From positions 1 through 64,000 of the forward strand of contig CABYFY010000001.1 of NCBI GenBank assembly GCA_902518355.1: a stretch of DNA of 64,000 nt, written 5' to 3'. The notes under the pieces are model-generated. The model made no database searches, had not been told where the DNA came from, and worked only from the letters and a program-made list of their open reading frames with translations. This DNA comes from an uncultured Bacteroidota bacterium. GTDB taxonomy: Bacteria > Bacteroidota > Bacteroidia > Flavobacteriales > Flavobacteriaceae. Below, one piece after another: positions 1 to 64,000 of the stretch; position 1 is the stretch's first letter, and the number at the start of each line of letters is the position of its first letter. A program made the translations under genes and the position numbers.

Positions 1-26
1 TTAATATTAAATAATACTAATAGCCT

Positions 27-34
27 TACTTTTG
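27..34 (+). promoter_or_regulatory. -7 promoter box of rnr
   Basis: TACTTTTG matches the Bacteroidota -7 consensus TAnnTTTG. Its final G lies 5 bases before the ATG at 40, so the transcript would begin at or next to the start codon (leaderless). The -33 region is nearly off the window edge and shows no TTG. The match is seen directly; promoter activity is inferred. Confidence 0.6.
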
Positions 35-39
35 TATTT

Positions 40-2004
40 ATGAGAAAAAAATATAAAAAAAAAAGCAGTAGTAAATACTACAACGGTTATATAGATTTCT
101 CAAATAAAAAAGATCCTATTATTCTGTGTGAAAAAATAAATCACACTATAAAACTAAAATACCCAATAATTAATTATTTACATAATGATTTTGTAGAGTT
201 TGAAATATTAAGTAGAAAAAGAAAAGGATTTTATTTAGCTAATATTATAGGTTTAATTAAGCGGGATAAAAAAGAGTATGTTGGAATTATTCAAATAAAT
301 AAAAACTTTGCCTTCGCATTATTAGATGATAGAAAAGTACAAACTGATATTTTTATTCCGAGCACTAATATAAATAAGGCAGAAAATGGAGATAAAGTAC
401 TTGTTAAAATATTAGATTGGAAAAAACAAGATCTTTCTCCGATTGGAAAAATTGAAAAAGTTTTAGGAAAGCCAGGTGATCATGAAACGGAAATTGATTC
501 TATATTAACGCAACATAATGTTAATATATCTTTCCCAAACGAAGTTATAGAGTTCACTAAAAATATAAGCGAGTTAATATCAGCTGAGGAAATAAAGAAA
601 AGAAGAGATTTTAGAGACACCTTAACTTTTACTATTGATCCTGTAGATGCTAAAGATTTTGACGATGCTCTTTCATTTAAAAAAATAGATAAAGAAACTT
701 TTGAAATAGGGATTCATATAGCAGACGTTTCACATTATGTAAAACCTGGAACTTTACTTGATAAGGAAGCTTATAACAGAGCAACTTCAATTTATTTAGT
801 AGACAGAGTAATCCCAATGTTACCAGAAAAATTATCTAATAAAGTTTGTTCGTTGAGACCAAATGAAGAAAAATTAACTTTTTCGGTTTCTGTCAAAATT
901 GATAACAAAGGAAACATAATAGAGTACTGGTTCGGAAGAACGATAATTAACAGTAATTATAGATTTTCATATCAGGAAGCTCAAGAAATTATAGATACAA
1001 AACAAAATATAATAAGTGAAAAAAATTCTTTAACTGGTAAACAATATAAAGTTGATGATCAAGTAGTAGACGCTGTTTTAATAATGGATAAAATAGCAAA
1101 AGAGGTAAGAAAAAAAAGAGAGTTAAAAGGATCTATAAATTTTAATAAAAAAGAGGTTTATTTTAAGTTAGATGAAAATAAAAATCCAACAGGCGTTCTA
1201 TTAAAAGAATCAAAAGATGCAAATAAATTAATTGAAGAGTTTATGTTAATAGCAAATAAAAAAGTTGCTGAACTCTTCACAGAAATAAAAAAACAAAAGT
1301 ATATATATAGAGTTCATGATTTACCTGATAATGAAAAGTTAAAATCATTAAAACACATTGTTAAAAGCTTTGGATATACTTTAGATTTAACAAGTTCAAA
1401 AGGAATATCTAAATCTTTAAATCAGCTACTTAATAATATTCGTGGAAAAGAAGAACAGAATTTGATTGAGTCTTTGGCTTTAAGAAGTATGAGCAAGGCA
1501 GAGTACTCAACAAATAATATTGGACATTACGGATTAGCTTTTGTAAACTATACACACTTTACCTCTCCAATTAGAAGGTATCCCGATGTACTTGTACACA
1601 GACTACTACAAGATATTCTTGAAAAAAAATATGGAAGACTGGATAAAAACCTACAGAAAAAAGCAGTCCATTGCTCTGAACAAGAAAACATTGCTGTTAA
1701 AGCAGAGAGAGAGTCAATAAAGTTTATGCAGATAAAATATATGCAAAATAAAATTGGAGAAAAATTTAACGGAATTATTTCAGGAGTTTCAGATTGGGGA
1801 ATATATGTTGAATTAGAAGACAGTAAATGTGAAGGAATGGTTTATGTCAGAGACATAAAAGACGATAAATATTACTATAATAGTGAAGAAGCGTCACTGA
1901 TAGGAAAGAAAAATAAAAACAAATATCAGCTCGGGGATCGTATTGCTGTTGAAGTAAAAAAAGCAGATTTAGTTAAAAAACATTTAGATTTTACAATTAT
2001 TTAA
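40..2004 (+). CDS. rnr: Ribonuclease R (RNB family 3'-5' exoribonuclease), short form
   Basis: Processive 3'-5' exoribonuclease acting on structured RNA in the cytoplasm. A cold-shock-like OB domain lies at about residues 75-135, the RNB catalytic domain at about 190-520 with the Asp cluster DPVDAKDFDD starting at residue 200, and an S1 domain at about 575-650. At 654 residues it is shorter than usual family members (over 700): the N-terminal winged-helix domain seen in most relatives is missing and the basic tail after S1 is short. The frame is open upstream to base 1, so a longer protein cannot be formally excluded, but a -7 box at 27-34 supports the ATG at 40. It begins a run with the head-GIN gene 12 bases downstream. 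Confidence 0.93.
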   Translation: MRKKYKKKSSSKYYNGYIDFSNKKDPIILCEKINHTIKLKYPIINYLHNDFVEFEILSRKRKGFYLANIIGLIKRDKKEYVGIIQINKNFAFALLDDRKVQTDIFIPSTNINKAENGDKVLVKILDWKKQDLSPIGKIEKVLGKPGDHETEIDSILTQHNVNISFPNEVIEFTKNISELISAEEIKKRRDFRDTLTFTIDPVDAKDFDDALSFKKIDKETFEIGIHIADVSHYVKPGTLLDKEAYNRATSIYLVDRVIPMLPEKLSNKVCSLRPNEEKLTFSVSVKIDNKGNIIEYWFGRTIINSNYRFSYQEAQEIIDTKQNIISEKNSLTGKQYKVDDQVVDAVLIMDKIAKEVRKKRELKGSINFNKKEVYFKLDENKNPTGVLLKESKDANKLIEEFMLIANKKVAELFTEIKKQKYIYRVHDLPDNEKLKSLKHIVKSFGYTLDLTSSKGISKSLNQLLNNIRGKEEQNLIESLALRSMSKAEYSTNNIGHYGLAFVNYTHFTSPIRRYPDVLVHRLLQDILEKKYGRLDKNLQKKAVHCSEQENIAVKAERESIKFMQIKYMQNKIGEKFNGIISGVSDWGIYVELEDSKCEGMVYVRDIKDDKYYYNSEEASLIGKKNKNKYQLGDRIAVEVKKADLVKKHLDFTII

Positions 2005-2016
2005 TAATTTTAAGAT

Positions 2017-2694
2017 ATGAAACAAATAGTTATAATTTTTTTACTTGGAACAGTTACATTTTTAGGACAGTCTAAGATTGATAGAGATTTAGGAGATTTT
2101 TCAAAAGTCGCGGTTTATGACGGAATAAATTTAGAGCTTGTTAAGTCTGAAGAAAACAAAGTAGAAATTACAGGTAAAAACACAAATTTCGTTGTTGTAA
2201 AAAATAAAAACGGAGATTTAAAAATCAGATTAAATTTGGAAAGAAGATTTTCAGGTGATAAAACAAAAGTTACCTTGTTTTATAAAACACTATATAATAT
2301 AATCTCACACGAAGGATCTAATGTCTTTTCAAAAGATACAATAAAGCAGGCAGATTTAAATTTAAAGGCTAACACGGGGTCAACTGTGAATTTTATTGTT
2401 GCTCTAAATACTTTAAACACAACTACAGCAACAGGGTCAACAGTAAACCTTTCAGGTAATGCTGAATATCATGATTGTTCTACTTCAACGGGTGCTGAAA
2501 TAGATGCAGAAAAACTTGTAACTACCGAAACTTATGCGACGTCTACAACAGGAGGTTTGATTGAGGTGTCAGCTACAAAAGAACTTGAAGCAAACAGCAA
2601 GTTGGGCGGCATAATAAACGTACATTATAAAACAGATAAAATAGTTGAGAGTATTTCTTTAGGAGGCATTGTGAATTATATTTATAACGAATAG
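2017..2694 (+). CDS. Head-GIN domain (DUF2807) secreted protein
   Basis: Protein of 225 residues with a probable signal peptide (about residues 1-17, cut after the LGQS region) followed by a DUF2807/head-GIN domain over most of the length. The domain has the family pattern of short beta repeats rich in Gly, Thr and Ser, including the similar pieces TGSTVN near residues 127 and 141. Such proteins are predicted beta-solenoids of the periplasm or outer surface in Bacteroidota; no biochemical role is established. It follows rnr by 12 bases and overlaps the next gene's GTG by one base, so the three genes are probably co-transcribed. Confidence 0.8.
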   Translation: MKQIVIIFLLGTVTFLGQSKIDRDLGDFSKVAVYDGINLELVKSEENKVEITGKNTNFVVVKNKNGDLKIRLNLERRFSGDKTKVTLFYKTLYNIISHEGSNVFSKDTIKQADLNLKANTGSTVNFIVALNTLNTTTATGSTVNLSGNAEYHDCSTSTGAEIDAEKLVTTETYATSTTGGLIEVSATKELEANSKLGGIINVHYKTDKIVESISLGGIVNYIYNE

Positions 2695-3311
2695 TGGATT
2701 TCAGCATATTAACACCTATCACTTTAGGATTTTTTACTGCATTTATAATGGGTCCTGTTTTTTGGGTTTTATTAGAAACAAGTATTACAAAAGGATTTAA
2801 AGCAGCCGTAGCATTTGACCTAGGGGTTATGTTAGCAGACGTTTGTTTTATTGGTGTTTGTTATTTGGGAAGTTTTCAGCTTTTAGAGGATGATCAAAAT
2901 AAGCAAGGTCTTTTTGTTTTAGGCGGAACAATACTACTATTATATGGTGTTTTTTCGTGGATTAATAGAAGTAAAAAAAGTAAGGATCAACCAGAAATTC
3001 AGGAATCTAAAGAAAATTATCTCGGATTGGCAGCAAAAGGATTTGCCATTAATATTCTAAACGTAGGAGTGTTTATTTTTTGGGGAGGGGTTACTATTGT
3101 TTCATCGCCTGCAAGCGGTAAATCATTCACAAATTTTGTTTTGTTTTTTTCAATAGTGCTTCTTTCATACTTTATTACCGACCTTTTAAAAATATCTGTT
3201 GCAAACAGGTTTAAATCTCTTTTAACAGGAAAAGGAATAGTAATAGTGAATTCTATAGTGTCTCTTATACTTATAGTTTCTGGAGTAGTTTTAATTTTAA
3301 AAGGAGTATAA
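2694..3311 (+). CDS. LysE/RhtB-type amino-acid exporter
   Basis: Inner-membrane protein of 205 residues with about six hydrophobic segments. The N-terminal pattern (PITLGFFTAFIMGPVFW, then TKGFKAA) is that of the LysE/RhtB translocators, which export amino acids or related small metabolites. A charged loop (about residues 97-110, KKSKDQPEIQESKE) separates the two halves of the protein. Translation starts with GTG at 2694, sharing one base with the TAG stop of the preceding gene, which suggests translational coupling. The substrate cannot be predicted. Confidence 0.8.
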   Translation: MDFSILTPITLGFFTAFIMGPVFWVLLETSITKGFKAAVAFDLGVMLADVCFIGVCYLGSFQLLEDDQNKQGLFVLGGTILLLYGVFSWINRSKKSKDQPEIQESKENYLGLAAKGFAINILNVGVFIFWGGVTIVSSPASGKSFTNFVLFFSIVLLSYFITDLLKISVANRFKSLLTGKGIVIVNSIVSLILIVSGVVLILKGV

Positions 3312-3379
3312 TGTTATTGTAATACAATATGTTAGATAATTTATTATATTTAAGACCCTAACTAAGAATATATTATTTA

Positions 3380-4615
3380 ATGAAAAAAATACTTTTAACC
3401 CTTATATTGTTAGCTTTTGTTTTTAACTGTGAGAAACAACACCCACTACAAAAAGAACAACAAAGACTTATTGATTCTGAAATTACTGCATCAAACGTTT
3501 TTAAAGTTGTTAAGGACGGAGAGGTTTTATATGAAAACATTCAAAACTCTGGAAAGCTAGGTGACAAAGAAATTAACGAACAAACTATCTTTCCTATTTG
3601 GTCAATGTCAAAACCCATAACTACAGTTGCAATGATGATATTATACGATCAAGGAGGGTTCAACTTAGACGACAACTTATCAATGTACTTGCCTGAATTT
3701 GAAAACATGATGTGCAAAAATGAAGACCTTGTCGAACCATGTAAAAATAAAATTAAGATAGTAGACCTTTTAACCCATAGAGCAGGTTTTGGCTATTATA
3801 CAGACGTTTACGGAGAAAACAGCTTTGCAGGACCACCTTCTCCGTTAAATAAATACATGAACACATATATTTACAGAGACCTAAATGAGTTTTCTTTGGC
3901 TGTCTCCAAACAAGTACTTGAGTTTGAGCCAGGTAAACACTATTTCTATGGCCTCAATCAGGATATACTAGGGAGAGTTATTGAAGTAATCACAGGAAAA
4001 AGCTTTTACGAATACTTAGTTGAGAACCTTTTTACGCCTCTGGAAATGAATGAAACAAAATTCCACCTAACGATTGAGGAAAGAGAAAGGTTTCAACCGC
4101 TTTTTATCAATAGAATAGCAAATTCACCAATGAACCCAAGCAACAACAGCTTAAAAGGTTTTACAAACCAGCTTGACCAACTTTCATACTCTGTTGACAA
4201 TAAGGCTTATATGGGTTCTGGTGGCTTAGTCTCAACTATGGCAGACTATTCAAACTTCTGCCAAATGCTAGTTGACCGAGGAAACTTTAACGGCGCACAA
4301 ATCATTTCCGAAAAAAGTTTTGACTTAATGCTACAAAAGCACACAGAACCATATCCAAATGAGGATGAACCTTATTTGTTTCCTGACATGCCGGGACATT
4401 ATTTCGCGTTTAATTTTTCTGTTTTGGAAAATGAAGAGGTTGATTTAACAGGCGCACCAGCAGGTGTCTACGGGTGGTCAGGATACCACAACACACATTT
4501 TTGGGTAGATCCTGAAAATAAATTATACGGACTATTTATGTCAAGGTCAAGAGAATTTGATTTTGGAATCCCAATGGGGTTAAAAACAGTCTTCTATCAA
4601 ACATTTAACAAATAA
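3380..4615 (+). CDS. Serine hydrolase, beta-lactamase (class C)/EstB family, lipoprotein
   Basis: Penicillin-binding-protein-like serine hydrolase of 411 residues. The SxxK motif is SMSK at residues 75-78 (nucleophile Ser75, Lys78), the second-motif tyrosine is probably Tyr190 in HYFYGLNQD, and WSGYHNTHFWVDP near residue 366 replaces the KTG-type motif as in LovD/EstB-like enzymes. The N terminus is a lipoprotein-like signal with Cys17; the residue before it is Asn, unusual for a lipobox but tolerable. Substrate unknown: esterase, peptidase or transesterase are all possible, and antibiotic resistance is not implied. The NTF2-like lipoprotein gene begins 9 bases downstream. A related enzyme lies at 59457-60599. 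Confidence 0.85.
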   Translation: MKKILLTLILLAFVFNCEKQHPLQKEQQRLIDSEITASNVFKVVKDGEVLYENIQNSGKLGDKEINEQTIFPIWSMSKPITTVAMMILYDQGGFNLDDNLSMYLPEFENMMCKNEDLVEPCKNKIKIVDLLTHRAGFGYYTDVYGENSFAGPPSPLNKYMNTYIYRDLNEFSLAVSKQVLEFEPGKHYFYGLNQDILGRVIEVITGKSFYEYLVENLFTPLEMNETKFHLTIEERERFQPLFINRIANSPMNPSNNSLKGFTNQLDQLSYSVDNKAYMGSGGLVSTMADYSNFCQMLVDRGNFNGAQIISEKSFDLMLQKHTEPYPNEDEPYLFPDMPGHYFAFNFSVLENEEVDLTGAPAGVYGWSGYHNTHFWVDPENKLYGLFMSRSREFDFGIPMGLKTVFYQTFNK

Positions 4616-4624
4616 ATTCAAATT

Positions 4625-5134
4625 ATGAAAAAACTACTCTTATTAACTACAGTAATAACCCTTTCTTTCAGTTGTGCAAACAAAGCCACAATTGAATTTG
4701 ACGATCCTAAATCACAAGCAGTGCTGGGATTATTTAAAGCCTATATGGCAAATGACATGCAGGCCATTGCAGACGTATACGCGGAAGAAGCATATGTTTT
4801 CTCTAACAGCTCTGACTCTATTGCTATTAAGGATAACCTTGCCATTGTTGCGTCACATCACGAGATGTTTGATAATATTGAGTGTGTTTGGGGAGACCAA
4901 GGCAGGTCAGCTTGGGTTGAAACAGTAACATACCCTGGTTTTGGCAAGGTGAGTAAAGCATGGTTTTTATGGAAGGGGATTGGAAAAGCAAGTGGAGACA
5001 CTATTACAGTACCTACACACATTTCATATTTCTGGGGAAATAAAGACAAAATACAAAGATCGTTCTTACACAATGATACAAGCGCTATGGTAAAGGAAGT
5101 TGAACTTGCTCAGTCTATGGCAGCGGAGGAATAA
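4625..5134 (+). CDS. NTF2-like/SnoaL-fold lipoprotein
   Basis: Small secreted protein of 169 residues with a lipoprotein signal (LSFSC, Cys17). The rest has the composition and spacing of NTF2-like (SnoaL/DUF4440-type) domains: an initial helix (SQAVLGLFKAYMANDMQAIADVYAEEA), a strand around the phrase DSIAIKD, then the Trp/Phe-rich strands near residues 85-150. These domains bind small molecules or act as simple enzymes; no catalytic set can be assigned here. It is coupled to the upstream serine hydrolase and ends before a strong two-way terminator. Assignment rests on pattern, not on a search. Confidence 0.65.
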   Translation: MKKLLLLTTVITLSFSCANKATIEFDDPKSQAVLGLFKAYMANDMQAIADVYAEEAYVFSNSSDSIAIKDNLAIVASHHEMFDNIECVWGDQGRSAWVETVTYPGFGKVSKAWFLWKGIGKASGDTITVPTHISYFWGNKDKIQRSFLHNDTSAMVKEVELAQSMAAEE

Positions 5135-5153
5135 TAAGCCAAGAACTGAGGCG

Positions 5154-5186
5154 AAAAAAACCCCTGTAACTAGCAGGGGTTTTTTA
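5154..5186. terminator. Bidirectional Rho-independent terminator
   Basis: A perfect hairpin: stem CCCCTG (5161-5166) / CAGGGG (5174-5179) around a 7-base loop, flanked by a run of A on the left and T on the right. Read on either strand the hairpin is followed by a U tract. It can therefore stop both the serine hydrolase/NTF2 transcript from the left and the tRNA-Cys (and folB) transcript from the right. It is the only clear intrinsic terminator I noticed in the window. Confidence 0.9.
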
Positions 5187-5189
5187 GTG

Positions 5190-5260
5190 AGGCGCCTGGC
5201 GGATTCGAACCGCCGTACAAGGTTTTGCAGACCTCTGCCTAGCCACTCGGCCAAGGCGCC
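5190..5260 (-). tRNA. tRNA-Cys (anticodon GCA)
   Basis: Read on the minus strand, the acceptor stem GGCGCCT pairs with AGGCGCC; the D arm, an anticodon stem-loop with GCA (bases 5226-5228) and a T arm GGCGG-TTCGAAT-CCGCC are all intact. The discriminator base is U (5190), as expected for tRNA-Cys. The CCA end is not encoded, so it must be added after transcription. There is a small variable loop and no intron. It lies downstream of folB on the same strand and has its own -7 box at 5278-5285. Confidence 0.97.
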
Positions 5261-5277
5261 CTTTCATATGGTGAGCG

Positions 5278-5285
5278 CAAATGTA
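5278..5285 (-). promoter_or_regulatory. -7 promoter box of tRNA-Cys
   Basis: On the minus strand this reads TACATTTG, a full match to TAnnTTTG, 17 bases ahead of the first base of the mature tRNA. That leaves a short 5' leader for RNase P. I do not see a TTG at the -33 spacing. Confidence 0.55.
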
Positions 5286-5310
5286 GGATAAATTTTTTAT
5301 TTATCTCCGC

Positions 5311-5670
5311 TTATCTTTCTTCTTCCATTGTTACTGAAACAGCCTCAACATCTGCATTTATGGGAGGGTTTAACTTAGAAACTGTCACAGAAATTTTATT
5401 CAAAACATCAATTTCTTCAAATGACCTATCAATTATTCTTTTAACTACAGCTTCAAGCAGCTTAGACCTTGTCAACACCTCCATTTTCGCTATTCTGGCT
5501 AAATCAACATAATCTATGGTGTCTGAAATTTTGTCGTTAAAAGCATCATTTCCCACAAAACATTCTGCCTCAATATTTACAATATAATCGCTTCCTATTA
5601 CCTTTTCTTCTTCCATGCATCCGTGAAAAGCATATATTTTCAGATTTTCAACTTTAACAGTAGCCCTCAT
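5311..5670 (-). CDS. folB: Dihydroneopterin aldolase
   Basis: Folate pathway enzyme converting 7,8-dihydroneopterin to 6-hydroxymethyl-7,8-dihydropterin and glycolaldehyde. It has the normal family length (119 residues). The FolB pattern is present: HGCMEEEK with Glu22 in the substrate-binding position and VSKLNPPI near the C terminus with Lys99 as the catalytic lysine. It is transcribed away from glnS; the 47 bases between the two start codons must carry both promoters. Downstream on the same strand is tRNA-Cys, so read-through into the tRNA is possible. Confidence 0.9.
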   Translation of the reverse strand: MRATVKVENLKIYAFHGCMEEEKVIGSDYIVNIEAECFVGNDAFNDKISDTIDYVDLARIAKMEVLTRSKLLEAVVKRIIDRSFEEIDVLNKISVTVSKLNPPINADVEAVSVTMEEER

Positions 5671-5685
5671 TAATTATTCTTTTGA

Positions 5686-5693
5686 TAACTTTG
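5686..5693 (+). promoter_or_regulatory. -7 promoter box of glnS
   Basis: TAACTTTG matches TAnnTTTG, with 24 bases between its last base and the GTG start of glnS. No convincing -33 TTG is visible at the usual spacing. Confidence 0.5.
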
Positions 5694-5717
5694 TAAACTT
5701 ATTAAAAACAAACTATT

Positions 5718-7391
5718 GTGGAAAATAAACCGGAAAATTTTATAGAGCAAATTATTCAAGAAGATTTGTCTTCTGGTTTTGACTCAAAAGATTTGAGGTT
5801 TAGATTTCCTCCTGAACCAAACGGATACTTACACATAGGACATGCCAAAGCAATTGGTTTAAATTTTGGATTAGGGCAAAAATATAATGCCCCAGTTAAT
5901 CTTAGATTCGACGACACAAACCCTGAGAAAGAAGAAGTTGAATATGTAAAAGCAATTAAAAATGATGTTTTATGGCTAGGGTTTAACTGGGACAAAGTCA
6001 CTTATTCATCTGACAACTTTCAACAACTTTATGACTGGGCAACCTTACTAATAAAAAAAGGAAAGGCCTACGTAGACTCTCAAACCTCTGAGGAAATGGC
6101 GGAACAAAAAGGCACCCCCACCACTGTAGGTAAAAACAGCCCATACAGGGATAGGGGTGTTGAAGAAAACCTAAACATTTTTACCGAAATGAAAAATGGT
6201 GTACATAAAGAAGGGGTTCATGTTTTAAGAGCAAAGATTGACATGTCTCACCCAAACATGCTTATGAGAGACCCGATTATTTACAGGGTATTAAATAAGC
6301 CGCACCACAGAACTTCAACAGATTGGAAAATATATCCAATGTATGATTGGGCCCACGGACAATGCGATTACATTGAACAAGTTTCACATTCTTTGTGCTC
6401 TTTAGAATTTAAACCACACAGAGACTTATACGAGTGGTTTATAGAGTCAATAAAGCCTGAGACACAAAACATGTCTGTTTTACCAAAACAAAGAGAATTT
6501 GCAAGGTTGAATCTAAGCTATACAATAATGAGCAAAAGAAAACTTGCGGTTTTAGTAGAAAAAGAGTTGGTTGACGGTTGGGATGATCCACGAATGCCAA
6601 CAATCTCAGGGCTAAGAAGAAGAGGCTACACACCGAAATCCATCAGAGAATTTATAAATAAGGTTGGAGTTGCAAAAAGAGAAAATGTAATTGATGTTTC
6701 TTTGCTTGAGTTTTGTGTTAGAGAAGACTTAAATAAAGAAGCAGACAGAAAAATGGTTGTTGTTGACCCTCTTAAGCTAACAATAACAAACTATCCAGAA
6801 GCTAAAACTGAAGAGCTTGAGTCAGAGGACAATCCTGAGAAAGACAGTATTAAAAAAAGAATAATGCCCTTCAATAAACACTTATATATTGAAAGAGAAG
6901 ACTTCAAAGAAGAGGCCAATAGAAAGTTCTTTAGACTAACTACAGGCAAAGAGGTTAGACTCAAAAGCGCGTATATAATTAAAGGCACAGGTGTGATTAA
7001 AGATGCTACCGGGAATATAGTTGAAGTACTTTGTGAGTATGACCCAAAAAGTAAAAGTGGCTCTGGAACAGAGGAAAGCCTGAGGAAAGTAAAAGGAACC
7101 CTTCATTGGGTAACTCAAAAAGAAAGTATAAACATAATCGTTAACAGTTACGACAGGTTGTTTAAAGAAGAAGCGCCAGGATCAAATGAAAAAGGCAGCT
7201 TCCTTGACGACATAAACCCTGACTCATTAAAAGTTATTCATGCAAAAGCAGAGCCATCATTAAAAGATGTGGTTCCAGGAGACACATTTCAGTTCCAAAG
7301 AAAAGGATATTTCACAGTAGACAAAAAAAGTAAAGCCGACAATATTGTTTTTAACAAAACTGTCGGCCTTAGAGCCTCTTGGAAAAAGTAA
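5718..7391 (+). CDS. glnS: Glutaminyl-tRNA synthetase
   Basis: Class I aminoacyl-tRNA synthetase charging tRNA-Gln with glutamine. The HIGH motif is HIGH at residues 39-42 (PNGYLHIGHAKA) and the KMSKS equivalent is MSKR at about 269-272. Length 557 residues is normal. The C-terminal two beta-barrel anticodon-binding region (about 340-550) is complete. Translation begins with GTG at 5718. The window also has gltX (minus strand, 8389-9891), so glutamine charging is direct and need not use GatCAB for tRNA-Gln. The stop lies 3 bases from the convergent stop of the SPFH gene. Confidence 0.96.
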   Translation: MENKPENFIEQIIQEDLSSGFDSKDLRFRFPPEPNGYLHIGHAKAIGLNFGLGQKYNAPVNLRFDDTNPEKEEVEYVKAIKNDVLWLGFNWDKVTYSSDNFQQLYDWATLLIKKGKAYVDSQTSEEMAEQKGTPTTVGKNSPYRDRGVEENLNIFTEMKNGVHKEGVHVLRAKIDMSHPNMLMRDPIIYRVLNKPHHRTSTDWKIYPMYDWAHGQCDYIEQVSHSLCSLEFKPHRDLYEWFIESIKPETQNMSVLPKQREFARLNLSYTIMSKRKLAVLVEKELVDGWDDPRMPTISGLRRRGYTPKSIREFINKVGVAKRENVIDVSLLEFCVREDLNKEADRKMVVVDPLKLTITNYPEAKTEELESEDNPEKDSIKKRIMPFNKHLYIEREDFKEEANRKFFRLTTGKEVRLKSAYIIKGTGVIKDATGNIVEVLCEYDPKSKSGSGTEESLRKVKGTLHWVTQKESINIIVNSYDRLFKEEAPGSNEKGSFLDDINPDSLKVIHAKAEPSLKDVVPGDTFQFQRKGYFTVDKKSKADNIVFNKTVGLRASWKK

Positions 7392-7394
7392 GAG

Positions 7395-8327
7395 TTATTT
7401 AGACTCTTTTCCTTTTTGTTGCATTCTTGCTTTTTTCATTTCTTCTCCAATTTGATTACTGGCCGTAAAAGATGCAACCATGTTGTTTAGCATCTCAGAT
7501 CCAGCTTGAGGAGAGTTAGGCATCAAAATTAAATTACTGTTTGCTTCAGCACCGACTGATTGAAGCGTGTCATAATGCTGAGTAACAACAATCAGTGCAG
7601 AAGCCTCTTGGGAGTTAATATCAACTCCGTTAAGCACTTTCACAGAATCTTCTAATCCTCTCGCAATTTCCCTTCTTTGATCTGCAATACCCTGACCTTG
7701 AAGCCTTTTGCTTTCCGCTTCAGCCTTAGCTTTCTCAACGATTAAAATCTTTTGTGCTTCTCCCTCAAATTGGGCAGCAACTTTTTCTCTTTCTGAGGCG
7801 TTAATTCTGTTCATTGATTCTTTAACCTGTGCGTCTGGATCAATATCAGTAACTAGTGTTTTAATTATTTGGAAGCCATACTCTGTCATAGCATCTTGAA
7901 GCTCAGATTTAACGGCAATTGCAATATCATCCTTTTTAAGGAATACATCATCAAGAATTAGTTTTGGAACCTCAGCACGCACTACATCAAAAATGAAGCT
8001 TGTGATTTGATCACCAGGGTTGTCTAGTTTGTAAAAAGCATCATAAACCTTTTCCTTAATTACCTTAAATTGTACGGAGACTTTTAGTTTTACAAAAACG
8101 TCGTCTTTTGTTTTAGTTTCAACCACAACATCAAGTTGTTGAATTCTTAAGCTGAGCCTTCCCGCCACAGTATCAACAATAGGAATTTTTAATTGAAGTC
8201 CAGATTGTCTAACACTTATAAATTTTCCAAATCTTTCAATAACCGCAGCAGATTGCTGCTTAACAATGAAAAACGTGAAGAAAAGAAGTAATAGCCCTAT
8301 AGGCAGAATAATAGTATAAAATATCAT
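7395..8327 (-). CDS. SPFH/band 7 membrane protein (stomatin/prohibitin family)
   Basis: Membrane-anchored SPFH protein of 310 residues. One N-terminal transmembrane segment (residues 1-22), the band 7 domain at about 25-190, then a charged helical stretch (SEREKVAAQFEGEAQKILIVEKAKAEAES is the core, written here only as its theme: alternating Ala, Glu and Lys) and a tail. SPFH proteins form large ring assemblies on membranes and often accompany FtsH or NfeD; no such partner is adjacent here. An in-frame ATG 45 bases upstream (8372) would add residues that break the membrane anchor, so I use 8327. The function in this organism is not known. Confidence 0.88.
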   Translation of the reverse strand: MIFYTIILPIGLLLLFFTFFIVKQQSAAVIERFGKFISVRQSGLQLKIPIVDTVAGRLSLRIQQLDVVVETKTKDDVFVKLKVSVQFKVIKEKVYDAFYKLDNPGDQITSFIFDVVRAEVPKLILDDVFLKKDDIAIAVKSELQDAMTEYGFQIIKTLVTDIDPDAQVKESMNRINASEREKVAAQFEGEAQKILIVEKAKAEAESKRLQGQGIADQRREIARGLEDSVKVLNGVDINSQEASALIVVTQHYDTLQSVGAEANSNLILMPNSPQAGSEMLNNMVASFTASNQIGEEMKKARMQQKGKESK

Positions 8328-8388
8328 TTTAAATAAATTTGGTTCGTAACATACAATATACAGAAAAGACAAGCTTTTGTAAAAAAAT

Positions 8389-9891
8389 TTATTTTAAAAT
8401 AATGTTAAATTCTGTTTTAAAATTTTCCGCACGACGACCAACGCTTTCAAACCCAATGAATGACACTATTTCTTGAACACCAACACCTGTCAGACTACCT
8501 GTTAAGATTACTCTTGTAGTCATCATTATTTGACCAGTCCCTATTCCAATTTCTTCGCCCCAAGATTTAAGACCTTCAACGAAACCCGTAGCACCTTCTC
8601 TTTTCTTACATTGATTAATTATTTCGAAAACTATTTTTTCGAGTCCGTCTTTAGATATCTTCTTTAAACTCTTTTCATCGTAGCCTGTTGGGTCAAAAAA
8701 CAGATAACTTACTAATCCCCACAGATCAGAAACAGTATTGGCTCTTTCTTTTACAAGTGTTACGGCGTCTACCAACTTTTCTTTTACAATTTCACCGGCA
8801 TTCTTATTTAGACTCTTAAGTAGCTCAGCCAGCTTAGTGCTGTCTGTTGTTTGGATATGCTTGTGGTTATACCATTTTAGTTTCTCAAAATCAAAATTTG
8901 CCGCAGATGAAACAACATTTTTCAATAAAAATAATTCCGTTAGCTTATCCAGGGTCAACACCTCTTGGCCTTCTTCAGGCGACCAGCCAAGCGTTGCCAA
9001 ATAGTTAACTAATCCCTCTGGAAGGATGCCGGTCTCTCTAAAACCTTTTAGCTTTGTACCCCCACTCCAGTCGATTGGAAACACCGGAAACCCTCCTTTT
9101 TCACCACTCCTCTTGCTGAGCTTTCCTTTTCCGTTGGGGTTGAGGATTAAAGGTAGGTGAGCAAAAACAGGCTTTTCCCAGCCAAACGCTTCATACAAGA
9201 GAACGTGTAGCGCAAGAGAAGGCAACCACTCTTCTCCTCTAATTACATGGGTAATTTTCATTAAGTGATCATCAACAACATTTGCAAAATGATACGTAGG
9301 AGTTCCGTTAGCCTTAATTAATATTTTATCATCCAGTAAACTAGAGTCAATAATAGACTCCCCTCTTATTACATCAACGGTTTTAACCTTCTGGTTTTCA
9401 GGTGATAAAAATCTTATTACATGCTCTTCTCCTTTTTCAAGTAGCTTTTCCACAGATTCTTTGTCAAGCGATAGAGAATTTTTGAGAGACTTGCGGTTTT
9501 TCCAATTATACATAAAGGTCTCTCCCCTTTTCTCAGAATCTTCTCTACACAAACTAAGTTCTTCTTCTGAATCAAAGGCATAATAGGCGAGCCCAGAATC
9601 AACCAAGATCTTAATTTTTTCTTCATACAAATGATTTCTCTCGCTCTGCCTGTAAGGACCCAGCTTGCCGCTCGTTTTTGGGCCTTCGTCTGGAGTGATT
9701 TCACACCAATCTAGTGCGTCAACAATATATTGCTCAGCTCCTTGCACCTCTCTTTTTTTATCAGTGTCTTCAATTCTAAGAACAAAATCACCTCCTGAAT
9801 TTTTGGCAAACAGATAGTTAAACAGAGCTGTTCGTAGACCACCTACATGAAGTGGACCTGTTGGGCTTGGTGCAAATCTTACTCGTATCAC
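8389..9891 (-). CDS. gltX: Glutamyl-tRNA synthetase
   Basis: Class I synthetase charging tRNA-Glu. The HIGH-type motif is HVGG at residues 15-18 (FAPSPTGPLHVGG) and the KMSKS equivalent is KLSKR at about residue 256. The length, 500 residues, matches bacterial GltX, and the C-terminal anticodon-binding domain is present. The gene is divergent from ybeY with 70 bases between start codons, carrying a -7 box for each direction. The SPFH gene follows on the same strand. Confidence 0.96.
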   Translation of the reverse strand: MIRVRFAPSPTGPLHVGGLRTALFNYLFAKNSGGDFVLRIEDTDKKREVQGAEQYIVDALDWCEITPDEGPKTSGKLGPYRQSERNHLYEEKIKILVDSGLAYYAFDSEEELSLCREDSEKRGETFMYNWKNRKSLKNSLSLDKESVEKLLEKGEEHVIRFLSPENQKVKTVDVIRGESIIDSSLLDDKILIKANGTPTYHFANVVDDHLMKITHVIRGEEWLPSLALHVLLYEAFGWEKPVFAHLPLILNPNGKGKLSKRSGEKGGFPVFPIDWSGGTKLKGFRETGILPEGLVNYLATLGWSPEEGQEVLTLDKLTELFLLKNVVSSAANFDFEKLKWYNHKHIQTTDSTKLAELLKSLNKNAGEIVKEKLVDAVTLVKERANTVSDLWGLVSYLFFDPTGYDEKSLKKISKDGLEKIVFEIINQCKKREGATGFVEGLKSWGEEIGIGTGQIMMTTRVILTGSLTGVGVQEIVSFIGFESVGRRAENFKTEFNIILK

Positions 9892-9914
9892 AATAGTGTA
9901 ATGATTACTTTTGT

Positions 9915-9922
9915 CAAATATA
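9915..9922 (-). promoter_or_regulatory. -7 promoter box of gltX
   Basis: Minus-strand TATATTTG, an exact TAnnTTTG, 23 bases before the gltX ATG. It is back to back with the ybeY box at 9949-9956, a compact divergent promoter pair. Confidence 0.55.
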
Positions 9923-9948
9923 AAACATTAATTCTTCAATTGATTGTG

Positions 9949-9956
9949 TAGTTTTG
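9949..9956 (+). promoter_or_regulatory. -7 promoter box of ybeY
   Basis: TAGTTTTG, with exactly 5 bases between its last G and the ATG at 9962. This supports 9962 as the true start and suggests a leaderless message. Confidence 0.6.
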
Positions 9957-9961
9957 TTTCT

Positions 9962-10384
9962 ATGATTGAGTTTACTTTTAATACAGATTTTATACTTGAC
10001 AATAAAAAACAGATCTCAGAATGGCTTCTCTCTCTGGCTAACAATGAAGGTTTTAGTATCAAAAACCTTCATTATAGCTTTGTCTCAGCTGAGAAAATAC
10101 AATCTATAAATAACCAGTTTCTCAATCACGATTACCCTACCGATGTTATTGCTTTTGATTATTGTCAAGATAAAGAGCTCTCCGGAGAGGTGTTTGTCAG
10201 TCAACAAATAGTCGAGCAAAATGCCATTAACTATTCACAAACTATTGAAAATGAGACACTTAGGGTGTTGTGTCACGCTCTCTTTCATCTCTGTGGCTAT
10301 AAAGACAAGAGCAGTAAAGATTTAGCTGTTATGAGGTCGGCTGAGGACAAAGCTATAGCTGCTTTTCATTCCACTTATAAATAA
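9962..10384 (+). CDS. ybeY: Endoribonuclease YbeY (rRNA maturation factor)
   Basis: Metal-dependent endoribonuclease involved in 16S rRNA 3' end maturation and ribosome quality control. The metal-binding motif is at residues 105-115: His105, His109 and, where E. coli has a third histidine, Asp115 (CHALFHLCGYKDK). To my knowledge an Asp here is usual in Bacteroidota relatives, so it is a lineage variant, not a loss. Length 140 residues from the ATG at 9962; an in-frame ATG at 9944 lies inside the promoter region and is rejected. mnmG follows after a short gap holding a promoter and a parS site. Confidence 0.9.
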   Translation: MIEFTFNTDFILDNKKQISEWLLSLANNEGFSIKNLHYSFVSAEKIQSINNQFLNHDYPTDVIAFDYCQDKELSGEVFVSQQIVEQNAINYSQTIENETLRVLCHALFHLCGYKDKSSKDLAVMRSAEDKAIAAFHSTYK

Positions 10385-10386
10385 AT

Positions 10387-10394
10387 TATATTTG
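10387..10394 (+). promoter_or_regulatory. -7 promoter box of mnmG, next to parS
   Basis: TATATTTG begins 2 bases after the ybeY stop. The spacing seen at other genes in the window (5 bases from the box to the start codon) would put the transcript start at about 10400, the first base of an ATG that opens into the parS site. The mnmG leader would then be the parS sequence itself, and ParB bound there would cover the transcription start. Confidence 0.6.
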
Positions 10395-10399
10395 CACAA

Positions 10400-10429
10400 A
10401 TGTTCCACGTGAAACAAGAATATGTTTAA
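10400..10429 (+). other. Nine-codon micro-frame beginning on parS (MFHVKQEYV)
   Basis: ATG at 10400 opens a frame that reads MFHVKQEYV and stops with TAA at 10427-10429, overlapping the mnmG start codon (10422) in another frame. The ATG lies 5 bases after the mnmG -7 box, the same distance seen at rnr and ybeY. It may be a leaderless upstream reading frame, or an accident of parS containing ATG-like context. No evidence of translation is available. Confidence 0.3.
10401..10416 (+). promoter_or_regulatory. parS site 1 (ParB binding)
   Basis: TGTTCCACGTGAAACA matches the bacterial chromosomal parS consensus TGTTNCACGTGAAACA at every position. ParB (Spo0J) loads at such sites to organise and segregate the origin region. 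It lies between the mnmG -7 box and the mnmG ATG. The second site at 12295-12310 is its exact reverse complement. parA and parB are not in the window. Confidence 0.92.
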
Positions 10430-12293
10430 TCAAGAATATGACGTAATAGTAGTTGGTGGTGGGCATGCTGGCAGTGAGGCTGCAGCGGCCGCAGCTAACC
10501 TTGGTGCAAAAACACTATTGGTTACAATGAACCTCCAAACCATTGGTCAGATGTCCTGCAACCCAGCGATGGGTGGAATTGCGAAAGGTCAAATTGTTAG
10601 AGAGATTGATGCTATTGGTGGTTACAGTGGAATCGTAACCGACAAATCTTCAATTCAATTTAAAATGCTTAACTTGTCAAAAGGCCCAGCTATGTGGAGT
10701 CCAAGAGCCCAAAATGACAGGACTTTATTTGCTCAGTATTGGAGAGAAATGCTTGAGTCCACACCAAATCTTGATTTTTATCAAGAAATGGTTAAGAACC
10801 TTTGGATTGAAAAAAACAAGCTATGTGGAGTTGTTACAGGTTTAGGCCAAAAGATTAAAGGTAAAACAGTAGTTCTCACAAACGGAACATTTCTTAACGG
10901 CCTCATTCATGTGGGAGACAAAAATTTTGGTGGTGGTAGAGCCGGAGAAAATGCAGCAACAGGAATTACAGAGCAACTCGTTTCTCTTGGTTTCGAATCA
11001 GGAAGAATGAAAACAGGAACACCACCAAGAGTTGATGGAAGATCGCTTGATTATTCTAAAATGATTGAGCAACCAGGCGATGAAATCCCTCAAAAATTTT
11101 CATATTTAAGCTCATCACCCCCGTTAAAAGAACAATTATCATGTCATATGACTTATACGAGCCCTGAGGTTCATGATTTACTCAGAGAAGGATTTGACAG
11201 GTCTCCAATGTTTAACGGCAGAATAAAAAGTGTCGGCCCCCGTTATTGCCCTTCAATTGAAGATAAAATTCACAGGTTTTCAGAAAGAGAAAGACACCAA
11301 TTGTTTGTTGAGCCCGAAGGCTGGAACACTGTAGAGGTTTATGTAAACGGTTTTTCAACTTCCTTACCAGAGGAAGTTCAGTTTTCCGCCTTACGTGCAG
11401 TTCCAGGCTTTGAAAATGTAAAGTTTTTTAGGCCAGGCTATGCTATCGAATATGACTATTTTCACCCTACCCAACTCAAGTATTCTTTAGAAACAAAGAT
11501 TGTCGACAATCTTTTCTTCGCAGGTCAAATTAATGGAACCACGGGGTACGAGGAAGCTGGATCCCAAGGTTTAATGGCAGGGATAAATGCGGTTTTAAAA
11601 ATCAAAGAAAAAAATCCTTTTGTACTTAAAAGAGATGAAGCATACATTGGCGTTTTGATTGATGATTTAATTACAAAAGGAACTGAAGAGCCTTACAGAA
11701 TGTTTACATCAAGAGCAGAATATAGAATGCTTTTAAGGCAAGATAATGCTGATCAAAGACTTACAGAGGTTAGTCATTCATTAGGTTTGGCTAGTGATGA
11801 AAGGTTAGCCGCATGTGATCAAAAATATAAACAGTCCGCAGGCTTAATTCGTTTTTTAAAATCTCAAAGTATTTTACCAGCTGAAATTAACCCCATTCTT
11901 TCCTCTAAAGAATCAGCGTTAATTAAGCAGTCTGGCAAAGCTGACAAAATTTTGTCAAGGCCAAACATATATTTGTCAGACCTTAAAGAATGCGGTAGCG
12001 TTAATTCATATATTTCTACAAACCATCTTTCTGAAGAGGTACAGGATCAAGCAGAAATCCAAATAAAATACAGTGGCTACATCCAAAAAGAAAAAAATAA
12101 CGCTGATAAATTAAACCGACTGGAGTCTGTAAAGATTCCTAAAGATTTTGATTACAAAAAACTTAAATCGATAAGCGCTGAAGCATTAGAAAAGTTAAAT
12201 AAAATTAAACCTGAAACCATATCGCAAGCATCAAGAATTAGCGGCGTATCACCCAATGACATTTCTGTTCTTCTTGTTTATATGGGTCGCTAA
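10422..12293 (+). CDS. mnmG: tRNA uridine-5-carboxymethylaminomethyl modification enzyme MnmG (GidA)
   Basis: FAD enzyme that with MnmE installs the carboxymethylaminomethyl group on U34 of certain tRNAs. The Rossmann motif GGGHAG is at residues 12-17, the conserved Cys46 lies in MSCNPAMGG, and the second redox cysteine is in GPRYCPSIEDK (about residue 270). Length 623 is normal and the C-terminal MnmE-interacting helical domain is complete. The gene is bracketed by two inverted parS sites, and the methyltransferase ATG follows its TAA with no gap. mnmG is often found near the chromosome origin, which fits the parS sites. Confidence 0.97.
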   Translation: MFNQEYDVIVVGGGHAGSEAAAAAANLGAKTLLVTMNLQTIGQMSCNPAMGGIAKGQIVREIDAIGGYSGIVTDKSSIQFKMLNLSKGPAMWSPRAQNDRTLFAQYWREMLESTPNLDFYQEMVKNLWIEKNKLCGVVTGLGQKIKGKTVVLTNGTFLNGLIHVGDKNFGGGRAGENAATGITEQLVSLGFESGRMKTGTPPRVDGRSLDYSKMIEQPGDEIPQKFSYLSSSPPLKEQLSCHMTYTSPEVHDLLREGFDRSPMFNGRIKSVGPRYCPSIEDKIHRFSERERHQLFVEPEGWNTVEVYVNGFSTSLPEEVQFSALRAVPGFENVKFFRPGYAIEYDYFHPTQLKYSLETKIVDNLFFAGQINGTTGYEEAGSQGLMAGINAVLKIKEKNPFVLKRDEAYIGVLIDDLITKGTEEPYRMFTSRAEYRMLLRQDNADQRLTEVSHSLGLASDERLAACDQKYKQSAGLIRFLKSQSILPAEINPILSSKESALIKQSGKADKILSRPNIYLSDLKECGSVNSYISTNHLSEEVQDQAEIQIKYSGYIQKEKNNADKLNRLESVKIPKDFDYKKLKSISAEALEKLNKIKPETISQASRISGVSPNDISVLLVYMGR

Positions 12294-13133
12294 ATGTTTC
12301 ACGTGGAACAAAAAGAAACATACATTGAAGTCGTTGATCATTTTCTCACAAAAGAAAAATTCAAAATTCAAAAAACCTCTGTTTCAGGCCTACTACAGAC
12401 AATCCCTACACCCACCAAAGAAGACATAATTAAATATTATAAATCAGAAAGATATATTTCTCATAATTCTAGAAAAAAGGGGGTGTTTTTTTTCTTTTAC
12501 AGATTTTTAAGGGCTATTAATTTTTATGCTAAACACCGGTTTTTATCAAGTAACAAAAACAATCGAAACGTATTGGACTTCGGTTCAGGGGAAGGCTATT
12601 TTCTAAACAAGCTTAAAAAAAGCGGAATAAAGGCGTGCGGAGTTGAATCGTCTGCTAAAACTTCTTTAACCACCGTTTATAAATCTATTTTTGCTGAACA
12701 ATTGAACAGTCAAAAGTTCAGCCATATAACAGCATGGCATTCAATTGAGCATGTTCATGAGTTGGAAAAAACAATCTCTCGTATGTATGATTTGCTTGAC
12801 GAAAAAGGAACCACAATTGTTGCTGTACCCAATTATTTATCTTTTGATGCCAGATACTATAAAGGATTTTGGGCCGCTTATGATGTGCCAAGACATTTGT
12901 GGCATTTCGATAAAAAATCATTAAAAGAGGTTTTTGAAAACAAAGGCTTTAAGCTCGTTAAATCCAGACCGATGATCTTAGATGCATATTACGTTTCTTT
13001 GCTTTCCGAATCATACAAAAAATCAACATTTAAAATCCTTAAGTCCATTTTTATAGGCACAATTTCAAACATATTGGCTCTTTTCACTAAAGAATATTCT
13101 TCAAATATTTTTGTTTTTAAAAAATTAAGATAA
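12294..13133 (+). CDS. Class I SAM-dependent methyltransferase
   Basis: Protein of 279 residues with a Methyltransf_23-type fold. SAM motif I is VLDFGSGEGYF (residues 93-103); the post-I region and the acid-rich IEHVHELE motif (about 149-156) are typical of small-molecule or cofactor/lipid methyltransferases. The substrate is unknown. The first codons (ATGTTTCACGTGGAACAA, reading MFHVEQ) coincide with parS site 2, so the protein's N terminus is dictated partly by ParB binding. It starts directly after the mnmG stop (TAA ATG) and overlaps the convergent lipid kinase gene by 9 bases. Confidence 0.85.
   Translation: MFHVEQKETYIEVVDHFLTKEKFKIQKTSVSGLLQTIPTPTKEDIIKYYKSERYISHNSRKKGVFFFFYRFLRAINFYAKHRFLSSNKNNRNVLDFGSGEGYFLNKLKKSGIKACGVESSAKTSLTTVYKSIFAEQLNSQKFSHITAWHSIEHVHELEKTISRMYDLLDEKGTTIVAVPNYLSFDARYYKGFWAAYDVPRHLWHFDKKSLKEVFENKGFKLVKSRPMILDAYYVSLLSESYKKSTFKILKSIFIGTISNILALFTKEYSSNIFVFKKLR
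12295..12310 (-). promoter_or_regulatory. parS site 2, inside the methyltransferase start
   Basis: TGTTTCACGTGGAACA on the plus strand; its reverse complement is TGTTCCACGTGAAACA, identical base for base to site 1 and a perfect parS match. It lies in codons 1-6 of the methyltransferase gene. The two sites are 1.9 kb apart in inverted orientation and frame mnmG. Confidence 0.92.
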
Positions 13134-14039
13134 GTACCTAAGTCCTTTTTTGATCACAGAATAATCTATTTTTCCAGCCCCAAAAATTTCACCATCCCCC
13201 TGACACACTAAATCGCCGTTTTTAGCGCTTATTTTCACCTCGCTATCCGTAAGTGTAAAAACTTTACGTTCTTTAAAAATAGACCCATTAAAAAGATTAA
13301 AAAAATTTCGGATTATATCAAATTTGCTAAATTCTTGGGCAATTGTAATATTCAAAAGGCCGTCGTTGCCCTTAGGTTTTTTTATTAACTGCATCCCCCC
13401 GCCTGTATACTTACATATTCCTATCCCAAGCAAAAACACATTAGTGTTAATTTCAGTTTTTGAAGTTAGAATTCTCACAGCAATATTTTGAAACTTTAAG
13501 AAGTTCATAATTGCACAAACCAAATATGAAAGTTTGCCGAGCCACTTATACTTATCAATTTTAGTTAACATAAAAGAATCAAACCCTATCCCAGAGTATG
13601 TAATAAAATACCTTGTCTTATTTTCGTTAGCACTTCTTATCCTGGCAACTCCAATATCTTGAGTTTTTATCTTACCGTCTTTTAAGATCTCTAAGCACTC
13701 GTCAAGGTTTGAGGAAATATTTTTTGATTTTGCCCAGTCATTTCCTGTCCCAGTTGGAATCAACGAAAAGACCATTTTTTTAAGACTGATACTCTGCTGC
13801 ATAACTATTCCCGCAACAACCTTTTGCACTGTCCCGTCTCCCCCGATGGCCAATATTTTATTGTAGCCATTTTTTGTAGCGCTTTTTACTAGATCAATTT
13901 CATCACCACTGTTAATTGTTAGATTGAAACTATATTTTATTTTTTCTGCTTTAAGCTTCTCTACTACTTTATCAATAACACTTATTGCTTTTCCAGAATT
14001 AGAGAACCTGTTCGCTATTATAAACCACACATTAGACAT
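13125..14039 (-). CDS. Diacylglycerol kinase-family lipid kinase (YegS/DagK-like)
   Basis: Predicted lipid kinase of 304 residues. The DAGK catalytic motif GGDGT is at residues 66-70 and the second conserved block PTGTGNDW at 95-102; a C-terminal beta domain follows. Members phosphorylate diacylglycerol, sphingoid bases or related lipids at the membrane using ATP; which one cannot be told from sequence. Its start overlaps the end of holB by 8 bases, so the two are co-transcribed and probably translationally coupled. Its 3' end overlaps the convergent methyltransferase gene by 9 bases. Confidence 0.88.
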   Translation of the reverse strand: MSNVWFIIANRFSNSGKAISVIDKVVEKLKAEKIKYSFNLTINSGDEIDLVKSATKNGYNKILAIGGDGTVQKVVAGIVMQQSISLKKMVFSLIPTGTGNDWAKSKNISSNLDECLEILKDGKIKTQDIGVARIRSANENKTRYFITYSGIGFDSFMLTKIDKYKWLGKLSYLVCAIMNFLKFQNIAVRILTSKTEINTNVFLLGIGICKYTGGGMQLIKKPKGNDGLLNITIAQEFSKFDIIRNFFNLFNGSIFKERKVFTLTDSEVKISAKNGDLVCQGDGEIFGAGKIDYSVIKKGLRYLS

Positions 14040-15060
14040 TCTCGGTTGGTTTTATATGAAGCAGTCTGGCAAGTTTTATAGAAATGTCAAGAAATATAAT
14101 TTTAGGATTCCCGTTTCTTTCAATATCGGAAAACCCTTTTTGAATTTCTTTATAAAAATCTAAAATGTTTTCTTCATGAACGAACGGAGCAAATTTTTCA
14201 AGATCTAGCCCCGAGTTATAGCTGTCTTTTTTGTTTACAGCCCTGTAGCCATAAAGCATAGAATCTCTAATGACATTAGAACAATAGATTAAAAATGACT
14301 TTTGCTCCTCCCTCGTTTTTTTACTCACTTTTTCAGCAAAGTTAACCAGTTCATTAATTGCAGACTTCTTTCCTTTGACCTTAAAAGCTGCCCTTACCCA
14401 CTCCAAAAAAAGAATTTCAAAATCAGCCTTAAGGTCTTGATTTTCAGCAGTTTGTGGTCTTATTGAAATTTTTTGACACCTAGATTTTATTGTGTCTAAA
14501 AGTTTATTTTCTTGCTCACAAACTAAAATGAAAATAGTCTTTGGAGGAGGTTCTTCAAGTAGCTTCAGAAGTTTGTTTGAGGCGCTAATATTCATTTTTT
14601 CCGCCATCCAAATCAAAAATATTTTTACTCCACCCTCGTATGATTTTAAGGAAGCAAGCTTTGTTATTTTTTCTGCCTCATCTTTATTAATCACAGCCTG
14701 TTTGTTCCCTAGACCAATTTTATCATACCAGTCTGTCAGCTTGATTTTTGTCTCTTTCAAAACAAGCTCTCTCCATTTTTCTATAAAATCTTTTGAGCTT
14801 GCTTTTGTCTTTACTTCACTTGTTGTATTTACTGGATAGAAGTAGTGAATATCTGGATTTGTTAAACTTTTTAGTTTTTGTAGAGCAGCTTGCTGTTCAG
14901 GTATTTCTAGACTTGAGTAGGGGCTCTTGATTATGAATTTAATTAGCTCAAACGATGAGCCAAGAACATCTGAATCAGCCTTGCCAACCATCAAGTATGT
15001 GTTGGCAACCCTGCCGCCATCAATTGCTTTTTTTGCTTTATTTAACTCAATTTGACCCAT
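14032..15060 (-). CDS. holB: DNA polymerase III subunit delta' (clamp loader)
   Basis: Delta' subunit of the replicative clamp loader, 342 residues. It keeps the RecA/AAA-like core (SLKSYEGGVKIFLIW, the NKLLKLLEEPP block at about 160-175 and the SRCQKIS arginine motif near 190). The usual Walker A loop is replaced by a non-functional GKADSD region near residue 27, and the four zinc-binding cysteines of most delta'/gamma subunits are absent. Loss of ATP binding is normal for delta'; the missing zinc site is common in relatives of this lineage as far as I recall. It is transcribed divergently from pgk. Confidence 0.88.
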   Translation of the reverse strand: MGQIELNKAKKAIDGGRVANTYLMVGKADSDVLGSSFELIKFIIKSPYSSLEIPEQQAALQKLKSLTNPDIHYFYPVNTTSEVKTKASSKDFIEKWRELVLKETKIKLTDWYDKIGLGNKQAVINKDEAEKITKLASLKSYEGGVKIFLIWMAEKMNISASNKLLKLLEEPPPKTIFILVCEQENKLLDTIKSRCQKISIRPQTAENQDLKADFEILFLEWVRAAFKVKGKKSAINELVNFAEKVSKKTREEQKSFLIYCSNVIRDSMLYGYRAVNKKDSYNSGLDLEKFAPFVHEENILDFYKEIQKGFSDIERNGNPKIIFLDISIKLARLLHIKPTENV

Positions 15061-15076
15061 CCGATTAGATTAAAAA

Positions 15077-15084
15077 CAAAGATA
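15077..15084 (-). promoter_or_regulatory. -7 promoter box of holB
   Basis: Minus-strand TATCTTTG, a full TAnnTTTG match with 16 bases before the holB ATG. It sits 6 bases from the oppositely oriented pgk box. Confidence 0.5.
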
Positions 15085-15090
15085 AAGAAT

Positions 15091-15098
15091 TATATTTG
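15091..15098 (+). promoter_or_regulatory. -7 promoter box of pgk
   Basis: TATATTTG, with 17 bases before the pgk ATG; the leader is a TA dinucleotide run just before the start codon. It forms a divergent pair with the holB box. Confidence 0.55.
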
Positions 15099-15115
15099 CC
15101 ACGTTATATATATAT

Positions 15116-16297
15116 ATGAAATCAATAAATCAAATTGACTTCTTAGAAAAAAAAGCCTTTGTAAGAGTAGATTTTAATGTTCCTTTTGACGATGCAGGTC
15201 GGATATCCGATAACTCTAGAATTGTTGCAGCACTTCCAACAATTAAGTATATTTTATCAAGTGGTGGCTCCTGTATACTAGCATCACACTTAGGGCGCCC
15301 AAAAGGTAAAACAAAAGATCTTTCACTTTCAAAGCTTGTCCCAGAGTTAGAAAAATTGCTCAGCACAAAAGTTTTATTTTCCGATGATTGTATTGGTGAA
15401 AAAACAGAAAGCCAATGCTCTCGCCTAAAGCCAGGAGAAGTCATATTATTGGAAAACTTGAGGTTTTATAAAGAAGAAACTAATGCTGATGAGAGCTTTG
15501 CTAAAAAACTATCTAATCTTGCAGAAATATATGTAAATGACGCCTATGGCACTACCCACAGAGAACACGCTTCAACATCAACAATGGCTAAATTCTTTGA
15601 TTTAAAGAGCCCAGGGATTCTACTAGAAAATGAAATAGCAAGCCTCAAAAAATTAATGGATAATCCTAGTGGACCAGTAACAGCTATCATAGGTGGAGCC
15701 AAGGTTTCCTCAAAAATCCCTGTGATAGCAAATATGCTTGATGTTGTTGACAATCTTATTATTGGTGGTGGCATGGCTTATACGTTTATAAAAAATAATG
15801 GAGGCGCTATTGGTGACTCTATTTTTGAAAAAGACAAGCTCAACGATTGTAGTAAAATCATTTCTTTAGCAGAACAAAAAAATGTTAATGTCTTTTTACC
15901 AGAAGACGTCGTTGCGTCAAACGAGTTTTCTAACGAAGGTTTAAAAAAAGCCGTTAATATATACAACATTCCTAAGGGTTGGCAAGGATTAGATATTGGG
16001 CCTTTGACAATATCTAAATTCGAAAAGATTGTAACAGAAAGTAAGACTATATTATGGAACGGTCCAATGGGAGTTTTTGAAATGCCGTCTTTTGAACAAG
16101 GAACCTTGGCAATTGCAAAATCAGTTGCTAAAGCAACTAGTAATGGGGCTTTTTCATTAATAGGAGGTGGTGATTCGGTTGCCGCAATTAAAAAGTTTAA
16201 TTTACAAGACGAAGTTAGTTTTATAAGCACAGGGGGAGGAGCAATGCTGGAAAGTCTAGAAGGCAAAATACTCCCCGGAATTAAAGTATTGAATTAA
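15116..16297 (+). CDS. pgk: Phosphoglycerate kinase
   Basis: Glycolytic/gluconeogenic enzyme interconverting 1,3-bisphosphoglycerate + ADP and 3-phosphoglycerate + ATP. Length 393 matches bacterial PGK. The N-terminal substrate motif RVDFNVP is at residues 18-24, the basic-patch HLGRP at about 60-64, and the nucleotide-binding GGGDSV near residue 347. The lytic transglycosylase starts 4 bases after its stop, so this enzyme shares a transcript with a cell-wall gene. Confidence 0.97.
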   Translation: MKSINQIDFLEKKAFVRVDFNVPFDDAGRISDNSRIVAALPTIKYILSSGGSCILASHLGRPKGKTKDLSLSKLVPELEKLLSTKVLFSDDCIGEKTESQCSRLKPGEVILLENLRFYKEETNADESFAKKLSNLAEIYVNDAYGTTHREHASTSTMAKFFDLKSPGILLENEIASLKKLMDNPSGPVTAIIGGAKVSSKIPVIANMLDVVDNLIIGGGMAYTFIKNNGGAIGDSIFEKDKLNDCSKIISLAEQKNVNVFLPEDVVASNEFSNEGLKKAVNIYNIPKGWQGLDIGPLTISKFEKIVTESKTILWNGPMGVFEMPSFEQGTLAIAKSVAKATSNGAFSLIGGGDSVAAIKKFNLQDEVSFISTGGGAMLESLEGKILPGIKVLN

Positions 16298-16301
16298 AAA
16301 A

Positions 16302-17426
16302 ATGAAAACTAACCAATTCTTTCTGATAATATTTTCATTTTTCATTTGCTCTATCTATTCTCAAATTGATGAATCAAATTTTAATTCGGATACTATCAAA
16401 AACAGACTTGAGAGGCTTAACGCCAAAACCCCAATAGAGCTATATTTTACACCAAGCGTTGAAAAAACAATCAAGAGGTACTTGAATACTAGAGTAGAAT
16501 TTTATAAAAAAAACATCGATAAATTAAATTATTATCTTCCTCTTTTCGAGGAGCAACTTCAAAATCAAAAAATACCCGTAGAAATTAAATATTTACCGAT
16601 TATTGAATCGAGACTAGATCCCTCTGCGGTTTCGAAGGTTGGCGCTACAGGTTTGTGGCAGTTTATGTTTTATACGGCCCTTGAAAATGGTTTAACCATG
16701 AATAGTTATGTTGATGAACGAATGGATCCTTACAAGTCTACGGCAGCAGCAGCACTATTTCTAAACAAGCTTTACAAAATACATAATGACTGGAATCTTG
16801 TTTTGGCATCTTATAACGCAGGACCAAGAACAATATCTAGAGCCAAAAAAAAATCAGGCGGCTATACAAATTACTGGAACATGAGGCCTTTTCTTCCTTC
16901 TGAAACAGCAAACTACATCCCTTCATTTATTGCCACGATGTATATATTAGAGTACGGTAATGAACACGGCATAAATATTTATGAGAACAAAAAAACAACA
17001 CGAAATACAGAAAAGATAACAATCAAAGAGAAAACAGCCTTTGAACACATTTCAGATTTCTTTGATTACTCAAGGGATTCAATCAACAGTCTTAATCCAT
17101 CTTATATACACGGCATTGTTCCGGGTAACAACAAAAACGAGGTAAGCCTTCCAATCAAGCTGGTTGACAGGTTCGTTATGCAAGAAGAGGAGTTTTATGC
17201 CTTTGTAAAATCTGAATTTGATAAAAGAGAAAAGCCTTTACCGGACCTATATTCGATTGACTCAAAATTGGTTTACAAGGTAAAGTATGGAGAGTTTTTA
17301 GGAAAGATTGCCAGAAAATTTGGTGTTAAAGTTTCAGATATCAAACGATGGAACAATCTTAAAAACGATAATATTAGAGAAAATCAAAAGCTTATAATTT
17401 TTCCAAAAAGAATTCCCAAAACCTAA
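16302..17426 (+). CDS. Membrane-bound lytic murein transglycosylase with LysM domain (MltD-like)
   Basis: Periplasmic peptidoglycan lytic transglycosylase, 374 residues. It has a signal peptide (about 1-20), an SLT domain with the catalytic Glu102 in the motif IIESRLDPSA, the GATGLWQFM block (113-121) and the ASYNAGP block (about 169-175), and one C-terminal LysM repeat (about 327-371) that should bind glycan strands. No lipobox is visible, unlike E. coli MltD. It follows pgk by 4 bases and precedes a DUF4837 lipoprotein by 48 bases. Confidence 0.9.
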   Translation: MKTNQFFLIIFSFFICSIYSQIDESNFNSDTIKNRLERLNAKTPIELYFTPSVEKTIKRYLNTRVEFYKKNIDKLNYYLPLFEEQLQNQKIPVEIKYLPIIESRLDPSAVSKVGATGLWQFMFYTALENGLTMNSYVDERMDPYKSTAAAALFLNKLYKIHNDWNLVLASYNAGPRTISRAKKKSGGYTNYWNMRPFLPSETANYIPSFIATMYILEYGNEHGINIYENKKTTRNTEKITIKEKTAFEHISDFFDYSRDSINSLNPSYIHGIVPGNNKNEVSLPIKLVDRFVMQEEEFYAFVKSEFDKREKPLPDLYSIDSKLVYKVKYGEFLGKIARKFGVKVSDIKRWNNLKNDNIRENQKLIIFPKRIPKT

Positions 17427-17474
17427 AAGAAATACTGCAAAAACTATTGGGTTAAATTATTGTAAATTGCAATT

Positions 17475-18416
17475 ATGAAGAAAACTGAAATTATCCTCTT
17501 TCTTTTAATCACTGCTTTATCATGTTCTGGTAATCAGCAAAAACTATTACCCGCATCAAGCGGCAACATAAACAATATTTCTGTGGTTACAAACGATGAG
17601 TTATGGGAGGGTGCAGTTGGAGAAGTTATAAGAGAAAATTTTGGCAGACCAATTTATGGCCTACCTCAAATAGAACCAGTTTTTTCTCTAAGCCATATTC
17701 CAAGTAAAGTGTTTTCAGGATTTGCCACAAAATCAAGAACAATTTTAAAGATTGATGTTTCTGAAAACGAAGGGGTTTTCAACTTCAAAAACACATATGC
17801 TTCCCCCCAAAGAATAATTCAAATCACAGCAAACTCGCCTGACAAAATAATTGAAATTATTAATGAAAATTTAAATTCAATTTACTCTACAATGTACTTT
17901 AATGAGATTCAGGAAAAACAGCGTAGAATTTCTAAAAACCTAAATAAAACACAAACAATTAAAAACAATACAGGGGTGTCACTGAGATTTCCATCTGCCT
18001 ACAGAGTTGCAAAAGCTGACACTAATTTTGTCTGGATTAGAAGGGATATTGAAACAGGATCGGTTAACCTTTTTATACAGAGACAAAGAAATCAAACCGA
18101 ACAGTCGATTATTGAGAAAAGGGATTCAATATCTAAAATTTACATTCCTGGACCCGTTGAAAACACATATATGTCAACAGACTTAATATATACTCCTAAT
18201 ACTCAGCAGATTAACGTGGGAGGGAAGCAGGTGTTTGAAACTAGAGGGTTATGGGAAATTGAGGGTCAGTTTATGGCAGGCCCATTTTTAAATTTCCAGA
18301 TAAAATTAGGTGATGATGATTTTATAATGCTAGACGGTTTTGTTTATTCACCAGGCTCAACAAAAAGAGAGTACATTTTTGAGCTGGAAGCTATAATGAG
18401 AAGCCTAAAAGACTAG
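17475..18416 (+). CDS. DUF4837 family lipoprotein
   Basis: Protein of 313 residues with a lipoprotein signal (TALSC, Cys17). I recognise the Bacteroidota-specific DUF4837 pattern: an opening segment SVVTNDELWEGAVGEVIRE, the GRPIYGLPQIEP block near residue 55 and a repeat-like second half with FVWIRRDIE near 187. No function is known. It often sits next to a lytic transglycosylase and tatA in related genomes, as here, so an envelope role is likely. Its TAG shares the palindrome CTAG with the stop of tatA on the other strand. Confidence 0.8.
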   Translation: MKKTEIILFLLITALSCSGNQQKLLPASSGNINNISVVTNDELWEGAVGEVIRENFGRPIYGLPQIEPVFSLSHIPSKVFSGFATKSRTILKIDVSENEGVFNFKNTYASPQRIIQITANSPDKIIEIINENLNSIYSTMYFNEIQEKQRRISKNLNKTQTIKNNTGVSLRFPSAYRVAKADTNFVWIRRDIETGSVNLFIQRQRNQTEQSIIEKRDSISKIYIPGPVENTYMSTDLIYTPNTQQINVGGKQVFETRGLWEIEGQFMAGPFLNFQIKLGDDDFIMLDGFVYSPGSTKREYIFELEAIMRSLKD

Positions 18417-18613
18417 TCTTCTTTTTTTTCTTCGTCTTCTTTACCTTCTTCTAAAGCTTTTTTAAACTCTTTAACACCTTGACCTGTTCCTTTAACAAGA
18501 TTACCAAGTTTTTTTCCAAGGCCAACAGGTCCAAATACGATTAAGGCAACAACCACAATAACAACAATCTGAAATGGCCCGATTGTAAAAAGAGGCGTGA
18601 TAAATAAATCCAT
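18413..18613 (-). CDS. tatA: Twin-arginine translocase subunit TatA/TatE
   Basis: Small membrane protein of 66 residues forming the Tat pore for folded proteins. One N-terminal transmembrane helix (about 10-27), the hinge FGPVGLGKK with the conserved Phe-Gly pair, an amphipathic helix (KLGNLVKGTGQGVKEFKKAL region) and an acidic/basic tail. The family's usual Pro after the hinge is replaced by Gly. tatC is not nearby. It is convergent with DUF4837 (4-base overlap) and divergent from the M23 peptidase gene. Confidence 0.93.
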   Translation of the reverse strand: MDLFITPLFTIGPFQIVVIVVVALIVFGPVGLGKKLGNLVKGTGQGVKEFKKALEEGKEDEEKKED

Positions 18614-18699
18614 TGCAAAAATTTTAAGCTAAGTTAATAATAATAGATGTAATTGTTGCTATATAGTCCAATTCTATTCAAGAGTAAGCTAATTTTAAG

Positions 18700-18707
18700 T
18701 ATTTTTG
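18700..18707 (+). promoter_or_regulatory. -7 promoter box of the M23 peptidase gene
   Basis: TATTTTTG. It overlaps an in-frame TTG (18705-18707) that could be read as a start, but 6 bases further on is a GTG (18714). If the box is used, the TTG is upstream of the transcript and the GTG is the start of a leaderless message. Confidence 0.55.
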
Positions 18708-18713
18708 AATACT

Positions 18714-19580
18714 GTGAAAAATAAAAAAGTAAATAAAGGATTTTTCAAAAAGCTCTTTAATGATTATAAAGTAGTTGTTTCAAGCGAAGATACTTTTGAG
18801 GAGAAGTTTGCTTTCAAAGCTAGTAAAATCAATGTTTTTGTATTAATGCTTGTGTATTCTGTAATTCTAATTTCATTTACCATAAGCGTTGTTTTTTTTA
18901 CACAATTAAGAGAATTAGTGCCCGGTTATTCATCTTCTGATCTTTTAAGCAGAGCAATTTATCTAACACAAAAAACAGACTCATTAGAGCGTCAAATTGA
19001 ACTTAACAATAAATTTTACAAATCTATTGAAGATGTTTTATCTGGAAAAACAGATGAGTTTATTGAACGTGATAATATTCCAATTGATAGTAGTTTAAAT
19101 GATAAAAACCTTTTCTCAATTTCTCCAAACTCTGAGGACTCTATTCTTCGTAATTATGTTGACAGTCAAGACAAATTTAATTTAACAAAAAATGAACTTG
19201 TCATCGAAAATAAAATGTTTTTTTCTCCGATTAAAGGCGATATTACTCAGACTTTTAATTTTGAAGAAAATCATTTTGCTATAGATATCGCAGCAGACAT
19301 AGGAACTCCGGTAAAGTCTATTCTTGATGGTAAAATTCTTTTTTCTGAGTGGTCAGTTGATACAGGTCATGTAATTATAGTTGACCATGGGGACAATATA
19401 GTTTCTGTATATAAGCATAACTCAAAATCATTAAAAGAACAAAATGATTTTGTGCAGGCCGGTGAAGTTATCGCATATTCAGGCAATCAAGGCAGCTTAA
19501 GTTCTGGTCCTCATTTGCATTTTGAGCTTTGGAAAAACGGAACTCCTATAGACCCAGAGCCCCTACTTAATTTTCAATAA
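18714..19580 (+). CDS. M23-family metallopeptidase (LytM domain), membrane-anchored
   Basis: Predicted cell-wall endopeptidase of 288 residues. One transmembrane helix lies near residues 36-60, a short helical linker follows, and the C-terminal LytM domain (about 165-288) has the zinc-ligand pattern HFAID (His...Asp) and the GPHLHFEL motif, so it should be catalytically active. It probably cuts peptidoglycan cross-links in the periplasm. I choose GTG 18714 over TTG 18705 because of the promoter box. The GH3-family gene starts 1 base after its stop. Confidence 0.87.
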   Translation: MKNKKVNKGFFKKLFNDYKVVVSSEDTFEEKFAFKASKINVFVLMLVYSVILISFTISVVFFTQLRELVPGYSSSDLLSRAIYLTQKTDSLERQIELNNKFYKSIEDVLSGKTDEFIERDNIPIDSSLNDKNLFSISPNSEDSILRNYVDSQDKFNLTKNELVIENKMFFSPIKGDITQTFNFEENHFAIDIAADIGTPVKSILDGKILFSEWSVDTGHVIIVDHGDNIVSVYKHNSKSLKEQNDFVQAGEVIAYSGNQGSLSSGPHLHFELWKNGTPIDPEPLLNFQ

Positions 19581-19581
19581 A

Positions 19582-21090
19582 ATGCTAAAAAAAGTAGCTA
19601 TAAAAATCATGGCTAGGCTTACAAAAAGCCAGGTTGACAGGTGGGCGTCAAACCCTATTGAAACTCAGAAAAAGCAATTGAACTATCTAATCAAAAACGC
19701 ATTGAATACATCATTTGGACAAGTGCATAGCTTCTCGAAAATAAAGAACTACGATGATTTCAAAAATCATATTCCAGTAAGAGATTATGAAGGCTTACGG
19801 GAATATTTTGAGCAGATAAAAGAAGGAAAGAAAAATGTATTGTGGCCTGGAAAACCTCTTTATCTTGCAGTCACTTCTGGAACAACCTCTGGCTCAAAAT
19901 ATATTCCAATAACTAAACAAAGTTTACCCAATCATCTTAACGGAGCTAAGATTGCCCTACTCATGTATGTTGCCGAAACGGGAAAAGTAGATTTTGTTAA
20001 TGGTAAGTTTATTTTTATTCAAGGCAGCCCAGTATTAAGTAAAATTTCAGGTATTTTAACGGGAAGGCTTTCGGGAATTTCTGCACACCACATCCCTTTT
20101 TATATGAAAAAAAACATGCTTCCATCATGGAGTACAAACATTATAGAGGAATGGGAGAATAAAATTGAATGCATTGTTAAAGAAACAATAGAGGCAAATA
20201 TGACAATTATTAGTGGAATTCCTTCATGGTTACAAATGTATTTTGAAAAAATAGTTGATAAAACAAATAAGAAAGTTTCAGAGACTTTCCCAAACTTTAA
20301 TCTTTTAGTTTATGGAGGAGTAAACTTCGATCCCTATAAAAATAAATTTAAAGAATTGATCGGCAAAGACATCGACAGTATTGAATTATTCCCCGCTAGT
20401 GAGGGTTTTTTTGCTTTTCAAGACAGTCAAGAAAAAAAAGATTTATTGTTGATCCTAAATGCAGGAATTTTTTATGAGTTTATTGATGTCGAGGATTTTC
20501 GAAACAACAAAATGCAAAGAATCCCTTTATGGGGAGTAAAAAAGGATAAAAATTATGTAATGATTATTTCTAGCTCCGCAGGCTTATGGGGGTATAACAC
20601 GGGGGATACTGTAAGATTTACAAGCTTAAGCCCTTACAAAATTGATGTTACTGGAAGAATCAAGCAAAGCCTATCTGCTTTTGGAGAACATGTAATAGTT
20701 AAAGAAGTCGAGCAGGCGATAGGGAATGCAATATCCAAAACAGGTTTTTTAGTTAAAGAATTTACTGTCGCTCCCAGATTTAAATCAAAGACATCATCGG
20801 CAAGCCATGAATGGTTTATCGAGTTTGATGTAATACAGGCTGACACTAAACAATTTGCTAATGAGATTGATAAAGAATTACAAAGACAAAATAAATATTA
20901 CAAAGATTTAATTGTTGGTAAAATTATTCAAAAACCAATAATAAGAAATGTTGTTAAGGACGGATTTAAAAAATACATGGATAGTATCGGAAAACTAGGA
21001 GGTCAAAACAAAATTCCAAAAATAGCAAACGATAGAAAGATAGCAAGCCAATTAAAAAACCTAAACCTTATTAAAAAAACCTCAAAATAA
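19582..21090 (+). CDS. GH3 auxin-responsive-promoter family acyl-adenylating protein
   Basis: Protein of 502 residues related to plant GH3 acyl-acid amido synthetases. The ATP/AMP-binding motif TSGTTSGSK is at residues 98-106; a second conserved block, YGGVNFDPYK (about 240-249), and the GEHVIVKE block near 370 follow the family order. In plants these conjugate amino acids to hormones; in Bacteroidota the substrate is unknown. It is coupled to the M23 peptidase gene (1-base gap), which suggests an envelope or lipid role. No plant-associated feature is implied. Confidence 0.85.
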   Translation: MLKKVAIKIMARLTKSQVDRWASNPIETQKKQLNYLIKNALNTSFGQVHSFSKIKNYDDFKNHIPVRDYEGLREYFEQIKEGKKNVLWPGKPLYLAVTSGTTSGSKYIPITKQSLPNHLNGAKIALLMYVAETGKVDFVNGKFIFIQGSPVLSKISGILTGRLSGISAHHIPFYMKKNMLPSWSTNIIEEWENKIECIVKETIEANMTIISGIPSWLQMYFEKIVDKTNKKVSETFPNFNLLVYGGVNFDPYKNKFKELIGKDIDSIELFPASEGFFAFQDSQEKKDLLLILNAGIFYEFIDVEDFRNNKMQRIPLWGVKKDKNYVMIISSSAGLWGYNTGDTVRFTSLSPYKIDVTGRIKQSLSAFGEHVIVKEVEQAIGNAISKTGFLVKEFTVAPRFKSKTSSASHEWFIEFDVIQADTKQFANEIDKELQRQNKYYKDLIVGKIIQKPIIRNVVKDGFKKYMDSIGKLGGQNKIPKIANDRKIASQLKNLNLIKKTSK

Positions 21091-21129
21091 TTTATAAAAA
21101 AAATCGTTTAATTAATTCAAAGCTAACAA

Positions 21130-22104
21130 ATGAAAAATAATTTTAAAGAAACCGAAGAGTTAGACATTATAGTTCTAATCGAGAAAATAAAGTTGATGCT
21201 TTTAAGTATCCTTCTTCAAATATTCAGAAGATCCAAAAATTTTTTATCAGAATGGAAGCGGCTATTAGCTGTAATACTTGTAGGAGTTTTACTTGGATAC
21301 TTTCTAACCGACAATGATAAACCATCATCAAAGGAAGCTACTGTATTGGTGAAGATAAATTTTGACGCAGGAAATTATGTCTATGACACAGTTGATCTTA
21401 TAAATCTTAAAATTTCAAGTGAAGACACTGATTTTTTTACCCAAGAAATAAAATTAAATGAAGACGAAACAATAGACGAGGTTTCTATATCTCCAGTAAT
21501 AGATATAAAGGATATTATGGCTAAAGATATTCAAGCTAATGAAATAAGAGCGCTCTTTGAAAACCTTGAATATGAAGATGGGTTTTCAGTAACTGAGGGC
21601 TTTAAATCAGATTATGACTACCATTTTATCAAAGTAAATGTTTCAAACAATTCATCAATTGAAACTATAAATAAAGTCATAGATTATTTTAACAACAATC
21701 CATTATTTGCTGAACTTAAAGAAAGAAATCTCCAAAGAATTTCAAGTATTATTTCAGACAACGAACAAACAATTAAACAAATTGACAGACTTCTCGACTA
21801 CTATACAACCGAAACTTCTGCCAATAATTCTCAGTTATATATTGACAATAAAAATTTGAGCCCTAATGAACTTATTAAAACAAAAATCACTCTTCAAAGC
21901 GAAAACCAAGAGTTAAAGAGAGAAAGTCTAACTTCAAAGCAAACAGTCATAACAATTAATGAATCAAATGTGTTAATTGAAAATAATTCACTTGCCTCAA
22001 ATAAAATGGTGTATTACCCATTTTTATTTTTACTTATTTACTTTATTGTTTCTGTTTTAATTGGACTTTACTCCTATCTTGATAAATTAGATAGAGCTAG
22101 CTAA
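21130..22104 (+). CDS. Unrecognised two-TM coiled-coil protein, Wzz-like topology
   Basis: I do not recognise a family. The 324 residues show a cytoplasmic N terminus, a transmembrane helix at about 44-60, a large middle region with charged helical stretches (about 190-260, likely coiled coil) and a C-terminal transmembrane helix at about 292-316. This resembles polysaccharide co-polymerases (Wzz/PCP), which set chain length, and the gene is first in a polysaccharide cluster, 1 base before the flippase gene. The classical Pro/Gly-rich Wzz motif before the second helix is not evident (MVYYPFLFLL only loosely resembles it). A chain-length role is inference. Confidence 0.5.
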   Translation: MKNNFKETEELDIIVLIEKIKLMLLSILLQIFRRSKNFLSEWKRLLAVILVGVLLGYFLTDNDKPSSKEATVLVKINFDAGNYVYDTVDLINLKISSEDTDFFTQEIKLNEDETIDEVSISPVIDIKDIMAKDIQANEIRALFENLEYEDGFSVTEGFKSDYDYHFIKVNVSNNSSIETINKVIDYFNNNPLFAELKERNLQRISSIISDNEQTIKQIDRLLDYYTTETSANNSQLYIDNKNLSPNELIKTKITLQSENQELKRESLTSKQTVITINESNVLIENNSLASNKMVYYPFLFLLIYFIVSVLIGLYSYLDKLDRAS

Positions 22105-22105
22105 G

Positions 22106-23389
22106 ATGTCAATAAAAGACCTTACACAAAAGAGTTTTTCGGTTCTAATAATCAGGTCTTTTGGTGTGCTGCTTTTATTTGGGCTTACCATGTTCCTAAC
22201 AAACTTTTATTCTCCCGAAAATGTTGGTCGCTACGACTTTGTAAGATCTACAATAATGGTATTAGGAGGGCTTACTCTGATGGGAACAAACCAGTCAATT
22301 ATTTATTATTCAGGACTTTTAAAAGCTAGAAAAAGTATAGAGTCAATTAGGATAATATATTTTAAGATGCTAAGAATAATTTTTCTCTTAAGCCTTATTG
22401 TTTTAAGTCTTTTCATTGTTCTTTTTAACGAGTCAATTATAAATGAAGTTTTTAAAAGTTCTGATTCCTTTTCACTAATGCAAAAATCTATATTAGCATT
22501 ATTTTTCTTCTCCCTTACAATGTTAAATATTGACACAATTAGGTCATTGAATAAAACTATACTATCTGAGATGTATAGAAGTTTATTCAGATATTTACCG
22601 GTCTTAGTATTTGCAATTATTTTATTACTTACTAATAATGAGCATTTGTTAGTTGAAGTATATTTATCAGGTTTTTTATTATTGTCATTTTTATCAAGCT
22701 TTCGGGTTTACAAGCTATTTAATGCCCTTGAAAAGCCCAATAAAAATTTAGAAATATTTAGTACGATAGAGATTTTTAAAACATCCTTTCCTATGGCTCT
22801 TAGTGCAATCGCATATTTTATAATGCAAAGCATAGATATTATTATTTTATCAATTTATGAGGGGTTTGATCAAATTGCGTACTATTCTGTTTCTGTGAAA
22901 CTAGCAATGGTAACTACACTTGCATTAATGTCTGTCAACATTGTAATTGCACCAAGAATTGCTGAAATATATGAGAAGAAAGAATTTCAAAGCTTACAAC
23001 AACTTATCAAACATTCAACAAGGATTATTTTTTTGATAAGTATTTGTGTATTAAGCATTCTCTTTTTCTTTTCTGAAGAAATATTACAATTATTCGGAGA
23101 AGGGTATGTTTTTGCAAAAAATGCTTTGATTTTTCTATTAGCAGCCCAGTTTTTTAATTCCGTGTCAGGGCCAGGAGCCATATATCTAAATATGACAGGT
23201 CGTCAAAAAACTTTAAATAAAATATTGATTACTGGACTAGCCATTAATATAGCATTAAACTTTTATCTGATCCCAACTCACGGAATTAATGGCGCAGCAA
23301 TGGCTACTTTGATTAGTCTTATTATATGGAATTCAATTACAACTTTACTTATATTTTCGAAGGATAAAATCAGGATATTTCTGAATTAA
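22106..23389 (+). CDS. Wzx-type polysaccharide flippase (MATE/MOP superfamily)
   Basis: Integral membrane protein of 427 residues with roughly 12 hydrophobic helices and the polysaccharide-synthesis (Polysacc_synt) pattern: an N-terminal FGVLLLFGLTMFLTNFYSPE and a mid-protein FPMALSAIAYFIM block. It should flip lipid-linked oligosaccharide repeat units across the inner membrane. It lies between the Wzz-like protein and the sulfotransferase, with a 1-base gap on each side. A second flippase is at 42799-44262. Confidence 0.85.
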   Translation: MSIKDLTQKSFSVLIIRSFGVLLLFGLTMFLTNFYSPENVGRYDFVRSTIMVLGGLTLMGTNQSIIYYSGLLKARKSIESIRIIYFKMLRIIFLLSLIVLSLFIVLFNESIINEVFKSSDSFSLMQKSILALFFFSLTMLNIDTIRSLNKTILSEMYRSLFRYLPVLVFAIILLLTNNEHLLVEVYLSGFLLLSFLSSFRVYKLFNALEKPNKNLEIFSTIEIFKTSFPMALSAIAYFIMQSIDIIILSIYEGFDQIAYYSVSVKLAMVTTLALMSVNIVIAPRIAEIYEKKEFQSLQQLIKHSTRIIFLISICVLSILFFFSEEILQLFGEGYVFAKNALIFLLAAQFFNSVSGPGAIYLNMTGRQKTLNKILITGLAINIALNFYLIPTHGINGAAMATLISLIIWNSITTLLIFSKDKIRIFLN

Positions 23390-23390
23390 T

Positions 23391-24290
23391 ATGAAAAAAC
23401 CAAATTTCATTATAGCAGGATTTCCAAAGTGTGGCACCACCTCGCTTCATCATTATTTAGGTGAACATCCTGAGATTTATATGCCCGCTCAAAAAGAGCT
23501 ACATTTTTTCACCTGTGATATTCTCTCCAAACTTAATAAGGGGCCTAAGGATATTATTGTAAAAAAAACACAAATTAATAGTTCAGAAAAGTATTTGAAT
23601 TTCTATAAGAGCATAAGAAATGAGATTGCAATTGGAGATGCCTCACCTTCATATATTAATTATCCAAGTCAATTTAAAAAAATTAAAGAGTATTTAAATG
23701 ACCCCAAGGTTATAGTAATTTTAAGAGATCCGATTGATCGAGCATATTCTAACTATTTACATTTGAAAAGAGAGCATAGGGAAACCCTCACTTTCGAAGA
23801 AGCCATTTTCAAGGAAGATGAAAGAAAAACAAATAAATATTCAGATTTCTGGTATTATAAATTTAATTCGACTTATTATGATAAAATAATTAAGGTTAAA
23901 GAAACCTTTAGTAACGTGTTAATTTTAACCAGTGAGGAACTCAGCAATAACGGAGATGCTACATTGAAAAAAGTGTATAAATTTTTAGAGGTTAACGACA
24001 CCTTTAAGTTGAAGAGAAAATTTAATAACTTTAATAAAGGAGGACATTTCAAAGAAAATATTTTCACTAAAATAATTTTTCAACCATCAACGTTAAAAAA
24101 CACAATTAAAAAGTTTATTAAGCCTACGCCTTTTTTAAAAATTATAATATCCAAAATAGCCAATATTTTTAGTAAAAAGCCAAAAAAAATAGATGCAGAA
24201 TCGTTAAAATATTTAAAAAAATATTTCAAAAAAGAAGTTGAAAAGCTTGAAACATTAAATATTGATACTTCTAAATGGAGAGACTATTAA
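23391..24290 (+). CDS. PAPS-dependent sulfotransferase
   Basis: Sulfotransferase-family protein of 299 residues. The 5'-phosphosulfate loop is GFPKCGTTSL (residues 10-19) and the 3'-phosphate binding motif is VILRDPIDRAYSNY (109-122, Arg112 and Ser120). It should transfer sulfate from PAPS to a hydroxyl, most likely on a sugar of the polysaccharide made by this cluster; that acceptor is inferred from context. The basic C-terminal tail resembles the heparan/carbohydrate sulfotransferase style (Sulfotransfer_1/3), not aryl sulfotransferases. The polymerase gene starts 2 bases downstream. Confidence 0.88.
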   Translation: MKKPNFIIAGFPKCGTTSLHHYLGEHPEIYMPAQKELHFFTCDILSKLNKGPKDIIVKKTQINSSEKYLNFYKSIRNEIAIGDASPSYINYPSQFKKIKEYLNDPKVIVILRDPIDRAYSNYLHLKREHRETLTFEEAIFKEDERKTNKYSDFWYYKFNSTYYDKIIKVKETFSNVLILTSEELSNNGDATLKKVYKFLEVNDTFKLKRKFNNFNKGGHFKENIFTKIIFQPSTLKNTIKKFIKPTPFLKIIISKIANIFSKKPKKIDAESLKYLKKYFKKEVEKLETLNIDTSKWRDY

Positions 24291-24292
24291 CA

Positions 24293-25666
24293 ATGAGATT
24301 AATAACAATCAAAAATATAATCATACCCACATTGCTGCTTGGAATATTTTTTATTCCGTTTAATTCATGGTCCGGTATTGGTTTTTTAGGCGAATATTAT
24401 AGAGACTCCTGTTTCTTGTTTTTCTCTTTTGCTTTTGTTCTGGTACTTTTCAAAAGAAGAATCAACATCCCTATAAAAAATTTAATTTTTCAATTTTTAA
24501 TTCTCTTTATACTCTGGTCTATTTTAGCAACTTTGTTTAACGCTCACAATATAGCTGATTATTACTTTAAACAAACTTCAGGATTGTCAAGATTTATAAA
24601 CCAATTTGGCTCGCTCATTATTGCATCAATTATAATCCCGTTAACTTTTTATAACGGTTTTAAGTGGATTAACATTAACAAGACTTTTAGGTTGATCAGA
24701 AGAGTAGTTTTAGCGTCTTTAATTATTGTATTAATGTATTCAATAATTGAGATTTTAATAGTGAAGTTTGATATGGTCAATTTAAAAAAACCAATATTAA
24801 ATCTCTTTGACTATTTTCCGTTCACGGAAGCAAAAACTGACATGAGACTCAGAAGAATTTCATCAGTAACTTTTGAACCCCCAGCTCTGGGCACTTATTT
24901 ATTATCAATTGCAGGTTGGATGTTTAGCTATATTTTCACTGAGAAGAAAAATTTTAAATATCTTCCTATAGTAATTGTTTTGTTTTTAGGTTTTATGTCC
25001 GGATCCAGGGCTGCATTTTTTGCAATAATAATTCAATTTATTATTGCATCAATAATCTTCTTAAAAAACAAAAAATTAACTAGAAACATTTACAGAATAA
25101 TCATTGGATTTTCTACAGCTTCAATTTTAACCATTACTTATTTCAGTGAACCAATCTATAATTATATAAAAAAGGAGATAAACTCCTTCAAGTTAGATGA
25201 TTCAACACATTCCCTTTCTAACAAATCTAGATTTGGAATTCAGCAAGCCATGTTTTATGTATTTCTAGAAAACCCAATTTCAGGAACCGGATATGGCCTT
25301 CAAGCATTTGAATCAAGAAAAAAATATCCTACATGGGCTAAGAAAAATAATTGGGAATTTAGACTAAAATATTTAAACCAAAATGACAAAAGATTTCCTC
25401 CGGGATATAATATGTACTTAAGAATATTAAGTGAAACAGGGTTGGTCGGCTTTTTGTTTTTTGGATTAATGTTATTACAGATTTTTTTATGGTGTTTTAA
25501 TAATTTGAAATCTGAAAATTCAATAATCGCTTTTATTATATTGATATCTATGATAGGGTTTTCACTCAATTGGCTTAAAATGGACTCATTTAGAATTTAT
25601 TTTTTCTGGCTTTGTCTAGCTTTAATCTGGGTTGTTGAACAAAGAAAAATATCACAAAATGGATAA
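24293..25666 (+). CDS. O-antigen polymerase/ligase family protein (Wzy/WaaL-like), copy 1
   Basis: Polytopic membrane protein of 457 residues with about 11-12 hydrophobic helices and a large loop (about 290-380) between the last helices, carrying the Wzy_C style GYGLQAFE segment. Either polymerises repeat units or ligates chains to a lipid anchor. Start at ATG 24293, directly after the sulfotransferase stop; an upstream in-frame ATG at 24275 lies inside that gene. It overlaps the next gene by 8 bases. Confidence 0.75.
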   Translation: MRLITIKNIIIPTLLLGIFFIPFNSWSGIGFLGEYYRDSCFLFFSFAFVLVLFKRRINIPIKNLIFQFLILFILWSILATLFNAHNIADYYFKQTSGLSRFINQFGSLIIASIIIPLTFYNGFKWININKTFRLIRRVVLASLIIVLMYSIIEILIVKFDMVNLKKPILNLFDYFPFTEAKTDMRLRRISSVTFEPPALGTYLLSIAGWMFSYIFTEKKNFKYLPIVIVLFLGFMSGSRAAFFAIIIQFIIASIIFLKNKKLTRNIYRIIIGFSTASILTITYFSEPIYNYIKKEINSFKLDDSTHSLSNKSRFGIQQAMFYVFLENPISGTGYGLQAFESRKKYPTWAKKNNWEFRLKYLNQNDKRFPPGYNMYLRILSETGLVGFLFFGLMLLQIFLWCFNNLKSENSIIAFIILISMIGFSLNWLKMDSFRIYFFWLCLALIWVVEQRKISQNG

Positions 25667-26456
25667 AAAAATAATAATTACCATTCCCCATTATAATAAT
25701 CCAGCGGGATTAATTAATACTATATCATCAATTAATGATCCAATTAAAATCGACATAGTTATTACAGATGATGGAAGTGAAATTAAGCTTGATGAGCACC
25801 AAGTTAGATCGAAATATAACAACAAAGGAAACATACACTTTATATACTTAGACAAAAATTACGGAGTTGGTATTGCAGCTAATAAGTGTTTAGAATATGT
25901 TAAAAATAAGAGTTACAAATATGTAGCTAGACTTGATGCTGGAGATATTAGCTACAAAAACAAATTTTCAAAACAGATTGAGTTTTTAGAAAAAAACAAT
26001 CAAATTATGCTAGTCGGCACATGGGCGAGAGTGTTAGATAATGAAGGGAATTTATTGTTTTATATAAAACATCCAACTGATCATAACAATATTAAAAGAA
26101 AGATGTATTTAAACAGTATGTTTGTAAACCCAACAGTGTTATTTAAAACTTCAATCCTAGAAACTGTTTCTGAGTATCCTATAGAATATAAAGATGCAGC
26201 TCAAGACTATGCTTTTTTTTTCAAAGTAATTAAGCATTTTAAATGTGCAAATATTCCTGAGGTTTTGCTTGATTATATTATTGATAAAAATTCTATTTCA
26301 ACCAAAAAAAGAAAACTTCAAGTAAAGAATAGAATTAAAATTATAGCTGAAAACTTTAAGCTTGGTATTTATCCAATTTATGGATTACTTAGGAGTCTTG
26401 TGCTATATTTCTTCTCAAGAAGCTCAACAACTATTATTAAAAAGCGATTAAATTAA
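25659..26456 (+). CDS. Family 2 glycosyltransferase
   Basis: GT-A fold transferase of 265 residues. The N-terminal PHYNNPAG nucleotide-sugar strand, the TDDGSE motif (37-42) and the metal-binding DAGD (about 95-98) are present, as is a YKDAAQDYAFF block near residue 180. It should add one sugar to the lipid-linked repeat unit at the cytoplasmic face. Start is ATG 25659; an in-frame ATG 27 bases upstream gives an unlikely N terminus. Overlaps the preceding polymerase by 8 bases; the next gene starts 1 base after. Confidence 0.85.
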   Translation: MDKKIIITIPHYNNPAGLINTISSINDPIKIDIVITDDGSEIKLDEHQVRSKYNNKGNIHFIYLDKNYGVGIAANKCLEYVKNKSYKYVARLDAGDISYKNKFSKQIEFLEKNNQIMLVGTWARVLDNEGNLLFYIKHPTDHNNIKRKMYLNSMFVNPTVLFKTSILETVSEYPIEYKDAAQDYAFFFKVIKHFKCANIPEVLLDYIIDKNSISTKKRKLQVKNRIKIIAENFKLGIYPIYGLLRSLVLYFFSRSSTTIIKKRLN

Positions 26457-26457
26457 T

Positions 26458-27672
26458 ATGAATAACAAACTAGAAAAAACATATAATTATATAGGCTTTT
26501 TAATATGCCTTTCAATTCCATTTATGACATATGCAAAGGCTTTTGTGAATATATGTATGATTTGCTTGTTTCTAATTCTTGTTGTTTTACTAAATACGCA
26601 AAAAGCTTTAGAAATTATAAAGAACAATTTTTTTAAAACATTTTTGATATTTTTATTATTTGTAACCCTATTTACAGTTTTTAATTCTTCATTCTTTCTT
26701 GATTTTTCTGAAACGAGAAAAATAGCGCAAATTGCTCTTTTATTTATCTTATTTTCATTCGTTAATGATAAGCGCTTTTTGATTTATGGATTTATTTTAG
26801 GGGTCTTTATTAGCAGTCTCATAACAGGAATAAATATTATCAATTATTATTTAAATTCTTTTGAGCTATTGATATCAAAATCATCGATTGAAGATCTATT
26901 TATTACACAGAGGTTGTACCTTGGGTTTTTCATAGTAATTTCAGCTATATTACTTTTTAACATTTATCAAACTAGCATAAATAATGTTCAAAAATATTCA
27001 AGTCTTTTGCTGATTATATACTTTTTATTTGTGTTGTTTCTAATTTCATCTAGAAGCGCCTTGTTAATTGCAGTTGTAGTTTTTTTAACTACTATTATTC
27101 ATGAACTCAAACCTCAACATAGCTTTCTGTTAGTTGTAGGAGCTGTTTTAATTTTTTCTTCAATTATTTATACAAACAAAAATTTATCAAATAGATTCTT
27201 ATATTCTGAAGATTCGATTAGATCTTCTTTTATTGACAAGATAAAAACGCATGAGCCTAGATATGATATATGGAAGTTTTCGGGCCAAATATTTAAAGAG
27301 GAAAAACCGTATTTTTTTGGAATTGGTACATTCAAAACACAGGAATTATTGGTCTCCAAATATCAGCTAATGCCAATTGAAAAAAGAAAGAATTGGTTTA
27401 TAGAAAGGAATTTTAATACGCACAATCAGTATATTGACATTACCATTTCATACGGAATTATTGGTCTTTTAATTTTTTTAGTTTTCGTTAAGGAAACAGT
27501 CAAGTTTTCGTTAAAGAACATACATTCTTTGAATTTAGTTCTTAGTCTACTTTTATTTTTACTTGTCGAAAATATATTTCACAGGCAACTCGGTTCTTTC
27601 ATTTTTGCTCTAACTTTAGTTTTGGCTTTATTTTTAATCAAATCGAAAAATGAAAAAAATATTAATTGTTGA
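26458..27672 (+). CDS. O-antigen polymerase/ligase family protein (Wzy/WaaL-like), copy 2
   Basis: Polytopic membrane protein of 404 residues with about 10-12 helices and a Wzy_C-type region: a short loop with FGIGTFKTQELLV (about 282-294) and NTHNQYIDI (about 321-329), the HNxY signature of WaaL/Wzy ligases. Having two such proteins in one cluster suggests that one is the polymerase and the other a ligase attaching the chain to its anchor; copy 2 has the clearer ligase signature. Which is which is inference. It overlaps the following glycosyltransferase by 23 bases. Confidence 0.78.
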   Translation: MNNKLEKTYNYIGFLICLSIPFMTYAKAFVNICMICLFLILVVLLNTQKALEIIKNNFFKTFLIFLLFVTLFTVFNSSFFLDFSETRKIAQIALLFILFSFVNDKRFLIYGFILGVFISSLITGINIINYYLNSFELLISKSSIEDLFITQRLYLGFFIVISAILLFNIYQTSINNVQKYSSLLLIIYFLFVLFLISSRSALLIAVVVFLTTIIHELKPQHSFLLVVGAVLIFSSIIYTNKNLSNRFLYSEDSIRSSFIDKIKTHEPRYDIWKFSGQIFKEEKPYFFGIGTFKTQELLVSKYQLMPIEKRKNWFIERNFNTHNQYIDITISYGIIGLLIFLVFVKETVKFSLKNIHSLNLVLSLLLFLLVENIFHRQLGSFIFALTLVLALFLIKSKNEKNINC

Positions 27673-28732
27673 TTGGCTAGACAAGTATGGTGGTGCAGAA
27701 AGAGTTTTAACTGTTTTAAACAAACAGTTTGACTTTGATAAATGCTTCACTTTAATTAATATAATGTCTAGCAACGATCTCGATAGAGTTTTTAATGATA
27801 AAAAAATCAAGATTGTAGAATCCAATTTAAGGCTGGTTAGATCAGGTTTTAGGTATTTGTTTTTTTTATTCCCTTTTTTCATTTCTAGATTTAAGTCGGA
27901 TGACACTAATGCCCTCATAATCTCGTCTTCTTTTTCTGTTGCTAAAGGTTTTAAAAAGCAGAGCAATCAAACACATATTTGTTACTATCAGGCAAGAAAT
28001 CAAAGGTATATTTGGGATAAAGAAAACATATATTTTTCATGGTGGCAAAAAATCCTATTAGCTCCACTATTATATTTATTGCGTAAAATTGATGTTAAAC
28101 ATTCAGGAAGACCAGATTATATTATTGCAAATTCTTTGTTTGTAAAAGATTGGATTAAAAAAAACTACAACATAGAATCATCTGTTATATACCCGCCTGT
28201 TGACACAAAACTTTTTAAATTTCAAAAAAACAAACAAGATTACTTTATTACTACAGCTAGATTAGAACCATATAAACGGGTTGACTTACTGGTTAAGGCA
28301 TTTAATAAGACCGGAGATATATTATATGTGGTTGGCGATGGTTCCATGAAAAAAAGATTGAGGAAAACTGCAAAGCAAAACATTAAGTTTTTTGATTTTC
28401 TTGAGCCTAAAGAGGTTATGGAGTTGGTGAGTAAAGCAAAAGCTTTTGTTCATGCAGGAATAGAGGATTTTGGTATCGCACCGGTTGAGGCTCAATCATG
28501 TGGCACACCTGTCATTGCCTATAATTTAGGTGGACTTTCGGAAACAGTAATTGATGGAAAAACAGGAATACTTTTTAATTTTCAAACAACAGATGCAATT
28601 TTAGACGCATTAAAACGTTTTAAAAAAACTAAATTTAATCTGAGAAAAATAAGTGAACATGCAGAGCAGTTCTCTGAAGAAAGGTTCGCCCAAAACTTTC
28701 AGAATTTCATTGACTTGAAAATAAAACAATAA
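27650..28732 (+). CDS. Family 4 glycosyltransferase
   Basis: GT-B fold transferase of 360 residues. The N-terminal GGAERVL phosphate loop (about 14-20) and the GT4 signature ExxxxxxxE (EDFGIAPVE, Glu272-Glu280) are intact. Such enzymes use nucleotide sugars with retention of configuration. It acts in the cluster's repeat-unit assembly; donor unknown. It ends 9 bases before the priming transferase gene. Confidence 0.9.
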   Translation: MKKILIVDWLDKYGGAERVLTVLNKQFDFDKCFTLINIMSSNDLDRVFNDKKIKIVESNLRLVRSGFRYLFFLFPFFISRFKSDDTNALIISSSFSVAKGFKKQSNQTHICYYQARNQRYIWDKENIYFSWWQKILLAPLLYLLRKIDVKHSGRPDYIIANSLFVKDWIKKNYNIESSVIYPPVDTKLFKFQKNKQDYFITTARLEPYKRVDLLVKAFNKTGDILYVVGDGSMKKRLRKTAKQNIKFFDFLEPKEVMELVSKAKAFVHAGIEDFGIAPVEAQSCGTPVIAYNLGGLSETVIDGKTGILFNFQTTDAILDALKRFKKTKFNLRKISEHAEQFSEERFAQNFQNFIDLKIKQ

Positions 28733-28741
28733 AATTACCTT

Positions 28742-30100
28742 ATGGTAAAAAAGTACGCAGGGAGATATTCAAAATATTTAAGGCCAATTTCTATTTTTTT
28801 TGATTTATTAGTGCTGAATTCTTTTGTCTATTTATACTTAGGTAAGGAGTTGATTCAACCTGTTATAATTGCTGTATTTTCTTTTCTTTGGATCATTTCA
28901 GCGTTAATAACTAAGTTTTACGAAGTCTACAGGTTTACAAAATTTATAAAAATTGTCTCATATGTTTTCTACCAACTATTACTGTTTTCAATTTTTGTAT
29001 TTGCATTTTTTGGTGTGGCAGAAACTCTAAACCCTGGCTTGTCAAAAACCTTAATTTTTCTATTATATACTTTTCTCCTCGTATCCCTGTTTAAGTTTAC
29101 CCTTTTTTATGGATTACAAAGTTATAGGCTGGGTTTTGGCGGCAACTTTAGAAAGACGATAATTATTGGCAATGATGAATCTGTTGAGGAGCTAAAAGAA
29201 TTTTTTATCACCCAAAAGGAGCTAGGTTATGAAAACAGAAAGACCTTTAGTTTCAAATCCCCTTCTGATTTAGATTTGCAAGAATGCTTTGATTTTATTC
29301 TATCAAGGAATATTGATGAAGTTTATTGCTCTGCAAATGAACTTGAGGAAAATCAATTAAATCTTTTAATTGAATTCTGTGAAAATAATTTTAAAATCCT
29401 AAAATTTATTTCTAAAAGAGGAGGCTTACTTTCCAAAAAATTAAAAACTGACACATACGGGCTTTCAACAGTTCAGTCTTTAAGACAAATGCCTCTTTCA
29501 AATGATTACAACACCCTTGTAAAAAGATTTTTTGATATAGTTTTTTCATTATTTATTATTATGTTTTTTCTTTCATGGATTACTCCGATAATAGCTTTAT
29601 TGATAAAAATTGAAAGCAGTGGCCCAGTCTTTTTTAAACAAACTAGAAACGGAATTAAGTATAAAGAGTTTACGTGTTATAAGTTTAGATCAATGGTTGA
29701 AAATATTGACGCTGATATTCAACAGGCAACTAAAAACGATAAAAGAGTGACTAAGATTGGTAAGATTCTCAGGAAGACCAGCTTAGACGAACTACCACAA
29801 TTTTACAATGTATTAATTGGGAATATGTCAGTTGTAGGTCCAAGACCCCACATGATAAAAGAAAACGAAAGGTACTCAAAATCAGTAAACAAGTTTATGG
29901 TACGTCATTTTGTTAAACCAGGAATTACTGGATTAGCACAAGTGAAGGGATTTAGAGGTGAAATTGAAATAAATGAGGATATAATTAATAGAGTTAAGTT
30001 CGATATTTATTATTTAGAAAACTGGTCTTTAATCTTGGATTTAAATATTGTATTTTTGACTGCAATAAATTTTTTAACCGGCCATAAAAAGGCATACTAA
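28742..30100 (+). CDS. Polyprenyl glycosylphosphotransferase (initiating sugar-1-P transferase)
   Basis: Membrane enzyme of 452 residues that starts repeat-unit synthesis by moving a sugar-1-phosphate onto undecaprenyl phosphate. Four to five N-terminal helices (about 1-125), a cytoplasmic region, then the bacterial sugar transferase domain (about 258-452): membrane segment VKRFFDIVFSLFIIM, basic FKQTRNG, catalytic SLDELPQ at about 347-353, GPRP near 366, and PGITGLAQVKG. WcaJ/WbaP-like. It is last in the polysaccharide cluster and purD begins 13 bases downstream. Confidence 0.92.
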   Translation: MVKKYAGRYSKYLRPISIFFDLLVLNSFVYLYLGKELIQPVIIAVFSFLWIISALITKFYEVYRFTKFIKIVSYVFYQLLLFSIFVFAFFGVAETLNPGLSKTLIFLLYTFLLVSLFKFTLFYGLQSYRLGFGGNFRKTIIIGNDESVEELKEFFITQKELGYENRKTFSFKSPSDLDLQECFDFILSRNIDEVYCSANELEENQLNLLIEFCENNFKILKFISKRGGLLSKKLKTDTYGLSTVQSLRQMPLSNDYNTLVKRFFDIVFSLFIIMFFLSWITPIIALLIKIESSGPVFFKQTRNGIKYKEFTCYKFRSMVENIDADIQQATKNDKRVTKIGKILRKTSLDELPQFYNVLIGNMSVVGPRPHMIKENERYSKSVNKFMVRHFVKPGITGLAQVKGFRGEIEINEDIINRVKFDIYYLENWSLILDLNIVFLTAINFLTGHKKAY

Positions 30101-30113
30101 ATTTTAGTTCACA

Positions 30114-31385
30114 ATGAATATAATGATATTAGGCTCAGGTGGAAGAGAGCATGCTTTTGCGTATAAAATTAAGCAAAGCACGCTGTGTAAAAATTTATAC
30201 GTAGCCCCAGGAAACTCGGGTACAAGTGAGATAGCGACTAATCTTGAAATTCAGGTTAATCAATTTGAGCTTATTGCAGACGCGATTCAAAAATATATTA
30301 TTTCGATGGTCATTGTTGGGCCTGAAGTACCATTAGTTAATGGCCTAAATGATTACATAAAAAGTCACAAAAAATTAAGTAATGTAATAGTAATTGGACC
30401 AAACCAACACGCATCTCAGCTTGAAGGAAGTAAAGATTTTGCTAAAGATTTTTTAAATCGTCATAATATTCCAACAGCTGCACACAAAACATTTACGGCC
30501 CAAACAATTGATGATGCATTTTTATATATTGATTCAATGCCTGCGCCATATGTTTTAAAGGCTGATGGTCTTGCAGCTGGTAAGGGTGTGCTAATTATTG
30601 ATGATCCTAATGAAGCCAAAAATGAGCTGAATGAAATGTTGACAAAATCCAAATTTGGAGACGCTGGAAATAGTGTAGTTATAGAGGAATTCCTTGACGG
30701 AATTGAATTAAGTTGTTTCGCTTTAACAGATGGAAAAGATTATAAATTATTGCCAAGTGCAAAAGATTATAAAAGAATCGGAGAAGGCGATACAGGGCTT
30801 AATACTGGCGGAATGGGCGCAGTTTCTCCCCCCACATTTTTAACACAAGACTTTTTTAATAAGATTGAAAAAAAAGTAATTAAGCCTACTATTGACGGAC
30901 TTAAAAATGATAATATAGATTATCAAGGGTTTTTATTTTTTGGACTAATTAAAGTTAAAGAGGAGCCATATGTAATCGAGTACAACGTTAGAATGGGAGA
31001 TCCAGAATCTGAAGTTGTTTTGCCTAGAATAAAATCTGACTTTTTAGAGCTTTTATTATCGGTAAGCAACGGTGAATTATCCAACCATCAAGTTGAAATT
31101 GATAGTCAACAAGCTGCCACAGTTTTTTTGGTTTCAGGAGGCTACCCTGAAAAATATGAAAAAGGCAAGGAAATTTTTGGACTGGATATAAAATCAGACT
31201 CTATATTATTTCATGCTGGAGCGAAATCCGAAAATGGAAAAATAAAGACAAATGGTGGTAGAGTCATCGCTATTACTTCAATGGCAGATTCTGTAAAAGA
31301 TGCCCTAGAGAAATCTTACGAAACGATTAAGAGTATAAAATTTGAAAAGATGAATTATAGAAAAGATATAGGCTTCGATTTATAA
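30114..31385 (+). CDS. purD: Phosphoribosylamine-glycine ligase (GAR synthetase)
   Basis: Purine biosynthesis: ATP + 5-phosphoribosylamine + glycine to GAR. ATP-grasp enzyme of 423 residues with the GGREHA motif near residues 10-15, KADGLAAGKGV (about 143-153), and the GDPESEVVLPR signature (about 288-298). It probably continues the polysaccharide transcript. It overlaps the convergent DUF6341 gene by 6 bases at the palindrome TTATAA. Confidence 0.96.
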   Translation: MNIMILGSGGREHAFAYKIKQSTLCKNLYVAPGNSGTSEIATNLEIQVNQFELIADAIQKYIISMVIVGPEVPLVNGLNDYIKSHKKLSNVIVIGPNQHASQLEGSKDFAKDFLNRHNIPTAAHKTFTAQTIDDAFLYIDSMPAPYVLKADGLAAGKGVLIIDDPNEAKNELNEMLTKSKFGDAGNSVVIEEFLDGIELSCFALTDGKDYKLLPSAKDYKRIGEGDTGLNTGGMGAVSPPTFLTQDFFNKIEKKVIKPTIDGLKNDNIDYQGFLFFGLIKVKEEPYVIEYNVRMGDPESEVVLPRIKSDFLELLLSVSNGELSNHQVEIDSQQAATVFLVSGGYPEKYEKGKEIFGLDIKSDSILFHAGAKSENGKIKTNGGRVIAITSMADSVKDALEKSYETIKSIKFEKMNYRKDIGFDL

Positions 31386-31607
31386 AAAATCATGAGCTGT
31401 TATTGTCATATCTTCTTCATTATTGTCATCAAATTTCTTCAGTTGAATCATCCAATAACAAAATGCAGCAGTTCCTATTGTCATAAAAATCCAAACCATG
31501 AAATTTGACAACCACCAGTTGTAGTCCCCAACTTCTCTTAATATATCAAAAGGGATAAAAAAATAGTTAACAAAAAGATTTTCAATAGCGTAAAATATCT
31601 CTTTCAT
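31380..31607 (-). CDS. DUF6341-type small membrane protein
   Basis: Small protein of 75 residues with one transmembrane helix near residues 35-54 (the FMVWIFMTIGTAAFCYWM stretch) and an acidic C-terminal tail. I recall it as the Flavobacteriia family DUF6341, commonly next to purD and a DUF6427 protein, the arrangement seen here; related proteins have been mislabelled uracil phosphoribosyltransferase, which the sequence does not support. Function unknown. A -7 box is at 31632-31639. Confidence 0.7.
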   Translation of the reverse strand: MKEIFYAIENLFVNYFFIPFDILREVGDYNWWLSNFMVWIFMTIGTAAFCYWMIQLKKFDDNNEEDMTITAHDFL

Positions 31608-31631
31608 TATGAATCATAATTATTTACTTTG

Positions 31632-31639
31632 CAAATATA
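31632..31639 (-). promoter_or_regulatory. -7 promoter box of the DUF6341 gene
   Basis: Minus-strand TATATTTG, 24 bases before the ATG at 31607. The plus strand has a near-miss TACTTTG at 31625-31631 (one base short) that may serve the divergent DUF6427 gene. Confidence 0.5.
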
Positions 31640-31650
31640 CAAATCTTTAA

Positions 31651-32559
31651 ATGATAATCAGAGTTTTTAAATTCACAAAATTACCTCAAGTAATAGCAGC
31701 AATAATTATTTCAATTCTAATAATGCTCGCTTTTAAAAACATAGATAATTTAGTCGCTGAAATATATTCTCTTTCTCTCTTAGTAGCAATTTTTTTTCTA
31801 TCTCTTTTTATAATTTCCAAAAACTCAATTTTAAAAAATAACCAATATATTTCATTAGGTCTTATTATCTTTTGTGGCGTTTATTTTAAAATGCCATCAG
31901 AAATAAATATTACAGCTTCTTATTTGTTTCTCTTGTTATCTATCAGAAAAATTTATAGTTTAAAATCAAAAAAAAATCAAAATAAAAAATTGTTTGATAT
32001 TGGATTTTGGTATTTGATCTCGATTATTTTTAATCCTGTTAATCTATTTTTTATCTTTACGATTTTGACGGGTATATTTATTTTTTATAAAATCAGCCCT
32101 GTAGTAGTATTAAAAATAGTTGCAGGAATGCTAGGCGCCACGCTGATTGCTCTTTTCTATTTTGATTTAACAGAAAATATCCAATTAACTCAAGATTACT
32201 TTATCGATATTATTGATCAAATTTGGATTGCATATAGCGCTAATGATACATTTCTAAATCAGAATCTTGACTATTGGTTGTTTGCATCAATTAGCCTTTT
32301 AATATTCTTATATTATTCATTTAGATTTTTTGGAAATAATCTTGGGGAACGAATAAAAAACCTATTTCTTATTACTTTTTTTATTAATTCCATTCTCCTA
32401 TCTTTTGTAATTAATGAATATTCTATTTTCTTATTTTTTCCATTTCTGGTAACTTTGGTAAAAATAATTTCTGAATTAAAGGATAATTTGTTTTTTGAAA
32501 CAGTTGTTTTAATAGCAATAATACTAAACTCTTATCCTTATAATTTTTTAACAAACTAA
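31651..32559 (+). CDS. DUF6427 family membrane protein
   Basis: Membrane protein of 302 residues with about eight hydrophobic helices and few polar loops. It matches the pattern I recall for the Flavobacteriia family DUF6427, found beside purD and DUF6341. No catalytic motif is visible and the function is unknown. It starts the run DUF6427, DUF6165, GT9 on the plus strand, 3 bases before the next gene. Confidence 0.65.
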   Translation: MIIRVFKFTKLPQVIAAIIISILIMLAFKNIDNLVAEIYSLSLLVAIFFLSLFIISKNSILKNNQYISLGLIIFCGVYFKMPSEINITASYLFLLLSIRKIYSLKSKKNQNKKLFDIGFWYLISIIFNPVNLFFIFTILTGIFIFYKISPVVVLKIVAGMLGATLIALFYFDLTENIQLTQDYFIDIIDQIWIAYSANDTFLNQNLDYWLFASISLLIFLYYSFRFFGNNLGERIKNLFLITFFINSILLSFVINEYSIFLFFPFLVTLVKIISELKDNLFFETVVLIAIILNSYPYNFLTN

Positions 32560-32562
32560 AGA

Positions 32563-32949
32563 ATGAAAGTAGAAGTCTCAAATGGTGAATTGCTAGATAA
32601 GCTATCAATTTTAGAATTGAAGTTGAAAAATATTAAAGACGATAAAAAATTAATAAATATTAAAAATGAGCATGGCGGTCTAAGCCCACTTTGTAATAAT
32701 TTGTTTAATAATTATGGCAATGAGCTGAGAAGTCTTTATGCTAAGCTTTCTGAAATAAATGCTGAATTATGGAAAATTGAAGATGATATAAGAGAGTGTG
32801 AAAGAAATAAAGATTTTGGAGACGAATTTGTTCGATTGGCAAGGGCTGTGTATTTCACAAACGATAAAAGAAGTGATGTAAAAAAATCTATTAATTTACT
32901 AACTGAATCAGGTTTTGTTGAAGAAAAGTCATACGAGGATTACAAATAA
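32563..32949 (+). CDS. DUF6165-like protein
   Basis: Soluble protein of 128 residues. The opening MKVEVSNGELLDKLSILELKL is typical of a small family (DUF6165 as I recall) associated with LPS or glycan gene clusters. Helical, no membrane segment, no cysteine pattern of note. It sits 3 bases after the DUF6427 gene and 12 before a GT9 gene, so a role with the glycosyltransferase is likely but unproven. Confidence 0.65.
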   Translation: MKVEVSNGELLDKLSILELKLKNIKDDKKLINIKNEHGGLSPLCNNLFNNYGNELRSLYAKLSEINAELWKIEDDIRECERNKDFGDEFVRLARAVYFTNDKRSDVKKSINLLTESGFVEEKSYEDYK

Positions 32950-32961
32950 TTAAATTTAAAC

Positions 32962-33966
32962 TTGACCAAACACTTACTAATAATTAGATTGTCAGCATTT
33001 GGAGATGTCGCTATGACAGTCCCTGTTATTAGCATTTTGAGAAGTACTCACCCTGAAATTAAAATAACGTTATTAACTACAAAGTTTTTTTCAACACTGT
33101 ATAATCAAATACCAGAAATTAACTTTTTATATTTTGAACCTAAACATAAAACTTTACAAGGGTTATTTGGTCTCTCCAGAAAAATAAATAAAATAAATCC
33201 GGATTTTATAATTGATTTACATGATGTATTGAGAACCAAGATTCTAAGACTTTTTTTAATTAACAAATTCGGTCATACAGCTGTTGTAAACAAAGGAAGA
33301 AAAGAAAAAAAATTATTAATCCGAGGAATTAAATCAGAGCCTTTAAAATCAATGCATCGTAGATACGCAGAGACATTCGAAGCGTTAAACATCAAAATTA
33401 ATATAGATGATTTTTCTTATTACAAGAAAATCAAAATCACTAATCACAATTATGCCTTTTCTTCTAAAGATAAATTAATAGGGATTGCCCCCTTTGCCAA
33501 ACATCAGTGCAAGGAATATTCATTAAATAGTATTATTAATTTTATTGACTCTTTGGATAAAAGCTGGCAAATATTAATTTTTGGTGCGCCTGGAATTGAA
33601 GAGCAGAAAATAATAAAACTTTGCAACAATAAAAGTAATAGACACGTCATTTCTTCTAATTATAATTTAGAACAACAGATGGCTATTATGTCAAATCTTG
33701 ATGCTATGATTTCAATGGATTCGGCCAACGGGCATATCGCTTCATTATTTGGAATAGATGTAATCACTATTTGGGGAGCAACTCATCCAAATTCTGGGTA
33801 TGGACCTTTAAATCAGCCAAAAGAAAATTCGATAGTTCCAGATTTGAATAAATATCCTGATTTACCAGTTACAATTTATGGATCTGATTGCCCTGCCGAC
33901 TATGAGGAGGCTATTAATAGCATAAAGTGCGAAAGAATTTTAGAGAGGCTTGATAAAATTATTTAA
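32962..33966 (+). CDS. Family 9 glycosyltransferase (heptosyltransferase-like)
   Basis: GT-B transferase of 334 residues, GT9 family (LPS heptosyltransferase type). N-terminal RLSAFGDVAMTVP (about 9-21) and C-terminal SMDSANGHIASLFG (about 252-265) with TIWGATHP are the two signatures. It probably adds a core sugar in lipopolysaccharide. Translation starts with TTG at 32962. Its stop shares the palindrome TTAA with the stop of the convergent ferredoxin gene. Confidence 0.88.
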   Translation: MTKHLLIIRLSAFGDVAMTVPVISILRSTHPEIKITLLTTKFFSTLYNQIPEINFLYFEPKHKTLQGLFGLSRKINKINPDFIIDLHDVLRTKILRLFLINKFGHTAVVNKGRKEKKLLIRGIKSEPLKSMHRRYAETFEALNIKINIDDFSYYKKIKITNHNYAFSSKDKLIGIAPFAKHQCKEYSLNSIINFIDSLDKSWQILIFGAPGIEEQKIIKLCNNKSNRHVISSNYNLEQQMAIMSNLDAMISMDSANGHIASLFGIDVITIWGATHPNSGYGPLNQPKENSIVPDLNKYPDLPVTIYGSDCPADYEEAINSIKCERILERLDKII

Positions 33967-34247
33967 ATATCATCAGCGTCAACATAAATGTTTTCCGATG
34001 TGGGAAATGCTTGGCAAGTAATTATTAATCCCTCTTCGATTTCGCTATCTGTTAATATATAATTTTGCTCTAGCTCAACAGTTCCAGATTTCAATTTTCC
34101 AATACAAGTAGCACAAGCCCCACCCCTGCATGAATAAGGAGCATCAATATCATTTTCAATAGCTGAATCCAGTATTGTTTTATTCATCTCACCATCGATA
34201 GTTGTTTCAACTCCATCAACCTTAAAAGTAATTTTTACAGACCCCAT
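33963..34247 (-). CDS. 2Fe-2S ferredoxin, plant/paa-type domain
   Basis: Small electron carrier of 94 residues with the ligands Cys40, Cys45, Cys48 and Cys78 in the spacing C-x4-C-x2-C-x29-C, the plant-type [2Fe-2S] pattern. Its redox partner is not encoded nearby. It resembles the C-terminal ferredoxin domain of phenylacetyl-CoA epoxidase reductase but stands alone. Convergent with the GT9 gene (4-base overlap at TTAA). Confidence 0.9.
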   Translation of the reverse strand: MGSVKITFKVDGVETTIDGEMNKTILDSAIENDIDAPYSCRGGACATCIGKLKSGTVELEQNYILTDSEIEEGLIITCQAFPTSENIYVDADDI

Positions 34248-34301
34248 TTTTATGTTTATTTACGAATTTAAATATTTTCAATTTCATAATAAAAAGATGA
34301 C

Positions 34302-34309
34302 TATTTTTG
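34302..34309 (+). promoter_or_regulatory. -7 promoter box of sprE
   Basis: TATTTTTG, 58 bases before the TTG start of the sprE gene. If used, the leader is longer than for most genes in this window. Confidence 0.45.
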
Positions 34310-34367
34310 TCAAAAGCACAATATCATTATTTATATTCTGTTTTAATCATATAATCAATATTATAAA

Positions 34368-36857
34368 TTGAAAAAACCAATAATTAATATTATTTCGTTT
34401 TTTTTTCTTGCAATTCTAATTGCTGGTTGCTCAAGAAAAAAAGATAAATTTTTAAATAAAAATTTTCACTCTGTAACAACCAAGTACAACTTTTTATTTA
34501 ACGGTAACAATTTATATGCCGAAGGTTTATCAGATTTAGAAAACGATGTAAGGGAAAATTTCTGGACATTACTACCTCTTGAAAAATTTAAGTTTTATCG
34601 AATCGATGATGAGGAAAGAGAGACAAATTTTACAAGAGCTGAAGAAAAAGCAACACTAGCTATCCAAAAACATTCAATGAATGTTGATGGCAAAGAAAGA
34701 AATCCAATTATGGATCAGGCTTATTTTCTGCTTGGAAAGGCAAGATATTATGATAATAGATTCATACCTGCTCTTGAAGCATTTAATTATATTCTTTACA
34801 AATACCCTACAAGTGAATATATTAACAAGGTTAAAATATGGAAAGAAAAAATAAATATAAGACTAGATCAAAATAAATATGCAATAGATAACTTAAAGGA
34901 GTTATTAGAAGAAGAAAATCTATTGATTGAAGAAAGATCGTTAGCAAACTCCTATTTGGCTCAAGCGTTTATCAATATAGAACAAATTGATAGTGCAGCT
35001 TATTTTCTAAAAAAATCAAATCAGCAGTTTAAAAATATTAAGAATAATCCGCGAAACACTTTTTTATTAGCCCAGCTTTATCAAGAGTTGAAGGTTAAGG
35101 ATACAGCATCTGAATTATATTCGGAAATTATTGATTTAAACAGAAAAATCCCCAGAAAATTTTATATACACTCATATATAAATAAATCAAGTATTTCAGA
35201 CTCAATTGAAAATTCAATAATGGAATTGAAAGAGCTTGCTATCAATTTTGAGAACAATAATTTCTTTGATATTATTTACCATCAAATAGCAATGTTGAAT
35301 TTGAAAAAAAGTGATTCTATCAAGAGACTCAAAGATTCACTAGCCGTCCATTATTTTAATAAATCTTTAAGGTCTGATCCTGATGATGAGATTTTGATTG
35401 CAAAAAACTATAACGAGCTAGCTGAATTAAACTTTGACAATAAAGAATACTTGCAAGCAGGATTATATTATGACAGTACTTTAAATGAACTTAATAGTAG
35501 GTCAAGAGAGTTTAGAAAAATAAAAAAGAAAAGAGAAAATTTAGATGATTTGATTTTTTATGAAACTTTAACGATTGAATTAGACAGTATTTTTAATTTG
35601 GTCAATATGACCGATGAAAAAAGAAAAGAATATTTTAGTAATTACATCAATAATCTTAAGGAAAAAAAAGAAAAGTCTGATAAACAAAATAATAATTTTG
35701 GGTCATCTAATTCTATAATCTCCAACACAGATTCTGAATCCGCATTGTTTTATTTTTATAACTCAACAGCTGTTGCATTCGGGAAAAATGATTTCAAAAG
35801 TAGATGGGGTGAAAGAAGGCTTGAAGATAATTGGAGGTGGTCTATTTCTAAGGCTTCAATTGAGGATAAAGACCCCCAAAATAAAGAAATTGCTATTAAC
35901 CAAGACAGTATTTTTTCTGTAGACTATTATATTGGTTTAATCCCAAAGGATAAGATTACTATCGATAGTTTGAATCAAAAAAGAAATGATGCCTATTTTA
36001 GACTAGGCTCTATATATAAAGATCAATTTGAAGAATTTCAGATTTCAAACGCCAAGCTATTTGAATTGCTACAAAGTAATCCTGAAGAAAATCTAATTCC
36101 TACCTCTAAGTATTTTATTTACAAGAATTTTTTATCTCTTAACAACTTTACAAAAGCAGAAGAATTCAAAGAGGATATTATTCTAAATTATAGAGACTCA
36201 AAGTATGCAGAAATATTATTAGACCCAAGTTCAGCATCTATAGAAAAACAAAACTCTAATGAAATTTATGAAAACCTATATACTGATTTTAACAATCAGA
36301 AATACATTGATGTGATTGAAAAGTGTGATACATATATAATAGATTTTCAAGGAGAGCCAATTGTCACAAAATTCGAATTTTTAAAAGCACTTGCAATTGC
36401 AAGAGTTTATGGATTTAAAGAGTATGAAAAAGCTTTAACTTTTATTAAATTAAATTATTCTAGTACTATTGAAGGTAAAGAGGCAGAAAGAATTTTAGAT
36501 GATGTTTTGCCTACTGTCAAAAATGACAGGTTTTTAAAGAATGATTTATCTGACAATTATAAAATCGTTTATCAATTTGACACAGTATCAAACAGCGATA
36601 TAGATAGTCAGATAACAAGCCTTAAAAAATATATTGATAAAGTGGATTATTTAGATTTAACTGTTTCTGAAGATTTTTACAATAATATTGTTACATTTGT
36701 TGTAGTACATGGACTTAAAAGCTATGATGGTGGTCTAGGACTAGCCGAAAGACTTGAAAACTCCATTGACATTCAGGCAAAATCGTTTTTTGTAATATCA
36801 ACCGACAATTATAAAACGATTCAAATTCATAAAAATTTAGATAAGTTTGAAAAATAA
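34368..36857 (+). CDS. sprE: Type IX secretion / gliding motility lipoprotein SprE (PorW)
   Basis: Lipoprotein of 829 residues (signal MKKP..., lipobox LIAGC, Cys21) made mostly of helical, TPR-like repeats. The start region CSRKKDKFLNKNFHSVTTKYN is the conserved opening of SprE (Flavobacterium johnsoniae) and PorW (Porphyromonas), an outer-membrane-associated component of type IX secretion needed for gliding and for surface delivery of adhesins and enzymes. The start codon is TTG, required because the signal peptide begins there. bactofilin follows 10 bases downstream. Confidence is in the family; the role in this cell is inferred. Confidence 0.85.
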   Translation: MKKPIINIISFFFLAILIAGCSRKKDKFLNKNFHSVTTKYNFLFNGNNLYAEGLSDLENDVRENFWTLLPLEKFKFYRIDDEERETNFTRAEEKATLAIQKHSMNVDGKERNPIMDQAYFLLGKARYYDNRFIPALEAFNYILYKYPTSEYINKVKIWKEKINIRLDQNKYAIDNLKELLEEENLLIEERSLANSYLAQAFINIEQIDSAAYFLKKSNQQFKNIKNNPRNTFLLAQLYQELKVKDTASELYSEIIDLNRKIPRKFYIHSYINKSSISDSIENSIMELKELAINFENNNFFDIIYHQIAMLNLKKSDSIKRLKDSLAVHYFNKSLRSDPDDEILIAKNYNELAELNFDNKEYLQAGLYYDSTLNELNSRSREFRKIKKKRENLDDLIFYETLTIELDSIFNLVNMTDEKRKEYFSNYINNLKEKKEKSDKQNNNFGSSNSIISNTDSESALFYFYNSTAVAFGKNDFKSRWGERRLEDNWRWSISKASIEDKDPQNKEIAINQDSIFSVDYYIGLIPKDKITIDSLNQKRNDAYFRLGSIYKDQFEEFQISNAKLFELLQSNPEENLIPTSKYFIYKNFLSLNNFTKAEEFKEDIILNYRDSKYAEILLDPSSASIEKQNSNEIYENLYTDFNNQKYIDVIEKCDTYIIDFQGEPIVTKFEFLKALAIARVYGFKEYEKALTFIKLNYSSTIEGKEAERILDDVLPTVKNDRFLKNDLSDNYKIVYQFDTVSNSDIDSQITSLKKYIDKVDYLDLTVSEDFYNNIVTFVVVHGLKSYDGGLGLAERLENSIDIQAKSFFVISTDNYKTIQIHKNLDKFEK

Positions 36858-36867
36858 ATAGTTTATT

Positions 36868-37257
36868 ATGAGCAACACAAATCAACAAAATATGATTACT
36901 CAGGGAACAACACTGGTTGGAGATATTTTTAGTGAAGGAGATTTTAGAATTGAGGGAAATATCAAAGGAAATATTAAAACTTCAGGTAAAATTGTTGTTG
37001 GCAAGACAGGGGTAATTAACGGCAGCCTTGAAGGTGAAAATGCAGATTTTGAAGGGGGTTTTTCTGGGAAACTTAAACTTTCTGGTATGCTTACATTAAG
37101 ATCATCTGCGTATATTGAAGGTGAGGTAGAAATCGCTAAACTTTCTGTAGAACCGGGGGCAACTTTTAATGCTACATGCTCTATGAAGGGTGGAGTAAAA
37201 GAATTAAATAATAGTGAAGAAAAAGACACCTCAGAGAAAAAGGAAAAGTCAGCATAG
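36868..37257 (+). CDS. Bactofilin (polymer-forming cytoskeletal protein)
   Basis: Bactofilin of 129 residues: a central right-handed beta-helix (about 15-105) with the family phrases TLVGDIFSEGDFRIEGNIKGNI and GKIVVGKTG, and short flexible ends. Bactofilins polymerise without nucleotide and scaffold cell-wall or envelope machinery. It sits between sprE and the ATP synthase operon. Its 3' end overlaps the following atpZ reading frame by 44 bases, so the two should be translationally coupled. Confidence 0.92.
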   Translation: MSNTNQQNMITQGTTLVGDIFSEGDFRIEGNIKGNIKTSGKIVVGKTGVINGSLEGENADFEGGFSGKLKLSGMLTLRSSAYIEGEVEIAKLSVEPGATFNATCSMKGGVKELNNSEEKDTSEKKEKSA

Positions 37258-37441
37258 TTTTATTATTTACTCTCAACTCGCTTTTCAAATGCTAGTTGTA
37301 ATTGCAGGGGGTATATTTATCGGTTATAAATTAGATAAAATTTATCCTAATCCCTATTCCTTATTTACACTTTTATTTTCGATTATTTCTATTACACTTT
37401 CTATTTATTACATAATAAGTCAGGTTACAAAAGATGATTAA
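37214..37441 (+). CDS. atpZ: AtpZ/AtpI-family ATP synthase accessory protein
   Basis: Small membrane protein of 75 residues with two transmembrane helices (about 18-36 and 45-68) and the AtpI pattern FQMLVVIAGGIFIGYKLDKIYPNP. Proteins of this family assist F-ATPase assembly or Mg2+/Ca2+ uptake. The start is GTG 37214, 44 bases inside the bactofilin gene; the only later Met would remove the first helix. DUF6168 overlaps its end by 8 bases. Confidence 0.75.
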   Translation: MKKKTPQRKRKSQHSFIIYSQLAFQMLVVIAGGIFIGYKLDKIYPNPYSLFTLLFSIISITLSIYYIISQVTKDD

Positions 37442-37814
37442 TTATTTAAATCAAGTTAAGAGTTTCATTACCCTGACTGTCCTAGTAGTTTTAGTCTTTT
37501 TTATTCACGAATTTATATGTGAGCTTTACGATATAGATTCTCCACTTAAATCGATATATGTTTTTAACTACTCAGCAGTTATTTTTTTCCTGGTAATCTC
37601 AAAGTTAAATTTGAGATACAAGCTTGTTAATATTTTGACTTTTTTTATCCTACTCACCTTTATAAAAATGCTTTCAACTATCATCTTCTTTCTTTGTTTC
37701 AAGAGCTATGGCACCTATCATATTGTGATAGTGGTCTACAATTTTTTCCCTGTGTATTTTTTATTATTGATATTTGAAATTCTCGACCTAAAAAAATCCT
37801 TAGATAATATTTAA
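37434..37814 (+). CDS. DUF6168-type ATP-operon membrane protein
   Basis: Hydrophobic protein of 126 residues with four probable helices. It matches the unnamed protein (DUF6168 as I recall) that sits between atpZ and atpB in Flavobacteriia. Its position suggests an F-ATPase assembly role similar to that of AtpI; no motif proves it. Start overlaps atpZ by 8 bases. The 83 bases to atpB contain the operon's best promoter. Confidence 0.65.
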   Translation: MINYLNQVKSFITLTVLVVLVFFIHEFICELYDIDSPLKSIYVFNYSAVIFFLVISKLNLRYKLVNILTFFILLTFIKMLSTIIFFLCFKSYGTYHIVIVVYNFFPVYFLLLIFEILDLKKSLDNI

Positions 37815-37833
37815 AACTTCTTGTTTTATTTTG

Positions 37834-37864
37834 TTTGAAATTTCCTTTTATGTGCTTACATTTG
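37834..37864 (+). promoter_or_regulatory. Full promoter of atpB (-33 TTTG and -7 TACATTTG)
   Basis: TTTG at 37834-37837, 19 bases, then TACATTTG at 37857-37864: both halves and the spacing fit the Bacteroidota consensus, and it is the most complete promoter I saw in the window. It lies 33 bases before the atpB ATG, so the structural F-ATPase genes have their own start in addition to read-through from sprE-bactofilin. Confidence 0.75.
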
Positions 37865-37897
37865 CAACCATATTAATAAGAAGAAATTTTAGCAAAA

Positions 37898-38986
37898 ATG
37901 CTTTTGAGATTTTCCGGTTTTTTTACCTTGATTTTTTTTATAATTTTTTCTGTAAATATTTTTGCTAATCCTGCTGGTAAAACTGACGAAAATAAAGAGT
38001 TTGATGTAAATGAAATGATTATGCATCATATAAAAGATGCACATGAATTTCACATTATGGATATTGACGGACATGCGGTTTCTTTCCCCTTGCCAATCAT
38101 TCTTTGGACAGACAACGGACTAGTTACATTTCTTTCATCTGAATTTAATCATAATGATTCAGGAGAAGTTATAGTAGAAAGAAAAGGACAAGAGTTTATC
38201 AAATATCACGAAAAGATATTTTACGCAAATAATACAGGCGGAGTCAAGTATGTTGCTTATGATGCTGCCGGAAATGTAACAAATAAAAAACCACTTGATT
38301 TATCAATAACAAAAATGGTCTTTTCTATGTTTCTATCAATGCTTTTATTGATATTAATTTTTGTCGCAACAGCAAGGACATATTCTAAATCAAAAAAAGG
38401 AGAACCAACAGGCCTTGGTAAATTCACTGAACCATTGGTTATGTTCATAAAGGATGAGGTTGCTTTACCAATGATAGGCGAAAAAAACTACCAGAAATAT
38501 ATGCCATTTCTTTTAACACTATTTTTCTTTATATGGATAAATAATGTAATGGGCTTAATTCCGTTTTTCCCATTTAGTGCCAATCTGAGTGGAAATATTG
38601 CTTTTACATTTGTATTAGCAGCAATTACATTTATTATAACAACTGTAGTCGGTAATAAAGATTATTGGAAACATATTTTTTGGATGCCCGGCATCCCAGT
38701 TCCTATGAAATTATTCTTAGCCCCAATCGAGTTTTTAGGAATTTTCATTAAGCCAATTTCATTAATGATAAGATTATTCGCAAATATTTCTGCGGGACAT
38801 ATTATAATATTAAGCTTAATATCACTGATATTTATTTTTAAAAGTTTATGGTTAGCTCCGGCGTCATTATTCTTTTCGGTATTCATCAGTCTTATTGAGG
38901 TTTTAGTTGTTGCCATTCAGGCATACATATTTACAATGTTGTCTGCCTTGTATATAGGTAGTGCAATTGAAGAACACGAACATTAA
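37898..38986 (+). CDS. atpB: ATP synthase F0 subunit a
   Basis: Proton-channel subunit of F-ATPase, 362 residues. A signal-like N terminus (1-22, cut near FANPAG) and a periplasmic extension of about 110 residues precede the usual membrane helices; such extensions are typical of Bacteroidota. The essential Arg is in the motif LMIRLFANISAGH (about residues 287-299). It should form the half channels next to the c ring. Confidence 0.95.
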   Translation: MLLRFSGFFTLIFFIIFSVNIFANPAGKTDENKEFDVNEMIMHHIKDAHEFHIMDIDGHAVSFPLPIILWTDNGLVTFLSSEFNHNDSGEVIVERKGQEFIKYHEKIFYANNTGGVKYVAYDAAGNVTNKKPLDLSITKMVFSMFLSMLLLILIFVATARTYSKSKKGEPTGLGKFTEPLVMFIKDEVALPMIGEKNYQKYMPFLLTLFFFIWINNVMGLIPFFPFSANLSGNIAFTFVLAAITFIITTVVGNKDYWKHIFWMPGIPVPMKLFLAPIEFLGIFIKPISLMIRLFANISAGHIIILSLISLIFIFKSLWLAPASLFFSVFISLIEVLVVAIQAYIFTMLSALYIGSAIEEHEH

Positions 38987-38992
38987 TTTTAA

Positions 38993-39244
<252 letters not shown>

Positions 39245-39271
39245 ACATAGAAACCATTATAATTAATTAAT

Positions 39272-39766
39272 ATGGACTTAGTAACCCCAGACATTGGACT
39301 TATCTTTTGGACTACTGTTTCCTTTGCCATCCTATATTTCATTCTTGCGAAATTCGCATGGAAGCCAATTTTAGGTGCGGTTAATGAAAGAGAAAAATCG
39401 ATAAAAGATGCTCTTTCTGCTGCTGAAAAAGCGAAAGAAGAGATGGTAAATCTTAAAGCTGACAATGAAAAGATTTTAAATGAAGCAAAACTTCAAAGAG
39501 AGTCTTTACTTAAGGAAGCCAGAGAGATAAAATCAAAGATTATTGCTGATGCTGAAAGTGAGGCAACAGAAAAAGCTAATAAGCTTGTTGAGGCTGCAAA
39601 AACAGCAATAGAAAATGAAAAATCAGCTGCAATGAAAGAATTGCAAAATACAGTGGTAGATTTATCTCTTAACATCGCTGAAAAACTCCTTTCGAAAGAG
39701 CTTGACAATAAAGAAAAACAACTAGATAATATCCAAGATATTCTAGATAAAACCAAACTTAATTAA
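39272..39766 (+). CDS. atpF: ATP synthase F0 subunit b
   Basis: Peripheral stalk subunit of 164 residues: an N-terminal membrane helix (about 8-26) and a long charged coiled coil to the end. A single b gene implies a homodimeric stalk. Its stop overlaps the atpH start by one base (TAATG). Confidence 0.95.
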   Translation: MDLVTPDIGLIFWTTVSFAILYFILAKFAWKPILGAVNEREKSIKDALSAAEKAKEEMVNLKADNEKILNEAKLQRESLLKEAREIKSKIIADAESEATEKANKLVEAAKTAIENEKSAAMKELQNTVVDLSLNIAEKLLSKELDNKEKQLDNIQDILDKTKLN

Positions 39767-40296
39767 TGCAATCTAGAGCCGCCATAAGATATGCAAAAGC
39801 AATGTATGACATTGCTAATGAGGAAAATTTTATAAACGAAGTTTATAAAGATATGAGCCTCATTAAAGATCTATATGGTGATTCATTAGATTTTAAAAGC
39901 TTATTGTCAAACTCTCAAATTAATTATCAGGATAAGAAAAACTCAATTTTATCTCTATTAGAAAATAATAATGCTATAACTGAAAAGCTTATTGATTTAT
40001 TAATTCACAATAAAAGAGTTCCAATTATTGGCGATATTGCAATTAGTTTTATACAGCTTTATAACAAACACAATGACATTAAAGAGGCAACCGTAATAAC
40101 CGCTTCACCTATTAATGATGATTTAAAATCAATAATACTATCTAAGATTAATATTTCTGACCCCAAGTCTATTAGCTTAACGAATATTATAGATTCAAGT
40201 ATTATTGGTGGATTCATAATTAGGTTTGACGGAAAAGAGTATAATGCCAGTGTAAAACAAAACTTAAATAACTTAAAAAAAGAACTTACAAATTAA
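39766..40296 (+). CDS. atpH: ATP synthase F1 subunit delta (OSCP)
   Basis: Peripheral stalk subunit linking b to the F1 head, 176 residues, OSCP/delta family: N-terminal six-helix domain ([13 protein letters not shown] opening) and a C-terminal [20 protein letters not shown] motif (about 149-168). Sequence is divergent, as usual for this subunit, but context is decisive. Confidence 0.93.
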
Positions 40297-40301
40297 AGAC
40301 T

Positions 40302-41876
40302 ATGGCCGAAGTAAATCCAGCTGAGATTTCAGCTATTTTAAAAAAACAACTAAAAGATTTTGATTCAACATCATCTCTAAATGAGATCGGCAGTGTTCTT
40401 ACGGTTGGTGATGGAATCGCTAGAGCATATGGGTTATCAAATGCCCAGTATGGTGAATTAGTAGAATTTTCGAATGGTACACAAGGAATTGTTCTGAATT
40501 TAGAAGAGGACAATGTTGGTATTGTACTACTTGGATCTTCAACTGATATTAAAGAGGGAGATACTGTAAAAAGAACATCTCGGATTGCTTCAGTTAAAGT
40601 TGGAGAAGGGATTGTTGGTAGAGTTGTTGATACATTAGGAAATCCAATTGATGGAAAAGGTGAATTAAAAGGAGACCTTTATGAGATGCCTCTAGAAAGA
40701 AAAGCTCCAGGTGTAATTTTTAGACAACCAGTAAATGAGCCATTACAAACTGGAATTAAATCTGTTGACGCAATGATTCCCATTGGTAGAGGTCAAAGAG
40801 AATTAGTTATTGGTGATAGACAGACCGGAAAAACAACCGTTTGTATAGATACTATTCTAAATCAAAAAGAATTTTATGATGCGGGTGAGCCTGTATATTG
40901 TATTTATGTTGCAGTTGGACAGAAAGCTTCAACAGTAGCAGGTATTGCAAAAATATTAGAAGATAAAGGAGCATTAGCATATACAACTATTGTTGCAGCA
41001 AATGCATCGGATCCTGCTGCAATGCAGGTGTATGCACCATTTACAGGAGCATCAATTGGGGAGTACTTTAGAGATACTGGAAGACCAGCATTGATTATTT
41101 ATGATGATCTCTCAAAACAAGCAGTAGCATATAGAGAAATATCTTTATTATTAAGAAGACCACCAGGTAGAGAAGCATATCCTGGAGACGTATTTTATTT
41201 ACACTCAAGGTTATTGGAAAGAGCAGCAAAAGTAATCAACGATGATGCTATTGCAAAAGAAATGAATGATCTTCCAGAATCCTTAAAGAAAATTGTAAAA
41301 GGAGGAGGCTCTTTAACTGCACTTCCGATAATTGAAACGCAAGCTGGTGACGTATCAGCATATATTCCCACTAATGTAATTTCTATCACTGATGGCCAGA
41401 TATTTTTAGAGTCTGATTTATTTAACTCAGGTGTTAGGCCTGCTATTAATGTTGGGATTTCTGTATCAAGAGTTGGAGGATCAGCGCAAATTAAATCGAT
41501 GAAAAAAGTTTCAGGAACTCTTAAATTAGATCAGGCTCAGTTCAGAGAACTTGAAGCATTTGCTAAATTTGGATCTGATTTAGATGCTGCCACTTTAAAT
41601 GTTATCGAAAAAGGTAAAAGAAATGTTGAGATATTAAAGCAAGCTCAAAATGATCCTTTTAAGGTTGAAGATCAGGTTGCAATTATTTATGCAGGCTCAA
41701 AGAATTTATTAAGAGATATTCCAGTTGATAGGGTTAAAGAATTTGAATCTGAATACATTAGGGTTTTGAATGATAAACACTCAAAAATTCTATCTACTAT
41801 TAAACAAGGAAAATTAACAGACGAGGTTACTAGCACATTAGAAAAGGTATGTGCTGATTTAGTTTCAAAGTTTTAA
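40302..41876 (+). CDS. atpA: ATP synthase F1 subunit alpha
   Basis: Non-catalytic nucleotide-binding subunit, 524 residues. Walker [10 protein letters not shown] is at about residues 171-179 and the alpha signature [14 protein letters not shown] near 376-389. Length and domain order are normal. It starts 5 bases after atpH and ends 3 bases before atpG. The catalytic beta subunit gene (atpD) and epsilon (atpC) do not follow; in this lineage they sit elsewhere. Confidence 0.97.
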
Positions 41877-41879
41877 GTT

Positions 41880-42734
41880 ATGGCTAACCTAAAAGAAATC
41901 AGAAATAGAATATCTTCTGTATCATCAACGATGCAGATTACAAGTGCTATGAAAATGGTTTCTGCAGCAAAACTAAAAAAAGCTCAGGATGCTATTACTG
42001 CTATGCGACCCTATTCTGATAAACTTACTCAAATGTTGGTTAATTTATCATCTTCTGTTGATTTTGAAAATGTTTATTTGAGCCCTAGGAAAGTGAAAAA
42101 TAAATTAGTTGTTTGCATTACCTCAAACAGAGGCTTGTGTGGTGCATTTAATTCTAACGTAATAAAGAAATGCACAGAGATTGCTAATTCTTCCGATGAA
42201 AGTGTATCGTTCCTATGTATAGGTAAAAAAGGGGCTGATATTCTTTCAAAAAACTATAATGTTGTTCAGACTAATAATGAGATATTTGATGATTTAACAT
42301 TTGAAAATATTTCTGCAATCGCTGAAAAACTTATGAGCATGTTTCTTGATAAAGAGTTTGATAGTGTTCAAATTGTGTACAATAAGTTTAAAAATGCAGC
42401 CACCCAAATCGTAATTCAGGAGCAATATCTTCCAATCGAAAATAATGATTCTGAAAATGATCAAAAGGAATCTTCTGATTATATTTTTGAACCTTCTCAG
42501 GTTGAAATTATCTCTGAATTAATTCCAAAATCTTTAAAAACTCAGTTATACAAATCTGTTAGAGATTCGTATGCTTCGGAGCATGGGGCAAGAATGACAG
42601 CAATGCACAAGGCAACTGATAATGCCACAGAGCTTAGAGACCAACTTAAGCTTACTTACAACAAAGCTAGGCAAGCAGCTATCACAAATGAAATTCTTGA
42701 AATTGTTGGTGGTGCAGAGGCATTAAATGGATAG
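41880..42734 (+). CDS. atpG: ATP synthase F1 subunit gamma
   Basis: Central rotor shaft, 284 residues. The N-terminal helix (KEIRNRISSVSSTMQIT) and the C-terminal helix (KATDNATELRDQLKLTYNKARQ) form the antiparallel coiled coil; the Rossmann-like middle carries RGLCGAFN near residue 86. It is the last gene of the operon, with 64 bases before the next gene. Confidence 0.96.
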   Translation: MANLKEIRNRISSVSSTMQITSAMKMVSAAKLKKAQDAITAMRPYSDKLTQMLVNLSSSVDFENVYLSPRKVKNKLVVCITSNRGLCGAFNSNVIKKCTEIANSSDESVSFLCIGKKGADILSKNYNVVQTNNEIFDDLTFENISAIAEKLMSMFLDKEFDSVQIVYNKFKNAATQIVIQEQYLPIENNDSENDQKESSDYIFEPSQVEIISELIPKSLKTQLYKSVRDSYASEHGARMTAMHKATDNATELRDQLKLTYNKARQAAITNEILEIVGGAEALNG

Positions 42735-42798
42735 TTAGTTACTCTCTTTTTGCATTCCAAGTATTATTCGATTATTTTAGTGAATAAACTAATTAAGA

Positions 42799-44262
42799 TT
42801 GGGAAAATTTCTGCAATTATTTAAACAAACAATTACTTACGGAATAGCGACTGTTTTCCCCCGAATAATTAGTGTTATTCTTGTCAGAGTTCATACTGAT
42901 AAAAGCGTAATAAGTGAGGTTTCAGAGTTTGGTACACTTTCACTAATTTTTTCATATATCATTCTTTTTAATGTTATCCTTTCCTATGGTTTAGAAACAT
43001 CCTTTTTTAGATTTTATAACAAAGAAAAAAATAAAAAGAACGTTTTGAATACAGCTGCAGTTTCAATACTTATTTCTTCGTTCTTGTTCGCATCTATATT
43101 TAGCATTTTCAAAATAAATATCTCAAATTTCACAGGTATTAGTACAGGTTATTTAAGCATAATTGTATGGATACTAGTTGTTGATGCACTAACCGTTATT
43201 CCATTTGCTTATTTGAGATTAAAAGGATCTGCGATTAAATATTTAGTTGTTAAAATAGTTAATGTGATAATATACTTTTCATTAAATATTTTTCTATTAA
43301 TTTTTCTTAAAGACCTTATTCATTCATATGAAATATTTGAAAGTATATATGTTGAAAATTATGAGGTTGCTTATATTTTCATTGCTAATTTAATAGCTAG
43401 TATTTCTTCTTTATTATTGTTACTACCTTTTTATTTTGAAATAAATTACAAAGCTAATATTGAATTACTAAAAAGAATGCTGGCGTATGGGTTCCCGATT
43501 TTAATTTCAGGGTTGGCTTTTACCATTAATGAAACATTTGATAAAATTCTTTTAGACTTTCTTCTTCCCGCTTCTATTGCTAAAACCCAAATAGGTATGT
43601 ATGCTGCATGCTATAAACTAGCAATTTTTATGACACTATTTTCAACTGCATATAAACTAGCAATCGAACCTTTTTTCTTTAGCGAAGCTGATAAGAAAAA
43701 TTCAGCTAATAGTTATGCTTTAGTACTTGAAACATTCATTATTTTAGGATCTTCTATATTAGTTTTAGTTGTTGTTTCACTAGATGTTTTAAAAGTAATT
43801 TTTATAGGGGACCCCGAGTATTGGCAGGCAATGTATATTGTTCCAATAATTCTGCTTGCTAATTTTTGTCTTGGGATTTATCAAAACCTATCTGTTTGGT
43901 ATAAGGTTACAGATAAAACTAAGTTTGCCGCATACATTTCATCATTAGGAGCAATTATTACTTTGTTATTGAATATAATTTTAATCCCAAAATTTAGCTA
44001 CTTAGGCTCAGCAATTGCAACACTATTAGCATACTTAACAATGGCTTTGCTGTCATATTATTTTGGGAAAAAGCATTATCCAATACCTTATAATTTGGGA
44101 AAAATAATATTTTATTTGGTATTGTCAATTTCACTCTCTTCAATATCTTTTTACGGATTTAGAGATAACTTATTAGTAGGAATTTCATGTGTATTGATTA
44201 TGAATCTAGTAATTTTAATAAAAGAAAAAACAAGAATAATAAACCTACTTAAATTAATTTGA
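42799..44262 (+). CDS. Polysaccharide flippase (MOP superfamily), second copy
   Basis: Membrane protein of 487 residues with about 12-14 helices, of the oligosaccharide flippase/lipopolysaccharide biosynthesis family (opening [21 protein letters not shown]). It is not in the polysaccharide cluster, so it may serve a different glycan. It begins with TTG at 42799. The stop overlaps dut by one base (TGATG). Confidence 0.83.
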
Positions 44263-44693
44263 TGATAGTTAAAATAATAAATAAATCTAAAAACGAACTT
44301 CCCAAATATGAGACACTTTTATCTGCAGGTATGGATTTGAGGGCTAATTTAGAGGAACCCATTTTACTTAAACCTTTCCAAAGATTAGTTGTAAAAACAG
44401 GATTATTTATTTCCTTACAGCAAGGATATGAAGCCCAAATTAGGCCAAGAAGTGGTTTGGCATTAAAGAAAGGCATCACTGTTCTTAATTCACCTGGAAC
44501 AATTGATGCTGATTATCGTGGTGAAATTGGAGTAATTCTTATAAATTTATCTGATTCAGATTTTGAGATTAATACAGGAGATAGAATAGCGCAAATGATT
44601 ATAGCTAAACACGAAACAATTGAATGGGAAGCTGTAGATAAATTAGATGACTCTGTCAGGGGAGATAAAGGTTTTGGAAGTACAGGTGTTTAG
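44262..44693 (+). CDS. dut: dUTP diphosphatase (dUTPase)
   Basis: Homotrimeric dUTPase of 143 residues removing dUTP and supplying dUMP. The five motifs are present: AGMDLRA (1), RSGLA (2), [10 protein letters not shown] with the catalytic Asp (3), GDRIAQMI (4) and the C-terminal [10 protein letters not shown] (5). Start at ATG 44262; the TTG one codon earlier would only add a Met. DUF4292 follows 10 bases downstream. Confidence 0.96.
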
Positions 44694-44703
44694 AATTTTA
44701 AGT

Positions 44704-45462
44704 ATGAAAAAAATAATTATTTTACTTTCAGTTTTTTCTTTAAGTTCATGTTCATTGCTGAATAATGCGTCAACGAGTACTGAAAAAAATAAAAGAAAAT
44801 ACTCCGCTCAGAAATCAATAAGAAGTATAAATAAGAAAGCAAACAGTATTGAATATATTCAAGCTAAAGCTAAAGTTTCTTTTAGAGATAACAAAAAGAT
44901 GAAATCTAACACAGTCACTTTTAGAATTTCGTCAGGCGAGAAATTGTGGATTAACGCTGCACTTGGAGCTGCAAGAATTTTAATTGATGATGATTCTATA
45001 AAGTACTATAATAAGATAGAAAAAAACTTTTTTGTTACTGATTTTAGTTATGTTAATGACAAGATTGGAATAAAGGCAAATTTTGAAATTCTGGAAAACT
45101 TTCTTTTGGGTATCCTGATTGAAAAATTCTCTCCATCTTCATTATTTAAAAAATCAAAGGACAGCTATATTTTTAAAGAAAATCAATTTATTTTAAATTC
45201 AAAATCTGTAGAATCAACAGTGACAATAAGCCCTTATGATTTTACCATTATTAAGCAAACTTTCGCTACTGATGAAAACTTATTTGAGGTTATATATGAC
45301 GACTACATTAAAGTTGAAAATCAAAATTTTCCCACAAAAATTAGGTTTATAAATAACGGCCTTCAGAACTTTAATATTGAAATAAAATCAATATCGTCAT
45401 TGGATAAAATTAATATTCCATTCCGAGTTCCAAAAAACTATAAGAGAATAGATTTAGAATGA
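44704..45462 (+). CDS. DUF4292 family lipoprotein
   Basis: Lipoprotein of 252 residues (signal ending LSSCS, Cys about 15). The remainder is a beta-rich DUF4292 domain, which I recall as sharing the LolA/LolB-like fold, so a lipid or lipoprotein-handling role in the outer membrane is a reasonable guess. In Bacteroidota it is typically next to an EnvC-like gene, and here the EnvC start overlaps its stop by 4 bases (ATGA). Start is ATG 44704; an in-frame ATG 57 bases upstream lies inside dut. Confidence 0.75.
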   Translation: MKKIIILLSVFSLSSCSLLNNASTSTEKNKRKYSAQKSIRSINKKANSIEYIQAKAKVSFRDNKKMKSNTVTFRISSGEKLWINAALGAARILIDDDSIKYYNKIEKNFFVTDFSYVNDKIGIKANFEILENFLLGILIEKFSPSSLFKKSKDSYIFKENQFILNSKSVESTVTISPYDFTIIKQTFATDENLFEVIYDDYIKVENQNFPTKIRFINNGLQNFNIEIKSISSLDKINIPFRVPKNYKRIDLE

Positions 45463-46649
45463 ATTTATCAAGAATAATTTTATTATTAATTGTACTGCTA
45501 TCCTCAAGTCTAAGTTCACAAACTAAGCAGGATTTAGAAAATCAAAAAAAACAAATTCAGGAAGAGATTAAAAAAATTGAACTAAAGCTTGCGACTAATT
45601 TTAAACAAAAAAAACTAATTGTCTCTAATGCTGAGGATATAAATTACAAAATAAAACTACAGGAAAATTTAATAAATAATATTAATAGCCAGTTAAATTT
45701 AATATTGAGAGAAATCGACAGAAATGAAAACCGCTTATCCGATTTAAAACAACGTGAACTTACTTTAAAAGACGAACTTTCTAAAATGCTGTTATCAGCA
45801 TATAAAAAAAAATCAAATTTAAATAAATTAATGTTTGTTTTTTCATCTAAGTCCTTTCAGCAAGCATATAAAAGAATTCAATATTTTAAACAGTATGCAA
45901 ATTTTCAAAACAAAACTTTATCAAAAATTAAGATCAATTCTAATGATATAAAAAATGTTATCGTTGTCCTTGATTCACAAAAAACAAATAAGAAGTTATT
46001 AATTGATGAAAACGAAGAAATAAAAAGAGATTTAAACATAGAATATACAGGTTTAAATAATTTAATTACAGAGGTTAATAAAAATCAAAAGAGATATTCA
46101 GCAGAAATCAAACAAAAGCAGAAATTAACTAGGGAGATAGATAAAAAAATTCAAAGATTGATTAAAGAGGCTTTGGCTAAAGCTAAAAAAAAGGATGGAA
46201 GATTTGAATTAACCGAAGAGGCTAAATTAATTTCAAAAAATTTTAATGCCAATAAAGGAAAACTTCCATCACCGGTAATCAGAGGCAGTGTAGTTTTAGG
46301 GTTTGGAAAACAACCTCATCCGATCGTAAAAACCACTACAATTCAAAGTAATGGAGTTAGAATACGAACCTCACCTGATGTTGAGGCAAGAACTATTTTT
46401 AACGGAGAGGTTTATTCGATTATTAAATCTAAAAATAATACTCATACAATTTTAATTCAACATGGAAACTTCTTCACTGTCTATAAAAATCTTTCAGACA
46501 TTTACGTGAAAAAAGGAGATAAACTTAAGACTAAGGACTCAATAGGAAAAATTGCAACTGACCCTTTAAATGGACAAACTATTTTAAGTTTCAGTATTTT
46601 TAATAACGGTGTTCCGCAAAACCCAAGATTTTGGATTTATAAAATGTAA
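45459..46649 (+). CDS. EnvC-like murein hydrolase activator (degenerate LytM domain)
   Basis: Secreted protein of 396 residues: signal peptide (about 1-20), long coiled coil (about 22-235), and a LytM/M23-like domain (about 270-396). The zinc ligands of active M23 enzymes are missing: the His-x3-Asp region is GVRIRTSPD and the HxH motif reads ILSFSIF. This is the EnvC/NlpD pattern, in which the domain activates amidases at division. No amidase gene is adjacent. Compare the intact LytM protein at 18714-19580. Confidence 0.85.
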   Translation: MNLSRIILLLIVLLSSSLSSQTKQDLENQKKQIQEEIKKIELKLATNFKQKKLIVSNAEDINYKIKLQENLINNINSQLNLILREIDRNENRLSDLKQRELTLKDELSKMLLSAYKKKSNLNKLMFVFSSKSFQQAYKRIQYFKQYANFQNKTLSKIKINSNDIKNVIVVLDSQKTNKKLLIDENEEIKRDLNIEYTGLNNLITEVNKNQKRYSAEIKQKQKLTREIDKKIQRLIKEALAKAKKKDGRFELTEEAKLISKNFNANKGKLPSPVIRGSVVLGFGKQPHPIVKTTTIQSNGVRIRTSPDVEARTIFNGEVYSIIKSKNNTHTILIQHGNFFTVYKNLSDIYVKKGDKLKTKDSIGKIATDPLNGQTILSFSIFNNGVPQNPRFWIYKM

Positions 46650-46650
46650 T

Positions 46651-47184
46651 CTATGAAAAGAGAGCTTTTAACTCAGTTGCGTCATCTGCCTTCATTTTGC
46701 CAGCCAGTACAAGGCTTAATTGTTTTCTTCTCAAAGCAGCATCATATCTTTTTTTCTCTTCTTCTGATTCAGGGCGAATCGGATCAATCTTAGTTGGCCT
46801 TCCAGAACTATCAACCGCTACAAAGGTATATATAGCCTCATTAGCTTTAATTTTTTTACCACTATCATCATCAACCCAAACATCAATAAAGACTTCCATC
46901 GAAGTTGTAAAAGCTCTAGAAACTTTTGCTTCGATTGTAACAGTGGTTCCAATTGGTATAGCTTTCCCAAAAGACACATTATTAACAGACGATGTTACAA
47001 CAATTTGTTCAGAATGTCGTCTTGCAGAAATACTTGCAGCTCTATCCATTCTGGCTAATAGCTCTCCACCAAATAAATTATTTAATGCATTTGTCTCTCC
47101 TGGTAAAACAGAATCAGTAAGTATTGTAAGTGAATCTTTTGGTGTTTTGATAATTTCTATGTTTAGTTTTTTATCAAAAGCCAA
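46651..47184 (-). CDS. Acyl-CoA thioesterase (hotdog fold)
   Basis: Cytoplasmic thioesterase of 177 residues, YciA/BFIT-like: ANNLFGGELLARMDRAA style motif with Asn35 and Asp47, and the central VDSSGRPTKI strand. It hydrolyses acyl-CoA to fatty acid and CoA; chain preference unknown. It lies 1 base from the convergent EnvC stop. Its start overlaps the HU-SPOR gene by 22 bases, so the two are coupled. Confidence 0.88.
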   Translation of the reverse strand: MAFDKKLNIEIIKTPKDSLTILTDSVLPGETNALNNLFGGELLARMDRAASISARRHSEQIVVTSSVNNVSFGKAIPIGTTVTIEAKVSRAFTTSMEVFIDVWVDDDSGKKIKANEAIYTFVAVDSSGRPTKIDPIRPESEEEKKRYDAALRRKQLSLVLAGKMKADDATELKALFS

Positions 47185-48035
47185 GCGTTAATATCTTGAG
47201 AAAGTCTAATTTCAGCTAATGCCACTCTGGCCTCTTCAACTGTATCGTAGCTGTTATATGCAACTTGAAGCAAACCGAATTTATTTACACCTACTTTTCT
47301 AGCTTCAATAAATCCTTTACTTTTTAAATCGGAAATCATTTTTAATGAATTTTCTTCGAGCATAAACGAACCAGCAATTATATGAAAGTTCCCGTATTGC
47401 TTTTTGATTGGAAGCTTTACTGTTGGCAAAGATGAGTTAATATTAAATGTGGCTTTTTGTATTTTTTTCTCAATTTCTAAATTAGCTTGAGCATAAGATG
47501 CTTCATTAAATTCGTTTACACTATCAAAATAACTCTTTGTAAAAATTCCAGCTAAAGATAAAAATACAATTAGAATCGCAGCATATTTTAAGTATGAGTT
47601 ACTTATACTATTTGTACTTCTTTTTATTTCGTTTGAGTTAATTGAATTTAATCCGTAAGAACTTTTCAAAAAGATTGAATTTTGACTAGGGGTAAAAATA
47701 TATTTATCATTATCCAAGGAAATAGAACCAATATTTTTTATTTCAATATAACCTTGTTTACTTATTTTCTTATGAGATTTAACAACCCAGTTATTTAATT
47801 TATTATTTGCAATTTCGTAGCTAATATTTTCATTAGATGAAATCTCATTTATTAACAGACCATCACTTTTAATCAAACTTTTGTTAAAAGTTATTTCTTT
47901 ATTTGGAGGATAAATTCTTGACCCATCATGACTAATTTTTGCAGAAATATTTCTTGCCACAAATGCTCCGAAATTTGGAACAATTACACAATCGTGTTCC
48001 TGTAACAAATTAAATATATGATAACTAATTTTCAT
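47163..48035 (-). CDS. HU-CCDC81-like and SPOR domain membrane protein
   Basis: Protein of 290 residues with an unusual domain order: an N-terminal region (about 1-125) resembling the bacterial HU-CCDC81 domains (opening ISYHIFNLLQEHDCVIVPNFGAFVA), a transmembrane helix (about 150-168) and a C-terminal SPOR domain (about 216-288), which binds denuded glycan at the septum. It therefore could link something cytoplasmic to the division wall. Whether the HU-like part binds DNA is unproven. It is translated just before the thioesterase. Confidence 0.8.
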   Translation of the reverse strand: MKISYHIFNLLQEHDCVIVPNFGAFVARNISAKISHDGSRIYPPNKEITFNKSLIKSDGLLINEISSNENISYEIANNKLNNWVVKSHKKISKQGYIEIKNIGSISLDNDKYIFTPSQNSIFLKSSYGLNSINSNEIKRSTNSISNSYLKYAAILIVFLSLAGIFTKSYFDSVNEFNEASYAQANLEIEKKIQKATFNINSSLPTVKLPIKKQYGNFHIIAGSFMLEENSLKMISDLKSKGFIEARKVGVNKFGLLQVAYNSYDTVEEARVALAEIRLSQDINAWLLIKN

Positions 48036-48084
48036 GGTGATGACTATAAGAAACTAAGATATAAAATTTCAAGAAATATTCATT

Positions 48085-49065
48085 TCAATAACCTAATTTT
48101 TTGCGAACTCTTGTAAGAACCTCATCAGCTGTAAGTTTTGCTTTTTTAGCACCATGGATTAGAATTTCATTTACTTCACTGGGGTTGGAAATATAATGGT
48201 TGTATTTTTGTCTTTCTTCAGAATAATTGTTTAGTATAAGTTCAAGCAAATCTTTTTTCCCGTGTCCATATCCATAACCTCCGTTTTCATAATTTTTCTT
48301 CATCGTGTTGATTTGATCAACATTTCCAATGAGGCTATATATTTTAAAAAGATTACAATTTTTCCAATCTTTAGGTTCTTCAAGTGCAGTAGAGTCTGTT
48401 TTAATCGATTGTATCTGCTTCTTTAATTCTTTCTCCGACGCAAAGATGTCAATGACATTATTTTTACTCTTACTCATTTTCTCTCCATCTGTTCCTGGAA
48501 TTAGTTTAGCCTCTTCTTGTAAATGTTCTTGGGGCAGAACAAAAGTTTCACCATAAACATTATGAAATCTACTAGCAACATTTCGGGTGATTTCTAAATG
48601 TTGAAGCTGGTCTTTTCCGACAGGAACAACCTGAGCATCATATAGCAAGATATCTGCAGCCATAAGCATTGGGTAGTTAAAAAGCCCAGAATTTACATCA
48701 TCTAGTCTGTCCTTCTTATCCTTAAAGCTATGTGCAAGTGTTAGACGATTATATGGAAAGAAACAACTTAGATACCAAGTAAGTTCGGCCACTTGCGGTA
48801 CATCACTCTGTCTATAGAATATAGTTTTTGACGGATCTAGTCCACAAGCTAACCAAGCAGAGGCAGTATGTAAAGTGTTTTCTTGTAATAATCTAGAATT
48901 TTTTATTTGAGTCAATGAATGAAAATCAGCAATAAATAAGTATGTTTCGACATCATCTTTTTTTGAAAAATTAATTGCTGGAATTATAGCTCCAAGAATA
49001 TTTCCTAAGTGTGGTACACCAGTACTTTGAACTCCGGTTAAAACTCTTTTTAATTTTTTACCCAT
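48085..49065 (-). CDS. trpS: Tryptophanyl-tRNA synthetase
   Basis: Class I synthetase for tRNA-Trp, 326 residues. HIGH-type motif PHLGN at 18-22 and KMSKS at about 196-200. Domain order and length are normal for TrpS. The ATG lies only 4 bases from its -7 box, so the message is probably leaderless. It is divergent from plsC. Confidence 0.96.
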   Translation of the reverse strand: MGKKLKRVLTGVQSTGVPHLGNILGAIIPAINFSKKDDVETYLFIADFHSLTQIKNSRLLQENTLHTASAWLACGLDPSKTIFYRQSDVPQVAELTWYLSCFFPYNRLTLAHSFKDKKDRLDDVNSGLFNYPMLMAADILLYDAQVVPVGKDQLQHLEITRNVASRFHNVYGETFVLPQEHLQEEAKLIPGTDGEKMSKSKNNVIDIFASEKELKKQIQSIKTDSTALEEPKDWKNCNLFKIYSLIGNVDQINTMKKNYENGGYGYGHGKKDLLELILNNYSEERQKYNHYISNPSEVNEILIHGAKKAKLTADEVLTRVRKKLGY

Positions 49066-49069
49066 AAAA

Positions 49070-49077
49070 CAAAGTTA
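49070..49077 (-). promoter_or_regulatory. -7 promoter box of trpS
   Basis: Minus-strand TAACTTTG, 4 bases before the trpS ATG. Divergent with the plsC box 24 bases away. Confidence 0.6.
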
Positions 49078-49101
49078 AAGTTTTTATTAAAATAAATTAA
49101 C

Positions 49102-49109
49102 TAGTTTTG
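49102..49109 (+). promoter_or_regulatory. -7 promoter box of plsC
   Basis: TAGTTTTG overlaps an in-frame TTG at 49107-49109. The next in-frame start, GTG 49116, is 6 bases on, exactly the arrangement seen at the M23 gene (18700-18714). It argues that GTG 49116 is the start of a leaderless message. Confidence 0.6.
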
Positions 49110-49115
49110 AAACTT

Positions 49116-49871
49116 GTGAAAGTAGCTAAGTACATTTTCTGGACATTTTATAATATATGGTTTTACATATTGGTATTTGTATGTACTGTCATAGTCATTT
49201 TTCCTGCATTTATTTTTATTCTGATAAATAAGAATTGGTATAGTAAATTTTATGTGATGGGGGTTTTATGGTCTGATTTAATTTTATTTTTTATGGGGAT
49301 GATTCCATCAAGAGACAGAAGCTTAAATATTAAACCTGATACTCCATATATATTTGTTGCCAACCACGTTTCAATGATTGATGTAATGTTGTTAGTTTCA
49401 ACAGTAAGAAAAAACCCGTTGGTTTTTATTGGTAAAAAAGAATTGGAAAAAATTCCTATTTACGGATCTATTTATAAAAGAACAATGATTTTAGTAGACA
49501 GGTCTAGTAATGAGAGTAAGAAAGAGGTTTTTAAGCAAACAAAGAAAAAATTAAACTCAGGAATTAGTATTGCAATTTTTCCTGAGGGGACAGTTCCTGA
49601 CTTAGACGTCGAATTAGCACCATTTAAGCACGGCGCTTTCACCATGGCGATTGAACATCAGGTTCCGATAGTGCCTATGACTTTTTTGGATAACAAAAAA
49701 CGCTTTCCATGGAGTTTTGGTGGACTAGTTGGAGGATCTAAAGGATCGCCTGGAAGGCTTCGAGTAAAAATTCATGACCCAATTGATACCAAAGGGATGA
49801 TCAAAGAAGATAGAATAAAATTAAGTGAAGACGTAAGAAAATTAATGCTTGATGATTTAAGAAATTCTTAA
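49116..49871 (+). CDS. plsC: 1-acyl-sn-glycerol-3-phosphate acyltransferase
   Basis: Membrane acyltransferase making phosphatidic acid from lysophosphatidic acid, 251 residues from GTG 49116. Two N-terminal hydrophobic segments, the catalytic NHVSMID (His-x4-Asp) near residues 85-91, and the substrate motif FPEGT near 157-161 define the PlsC/LPLAT family. It ends in the palindrome TTAA shared with the recA stop on the opposite strand. The upstream TTG (49107) overlaps the promoter and is rejected. Confidence 0.88.
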
Positions 49872-50860
49872 ATAATTTCTTTAAGCTTTGTTTCTAGTGT
49901 TTCCATTAAATCTGGGTTATCTTTTAGTAAACTTTTAACGGCGTCTCTTCCTTGACCCAGTTTTGTACCATCATAGCTAAACCAAGAACCACTTTTATTA
50001 ATTATTTCTGCCTCAACGGCTAAGTCAATTATTTCACCTACTTTAGAAATACCCTCTCCGTACATGATGTCAAACTCAGCTAATTTAAAAGGGGGAGCAA
50101 CTTTATTTTTTACAATTTTAACTCTAGTTTTATTTCCCATCACAACCCCATCACTACTTTTTATCTGAGTTGATCTTCTAATATCTAGTCTGATTGAGGC
50201 ATAAAATTTAAGAGCATTACCACCCGTTGTTGTTTCAGGATTACCAAACATTATTCCTATTTTCTCTCTTAATTGATTTATGAAAATCACGGTACAATTA
50301 GTTTTACTTATTGAGCTGGTAAGTTTTCTTAAGGCCTGAGACATAAGCCTCGCATGTAGACCCATTTTTGAATCACCCATTTCTCCTTCAATTTCACTTT
50401 TAGGAGTTAGAGCTGCAACAGAATCAATTATTACCATATCGATAGCCCCCGATCTAATTAAATTATCAGCAATTTCTAAAGCTTGCTCACCATGGTCGGG
50501 TTGCGAGATAATAAGATTTTCAATGTCAACACCTAAATTTTCAGCATAAAACCTATCAAATGCATGTTCTGCATCTATAAAAGCTGCTATACCTCCTTTT
50601 TTTTGACATTCAGCAATAGCGTGTAATGTTAATGTAGTTTTTCCTGATGATTCCGGACCATAAATTTCGATTACTCTACCTTTTGGGTATCCACCAACTC
50701 CAAGAGCAATATCTAAACCAAGTGACCCTGATGAAATTGCTTCTACATTTTCATCTGGTGAATCACCCATTTTCATAACTGTTCCTTTTCCATATGTCTT
50801 GTCTAACTTGTCAAGAGTTAATTTTAGTGCTTTTAACTTATCTGCTTTATCGTTGGCCAT
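49868..50860 (-). CDS. recA: Recombinase RecA
   Basis: Homologous recombination and SOS co-protease, 330 residues. Walker [10 protein letters not shown] is at 68-76, and the mid-protein INQLREKIG (loop-1 and central block) and the [10 protein letters not shown] segment are typical. No LexA-like box is evident in its upstream region, consistent with the lineage lacking the classical SOS box, though I only looked by eye. Convergent with plsC, divergent from trhO. Confidence 0.97.
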
Positions 50861-50942
50861 AACTAATTTTTTATCATTACTAATTTAGGATATCTTTTTA
50901 CACAATACAATAGACTTGTAGACGATTTTTATCTTTTTTATC

Positions 50943-50950
50943 TACTTTTG
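50943..50950 (+). promoter_or_regulatory. -7 promoter box of trhO
   Basis: TACTTTTG, 23 bases before the trhO ATG. A TTG at 50916-50918 is 24 bases upstream, slightly longer than the usual -33 spacing. Confidence 0.5.
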
Positions 50951-50973
50951 TTACTAAATTAAATAGGTATAGC

Positions 50974-52008
50974 ATGCAACTGTACAATAAATTAAGTTCA
51001 GAGGAGCGGTCTAAGATTTTAGACACTTTGAATCAAAAAAGAATCACCCTCTCATTTTATCAATACGCCAAGATTGATGACCCCAAACAATTTAGAGACG
51101 ATTTATTTATTTTTTGGAATAACCTAAATGTATTAGGGAGAATTTATATTGCAAAAGAGGGGATCAATGCACAATTATCTCTTCCTGAAGAAAATTTAAA
51201 AATCTTTACAGAGCATTTAAAATCTATTTCTTTTCTTAGTCAAGTCAGATTGAATATTGCACTAAAACACGAAACAAAATCTTTTCTAAAGCTAAAAATT
51301 AAGATAAGAGATAAAATAGTTGCCGATGGATTAAATGATGAAACTTTTGATGTTACAAAAAAAGGAATTCATGTAAATGCTGAGGAATTCAATAAACTGA
51401 TGCAAGAGAAAGACACTATAATTCTTGACATGAGAAATCACTATGAAAGTGAGATAGGACATTTTAAAAATGCGATTTGTCCTGATGTTGATACGTTTAG
51501 AGATTCTTTAGATATAATAGAAGATAAGCTTAAAGATCATAAAGAGGATAAAAAGCTGTTAATGTATTGTACAGGAGGTATTAGATGCGAAAAAGCAAGC
51601 GCTTATTTTAAACACAAAGGTTTTAAAAATGTATATCAATTAGATGGGGGAATTATCGAATATGTAAAACAGGTTGAAAATAAAAAATTAGAGAACAATT
51701 TTATAGGAAAAAATTTCGTTTTCGATAATAGACGTGTTGAAAAAGTAAGTGATGAAGTTATTGCAAAATGTCATCAATGTGGAACACCTTTTGACATACA
51801 TACTAACTGTGCGAATGATGCTTGTCACTTATTATTTATTCAATGTGATGATTGCAAATCAAAAATGAAAAATTGTTGTTCTTACGCTTGTTTAGAAATT
51901 AATGAAATGCCTTATGAGGTTCAAAAAAAACTAAGAAAAGGACAAAAGAATATTAATGATATTTTTAAAAAGGGGAGAACAAGCAATATAACAACGTTTG
52001 ATAATTAA
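50974..52008 (+). CDS. trhO: tRNA uridine(34) hydroxylase TrhO (rhodanese domain, UPF0176)
   Basis: Rhodanese-family enzyme of 344 residues, TrhO/YceA type, which makes 5-hydroxyuridine at U34 of tRNAs in E. coli. An N-terminal ferredoxin-like part is followed by a rhodanese domain with the active-site Cys199 in YCTGGIRC, and a cysteine-rich C-terminal region (about 267-309; CHQCG, CANDACH, CDDC, CCSYAC) that could bind metal. It overlaps the PSP1 gene by one base. Together with mnmG the window carries two U34 modification genes. Confidence 0.92.
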   Translation: MQLYNKLSSEERSKILDTLNQKRITLSFYQYAKIDDPKQFRDDLFIFWNNLNVLGRIYIAKEGINAQLSLPEENLKIFTEHLKSISFLSQVRLNIALKHETKSFLKLKIKIRDKIVADGLNDETFDVTKKGIHVNAEEFNKLMQEKDTIILDMRNHYESEIGHFKNAICPDVDTFRDSLDIIEDKLKDHKEDKKLLMYCTGGIRCEKASAYFKHKGFKNVYQLDGGIIEYVKQVENKKLENNFIGKNFVFDNRRVEKVSDEVIAKCHQCGTPFDIHTNCANDACHLLFIQCDDCKSKMKNCCSYACLEINEMPYEVQKKLRKGQKNINDIFKKGRTSNITTFDN

Positions 52009-53096
52009 TGGGATGTAATAGTTGTAATAAAGGAAGTAACGGACTCCCAAGGGGATGTAATAACAATGGTAATTGTGCAAGTGGAAGCTGTGGAACATTT
52101 ACTGTCTTTGACTGGCTTGCTGATATTTCTATTTCTTCCGATCTATTTAAAATTGTAGAGGTTAGATTTAAGAACGGAAGAAAAGAATATTTTAGAAATA
52201 ATGATTTAGAAGTGTCTAAAGGAAACCCAATTATAACTGAGTCAGAAAAAGGATACGATATTGGGGAAATTACCTTGACTGGAGAACTTGTTAAGAATCA
52301 AATGAAAAAAAAAGGAATTAATATAGAAGATGATCTATTGTCATTATTACGTTACCCAAATGAGAAAGAAATAAATAAGTGGCAGGCGTTAATTAAAAAA
52401 GAATCCGAGGTACAAATTAAGGCCAGACAAATTGCCATAGAATTGGGTTTAAAAATGAAAATTTCTGATGTTGAATTTCAAGCCGACGGATCAAAAGTAA
52501 TTTTTTATTACACTGCTGAAGGAAGAGTAGATTTTAGAGAGCTAATTAAAAGATATGCTAGAGAATTTAAAACTAGAATTGAAATGAAACAAGTTGGACT
52601 GCGAGAAGAAGCATCAAGACTTGGAGGTATTGGTTCGTGTGGAAGAGAGTTGTGTTGTTCAACATGGTTGAATGATCTTAGAAAGGTAAACACTTCGTCT
52701 GCGAGGTATCAAAAACTATCAATTAATCCTCAAAAATTGGCAGGGCAGTGTGGGAAATTGAAATGTTGTTTAAACTATGAATTAGAAACATACTTAGATG
52801 CATTAAAGGATTTTCCAAAAAAAGATTTTAAAGTAAAAACAAAAAAAGGAATAGCCATACTTCAAAAAACGGATATTTTTAAAAAGCGCGTTTGGTACGC
52901 TTATAAAGATAATTTTATGCAATGGTTTGAATTTGATTTAAAATCATTAAATAGGATGATTGACATAAATAAATCTGACAAAGAAGTGTCATCTTTGGAA
53001 GATTACACACTTATAAGCTCAGAAGAAACTATTAAGGCATTTGAGGATAGTATAACAAGATTTGATCGAAAAAAAAGAAAAAAATATGCACAATAA
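52008..53096 (+). CDS. PSP1 domain (RicT-like) cysteine-rich protein
   Basis: Protein of 362 residues with an N-terminal cysteine-rich segment (CNSCN, GCNNNGNC, GSCG within the first 30 residues) and the PSP1 core (about 80-270) holding the CGRELCCSTW and GQCGKLKCCLN motifs. Its B. subtilis relative RicT belongs to the RicAFT complex, which carries iron-sulfur clusters and modulates RNA maturation and phosphorelays. In flavobacteria it is the gene before gldH, as here. Function in this lineage unknown. gldH starts 11 bases before its end. Confidence 0.88.
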   Translation: MGCNSCNKGSNGLPRGCNNNGNCASGSCGTFTVFDWLADISISSDLFKIVEVRFKNGRKEYFRNNDLEVSKGNPIITESEKGYDIGEITLTGELVKNQMKKKGINIEDDLLSLLRYPNEKEINKWQALIKKESEVQIKARQIAIELGLKMKISDVEFQADGSKVIFYYTAEGRVDFRELIKRYAREFKTRIEMKQVGLREEASRLGGIGSCGRELCCSTWLNDLRKVNTSSARYQKLSINPQKLAGQCGKLKCCLNYELETYLDALKDFPKKDFKVKTKKGIAILQKTDIFKKRVWYAYKDNFMQWFEFDLKSLNRMIDINKSDKEVSSLEDYTLISSEETIKAFEDSITRFDRKKRKKYAQ

Positions 53097-53565
53097 ACTA
53101 GCTATAATTTTTTCGATTTTTTTGATGTCTTGTAATCCAGATATTCAATATATTGACTACAACTCGATTGATGGGCTATGGCATAAAGACTCTATTCAAA
53201 ACTTTAATATTGAGTTGATTAAAAATGAAAAAACCACATATAATTCCTTCGTTAATTTAAGAATCAATGAGGACTATATTTTTAATAATATCTTTCTAAT
53301 TGTTACAATTAAAGATTCGATAAATATCGTTTCTATTGACACAATTGAGCATAAATTAGCAGATAAGTATGGAAAGTTTTTAGGAAGCAAGAGAATTAAC
53401 ATTGTCGATAATTCATTATTACATAAAGAAAACATTAGCTTAGATAATGAAAAAAGATACTTTGTTTCAATTGAACATGCAATGAGGGTTATAAATAAAG
53501 TTGGTGGATTAGAATTATTAGAAGGTGTTGTTGATGTTGGATTTAAAATTGAAAAAGCTAAATAG
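53086..53565 (+). CDS. gldH: Gliding motility lipoprotein GldH
   Basis: Lipoprotein of 159 residues (lipobox LMSC, Cys16) matching GldH of Flavobacterium: the opening YIDYNSIDGLWHKDSIQNF and the SIEHAMR block near residue 131. GldH is required for gliding and helps type IX secretion. Start ATG 53086 overlaps the PSP1 gene by 11 bases; an in-frame ATG at 53062 would spoil the signal peptide. PBP1A begins 2 bases after its stop. Confidence 0.87.
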   Translation: MHNKLAIIFSIFLMSCNPDIQYIDYNSIDGLWHKDSIQNFNIELIKNEKTTYNSFVNLRINEDYIFNNIFLIVTIKDSINIVSIDTIEHKLADKYGKFLGSKRINIVDNSLLHKENISLDNEKRYFVSIEHAMRVINKVGGLELLEGVVDVGFKIEKAK

Positions 53566-53567
53566 GG

Positions 53568-55883
53568 TTGGAAAAAAAATATAAATTATATTCTTTTTTA
53601 TTGTGGTTATTCTTTTTAACCCCGATTTCTCTTATTGCTTTAATATTCTATTATGCCTCTATTGGTGGCTTCGGAGATATGCCGGATTTAGAAGTGTTAG
53701 AGAACCCTAAAACAAATTTGGCGAGCGAAGTTATAAGCTCTGATGGTAAGACTCTTGGCAAATATTATTTTAATGACAATAGGACTCCTGTAACTTTCGA
53801 CGAACTTCCAAAACATCTCGTTGATGCCCTAATTGCTACTGAAGATATCAGATTTTATTCTCATTCTGGGATAGACTTTAAGAGAACATTTGGAGCAGCT
53901 TTAAAGTTAGGTAAAGATGGTGGTGGAAGTACTATTACTCAGCAGCTGGCAAAGTTATTATTTACCGGAGAAGGTTCAAGAGATATATTAGAAAGGTTAA
54001 CTCAAAAGTTTAAGGAATATATTATAGCAGTTAGACTTGAGCGACATTATACAAAAGATGAAATTATAACTCAATATTTGAACTTATACGATTTTGGTAA
54101 TAACGGAGATGGTATTAGAAGCGCTGCAAGAATCTATTTTGGAAAAGAACCAATAGATTTAGATATAAACGAATCCGCAATTTTAGTCGGCATGTTAAAA
54201 AACTCTTCATTGTACAATCCAAGGCCTCATAGAAATCCAGTTGGAGTTAAAAACAGAAGAAATGTTGTGTTGGGTCAAATGAAAAAATATAATTATTTGG
54301 AAGAGGTTATTGTTGATTCTATTCAATTACAACCCCTAAATCTAAATTACACACCTGAATCTCACAGAGAAGGACTTGCTACATACTTTAGAGAGTTTTT
54401 AAGAGCACATATGAAAGCTTGGATAAATGATGAAAATAACAGAAAACCTGACGGATCAAAATACAATCTAAATACAGATGGTTTAAAAATTTATACAACA
54501 ATAAATTATTCGATGCAAGAAATGGCAGAAAATGCAGTATTAACTCATATGCCAAGACTTCAAAAAGAATTTTTTGAGCAGAATGAAACATTAGATGACT
54601 CCATTGCTCCATTTCGTGAATTAACCAGTGGCGCAGTTGATACGTTATTAAGAATATCAATGAGAAGATCTGAACGATGGAGAAAAATGAAATATGATTT
54701 AAAAAAAGATAATGAAGAAATTGAAGAATCATTTTTTGTTCCAAAAGAAATGACGGTTTTTTCTTGGGAAGGTGAAATTGATACGATTATGACTCCTTTA
54801 GATTCTATGAAATATTATAAGTCTTTTTTTAGACCCGGGATGATGTCAATGGATCCAACTAATGGTTATATCAAGGCTTGGGTAGGCGGTATGAATTACA
54901 GACATTTTCAGTATGATATGGTAAAAAAAGGTAAGAGACAAATTGGATCAACTTTTAAACCATTCATATATGCTGCAGCTATTGATCAATTAAAATTGTC
55001 TCCGTGCGATACATTTCCTGATAGTCAATTTTGTATTCAAAAGAATAAATTTGGAAATGTTAAACAATGGTGTCCAAAAAATTCTGGAGACAAATATGGT
55101 AGAACAAGAACTTTAAAAAATGCTCTGGCAAATTCGGTAAATACTGTAACTGCTAGATTAATGGACAGGATTGGTCCAAGAACAGTTGTTAAATTAGCCA
55201 AGGATTTAGGAATCGAACAAAGAATACTTCCGGTACCATCCATTGCTTTGGGAACTCCTGACCTCAGCGTGTATGAAATGGTTGCGGCATATTCAACTTT
55301 TGCAAATAAAGGTGTTTATACACAACCTGTTTTTATCGAAAGAATTGAAGATAAAAATGGCACTACTTTATACGAGAATAAGCCAGTTACAAGAGATGTT
55401 TTAAGTGAGGAGGCTGCTTATGTTACTGTTAATTTATTAGAGGGTGTAACAAAAGCAGGATCAGGAACAAGGCTAAGAACAACTGGAGCTGATGAATTTA
55501 ACAGAGCCTATCAAAATGTAGTAACCGGATATCCTTATGAGTTTACAAATCCAATTGCAGGAAAGACAGGTACAACCCAAAATCAAAGTGACGGATGGTT
55601 TATCGGAATGGTCCCAAACCTAGTAACAGGTGTTTGGGTTGGAGCTGAAGATAGAGCAATTCATTTTGAAGACATTGCCTACGGCCAAGGTGCCTCTATG
55701 GCTTTACCTATTTGGGGAGTATATATGAAAAGTGTGTATCAAGATTCAACTTTAATGATATCTAAAGACTCATTTGAAAGACCAAAAAGATTGAGTATAG
55801 AATTGGACTGTAACAAATTTGTTATAGACTCTATAGGATCTGGAAAAACTACAGATCAAGAGATTTTAGATATTGATTTCTAA
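53568..55883 (+). CDS. mrcA: Penicillin-binding protein 1A (bifunctional glycosyltransferase/transpeptidase)
   Basis: Class A PBP of 771 residues. An N-terminal membrane helix (about 10-30), the GT51 domain with catalytic Glu92 in ATEDIRFYSHSG and GGGSTITQQ, and the transpeptidase domain with Ser461 (STFK), the SVN motif (NALANSVN) near 522 and KTGTT at 666-670. It should extend and cross-link peptidoglycan. Starts with TTG at 53568. The last 35 bases overlap the convergent acetoacetyl-CoA synthetase gene. Confidence 0.94.
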   Translation: MEKKYKLYSFLLWLFFLTPISLIALIFYYASIGGFGDMPDLEVLENPKTNLASEVISSDGKTLGKYYFNDNRTPVTFDELPKHLVDALIATEDIRFYSHSGIDFKRTFGAALKLGKDGGGSTITQQLAKLLFTGEGSRDILERLTQKFKEYIIAVRLERHYTKDEIITQYLNLYDFGNNGDGIRSAARIYFGKEPIDLDINESAILVGMLKNSSLYNPRPHRNPVGVKNRRNVVLGQMKKYNYLEEVIVDSIQLQPLNLNYTPESHREGLATYFREFLRAHMKAWINDENNRKPDGSKYNLNTDGLKIYTTINYSMQEMAENAVLTHMPRLQKEFFEQNETLDDSIAPFRELTSGAVDTLLRISMRRSERWRKMKYDLKKDNEEIEESFFVPKEMTVFSWEGEIDTIMTPLDSMKYYKSFFRPGMMSMDPTNGYIKAWVGGMNYRHFQYDMVKKGKRQIGSTFKPFIYAAAIDQLKLSPCDTFPDSQFCIQKNKFGNVKQWCPKNSGDKYGRTRTLKNALANSVNTVTARLMDRIGPRTVVKLAKDLGIEQRILPVPSIALGTPDLSVYEMVAAYSTFANKGVYTQPVFIERIEDKNGTTLYENKPVTRDVLSEEAAYVTVNLLEGVTKAGSGTRLRTTGADEFNRAYQNVVTGYPYEFTNPIAGKTGTTQNQSDGWFIGMVPNLVTGVWVGAEDRAIHFEDIAYGQGASMALPIWGVYMKSVYQDSTLMISKDSFERPKRLSIELDCNKFVIDSIGSGKTTDQEILDIDF

Positions 55884-57771
55884 TCACCAAATAATCTTCA
55901 ATACATTCAGGATTTCTCATAGCTCCTTTTGAAATTACATCATTAACATTTTGCCCCAGTAGAATCTTTTTTAACGGAATTTCCATTTTTTTACCACTGA
56001 TTGTATACGGAATTTGAGAAATTGTAAAAATTAAGTTAGGGGTATGTCTAGGTGAACACTCATTTTTAATTTTTTTGATTATTGTGTTTTTAAACTCAGC
56101 ATTCAACTCTGATTCAGTTTCAATAAACAAAACTAGTTTACTATTACTACCAAAATTTAAATCAACTATCAATGAATCTTTGATTTCTAATATACTGTCT
56201 AAAGCAGAATAAATTTCAGATGTTCCAATCCTAATTCCATTTCTGTTTAATGTTGCATCAGACCTTCCTTGCATTAATATTCCTCGTTTATCGTCAATTA
56301 AAATCCAATCCCCGTGAGTCCAAACACCTTTATTTTTTTCAAAATAGGAATCATGGTATTTTTCAAAATTCTTATCTCCCCAAAAAAATAAAGGCATCGA
56401 CGGGAGAGGTTCTGTAATTACTAGTTCGCCAGTTTCACCCTCAATTTCTTGACCTTTCTCATCCCATGATTGAATTGCAGCACCAAGCATTTTACATTGT
56501 AGAAACCCAGCGTAAACAGGCAACTTTGTTGACCCACCAATGAATGCTGAACATACATCAGTACCACCACTCAATGAAATGATTTGGCTATTTGGAAGCT
56601 TTTTTTGTAACCAATGAAAAGCTTCAATAGATAATGGAGATCCGGTGGCTCCAATGGTTTTAATAAAACTCAAATCTTGTTGATTAACGTCTTTAATATT
56701 TTGCTTCATACTAGCAATAAAAAGAGGAGAACCATTTCCGAAGTGGTTGATTTTAGCCTCTTTGGCAAACCTCCATTGTATTCCAATGTCAGGATAATTA
56801 GCGGCCCCATCATAAAGACACAATGTTGTTCCACAAAGAAGCGAGCCAATCGCGTAATTCCACATCATCCACCCTGTTGTTGTATTCCAAAAGAATTTAT
56901 CTCCTTCTACAACATTTTGATGTAACGAATGAGATTTATATTGCTCTAATAGTATTCCTCCAGTTCCGTGAGTAATCGCTTTGGGTTTTCCAGTAGTTCC
57001 TGATGAAAATAGGACCCAAATAGGGTGATTAAACTCAACTGGATCCAATTCAAAGTCAATCCAATAGTTTGATTTTAGATTCCATGAATTAAAACTTGAA
57101 TCAAATATAACAGTCTTAATTATTGAAGGTAATTTTTCTTCAAGCTCAGTAATTTTATTTTCTTGACTAAATATTTTACCATTATATGAATAGCTTTTAT
57201 GTGCTAATAAAACTTTAGGATTTAATTGGATAAATCTGTTTACAATACTTTCAACTCCAAAATCAGGTGAACAGCATGACCACACAGCTCCTAAAGAATT
57301 TGCAGCTATAAATGAAGCTATTGTATCAGGATGATTTAGTAAATAACCAGCTACTACATCTCCCTTAGTCACATTACATTTGACTAATATATCTCTAACT
57401 TCTTTTGTTTTTTCAAGTAAACTATTCCATGTAATTTCAACAAAATCATCAGATTCATTTTTATATTTAATTGCAATTTTATTTCTTTTAGCATGACGTA
57501 AAATATGTTTTGAATAGCTTAACTCGGCACCGTTGAACCATTTAGTTTTATAAAAAGGGATTTCTTTTTTTAAAACATAATCATAGTTTTTGTCAAATTT
57601 AATTTTATAAAATTCGGCTATTGATTCCCAAAACTTATCAAGATTTGTTATCGACCATTTGTGAAGTTCATTATATTCTGGGAAGTCTAAATTATATTTT
57701 TTTGAGACAAAAGATTCAAATTGATATAAATTAGATGATTCATAATTTTCTGGAATCCAAATTTTTTCCAT
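55849..57771 (-). CDS. Acetoacetyl-CoA synthetase
   Basis: Acyl-adenylating enzyme of 640 residues. The AMP-binding motif SSGTTGKPKA is at about 253-262, and the ATGSPLS, GGTDVCSAF and SGKKMEIPLK motifs match acetoacetate-CoA ligases (AacS) more than acetyl-CoA synthetases. It converts acetoacetate, ATP and CoA to acetoacetyl-CoA, allowing use of ketone bodies or PHB products. It is the last gene of the three-gene operon beginning at 60599; the gap to the ABC gene is 2 bases. Confidence 0.9.
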   Translation of the reverse strand: MEKIWIPENYESSNLYQFESFVSKKYNLDFPEYNELHKWSITNLDKFWESIAEFYKIKFDKNYDYVLKKEIPFYKTKWFNGAELSYSKHILRHAKRNKIAIKYKNESDDFVEITWNSLLEKTKEVRDILVKCNVTKGDVVAGYLLNHPDTIASFIAANSLGAVWSCCSPDFGVESIVNRFIQLNPKVLLAHKSYSYNGKIFSQENKITELEEKLPSIIKTVIFDSSFNSWNLKSNYWIDFELDPVEFNHPIWVLFSSGTTGKPKAITHGTGGILLEQYKSHSLHQNVVEGDKFFWNTTTGWMMWNYAIGSLLCGTTLCLYDGAANYPDIGIQWRFAKEAKINHFGNGSPLFIASMKQNIKDVNQQDLSFIKTIGATGSPLSIEAFHWLQKKLPNSQIISLSGGTDVCSAFIGGSTKLPVYAGFLQCKMLGAAIQSWDEKGQEIEGETGELVITEPLPSMPLFFWGDKNFEKYHDSYFEKNKGVWTHGDWILIDDKRGILMQGRSDATLNRNGIRIGTSEIYSALDSILEIKDSLIVDLNFGSNSKLVLFIETESELNAEFKNTIIKKIKNECSPRHTPNLIFTISQIPYTISGKKMEIPLKKILLGQNVNDVISKGAMRNPECIEDYLVIRNQYLKSLDL

Positions 57772-57773
57772 AA

Positions 57774-59453
57774 TTATAACGACGCGTTAATTAATTTTTT
57801 GGTATAACTATCCTTTGGCTTTTTGAACAATAAATCAGCGTCATTGTATTCAACTATTTTTCCATTATGAAGCACTAAAATTTTATCAGACATATGCCTA
57901 ACAACTGAAAGGTCATGTGATATAAAAATATAGGTAAAGCTATATTTTTTCTTCAACTGATTTAGCAGGTTAAGCACAGTAGCCTGAATCGAAACATCGA
58001 GAGCAGAAACTGATTCATCACATATCAAAACCTGAGGTTTGACGCTGATTGCCCTAGCAATACAAACCCGTTGTCTCTGTCCTCCTGAAAGTTCATGAGG
58101 ATAACTATTTAAAAAGTTTTCGCTCAGACCAACGTCGTTAATTAGTTTTTTACATTCATCATATAAATCCTCTTTTCCACAAATTTTATGAAAAATTAAG
58201 GGTTCAGAAATAATTTGATATATATTATGAAGAGGATTTAATGATGCATAGGGATCTTGAAAAACTATTTGAATATTTTTTCTAAAACCTAATAATTCTT
58301 TCCCTTGAATTTTAGAAATATCAAGCCCATTAAAAAAAATTTCACCTTCTTCAAATTTGTGAATCTTCAGTATGGCATTTGATAAGCTAGTTTTTCCAGA
58401 CCCTGATTCTCCTATTAAACCTAAAGTTTCACCTTTGTATAATTTTAAGCTTATTTTTTCTAAAGCTTGAAAGCCTTTGTTTTTTACAAATAAGCTTTTC
58501 GATGTATTATAGAATTTTGACAAATTATTAATTTCTAAAATTGGGTTTTTTGAATATATACCTTTTAATCTTTTATCTCGTTCCTTTTTTGTTTCTGAAA
58601 TTTTCTTATTTTTCTGATTATAAGTCTCAATAGTAGGTAAAACCTTTAATCTTTTACTGTCATTTATAATCACAGATAATAAAGCTTTCGTATAATCTTT
58701 TTTAGGGGATTTAAATATTTGTTTATTTAAACCCTGCTCTATTATCACTCCTGTCTTCATTATAATAATTCTATCGGAAATCTTTGACACCAACCTTAAA
58801 TCATGTGAAATAAATAATATTGATAGATTTTCACTTTTTTGTAAATCTTTTAGTATGTCGATAATTTCTTTTTGTATTGTTACATCTAAAGCTGTGGTAG
58901 GTTCATCTGCAATCAAAAGTTTAGGATTACAAGACAGAGCCATGACTATCATAACTCTCTGTTTTTGCCCGCCAGATAGCTGGTGAGGGTATTTATCAAA
59001 TAGATTTTCTACATTATCAAGCTTTACTTTTTTAATAAGTTTTTCTATTCTAGATGAAATTTCTTTGCTGTCTTTGTTTTCATGTGATCGGAATACTTCA
59101 AAAAGCTGTTCTCCAATTTTCATGGTTGGATTTAGTGCAGTCATCGGCTCTTGAAAAATCATAGATATTTCTGAGCCTCTAATTTTCATTATTTCATTTT
59201 CCTGTAGATTTATGATATTTCTTTGATTAAAATATATCTCCCCAGAAATATTGAAGTTCTTTTTTTCAAGAAGTCCTAAAATGCATAAAGAAGTAAGTGA
59301 TTTGCCGCTACCAGATTCACCTATTAGACCAACTATTTCATTTTTTTTTATATTAAATGAAACTGACTTTATTAATTTTTTATTTTTAGAATTTTCTGCA
59401 ATGCTAACACATAGCTTTTTTATATCAAGTAATATTTTCTTTTTTGATTTCAA
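57774..59453 (-). CDS. Double ATPase of an oligopeptide-type ABC transporter (DppD-DppF fusion, YejF-like)
   Basis: Protein of 559 residues with two complete ABC domains. First: Walker A GESGSGKS (45-52) and signature LSGGQKQR (about 163-170). Second: Walker A GESGSGKT at about 349-356, LSGGQRQR near 459, each followed by Walker B aspartates. Such fusions energise peptide or nickel importers (Dpp/Opp/Yej). No permease or binding protein gene is in the window, so the partner must be elsewhere. It is 2-3 bases from its neighbours on both sides. Confidence 0.92.
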   Translation of the reverse strand: MKSKKKILLDIKKLCVSIAENSKNKKLIKSVSFNIKKNEIVGLIGESGSGKSLTSLCILGLLEKKNFNISGEIYFNQRNIINLQENEIMKIRGSEISMIFQEPMTALNPTMKIGEQLFEVFRSHENKDSKEISSRIEKLIKKVKLDNVENLFDKYPHQLSGGQKQRVMIVMALSCNPKLLIADEPTTALDVTIQKEIIDILKDLQKSENLSILFISHDLRLVSKISDRIIIMKTGVIIEQGLNKQIFKSPKKDYTKALLSVIINDSKRLKVLPTIETYNQKNKKISETKKERDKRLKGIYSKNPILEINNLSKFYNTSKSLFVKNKGFQALEKISLKLYKGETLGLIGESGSGKTSLSNAILKIHKFEEGEIFFNGLDISKIQGKELLGFRKNIQIVFQDPYASLNPLHNIYQIISEPLIFHKICGKEDLYDECKKLINDVGLSENFLNSYPHELSGGQRQRVCIARAISVKPQVLICDESVSALDVSIQATVLNLLNQLKKKYSFTYIFISHDLSVVRHMSDKILVLHNGKIVEYNDADLLFKKPKDSYTKKLINASL

Positions 59454-59456
59454 AGA

Positions 59457-60599
59457 CTATTCGATTGAAGTTGCAATTTTGTATCCTTCAGCTATATATT
59501 GAAATAAATCACTGGAGCCATCATCACCACCTTTGTTATTATACTCGCCCTGTCTTACAATAATTATATTTTCATCTGGAAAAGAAATTACAAATTGACC
59601 ACGATGACCATTCATGGTAAACACTTTCTTACCCTCATAATTATATAGCCACCATCCATATCCATAATATGGACTATCTTCAAAAACTGGATTGATTGAA
59701 ACATCGATGTAAGAGGGGTCTAATATTATTTCATCATTCCACTTGCCATTATTTATATACAGTTTACCAAATCTTGCAAAATCTCTAGCTGTACTTGCAA
59801 TACAACAATATGCTTTTTCCATTCTTGATTTTTCACTGTCAATTTGCCAAAGAGCAGAATTTTCAGCTCCCATTGGTTGCCAAAATTTTTCACTCAAATA
59901 ATTTGTAAGAGTAGTACCTGTTGCTTTTTCGATTACCATTCCTAATAACTGAGTGTCACCGCTAGAATATCTAAAGCTTTGACCGGGTTTATCTATAATA
60001 TTTTGCCTTAGAACAACCGATCTTATATTATCTGTGAAGTAACTTTCAGATGTTATATTAATAACACTGTAATATTTTTCACTCCACTTCATTCCTGATG
60101 ACATAGAAGCTAAATCTCCCACTGTTAATTCACTTGCAAGCCCTTCCTTATATTCATCAAAATAATCACTTAAAGGTTGGTCTAGTCCCTTGATTTTTCC
60201 TTCCATAATTGCTTTAAACATCATGCTTGTGACAATGCTTTTTGCAACTGAAAATGAGTTTGAAAGACTACTTGATTTATGATCGTCAAAATATTTTTCA
60301 AAAACAATACTGTCATTTTTGATTACTAAAAAGGATTTGGTTTTTCTTTCTTCATTTAATTTTTTTAGATTTTCAGACTGTTTGACAGAGTTATACTTTT
60401 CATGAAGTAACCATGGTTGAGGAACAGAGTTTTTGATTTCTCTGTTTTCAAAGTATTCATAGTCAGAAATAAAAGCTGTATTATTTCCTGTAAGATAAAT
60501 TGTTCTAACTCCTTTAAGTAGGTACTCAACATTGAATGCATAAATCAATATTAAGATAGAACTTAAAATAATTGTTGTCCACACTAAAATCTTTTTCAT
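59457..60599 (-). CDS. Serine hydrolase, class C beta-lactamase-like, membrane-anchored
   Basis: PBP-like serine hydrolase of 380 residues: N-terminal membrane helix (about 5-24), SVAK with Ser117 and Lys120, YSS at 211-213 (Tyr211), and the third motif HRG near residue 339. It should face the periplasm. Function may be esterase, D-amino-peptidase or amidase. It shares an operon with the ABC ATPase (3-base gap) and AacS. It has the classic triad, unlike the less typical third motif of the enzyme at 3380. Confidence 0.88.
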   Translation of the reverse strand: MKKILVWTTIILSSILILIYAFNVEYLLKGVRTIYLTGNNTAFISDYEYFENREIKNSVPQPWLLHEKYNSVKQSENLKKLNEERKTKSFLVIKNDSIVFEKYFDDHKSSSLSNSFSVAKSIVTSMMFKAIMEGKIKGLDQPLSDYFDEYKEGLASELTVGDLASMSSGMKWSEKYYSVINITSESYFTDNIRSVVLRQNIIDKPGQSFRYSSGDTQLLGMVIEKATGTTLTNYLSEKFWQPMGAENSALWQIDSEKSRMEKAYCCIASTARDFARFGKLYINNGKWNDEIILDPSYIDVSINPVFEDSPYYGYGWWLYNYEGKKVFTMNGHRGQFVISFPDENIIIVRQGEYNNKGGDDGSSDLFQYIAEGYKIATSIE

Positions 60600-60616
60600 A
60601 ATCAGTTTGTTTGTCT

Positions 60617-60624
60617 CAAAGATA
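60617..60624 (-). promoter_or_regulatory. -7 promoter box of the hydrolase-ABC-AacS operon
   Basis: Minus-strand TATCTTTG, 17 bases before the ATG at 60599. No -33 element at the usual spacing. Confidence 0.5.
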
Positions 60625-60733
60625 TGAATTTAATATTCTAATTTTTTTTATTTAGGCACTGTCAAAATTCAGATGTCAACAAATAATTCTTAAATTTAAT
60701 TGAACTAAAATCATAAACTCTCAATTTATATAG

Positions 60734-62167
60734 ATGCGAGAAAATAATATATCACTCAGTTCTAGGATTTTTTATTATATGATGGTTTTTATAGTTGTTG
60801 AATCAATTATGATTGCCGGTGTAACTTTATATCAATTCAATAATCAAAACTCAGAATACCATGAAGGTAGACTTGAAAGAAAAGAAAACAACCTTCTTAC
60901 AGACCTTAAGTATGAAATAGATAAATCTGGAATTAACTCCATCGATGCATTAAGTAACAGTATGATCCTTGAAGCGGCAGATGTTCATAATCTAGAGTTT
61001 GAGCTATACAGCTTAGAGGGTATTTTATTGAAAAGTTCAACAGCCCTTACCGGGGTTAGAGGGACAACTATTATAGACCAACAAATAGTTGATTATTTCA
61101 AAAATGAAAATCCTTCTAGATACGTCGAGGATGATACAAATACAAATTATTTCAAATCATCTTACAATCTGGTTACTAATTTTAAAAATGAACCACTTGG
61201 TATTATATATATTCCATATTTTGCTGATGATACCAGCAGCAAACAGGAGCTTACAGGGTTTTTGATAAGACTTGGGTTTGTTCATGGAAATATGATTTTA
61301 ATTGCATTTGTCATTGCATATTTTATTTCAAATTTTGTAACAAAGTCTTTAGATTCGATTGGAGAAACCATTAAAAAAACAAATCTTCAAAATCAAAATG
61401 TAAAAATCAATGTAGATAATACACCAAGAGAAGTTGTTGCATTAATCGATTCATATAATACAATGATAGATGAGCTTAAAAGTAGTGCGGTTAAGCTTGC
61501 AAAAAGTGAAAGGGAAACAGCTTGGAGAGAGATGGCTAAACAAGTTGCTCACGAAATAAAAAACCCTTTAACTCCTATGAGATTAAGTATTCAAACATTT
61601 GAAAGAGGTTTTAGTAAAGGTCAAGAATTTAGTAAACAAAGAATAAAAGAATTTAGTGATTCATTGATTCAACAAATTGATACAATGAGTTCCATTGCAA
61701 CTGCCTTTTCCGATTTTGCAGAAATGCCAGAGCCAAAAAAAGAGCTATTGAATGTTGTTGAGGTTGTAGAGCTTGCTATTGATATTTTTAATAAAAATCA
61801 CATCACTTTTAACTCATCTAGTAAAGAAATCCAAGCAAATTTTGACAGGACCCAACTTATAAGGGTAATTACTAATCTGTTAAAAAATGCATTTCAAGCA
61901 ATTCCTGAAGACAGAAAACCAGAAATTAAAGTTAGTATCTCAGAAAAAGGTAATTATGTAAATATTTCAATTGCTGATAATGGTTATGGAATTTCAATTG
62001 CTGATACAGAAAAAATATTTGAACCAAGCTTTACAACAAAGTCCAGTGGAATGGGTCTTGGTTTATCAATGATAAAAAGTATTATCTCTGCCTACAACGG
62101 AAATATAACTTTTTCGTCTAAGAGTAATGTTGGTACAACATTTAATATTACCTTCCCAAAAAACTAA
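60734..62167 (+). CDS. NtrY-like sensor histidine kinase
   Basis: Membrane histidine kinase of 477 residues: a transmembrane helix (about 11-31), a periplasmic sensor of about 145 residues, a second helix (about 178-198), a HAMP-like segment, the HisKA motif VAHEIKNPLTPMRLSI with His273, and the HATPase region (NLLKNAFQA, DNGYGI, GMGLGLSM). The NPLTPMRLS form of the H box is typical of NtrY relatives. No response regulator gene is adjacent. The enoyl-CoA hydratase gene starts 5 bases after it. Confidence 0.92.
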   Translation: MRENNISLSSRIFYYMMVFIVVESIMIAGVTLYQFNNQNSEYHEGRLERKENNLLTDLKYEIDKSGINSIDALSNSMILEAADVHNLEFELYSLEGILLKSSTALTGVRGTTIIDQQIVDYFKNENPSRYVEDDTNTNYFKSSYNLVTNFKNEPLGIIYIPYFADDTSSKQELTGFLIRLGFVHGNMILIAFVIAYFISNFVTKSLDSIGETIKKTNLQNQNVKINVDNTPREVVALIDSYNTMIDELKSSAVKLAKSERETAWREMAKQVAHEIKNPLTPMRLSIQTFERGFSKGQEFSKQRIKEFSDSLIQQIDTMSSIATAFSDFAEMPEPKKELLNVVEVVELAIDIFNKNHITFNSSSKEIQANFDRTQLIRVITNLLKNAFQAIPEDRKPEIKVSISEKGNYVNISIADNGYGISIADTEKIFEPSFTTKSSGMGLGLSMIKSIISAYNGNITFSSKSNVGTTFNITFPKN

Positions 62168-62172
62168 TTAAG

Positions 62173-62949
62173 ATGTCATATAATAATTTAACATATGAGA
62201 TTAAAAATAGAATTAATATTATTTCAATCAATCGACCTGAAAAATTAAATGCGTTAAACATTGAAACATTTTCAGAGATTGATCATGCAATTAAGTCATC
62301 AGTAGCAAATGATGAAGTCAGAATTATTATTCTTACTGGTGTTGGCGAAAAGGCATTTGTGGCTGGTGCTGACATAAAAGAGTTTGTAAATTTTACCATG
62401 GAGCAAGGGTCTGAGCTTTCAGAGTCTGGTCATAAAATTTTATCTGAAACTATTGAAGGATGTTCAAAACCTATAATTGCAGCAATAAATGGTTATGCAT
62501 TGGGCGGGGGTCTAGAGTTAGCTATGGCTTGTCATATAAGGGTTGCTTCCGAAAACTCAAAAATGGGATTACCAGAAGTTTCACTTGGAGTTATTCCAGG
62601 GTACGGTGGAACTCAAAGACTTCCTCAATTGGTCGGAAAAGGAAGGGCTTTGGATATGATTCTGACTGCTAAAATGATTGATGCTGATGAAGCCTTAGCT
62701 TACGGGTTGATAAATTATATGACTGACCAAACCGAATTAATGGATTTTGTAAAAAATCTTTCAGAAAAAATCTTAGCAAATTCCTCTAACGCAATAAAGA
62801 ATGCGATAAAGAGTGTTAATGCAAATTTTGAAAAAGGAATTGACGGTTTTAAGGTGGAAATTAACGAGTTTGGTAAGTGTTTTGAAACAAAGGAATTCAA
62901 TGAGGGTACTTCAGCATTTTTAAATAAGAGAAAGCCAGACTTTAACTAA
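62173..62949 (+). CDS. Enoyl-CoA hydratase (crotonase family)
   Basis: Crotonase-fold protein of 258 residues. The oxyanion-hole loops FVAGADIKEF (62-71) and ALGGGLELAM (109-118), and the catalytic pair Glu115 and Glu135 with 20-residue spacing are as in 2-enoyl-CoA hydratase. It hydrates enoyl-CoA in beta-oxidation or a related pathway. It directly follows a histidine kinase, with which it may be co-transcribed. Confidence 0.92.
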   Translation: MSYNNLTYEIKNRINIISINRPEKLNALNIETFSEIDHAIKSSVANDEVRIIILTGVGEKAFVAGADIKEFVNFTMEQGSELSESGHKILSETIEGCSKPIIAAINGYALGGGLELAMACHIRVASENSKMGLPEVSLGVIPGYGGTQRLPQLVGKGRALDMILTAKMIDADEALAYGLINYMTDQTELMDFVKNLSEKILANSSNAIKNAIKSVNANFEKGIDGFKVEINEFGKCFETKEFNEGTSAFLNKRKPDFN

Positions 62950-63014
62950 ATATTATGTGTTTTTTAACACCTAAATAGTTAAAAAAATAAGATATTCGCT
63001 TCAAAATTAATATA

Positions 63015-64000
63015 TTGAAAAAGTTTCTACTACTTGTTTCTATTTCCATATTTCAATTATCTATATCGCAAGAAACTAATTTAGTTGAAATTAGTATTAA
63101 TGCCGCAGTTTTAGATTATGATTCAAAAAAAGGAATATCATTTTCTGAAGTCAAATTTATCGATAAAAATGTTGGTGTTCTAACAGATACTGAAGGTAAT
63201 TTTTCTTTAAATTTTTTAGATCAAAACATTAATGATGATGATGTTTTTTCTATAACCGCGTATGGTTACGACACAATAAAAACCACTGCAGATAAACTCT
63301 ACAAATTTTTAAATAATACTAATAGATTTTTTCTCAAAAAGTTACACAACTCAAAACAATGGTTTGATGAAGATGATGCAAATGATAATTATATTTTTGG
63401 TAAAGTTTTTGGTGTGTCTGGACCCATTCAAGGCGCTTCAATAAAAGTAAAAAACTCCTTAGTTGAAGCAAAGTCTGATTTTGAAGGATACTTCAAAATT
63501 AAAGCTAATTTGAACGATGTTTTATCAATCAATTTTTTAGGCATGATTGAAAAACAAATTTTAATTGAAAACCTTGATGATAAATATATACTACTAAAAA
63601 CAGATGCTCAGATTCTAGATCAAGTTACAATCACTGGCACTACAGAATTAAGTGATGAAGTAGAAACCGGTTACGGAAAGAAAAAGAAAAAATCGGTTGG
63701 TTTTTCAACATCAACAATTACATCAGAAGACATATCCCCTGGTGCTGTTACAATAGTTGATGCGATAAGAGGGAAGTTTAATAATGTTCAGGTTGCTTAT
63801 AATCAAGATGGAGCTGCAACAGGAAATAAACCACAAATTTATGTAAGAGGAGGAAGTCTATCAATCAACAATTCGGCTGCAGCGATATTTGATATTGAGG
63901 GCTTGATATATACAGAAGTACCAGATTTTATTGATCCACAGCAAATAGAGAGTATTACATTACTTAGATCAATGGGTGCTACAAATCGTTACGGAAGTCA
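63015..64000 (+). CDS. SusC/TonB-dependent outer-membrane receptor, N-terminal part (runs off the window)
   Basis: An open frame from TTG 63015 to the window end, about 328 residues of a larger protein. It shows a signal peptide (about 1-19, ending SISQ), two consecutive carboxypeptidase-regulatory-like beta domains (about 26-105 and 118-195), a linker with a basic tract (YGKKKKKSVG near 221) and the start of a plug domain (VTIVDAIRGKFNNVQV, then YVRGG near 276). SusC-type receptors import oligosaccharides or other large nutrients with TonB. The substrate cannot be read from this fragment. The barrel and any SusD partner lie beyond the window. Confidence 0.88.
   Translation, partial: MKKFLLLVSISIFQLSISQETNLVEISINAAVLDYDSKKGISFSEVKFIDKNVGVLTDTEGNFSLNFLDQNINDDDVFSITAYGYDTIKTTADKLYKFLNNTNRFFLKKLHNSKQWFDEDDANDNYIFGKVFGVSGPIQGASIKVKNSLVEAKSDFEGYFKIKANLNDVLSINFLGMIEKQILIENLDDKYILLKTDAQILDQVTITGTTELSDEVETGYGKKKKKSVGFSTSTITSEDISPGAVTIVDAIRGKFNNVQVAYNQDGAATGNKPQIYVRGGSLSINNSAAAIFDIEGLIYTEVPDFIDPQQIESITLLRSMGATNRYGS

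Follow-up and report, generated by a model that had tools for sequence, protein, structure and literature searches.

Marine flavobacteria are consumers of sulfated polysaccharides. The closest described loci for the production of such polymers, those of Vibrio and Cobetia, both Gammaproteobacteria, reportedly comprise some 70-80 genes and rely on ABC-transporter export. In Vibrio sp. KMM 8419, the polysaccharide locus combines cysC, cysN and cysD with sulfotransferase genes, and the structure of the polysaccharide has been reported (PMC11641403); the same source calls PAPS genes together with sulfotransferases a hallmark of sulfated polysaccharide synthesis. Cobetia marina KMM 1449 carries cysC, cysN, cysD and cysQ along with sulfotransferases in its polysaccharide locus, again with a reported structure (PMC11766843). 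In contrast to these loci, the one analyzed here consists of only eight genes, is of the Wzx/Wzy type, comes from a Flavobacteriaceae-like bacterium, is known from its genes alone and has its PAPS genes elsewhere in the genome.

Gene content and conservation of the cluster

The window is a stretch of 64,000 nucleotides (positions 1-64,000, + strand) of contig CABYFY010000001.1 from the assembly GCA_902518355.1 of an uncultured Bacteroidota bacterium (Flavobacteriaceae). Positions 21130-30100 hold eight tightly packed open reading frames on the + strand (Table 1). A sequence-only reading of this DNA had described eight packed genes with gaps of 1-9 bases or overlaps; a check of the ORF coordinates bears this out, with gaps of 1, 1, 1 and 9 bases and overlaps of 16, 23 and 8 bases, the last of which applies to the ATG start of the GT2 gene and grows to 35 bases with the TTG start. 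The GH3 and purD genes on either side are co-directional with the cluster, and the transcript may therefore exceed it.

Table 1. Genes of the cluster and its immediate neighbours
Feature	Coordinates	Strand	Evidence
GH3-family gene (left neighbour)	19582..21090	+	GH3 128 bits (Pfam); 39-base gap to cluster
Polysaccharide co-polymerase (likely Wzz/PCP-like), 324 aa	21130..22104	+	Model-based structural match
Wzx-like flippase, 427 aa	22106..23389	+	MatE 58 bits; Polysacc_synt 28.2 bits, at its cut-off (Pfam)
SULT, PAPS-dependent sulfotransferase, 299 aa	23391..24290	+	Sulfotransfer_3 55.5, Sulfotransfer_1 49.5 bits (Pfam)
WzyA, Wzy_C family, 463 aa	24275..25666	+	Wzy_C 58.5 bits (Pfam); YN/FN replaces HN
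GT2 glycosyltransferase	25632 (TTG) or 25659 (ATG)..26456	+	Glycos_transf_2 62.4 bits (Pfam)
WzyB, Wzy_C family, 404 aa	26458..27672	+	Wzy_C 58.4 bits (Pfam); HN motif
GT4 glycosyltransferase, 360 aa	27650..28732	+	Glycos_transf_1 103 bits (Pfam)
Initiating phosphoglycosyltransferase, WcaJ type, 452 aa	28742..30100	+	Bac_transf 223 bits (Pfam)
purD (right neighbour)	30114..31385	+	TIGR00877 472 bits; 13-base gap to cluster

The Pfam families and the motifs of SULT agree with the earlier assignment, a cluster of the Wzx/Wzy type that includes a PAPS sulfotransferase: the initiator, flippase, Wzy-like polymerase and co-polymerase of a Wzx/Wzy-dependent system occur together, the co-polymerase being recognized through a modest structural match only. 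In NCBIfam, the initiator exceeds the cut-off of TIGR03025 (356 versus 296 bits) and stays just below that of TIGR03023 (WcaJ; 391 versus 411), and the GH3 neighbour is distant from OlsH (384 bits versus a cut-off of 620).

SULT matches the solved sulfotransferase 3rnl with 163 bits and the heparan sulfate 3-O-sulfotransferase 3A1 with 30 bits. The G10-FPKC loop, Glu36 of KELHFF, Arg112 and Ser120 are invariant across 15 aligned sequences; the loop and the Arg/Ser site are those that serve PAPS binding in the sulfotransferase family. A Pfam domain above cut-off, the conserved loop and site, and the genomic PAPS pathway together place SULT among the PAPS-dependent sulfotransferases. The genome has three sulfotransferases in all, spread over three loci, which the sequence-only reading had not foreseen.

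The product of the first gene matched no Pfam or NCBIfam family. Its model (pLDDT 75.5), with long helices at the termini and an alpha/beta region between them, aligns over 230-232 residues with solved co-polymerases: 6rbg (Z 7.7, rmsd 9.4), the KpsMT-KpsE complex 8tsh, in which chain F is matched with Z 7.9 and rmsd 10.4, and WzzE (8bhw, Z 6.5). With Z values this modest, and with short coiled-coil matches reaching scores as high, the label 'Wzz-like' given in the sequence-only reading gains structural backing but stays short of proof; judging from the model, the protein is likely a Wzz-like co-polymerase. At the position of the HN motif, which WaaL ligases share, WzyA has YN or FN in 28/28 homologues, and WzyB has HN in 26/26, with the full motif in 22 of them.

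The gene order is kept in all 13 same-genus neighbourhoods, at a single site to the right of the GH3 gene; purD is the right flank in 12, and the remaining contig ends before it. In two of the 13, the gene at the GT4 position encodes another GT4, with no similarity in BLAST (one of the two was checked in Pfam), and WzyB, the more divergent Wzy-like protein, changes along with GT4 in G011 and G012. Orthologues of SULT (57-91% identity) were detected in 14 of the 20 genus relatives, whose genomes are just 56-86% complete. Comparison with relatives had been proposed at the outset, and conservation at one site was not foreseen. Because the block occupies one housekeeping site in 13/13 neighbourhoods, a variable O-antigen island was rejected; the cluster belongs to the core of this marine genus, being common to most of its genomes.

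SULT also adjoins WzyA, GT2 and WzyB where this module sits elsewhere (L050, L087, L088, L090, L091 and L094). In Winogradskyella, Mangrovimonas, Formosa and a further family genome (G034), cys genes precede the SULT-WzyA-GT2-WzyB module by at most 3 kb; at three other module loci (L093, L094 and L095), the cys genes are absent from the fetched flank. Among cultured relatives, Mangrovimonas yunxiaonensis LY01 and Xanthomarina spongicola DSM 22637 carry the module. The family search covered a sample of 397 genomes.

Predicted product of the cluster

With a probability of about 0.72, we propose that the cluster uses the Wzx/Wzy route to build a surface polysaccharide that is lipid-linked and sulfated, with PAPS provided by a NadM-like nucleotidyltransferase and CysC in many of the relatives. 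As predicted from the gene families, WcaJ would transfer hexose-1-phosphate to undecaprenyl phosphate, GT2 and GT4 would lengthen the lipid-linked sugar, SULT would transfer sulfate in the cytoplasm from PAPS that CysDN plus CysC would supply in the window's genome, and Wzx would flip the sulfated unit; one of the Wzy-like proteins would then polymerize the units under the control of the co-polymerase, and the second may ligate the polymer to a carrier. Observed are the gene content, the synteny, the conserved motifs and the co-occurrences; each enzymatic step, the acceptor, the point at which sulfation takes place and the location at the surface are predicted.

The sequence-only reading had expected, from the two glycosyltransferases of the cluster plus the initiator, a repeat of about three sugars; that number is not established, given that enzymes of two more polysaccharide loci in the window's genome, on contigs C2 and C12, could contribute. 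Inspection of C2 by eye points to Wza- and Wzc-like genes and, seemingly, a flippase of its own along with a polytopic protein that lacks a Pfam match and might be a Wzy.

Two variants differ in the destination of the sulfated polysaccharide. A sulfated O-antigen of LPS, with WzyB as the ligase and WzyA as the polymerase, has nearly an even chance: the co-polymerase lacks a kinase domain, neither Wza nor Wzc is encoded within the eight-gene cluster, and WzyB, not WzyA, keeps the HN motif of WaaL ligases (26/26). However, the greater divergence of WzyB and its swapping with GT4 in G011 and G012 are polymerase-like behaviour and point the opposite way, and there seem, by eye, to be Wza/Wzc-like genes at C2. 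The latter genes would serve export in the other variant, a secreted or capsular polysaccharide, which we place somewhat below even odds; the WcaJ-type initiator falls in the exopolysaccharide subfamily (TIGR03025, above cut-off), as this variant would suggest, but the cluster has a co-polymerase of its own and two Wzy_C proteins, and C2, as judged by eye, seems to be equipped with its own flippase and possible Wzy. That SULT instead modifies a lipid or a small molecule, its place in a polysaccharide operon being incidental, is improbable: sulfotransferases of its fold have many different acceptors and the GH3 neighbour distantly resembles a lipid synthetase, but SULT keeps WzyA, GT2 and WzyB as neighbours at other loci and, among the solved structures that it matches, those with a named acceptor are heparan sulfate enzymes.

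PAPS supply and a compact nucleotidyltransferase

The PAPS pathway that the sequence-only reading called for exists in the window's genome, where CysC, CysD, CysN and CysQ are all present, encoded in a cysQ-cysN-cysD-cysC-DUF2061 run on contig C2. What it did not foresee is that CysD would be detected in only 2 of the 21 genus genomes; PF01507 also matched eight more frames of the genus (389-450 aa, best stretch at most 22.5 bits), which were taken as other superfamily proteins. Neither CysH nor sulfite reductase turned up in any of the 21 genomes, and PAPS for assimilation was rejected for this reason; with no sulfate-reducing enzymes found, PAPS in the genus appears to serve sulfation only. 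As the genus genomes are incomplete, the absence of cysH, sulfite reductase and cysD falls short of proof.

In 10 relatives, a lone APS kinase adjoins a NadM-like nucleotidyltransferase of 150 aa, and searches for CysD and Sat found neither; the nucleotidyltransferase is beside the lone CysC at 10/10 fetched genus loci. One such 150-aa protein is encoded at L056:7866-8318 on the minus strand. Sat was rejected as the missing sulfurylase since none of 37 genomes, 10 of them with the CysC-nucleotidyltransferase pair, has a PF01747 match. The lone CysC with the nucleotidyltransferase, and no detected CysD, characterizes eight genus genomes with the SULT cluster; G017, which has a SULT orthologue, encodes CysD and CysC, and G005, G009, G013, G014 and G020, all with a SULT orthologue, yielded no match to APS kinase. 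CysD (2/21) and the nucleotidyltransferase (11/21) never occur together in the genus, a pattern that, alone, is not significant by our estimate. The one copy of the lone genus CysC that was tested (L055) is an apsK equivalog (TIGR00455, 259 bits versus a cut-off of 139). From these gene complements, PAPS in many relatives most likely comes from the lone APS kinase together with the nucleotidyltransferase, which would replace ATP sulfurylase. If the latter were no sulfurylase, PAPS supply would be unexplained in the eight SULT-cluster genomes with a lone CysC.

The nucleotidyltransferase (130-150 aa) has CTP_transf_like as its only Pfam match, with no match to the ATP sulfurylase families CysD (PF01507) or Sat (PF01747), and the 150-aa protein remains below the NCBIfam cut-offs for NadM (50 bits versus 127, and 43 versus 181). 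The motifs GRxQPxHxGH, PD[IV]xxVxxGRxVGY and S[AG]T follow one another in this order. One haloarchaeal NadM compared with it shares GRxQPxHxGH, NPFT and S[AG]T and has a similar predicted fold; unlike this NadM, the nucleotidyltransferase has GRxVGY instead of the W-V-x-H segment, is about 25 residues shorter before the S[AG]T motif and has APS kinase as its partner. The segment missing relative to this NadM is the NMN site, where the NMN pocket is presumably located; its loss and a new invariant arginine would fit a small anion, such as sulfate, as the acceptor. The model resembles PPAT and NMNAT with Z of only 5-7, and in the GRxVGY region its pLDDT falls below 50 at residues 93-98; Sat is not among the matches listed in this structure comparison, which excludes nothing.

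The same pair is found in predicted phage contigs, for which the best 80 of 112 loci were kept and nucleotidyltransferases with a similarity ratio of at least 0.97 were collapsed, leaving 52 distinct members. APS kinase lies within 2 kb of the nucleotidyltransferase in 50/52, and some are fused to it (five fused ORFs; L178 shows the kinase end only). A sulfotransferase was found in the fetched flank of 30 of the 52, which is a detection count, and its Fisher value is no clean probability, because six of the ten queries had been taken from phage loci, including five on contigs of the counted set; the four queries from outside the phage set matched in 10/52 loci. All six phage sulfotransferases sent to Pfam scored above cut-off, as did six sent earlier. 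DUF2061, along with sulfotransferases, recurs beside the pair, and neither CysD nor CysN was found in the fetched flanks of the 80 loci. A control with another phage nucleotidyltransferase (57 distinct loci from 80 kept, matching the test set at 514 kb) yielded APS kinase in 2/57 (E 1e-7 and 7e-12), sulfotransferase in 0/57 and DUF2061 in 0/57, and a chance neighbourhood of phage genes was therefore rejected; the 150-aa queries matched in 10/57 control loci, probably the control's own nucleotidyltransferase. Conversely, among 14 distinct phage CysC loci (reduced by eye from 25), 11 contain the nucleotidyltransferase, one contains CysD and CysN, and two contain neither. Some phage kinases beside the nucleotidyltransferase match APS kinase weakly (28-69 bits). 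Stenotrophomonas phage DLP_6 and Xanthomonas phage AhaSv encode divergent fusions that keep both parts; no sulfotransferase scored above cut-off in the neighbours tested, one of which, close to the AhaSv fusion, has 19.6 bits versus 22.8. In haloarchaeal plasmids, a CysC-nucleotidyltransferase fusion lies beside a sulfotransferase in 9/9 records; these loci are closely related (sulfotransferases 78-89% identical to the first) and may represent one event.

Taken together with the motifs, this genomic context makes it reasonably probable that the nucleotidyltransferase represents a new family of compact ATP sulfurylases that, beside or fused to APS kinase as a miniature PAPS synthetase, feeds sulfotransferases in marine flavobacteria, phages and haloarchaea in place of CysDN or Sat. 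Production of another adenylyl compound, NAD- or dephospho-CoA-like, that a CysC-like kinase would phosphorylate at the 3' position, much as PPAT and a 3' kinase yield CoA, is unlikely: the NadM-like score (50 bits, cut-off 127), the likeness of the model to PPAT and NMNAT and the weak matches of some phage kinases favour it, but the lone kinase tested from the genus qualifies fully as an apsK equivalog, the NMN-site segment is missing, sulfotransferases and DUF2061 recur near the pair in phages, as does a sulfotransferase in haloarchaea, and CysD and CysN were not found in the flanks of the 80 loci. No title or abstract opening that we found reports this NadM-like nucleotidyltransferase as a sulfurylase, and a term search of PMC11980604 gave no matches.

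Relation to known systems

The NS5 marine group likewise consists of small-genome pelagic flavobacteria, and assimilatory sulfate reduction among the NS5 genera is reported only in NS5_B (PMC9122927); a term search found neither 'sulfotransferase' nor 'exopolysaccharide' in the main text of that study. The conserved cassette described here points to the production of sulfated polysaccharide by small-genome marine flavobacteria, which would represent a further bacterial source of sulfated glycans in the sea.

Were the compact nucleotidyltransferase indeed a sulfurylase, it would constitute a third, unnoticed solution to a basic step of sulfur metabolism, present in bacteria, archaea and phages, and some genomes with a lone cysC would have been wrongly judged unable to make PAPS. 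Canonical PAPS synthesis employs CysDN or Sat, plus CysC, with Sat and CysC fused in animals. The arrangement is the same here, an adenylyltransferase followed by APS kinase, adjoining or fused, near sulfotransferases; the difference is that, where the canonical pathway uses the CysD or Sat family, the candidate adenylyltransferase is a NadM-like protein of 130-150 aa.

Cluster layout and conservation

The most likely reading of the cluster is a core locus for a sulfated polysaccharide. In itself, it is a known type of locus in a little-studied lineage; the surprise lies in how its relatives supply their PAPS, and this suggests an ATP sulfurylase family not recognised so far. We assign a probability of roughly 0.7 to this overall reading of the cluster and of the relatives' PAPS supply.

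ORF calls and family profile matches bear out the eight tightly packed genes described in the sequence-only reading, with gaps of 1-9 bases between neighbours or overlaps of 8 to 23 bases (35 if GT2 begins at its alternative start). The first gene, the only one in the cluster without a family match in the Pfam/NCBIfam search, is best read as a putative polysaccharide co-polymerase, given its predicted topology and long but modest structural matches. The GH3-family protein encoded to its left is distant from the lyso-ornithine lipid synthetase OlsH (384 bits; cut-off 620).

The genome (1.42 Mb, 27 contigs, 79.7% complete) was compared with 20 same-genus relatives of 56-86% completeness, 14 of which have an orthologue of the cluster's PAPS-dependent sulfotransferase, SULT (57-91% identity). 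All 13 neighbourhoods fetched for these 14 relatives show the order GH3 (the left flank), co-polymerase, Wzx, SULT, WzyA, GT2, WzyB, a glycosyltransferase and WcaJ; purD comes next in 12, and the remaining contig stops there. In two relatives, G011 and G012, the place of GT4 is taken by a 376-aa protein that shows no BLAST similarity to its counterpart in the window; the one copy tested with Pfam is another GT4. WzyB drops to 41-42% identity in both, with the other cluster genes at 61-87% except the G011 GT2 (47%). In the 14th relative, G015, read via L068, a record with identical match coordinates, GT2 is 54% identical to the window's and the other cluster genes on the contig are 88-97% identical, a pattern that indicates a recent single-gene swap. 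The frame is thus fixed, with single sugar-adding steps swapped.

Five loci from outside the genus genomes searched (L083, L084, L086, L089, L092; SULT 52-53% identical) carry the complete block at the GH3-purD site; in L082 and L085, the block at this site is interrupted by a contig end. L085, titled Acidimicrobiaceae bacterium NP20, carries a flavobacterial GH3-PCP-Wzx-SULT-WzyA-GT2 locus and is probably a misplaced contig.

SULT scores 163 bits against the solved sulfotransferase 3rnl, versus 20-30 bits against heparan sulfate sulfotransferases. An alignment of 15 sequences (14 from the genus and one from G034, a further family genome) shows no variation at G10-C14 of the GFPKCGTTSL loop, at E36 (KELHFF), or at R112 and S120 in the RDP..RAYSNY segment; the roles of these residues would carry over from the sulfotransferase family.

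Features discussed in the text (window positions unless a contig or locus is named)
Feature	Location	Remark
GH3-family gene	19582-21090	
Eight-gene block	21130-30100	plus strand
Putative co-polymerase	21130-22104	
CysD	C2:114899	
CysC	C2:115741	
Second sulfotransferase	L037:251-1135 (C2)	among polysaccharide genes, beside two asparagine synthase-like genes (by eye)
Third sulfotransferase	L001:1444-2361 (C12)	among polysaccharide genes: flippase-like, GT4-like
DUF2061 membrane protein	L037:12270-12704	also in phage loci
132-aa nucleotidyltransferase	L038:3581-3979	RfaE/TagD-like
G015 GT2	L068:3154	
NadM-like nucleotidyltransferase beside or fused to APS kinase	L056:7866-8318	minus strand
Same	L126:4977-6023	
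Same	L133:7989-8843	
Phage APS kinase with HAD-like domain	L099:3035-4204	
Same	L114:5577-5957	

Sulfate activation in the genome and its relatives

PAPS synthesis genes, which the sequence-only reading proposed to look for, are present in the window's genome: a profile search located cysC and cysD on contig C2, in one run with cysN, cysQ and a DUF2061 gene, within a larger polysaccharide locus to which the second sulfotransferase of the genome also belongs; the third is on C12. CysH was not seen in this genome, where the single PF01507 match is CysD, and sulfite reductase was found in none of the 21 genus genomes. Each single absence is weakened by genome incompleteness, but 21 consecutive absences are hard to explain by random gaps. 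Our reading is that the lineage activates sulfate for sulfation without reducing it; growth sulfur must come from reduced compounds.

In G034 (L050), Winogradskyella (L087), Mangrovimonas (L088) and Formosa (L090), cysQ, DUF2061, cysC, cysD and cysN lie upstream of SULT-WzyA-GT2-WzyB on the same strand, with 1.9-2.7 kb between the cysN end and SULT; two other ORFs separate cysD from cysN in L088. The fetched flanks of L093, L094 and L095 contain no cys gene.

CysD was detected in two of the 21 genus genomes (G000 and G017), APS kinase in 11 of the 20 relatives, and Sat in none of the 37 genomes searched. In 10 of these 11 relatives, the APS kinase gene stands alone at a different site, adjoining a 150-aa NadM-like nucleotidyltransferase in every case (10/10), with a 132-aa nucleotidyltransferase between the two at five loci. 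The one copy of the lone kinase tested scores 259 bits with the apsK equivalog profile, above its cut-off of 139. Eleven of the 21 genus genomes carry the 150-aa gene; in a sample of 397 family genomes, a search at E 1e-15 found it in a single one, of the same genus. The window's genome lacks the pair at the lone-cysC site, where it retains the 132-aa nucleotidyltransferase, and the 150-aa gene is unmatched elsewhere in it. We consider it fairly probable that the 150-aa proteins represent a hitherto unrecognised ATP sulfurylase family.

The nucleotidyltransferase family in phages and haloarchaea

Sulfotransferases are found near family members in phage contigs and haloarchaeal plasmids; the genus loci hold only the APS kinase pair. 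Relatives sharing 80-83% identity with the 150-aa protein are encoded on IMG/VR contigs, where the genes run DUF2061, APS kinase, Sulfotransfer_2, nucleotidyltransferase. In L126-L128, kinase and nucleotidyltransferase form a single 349-aa ORF that begins before the preceding Sulfotransfer_3 gene has ended. Among the 52 distinct loci in the best 80 of 112 phage relatives, APS kinase is present at 51 (at 50 on the same strand and no more than 2 kb away), fused to the nucleotidyltransferase at five, and DUF2061 at 43; sulfotransferases occur at 30, a count that leans on queries from related phage loci. The fetched flanks contain no CysD or CysN. A different phage nucleotidyltransferase served as control: of its 57 distinct loci, two have APS kinase and none has DUF2061 or a sulfotransferase.

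DUF2061 is a recurrent cysC neighbour, in cysDN operons as well as in nucleotidyltransferase loci. Some phage APS kinases have a HAD-like domain fused behind them; as a guess, this could be a PAP-removing phosphatase that replaces CysQ.

In all nine haloarchaeal plasmid records holding 80% or more of the domain (one unannotated and placed by similarity), a 407-aa sulfotransferase gene is followed downstream by a fusion of APS kinase and nucleotidyltransferase; no more than one small annotated ORF separates the two. The hosts are Haladaptatus (3), Haloprofundus, Natrinema, Natronococcus (2), Halostagnicola and Halocatena. All five fusions tested with Pfam show both domains, and the two sulfotransferases tested were likewise confirmed. 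A YqcI/YcgG gene completes the group in 9/9 (one by comparison), behind the fusion in eight and beyond the sulfotransferase in Halocatena.

The motifs GRxVG[YFH] and HxGH are kept in all 52 distinct phage members, and GRxVGY in all nine haloarchaeal ones (GRNVGY in Halostagnicola); the distant fusion of phage DLP_6 has GRDVGY. The predicted model is uncertain exactly at this region. Where the family has GRxVGY, a haloarchaeal NadM used for comparison has W-V-S-H, and it also has about 25 more residues ahead of the S[AG]T motif. In NadM, this is the region of the NMN pocket; its loss in the family, together with a new invariant arginine, would suit a small anion.
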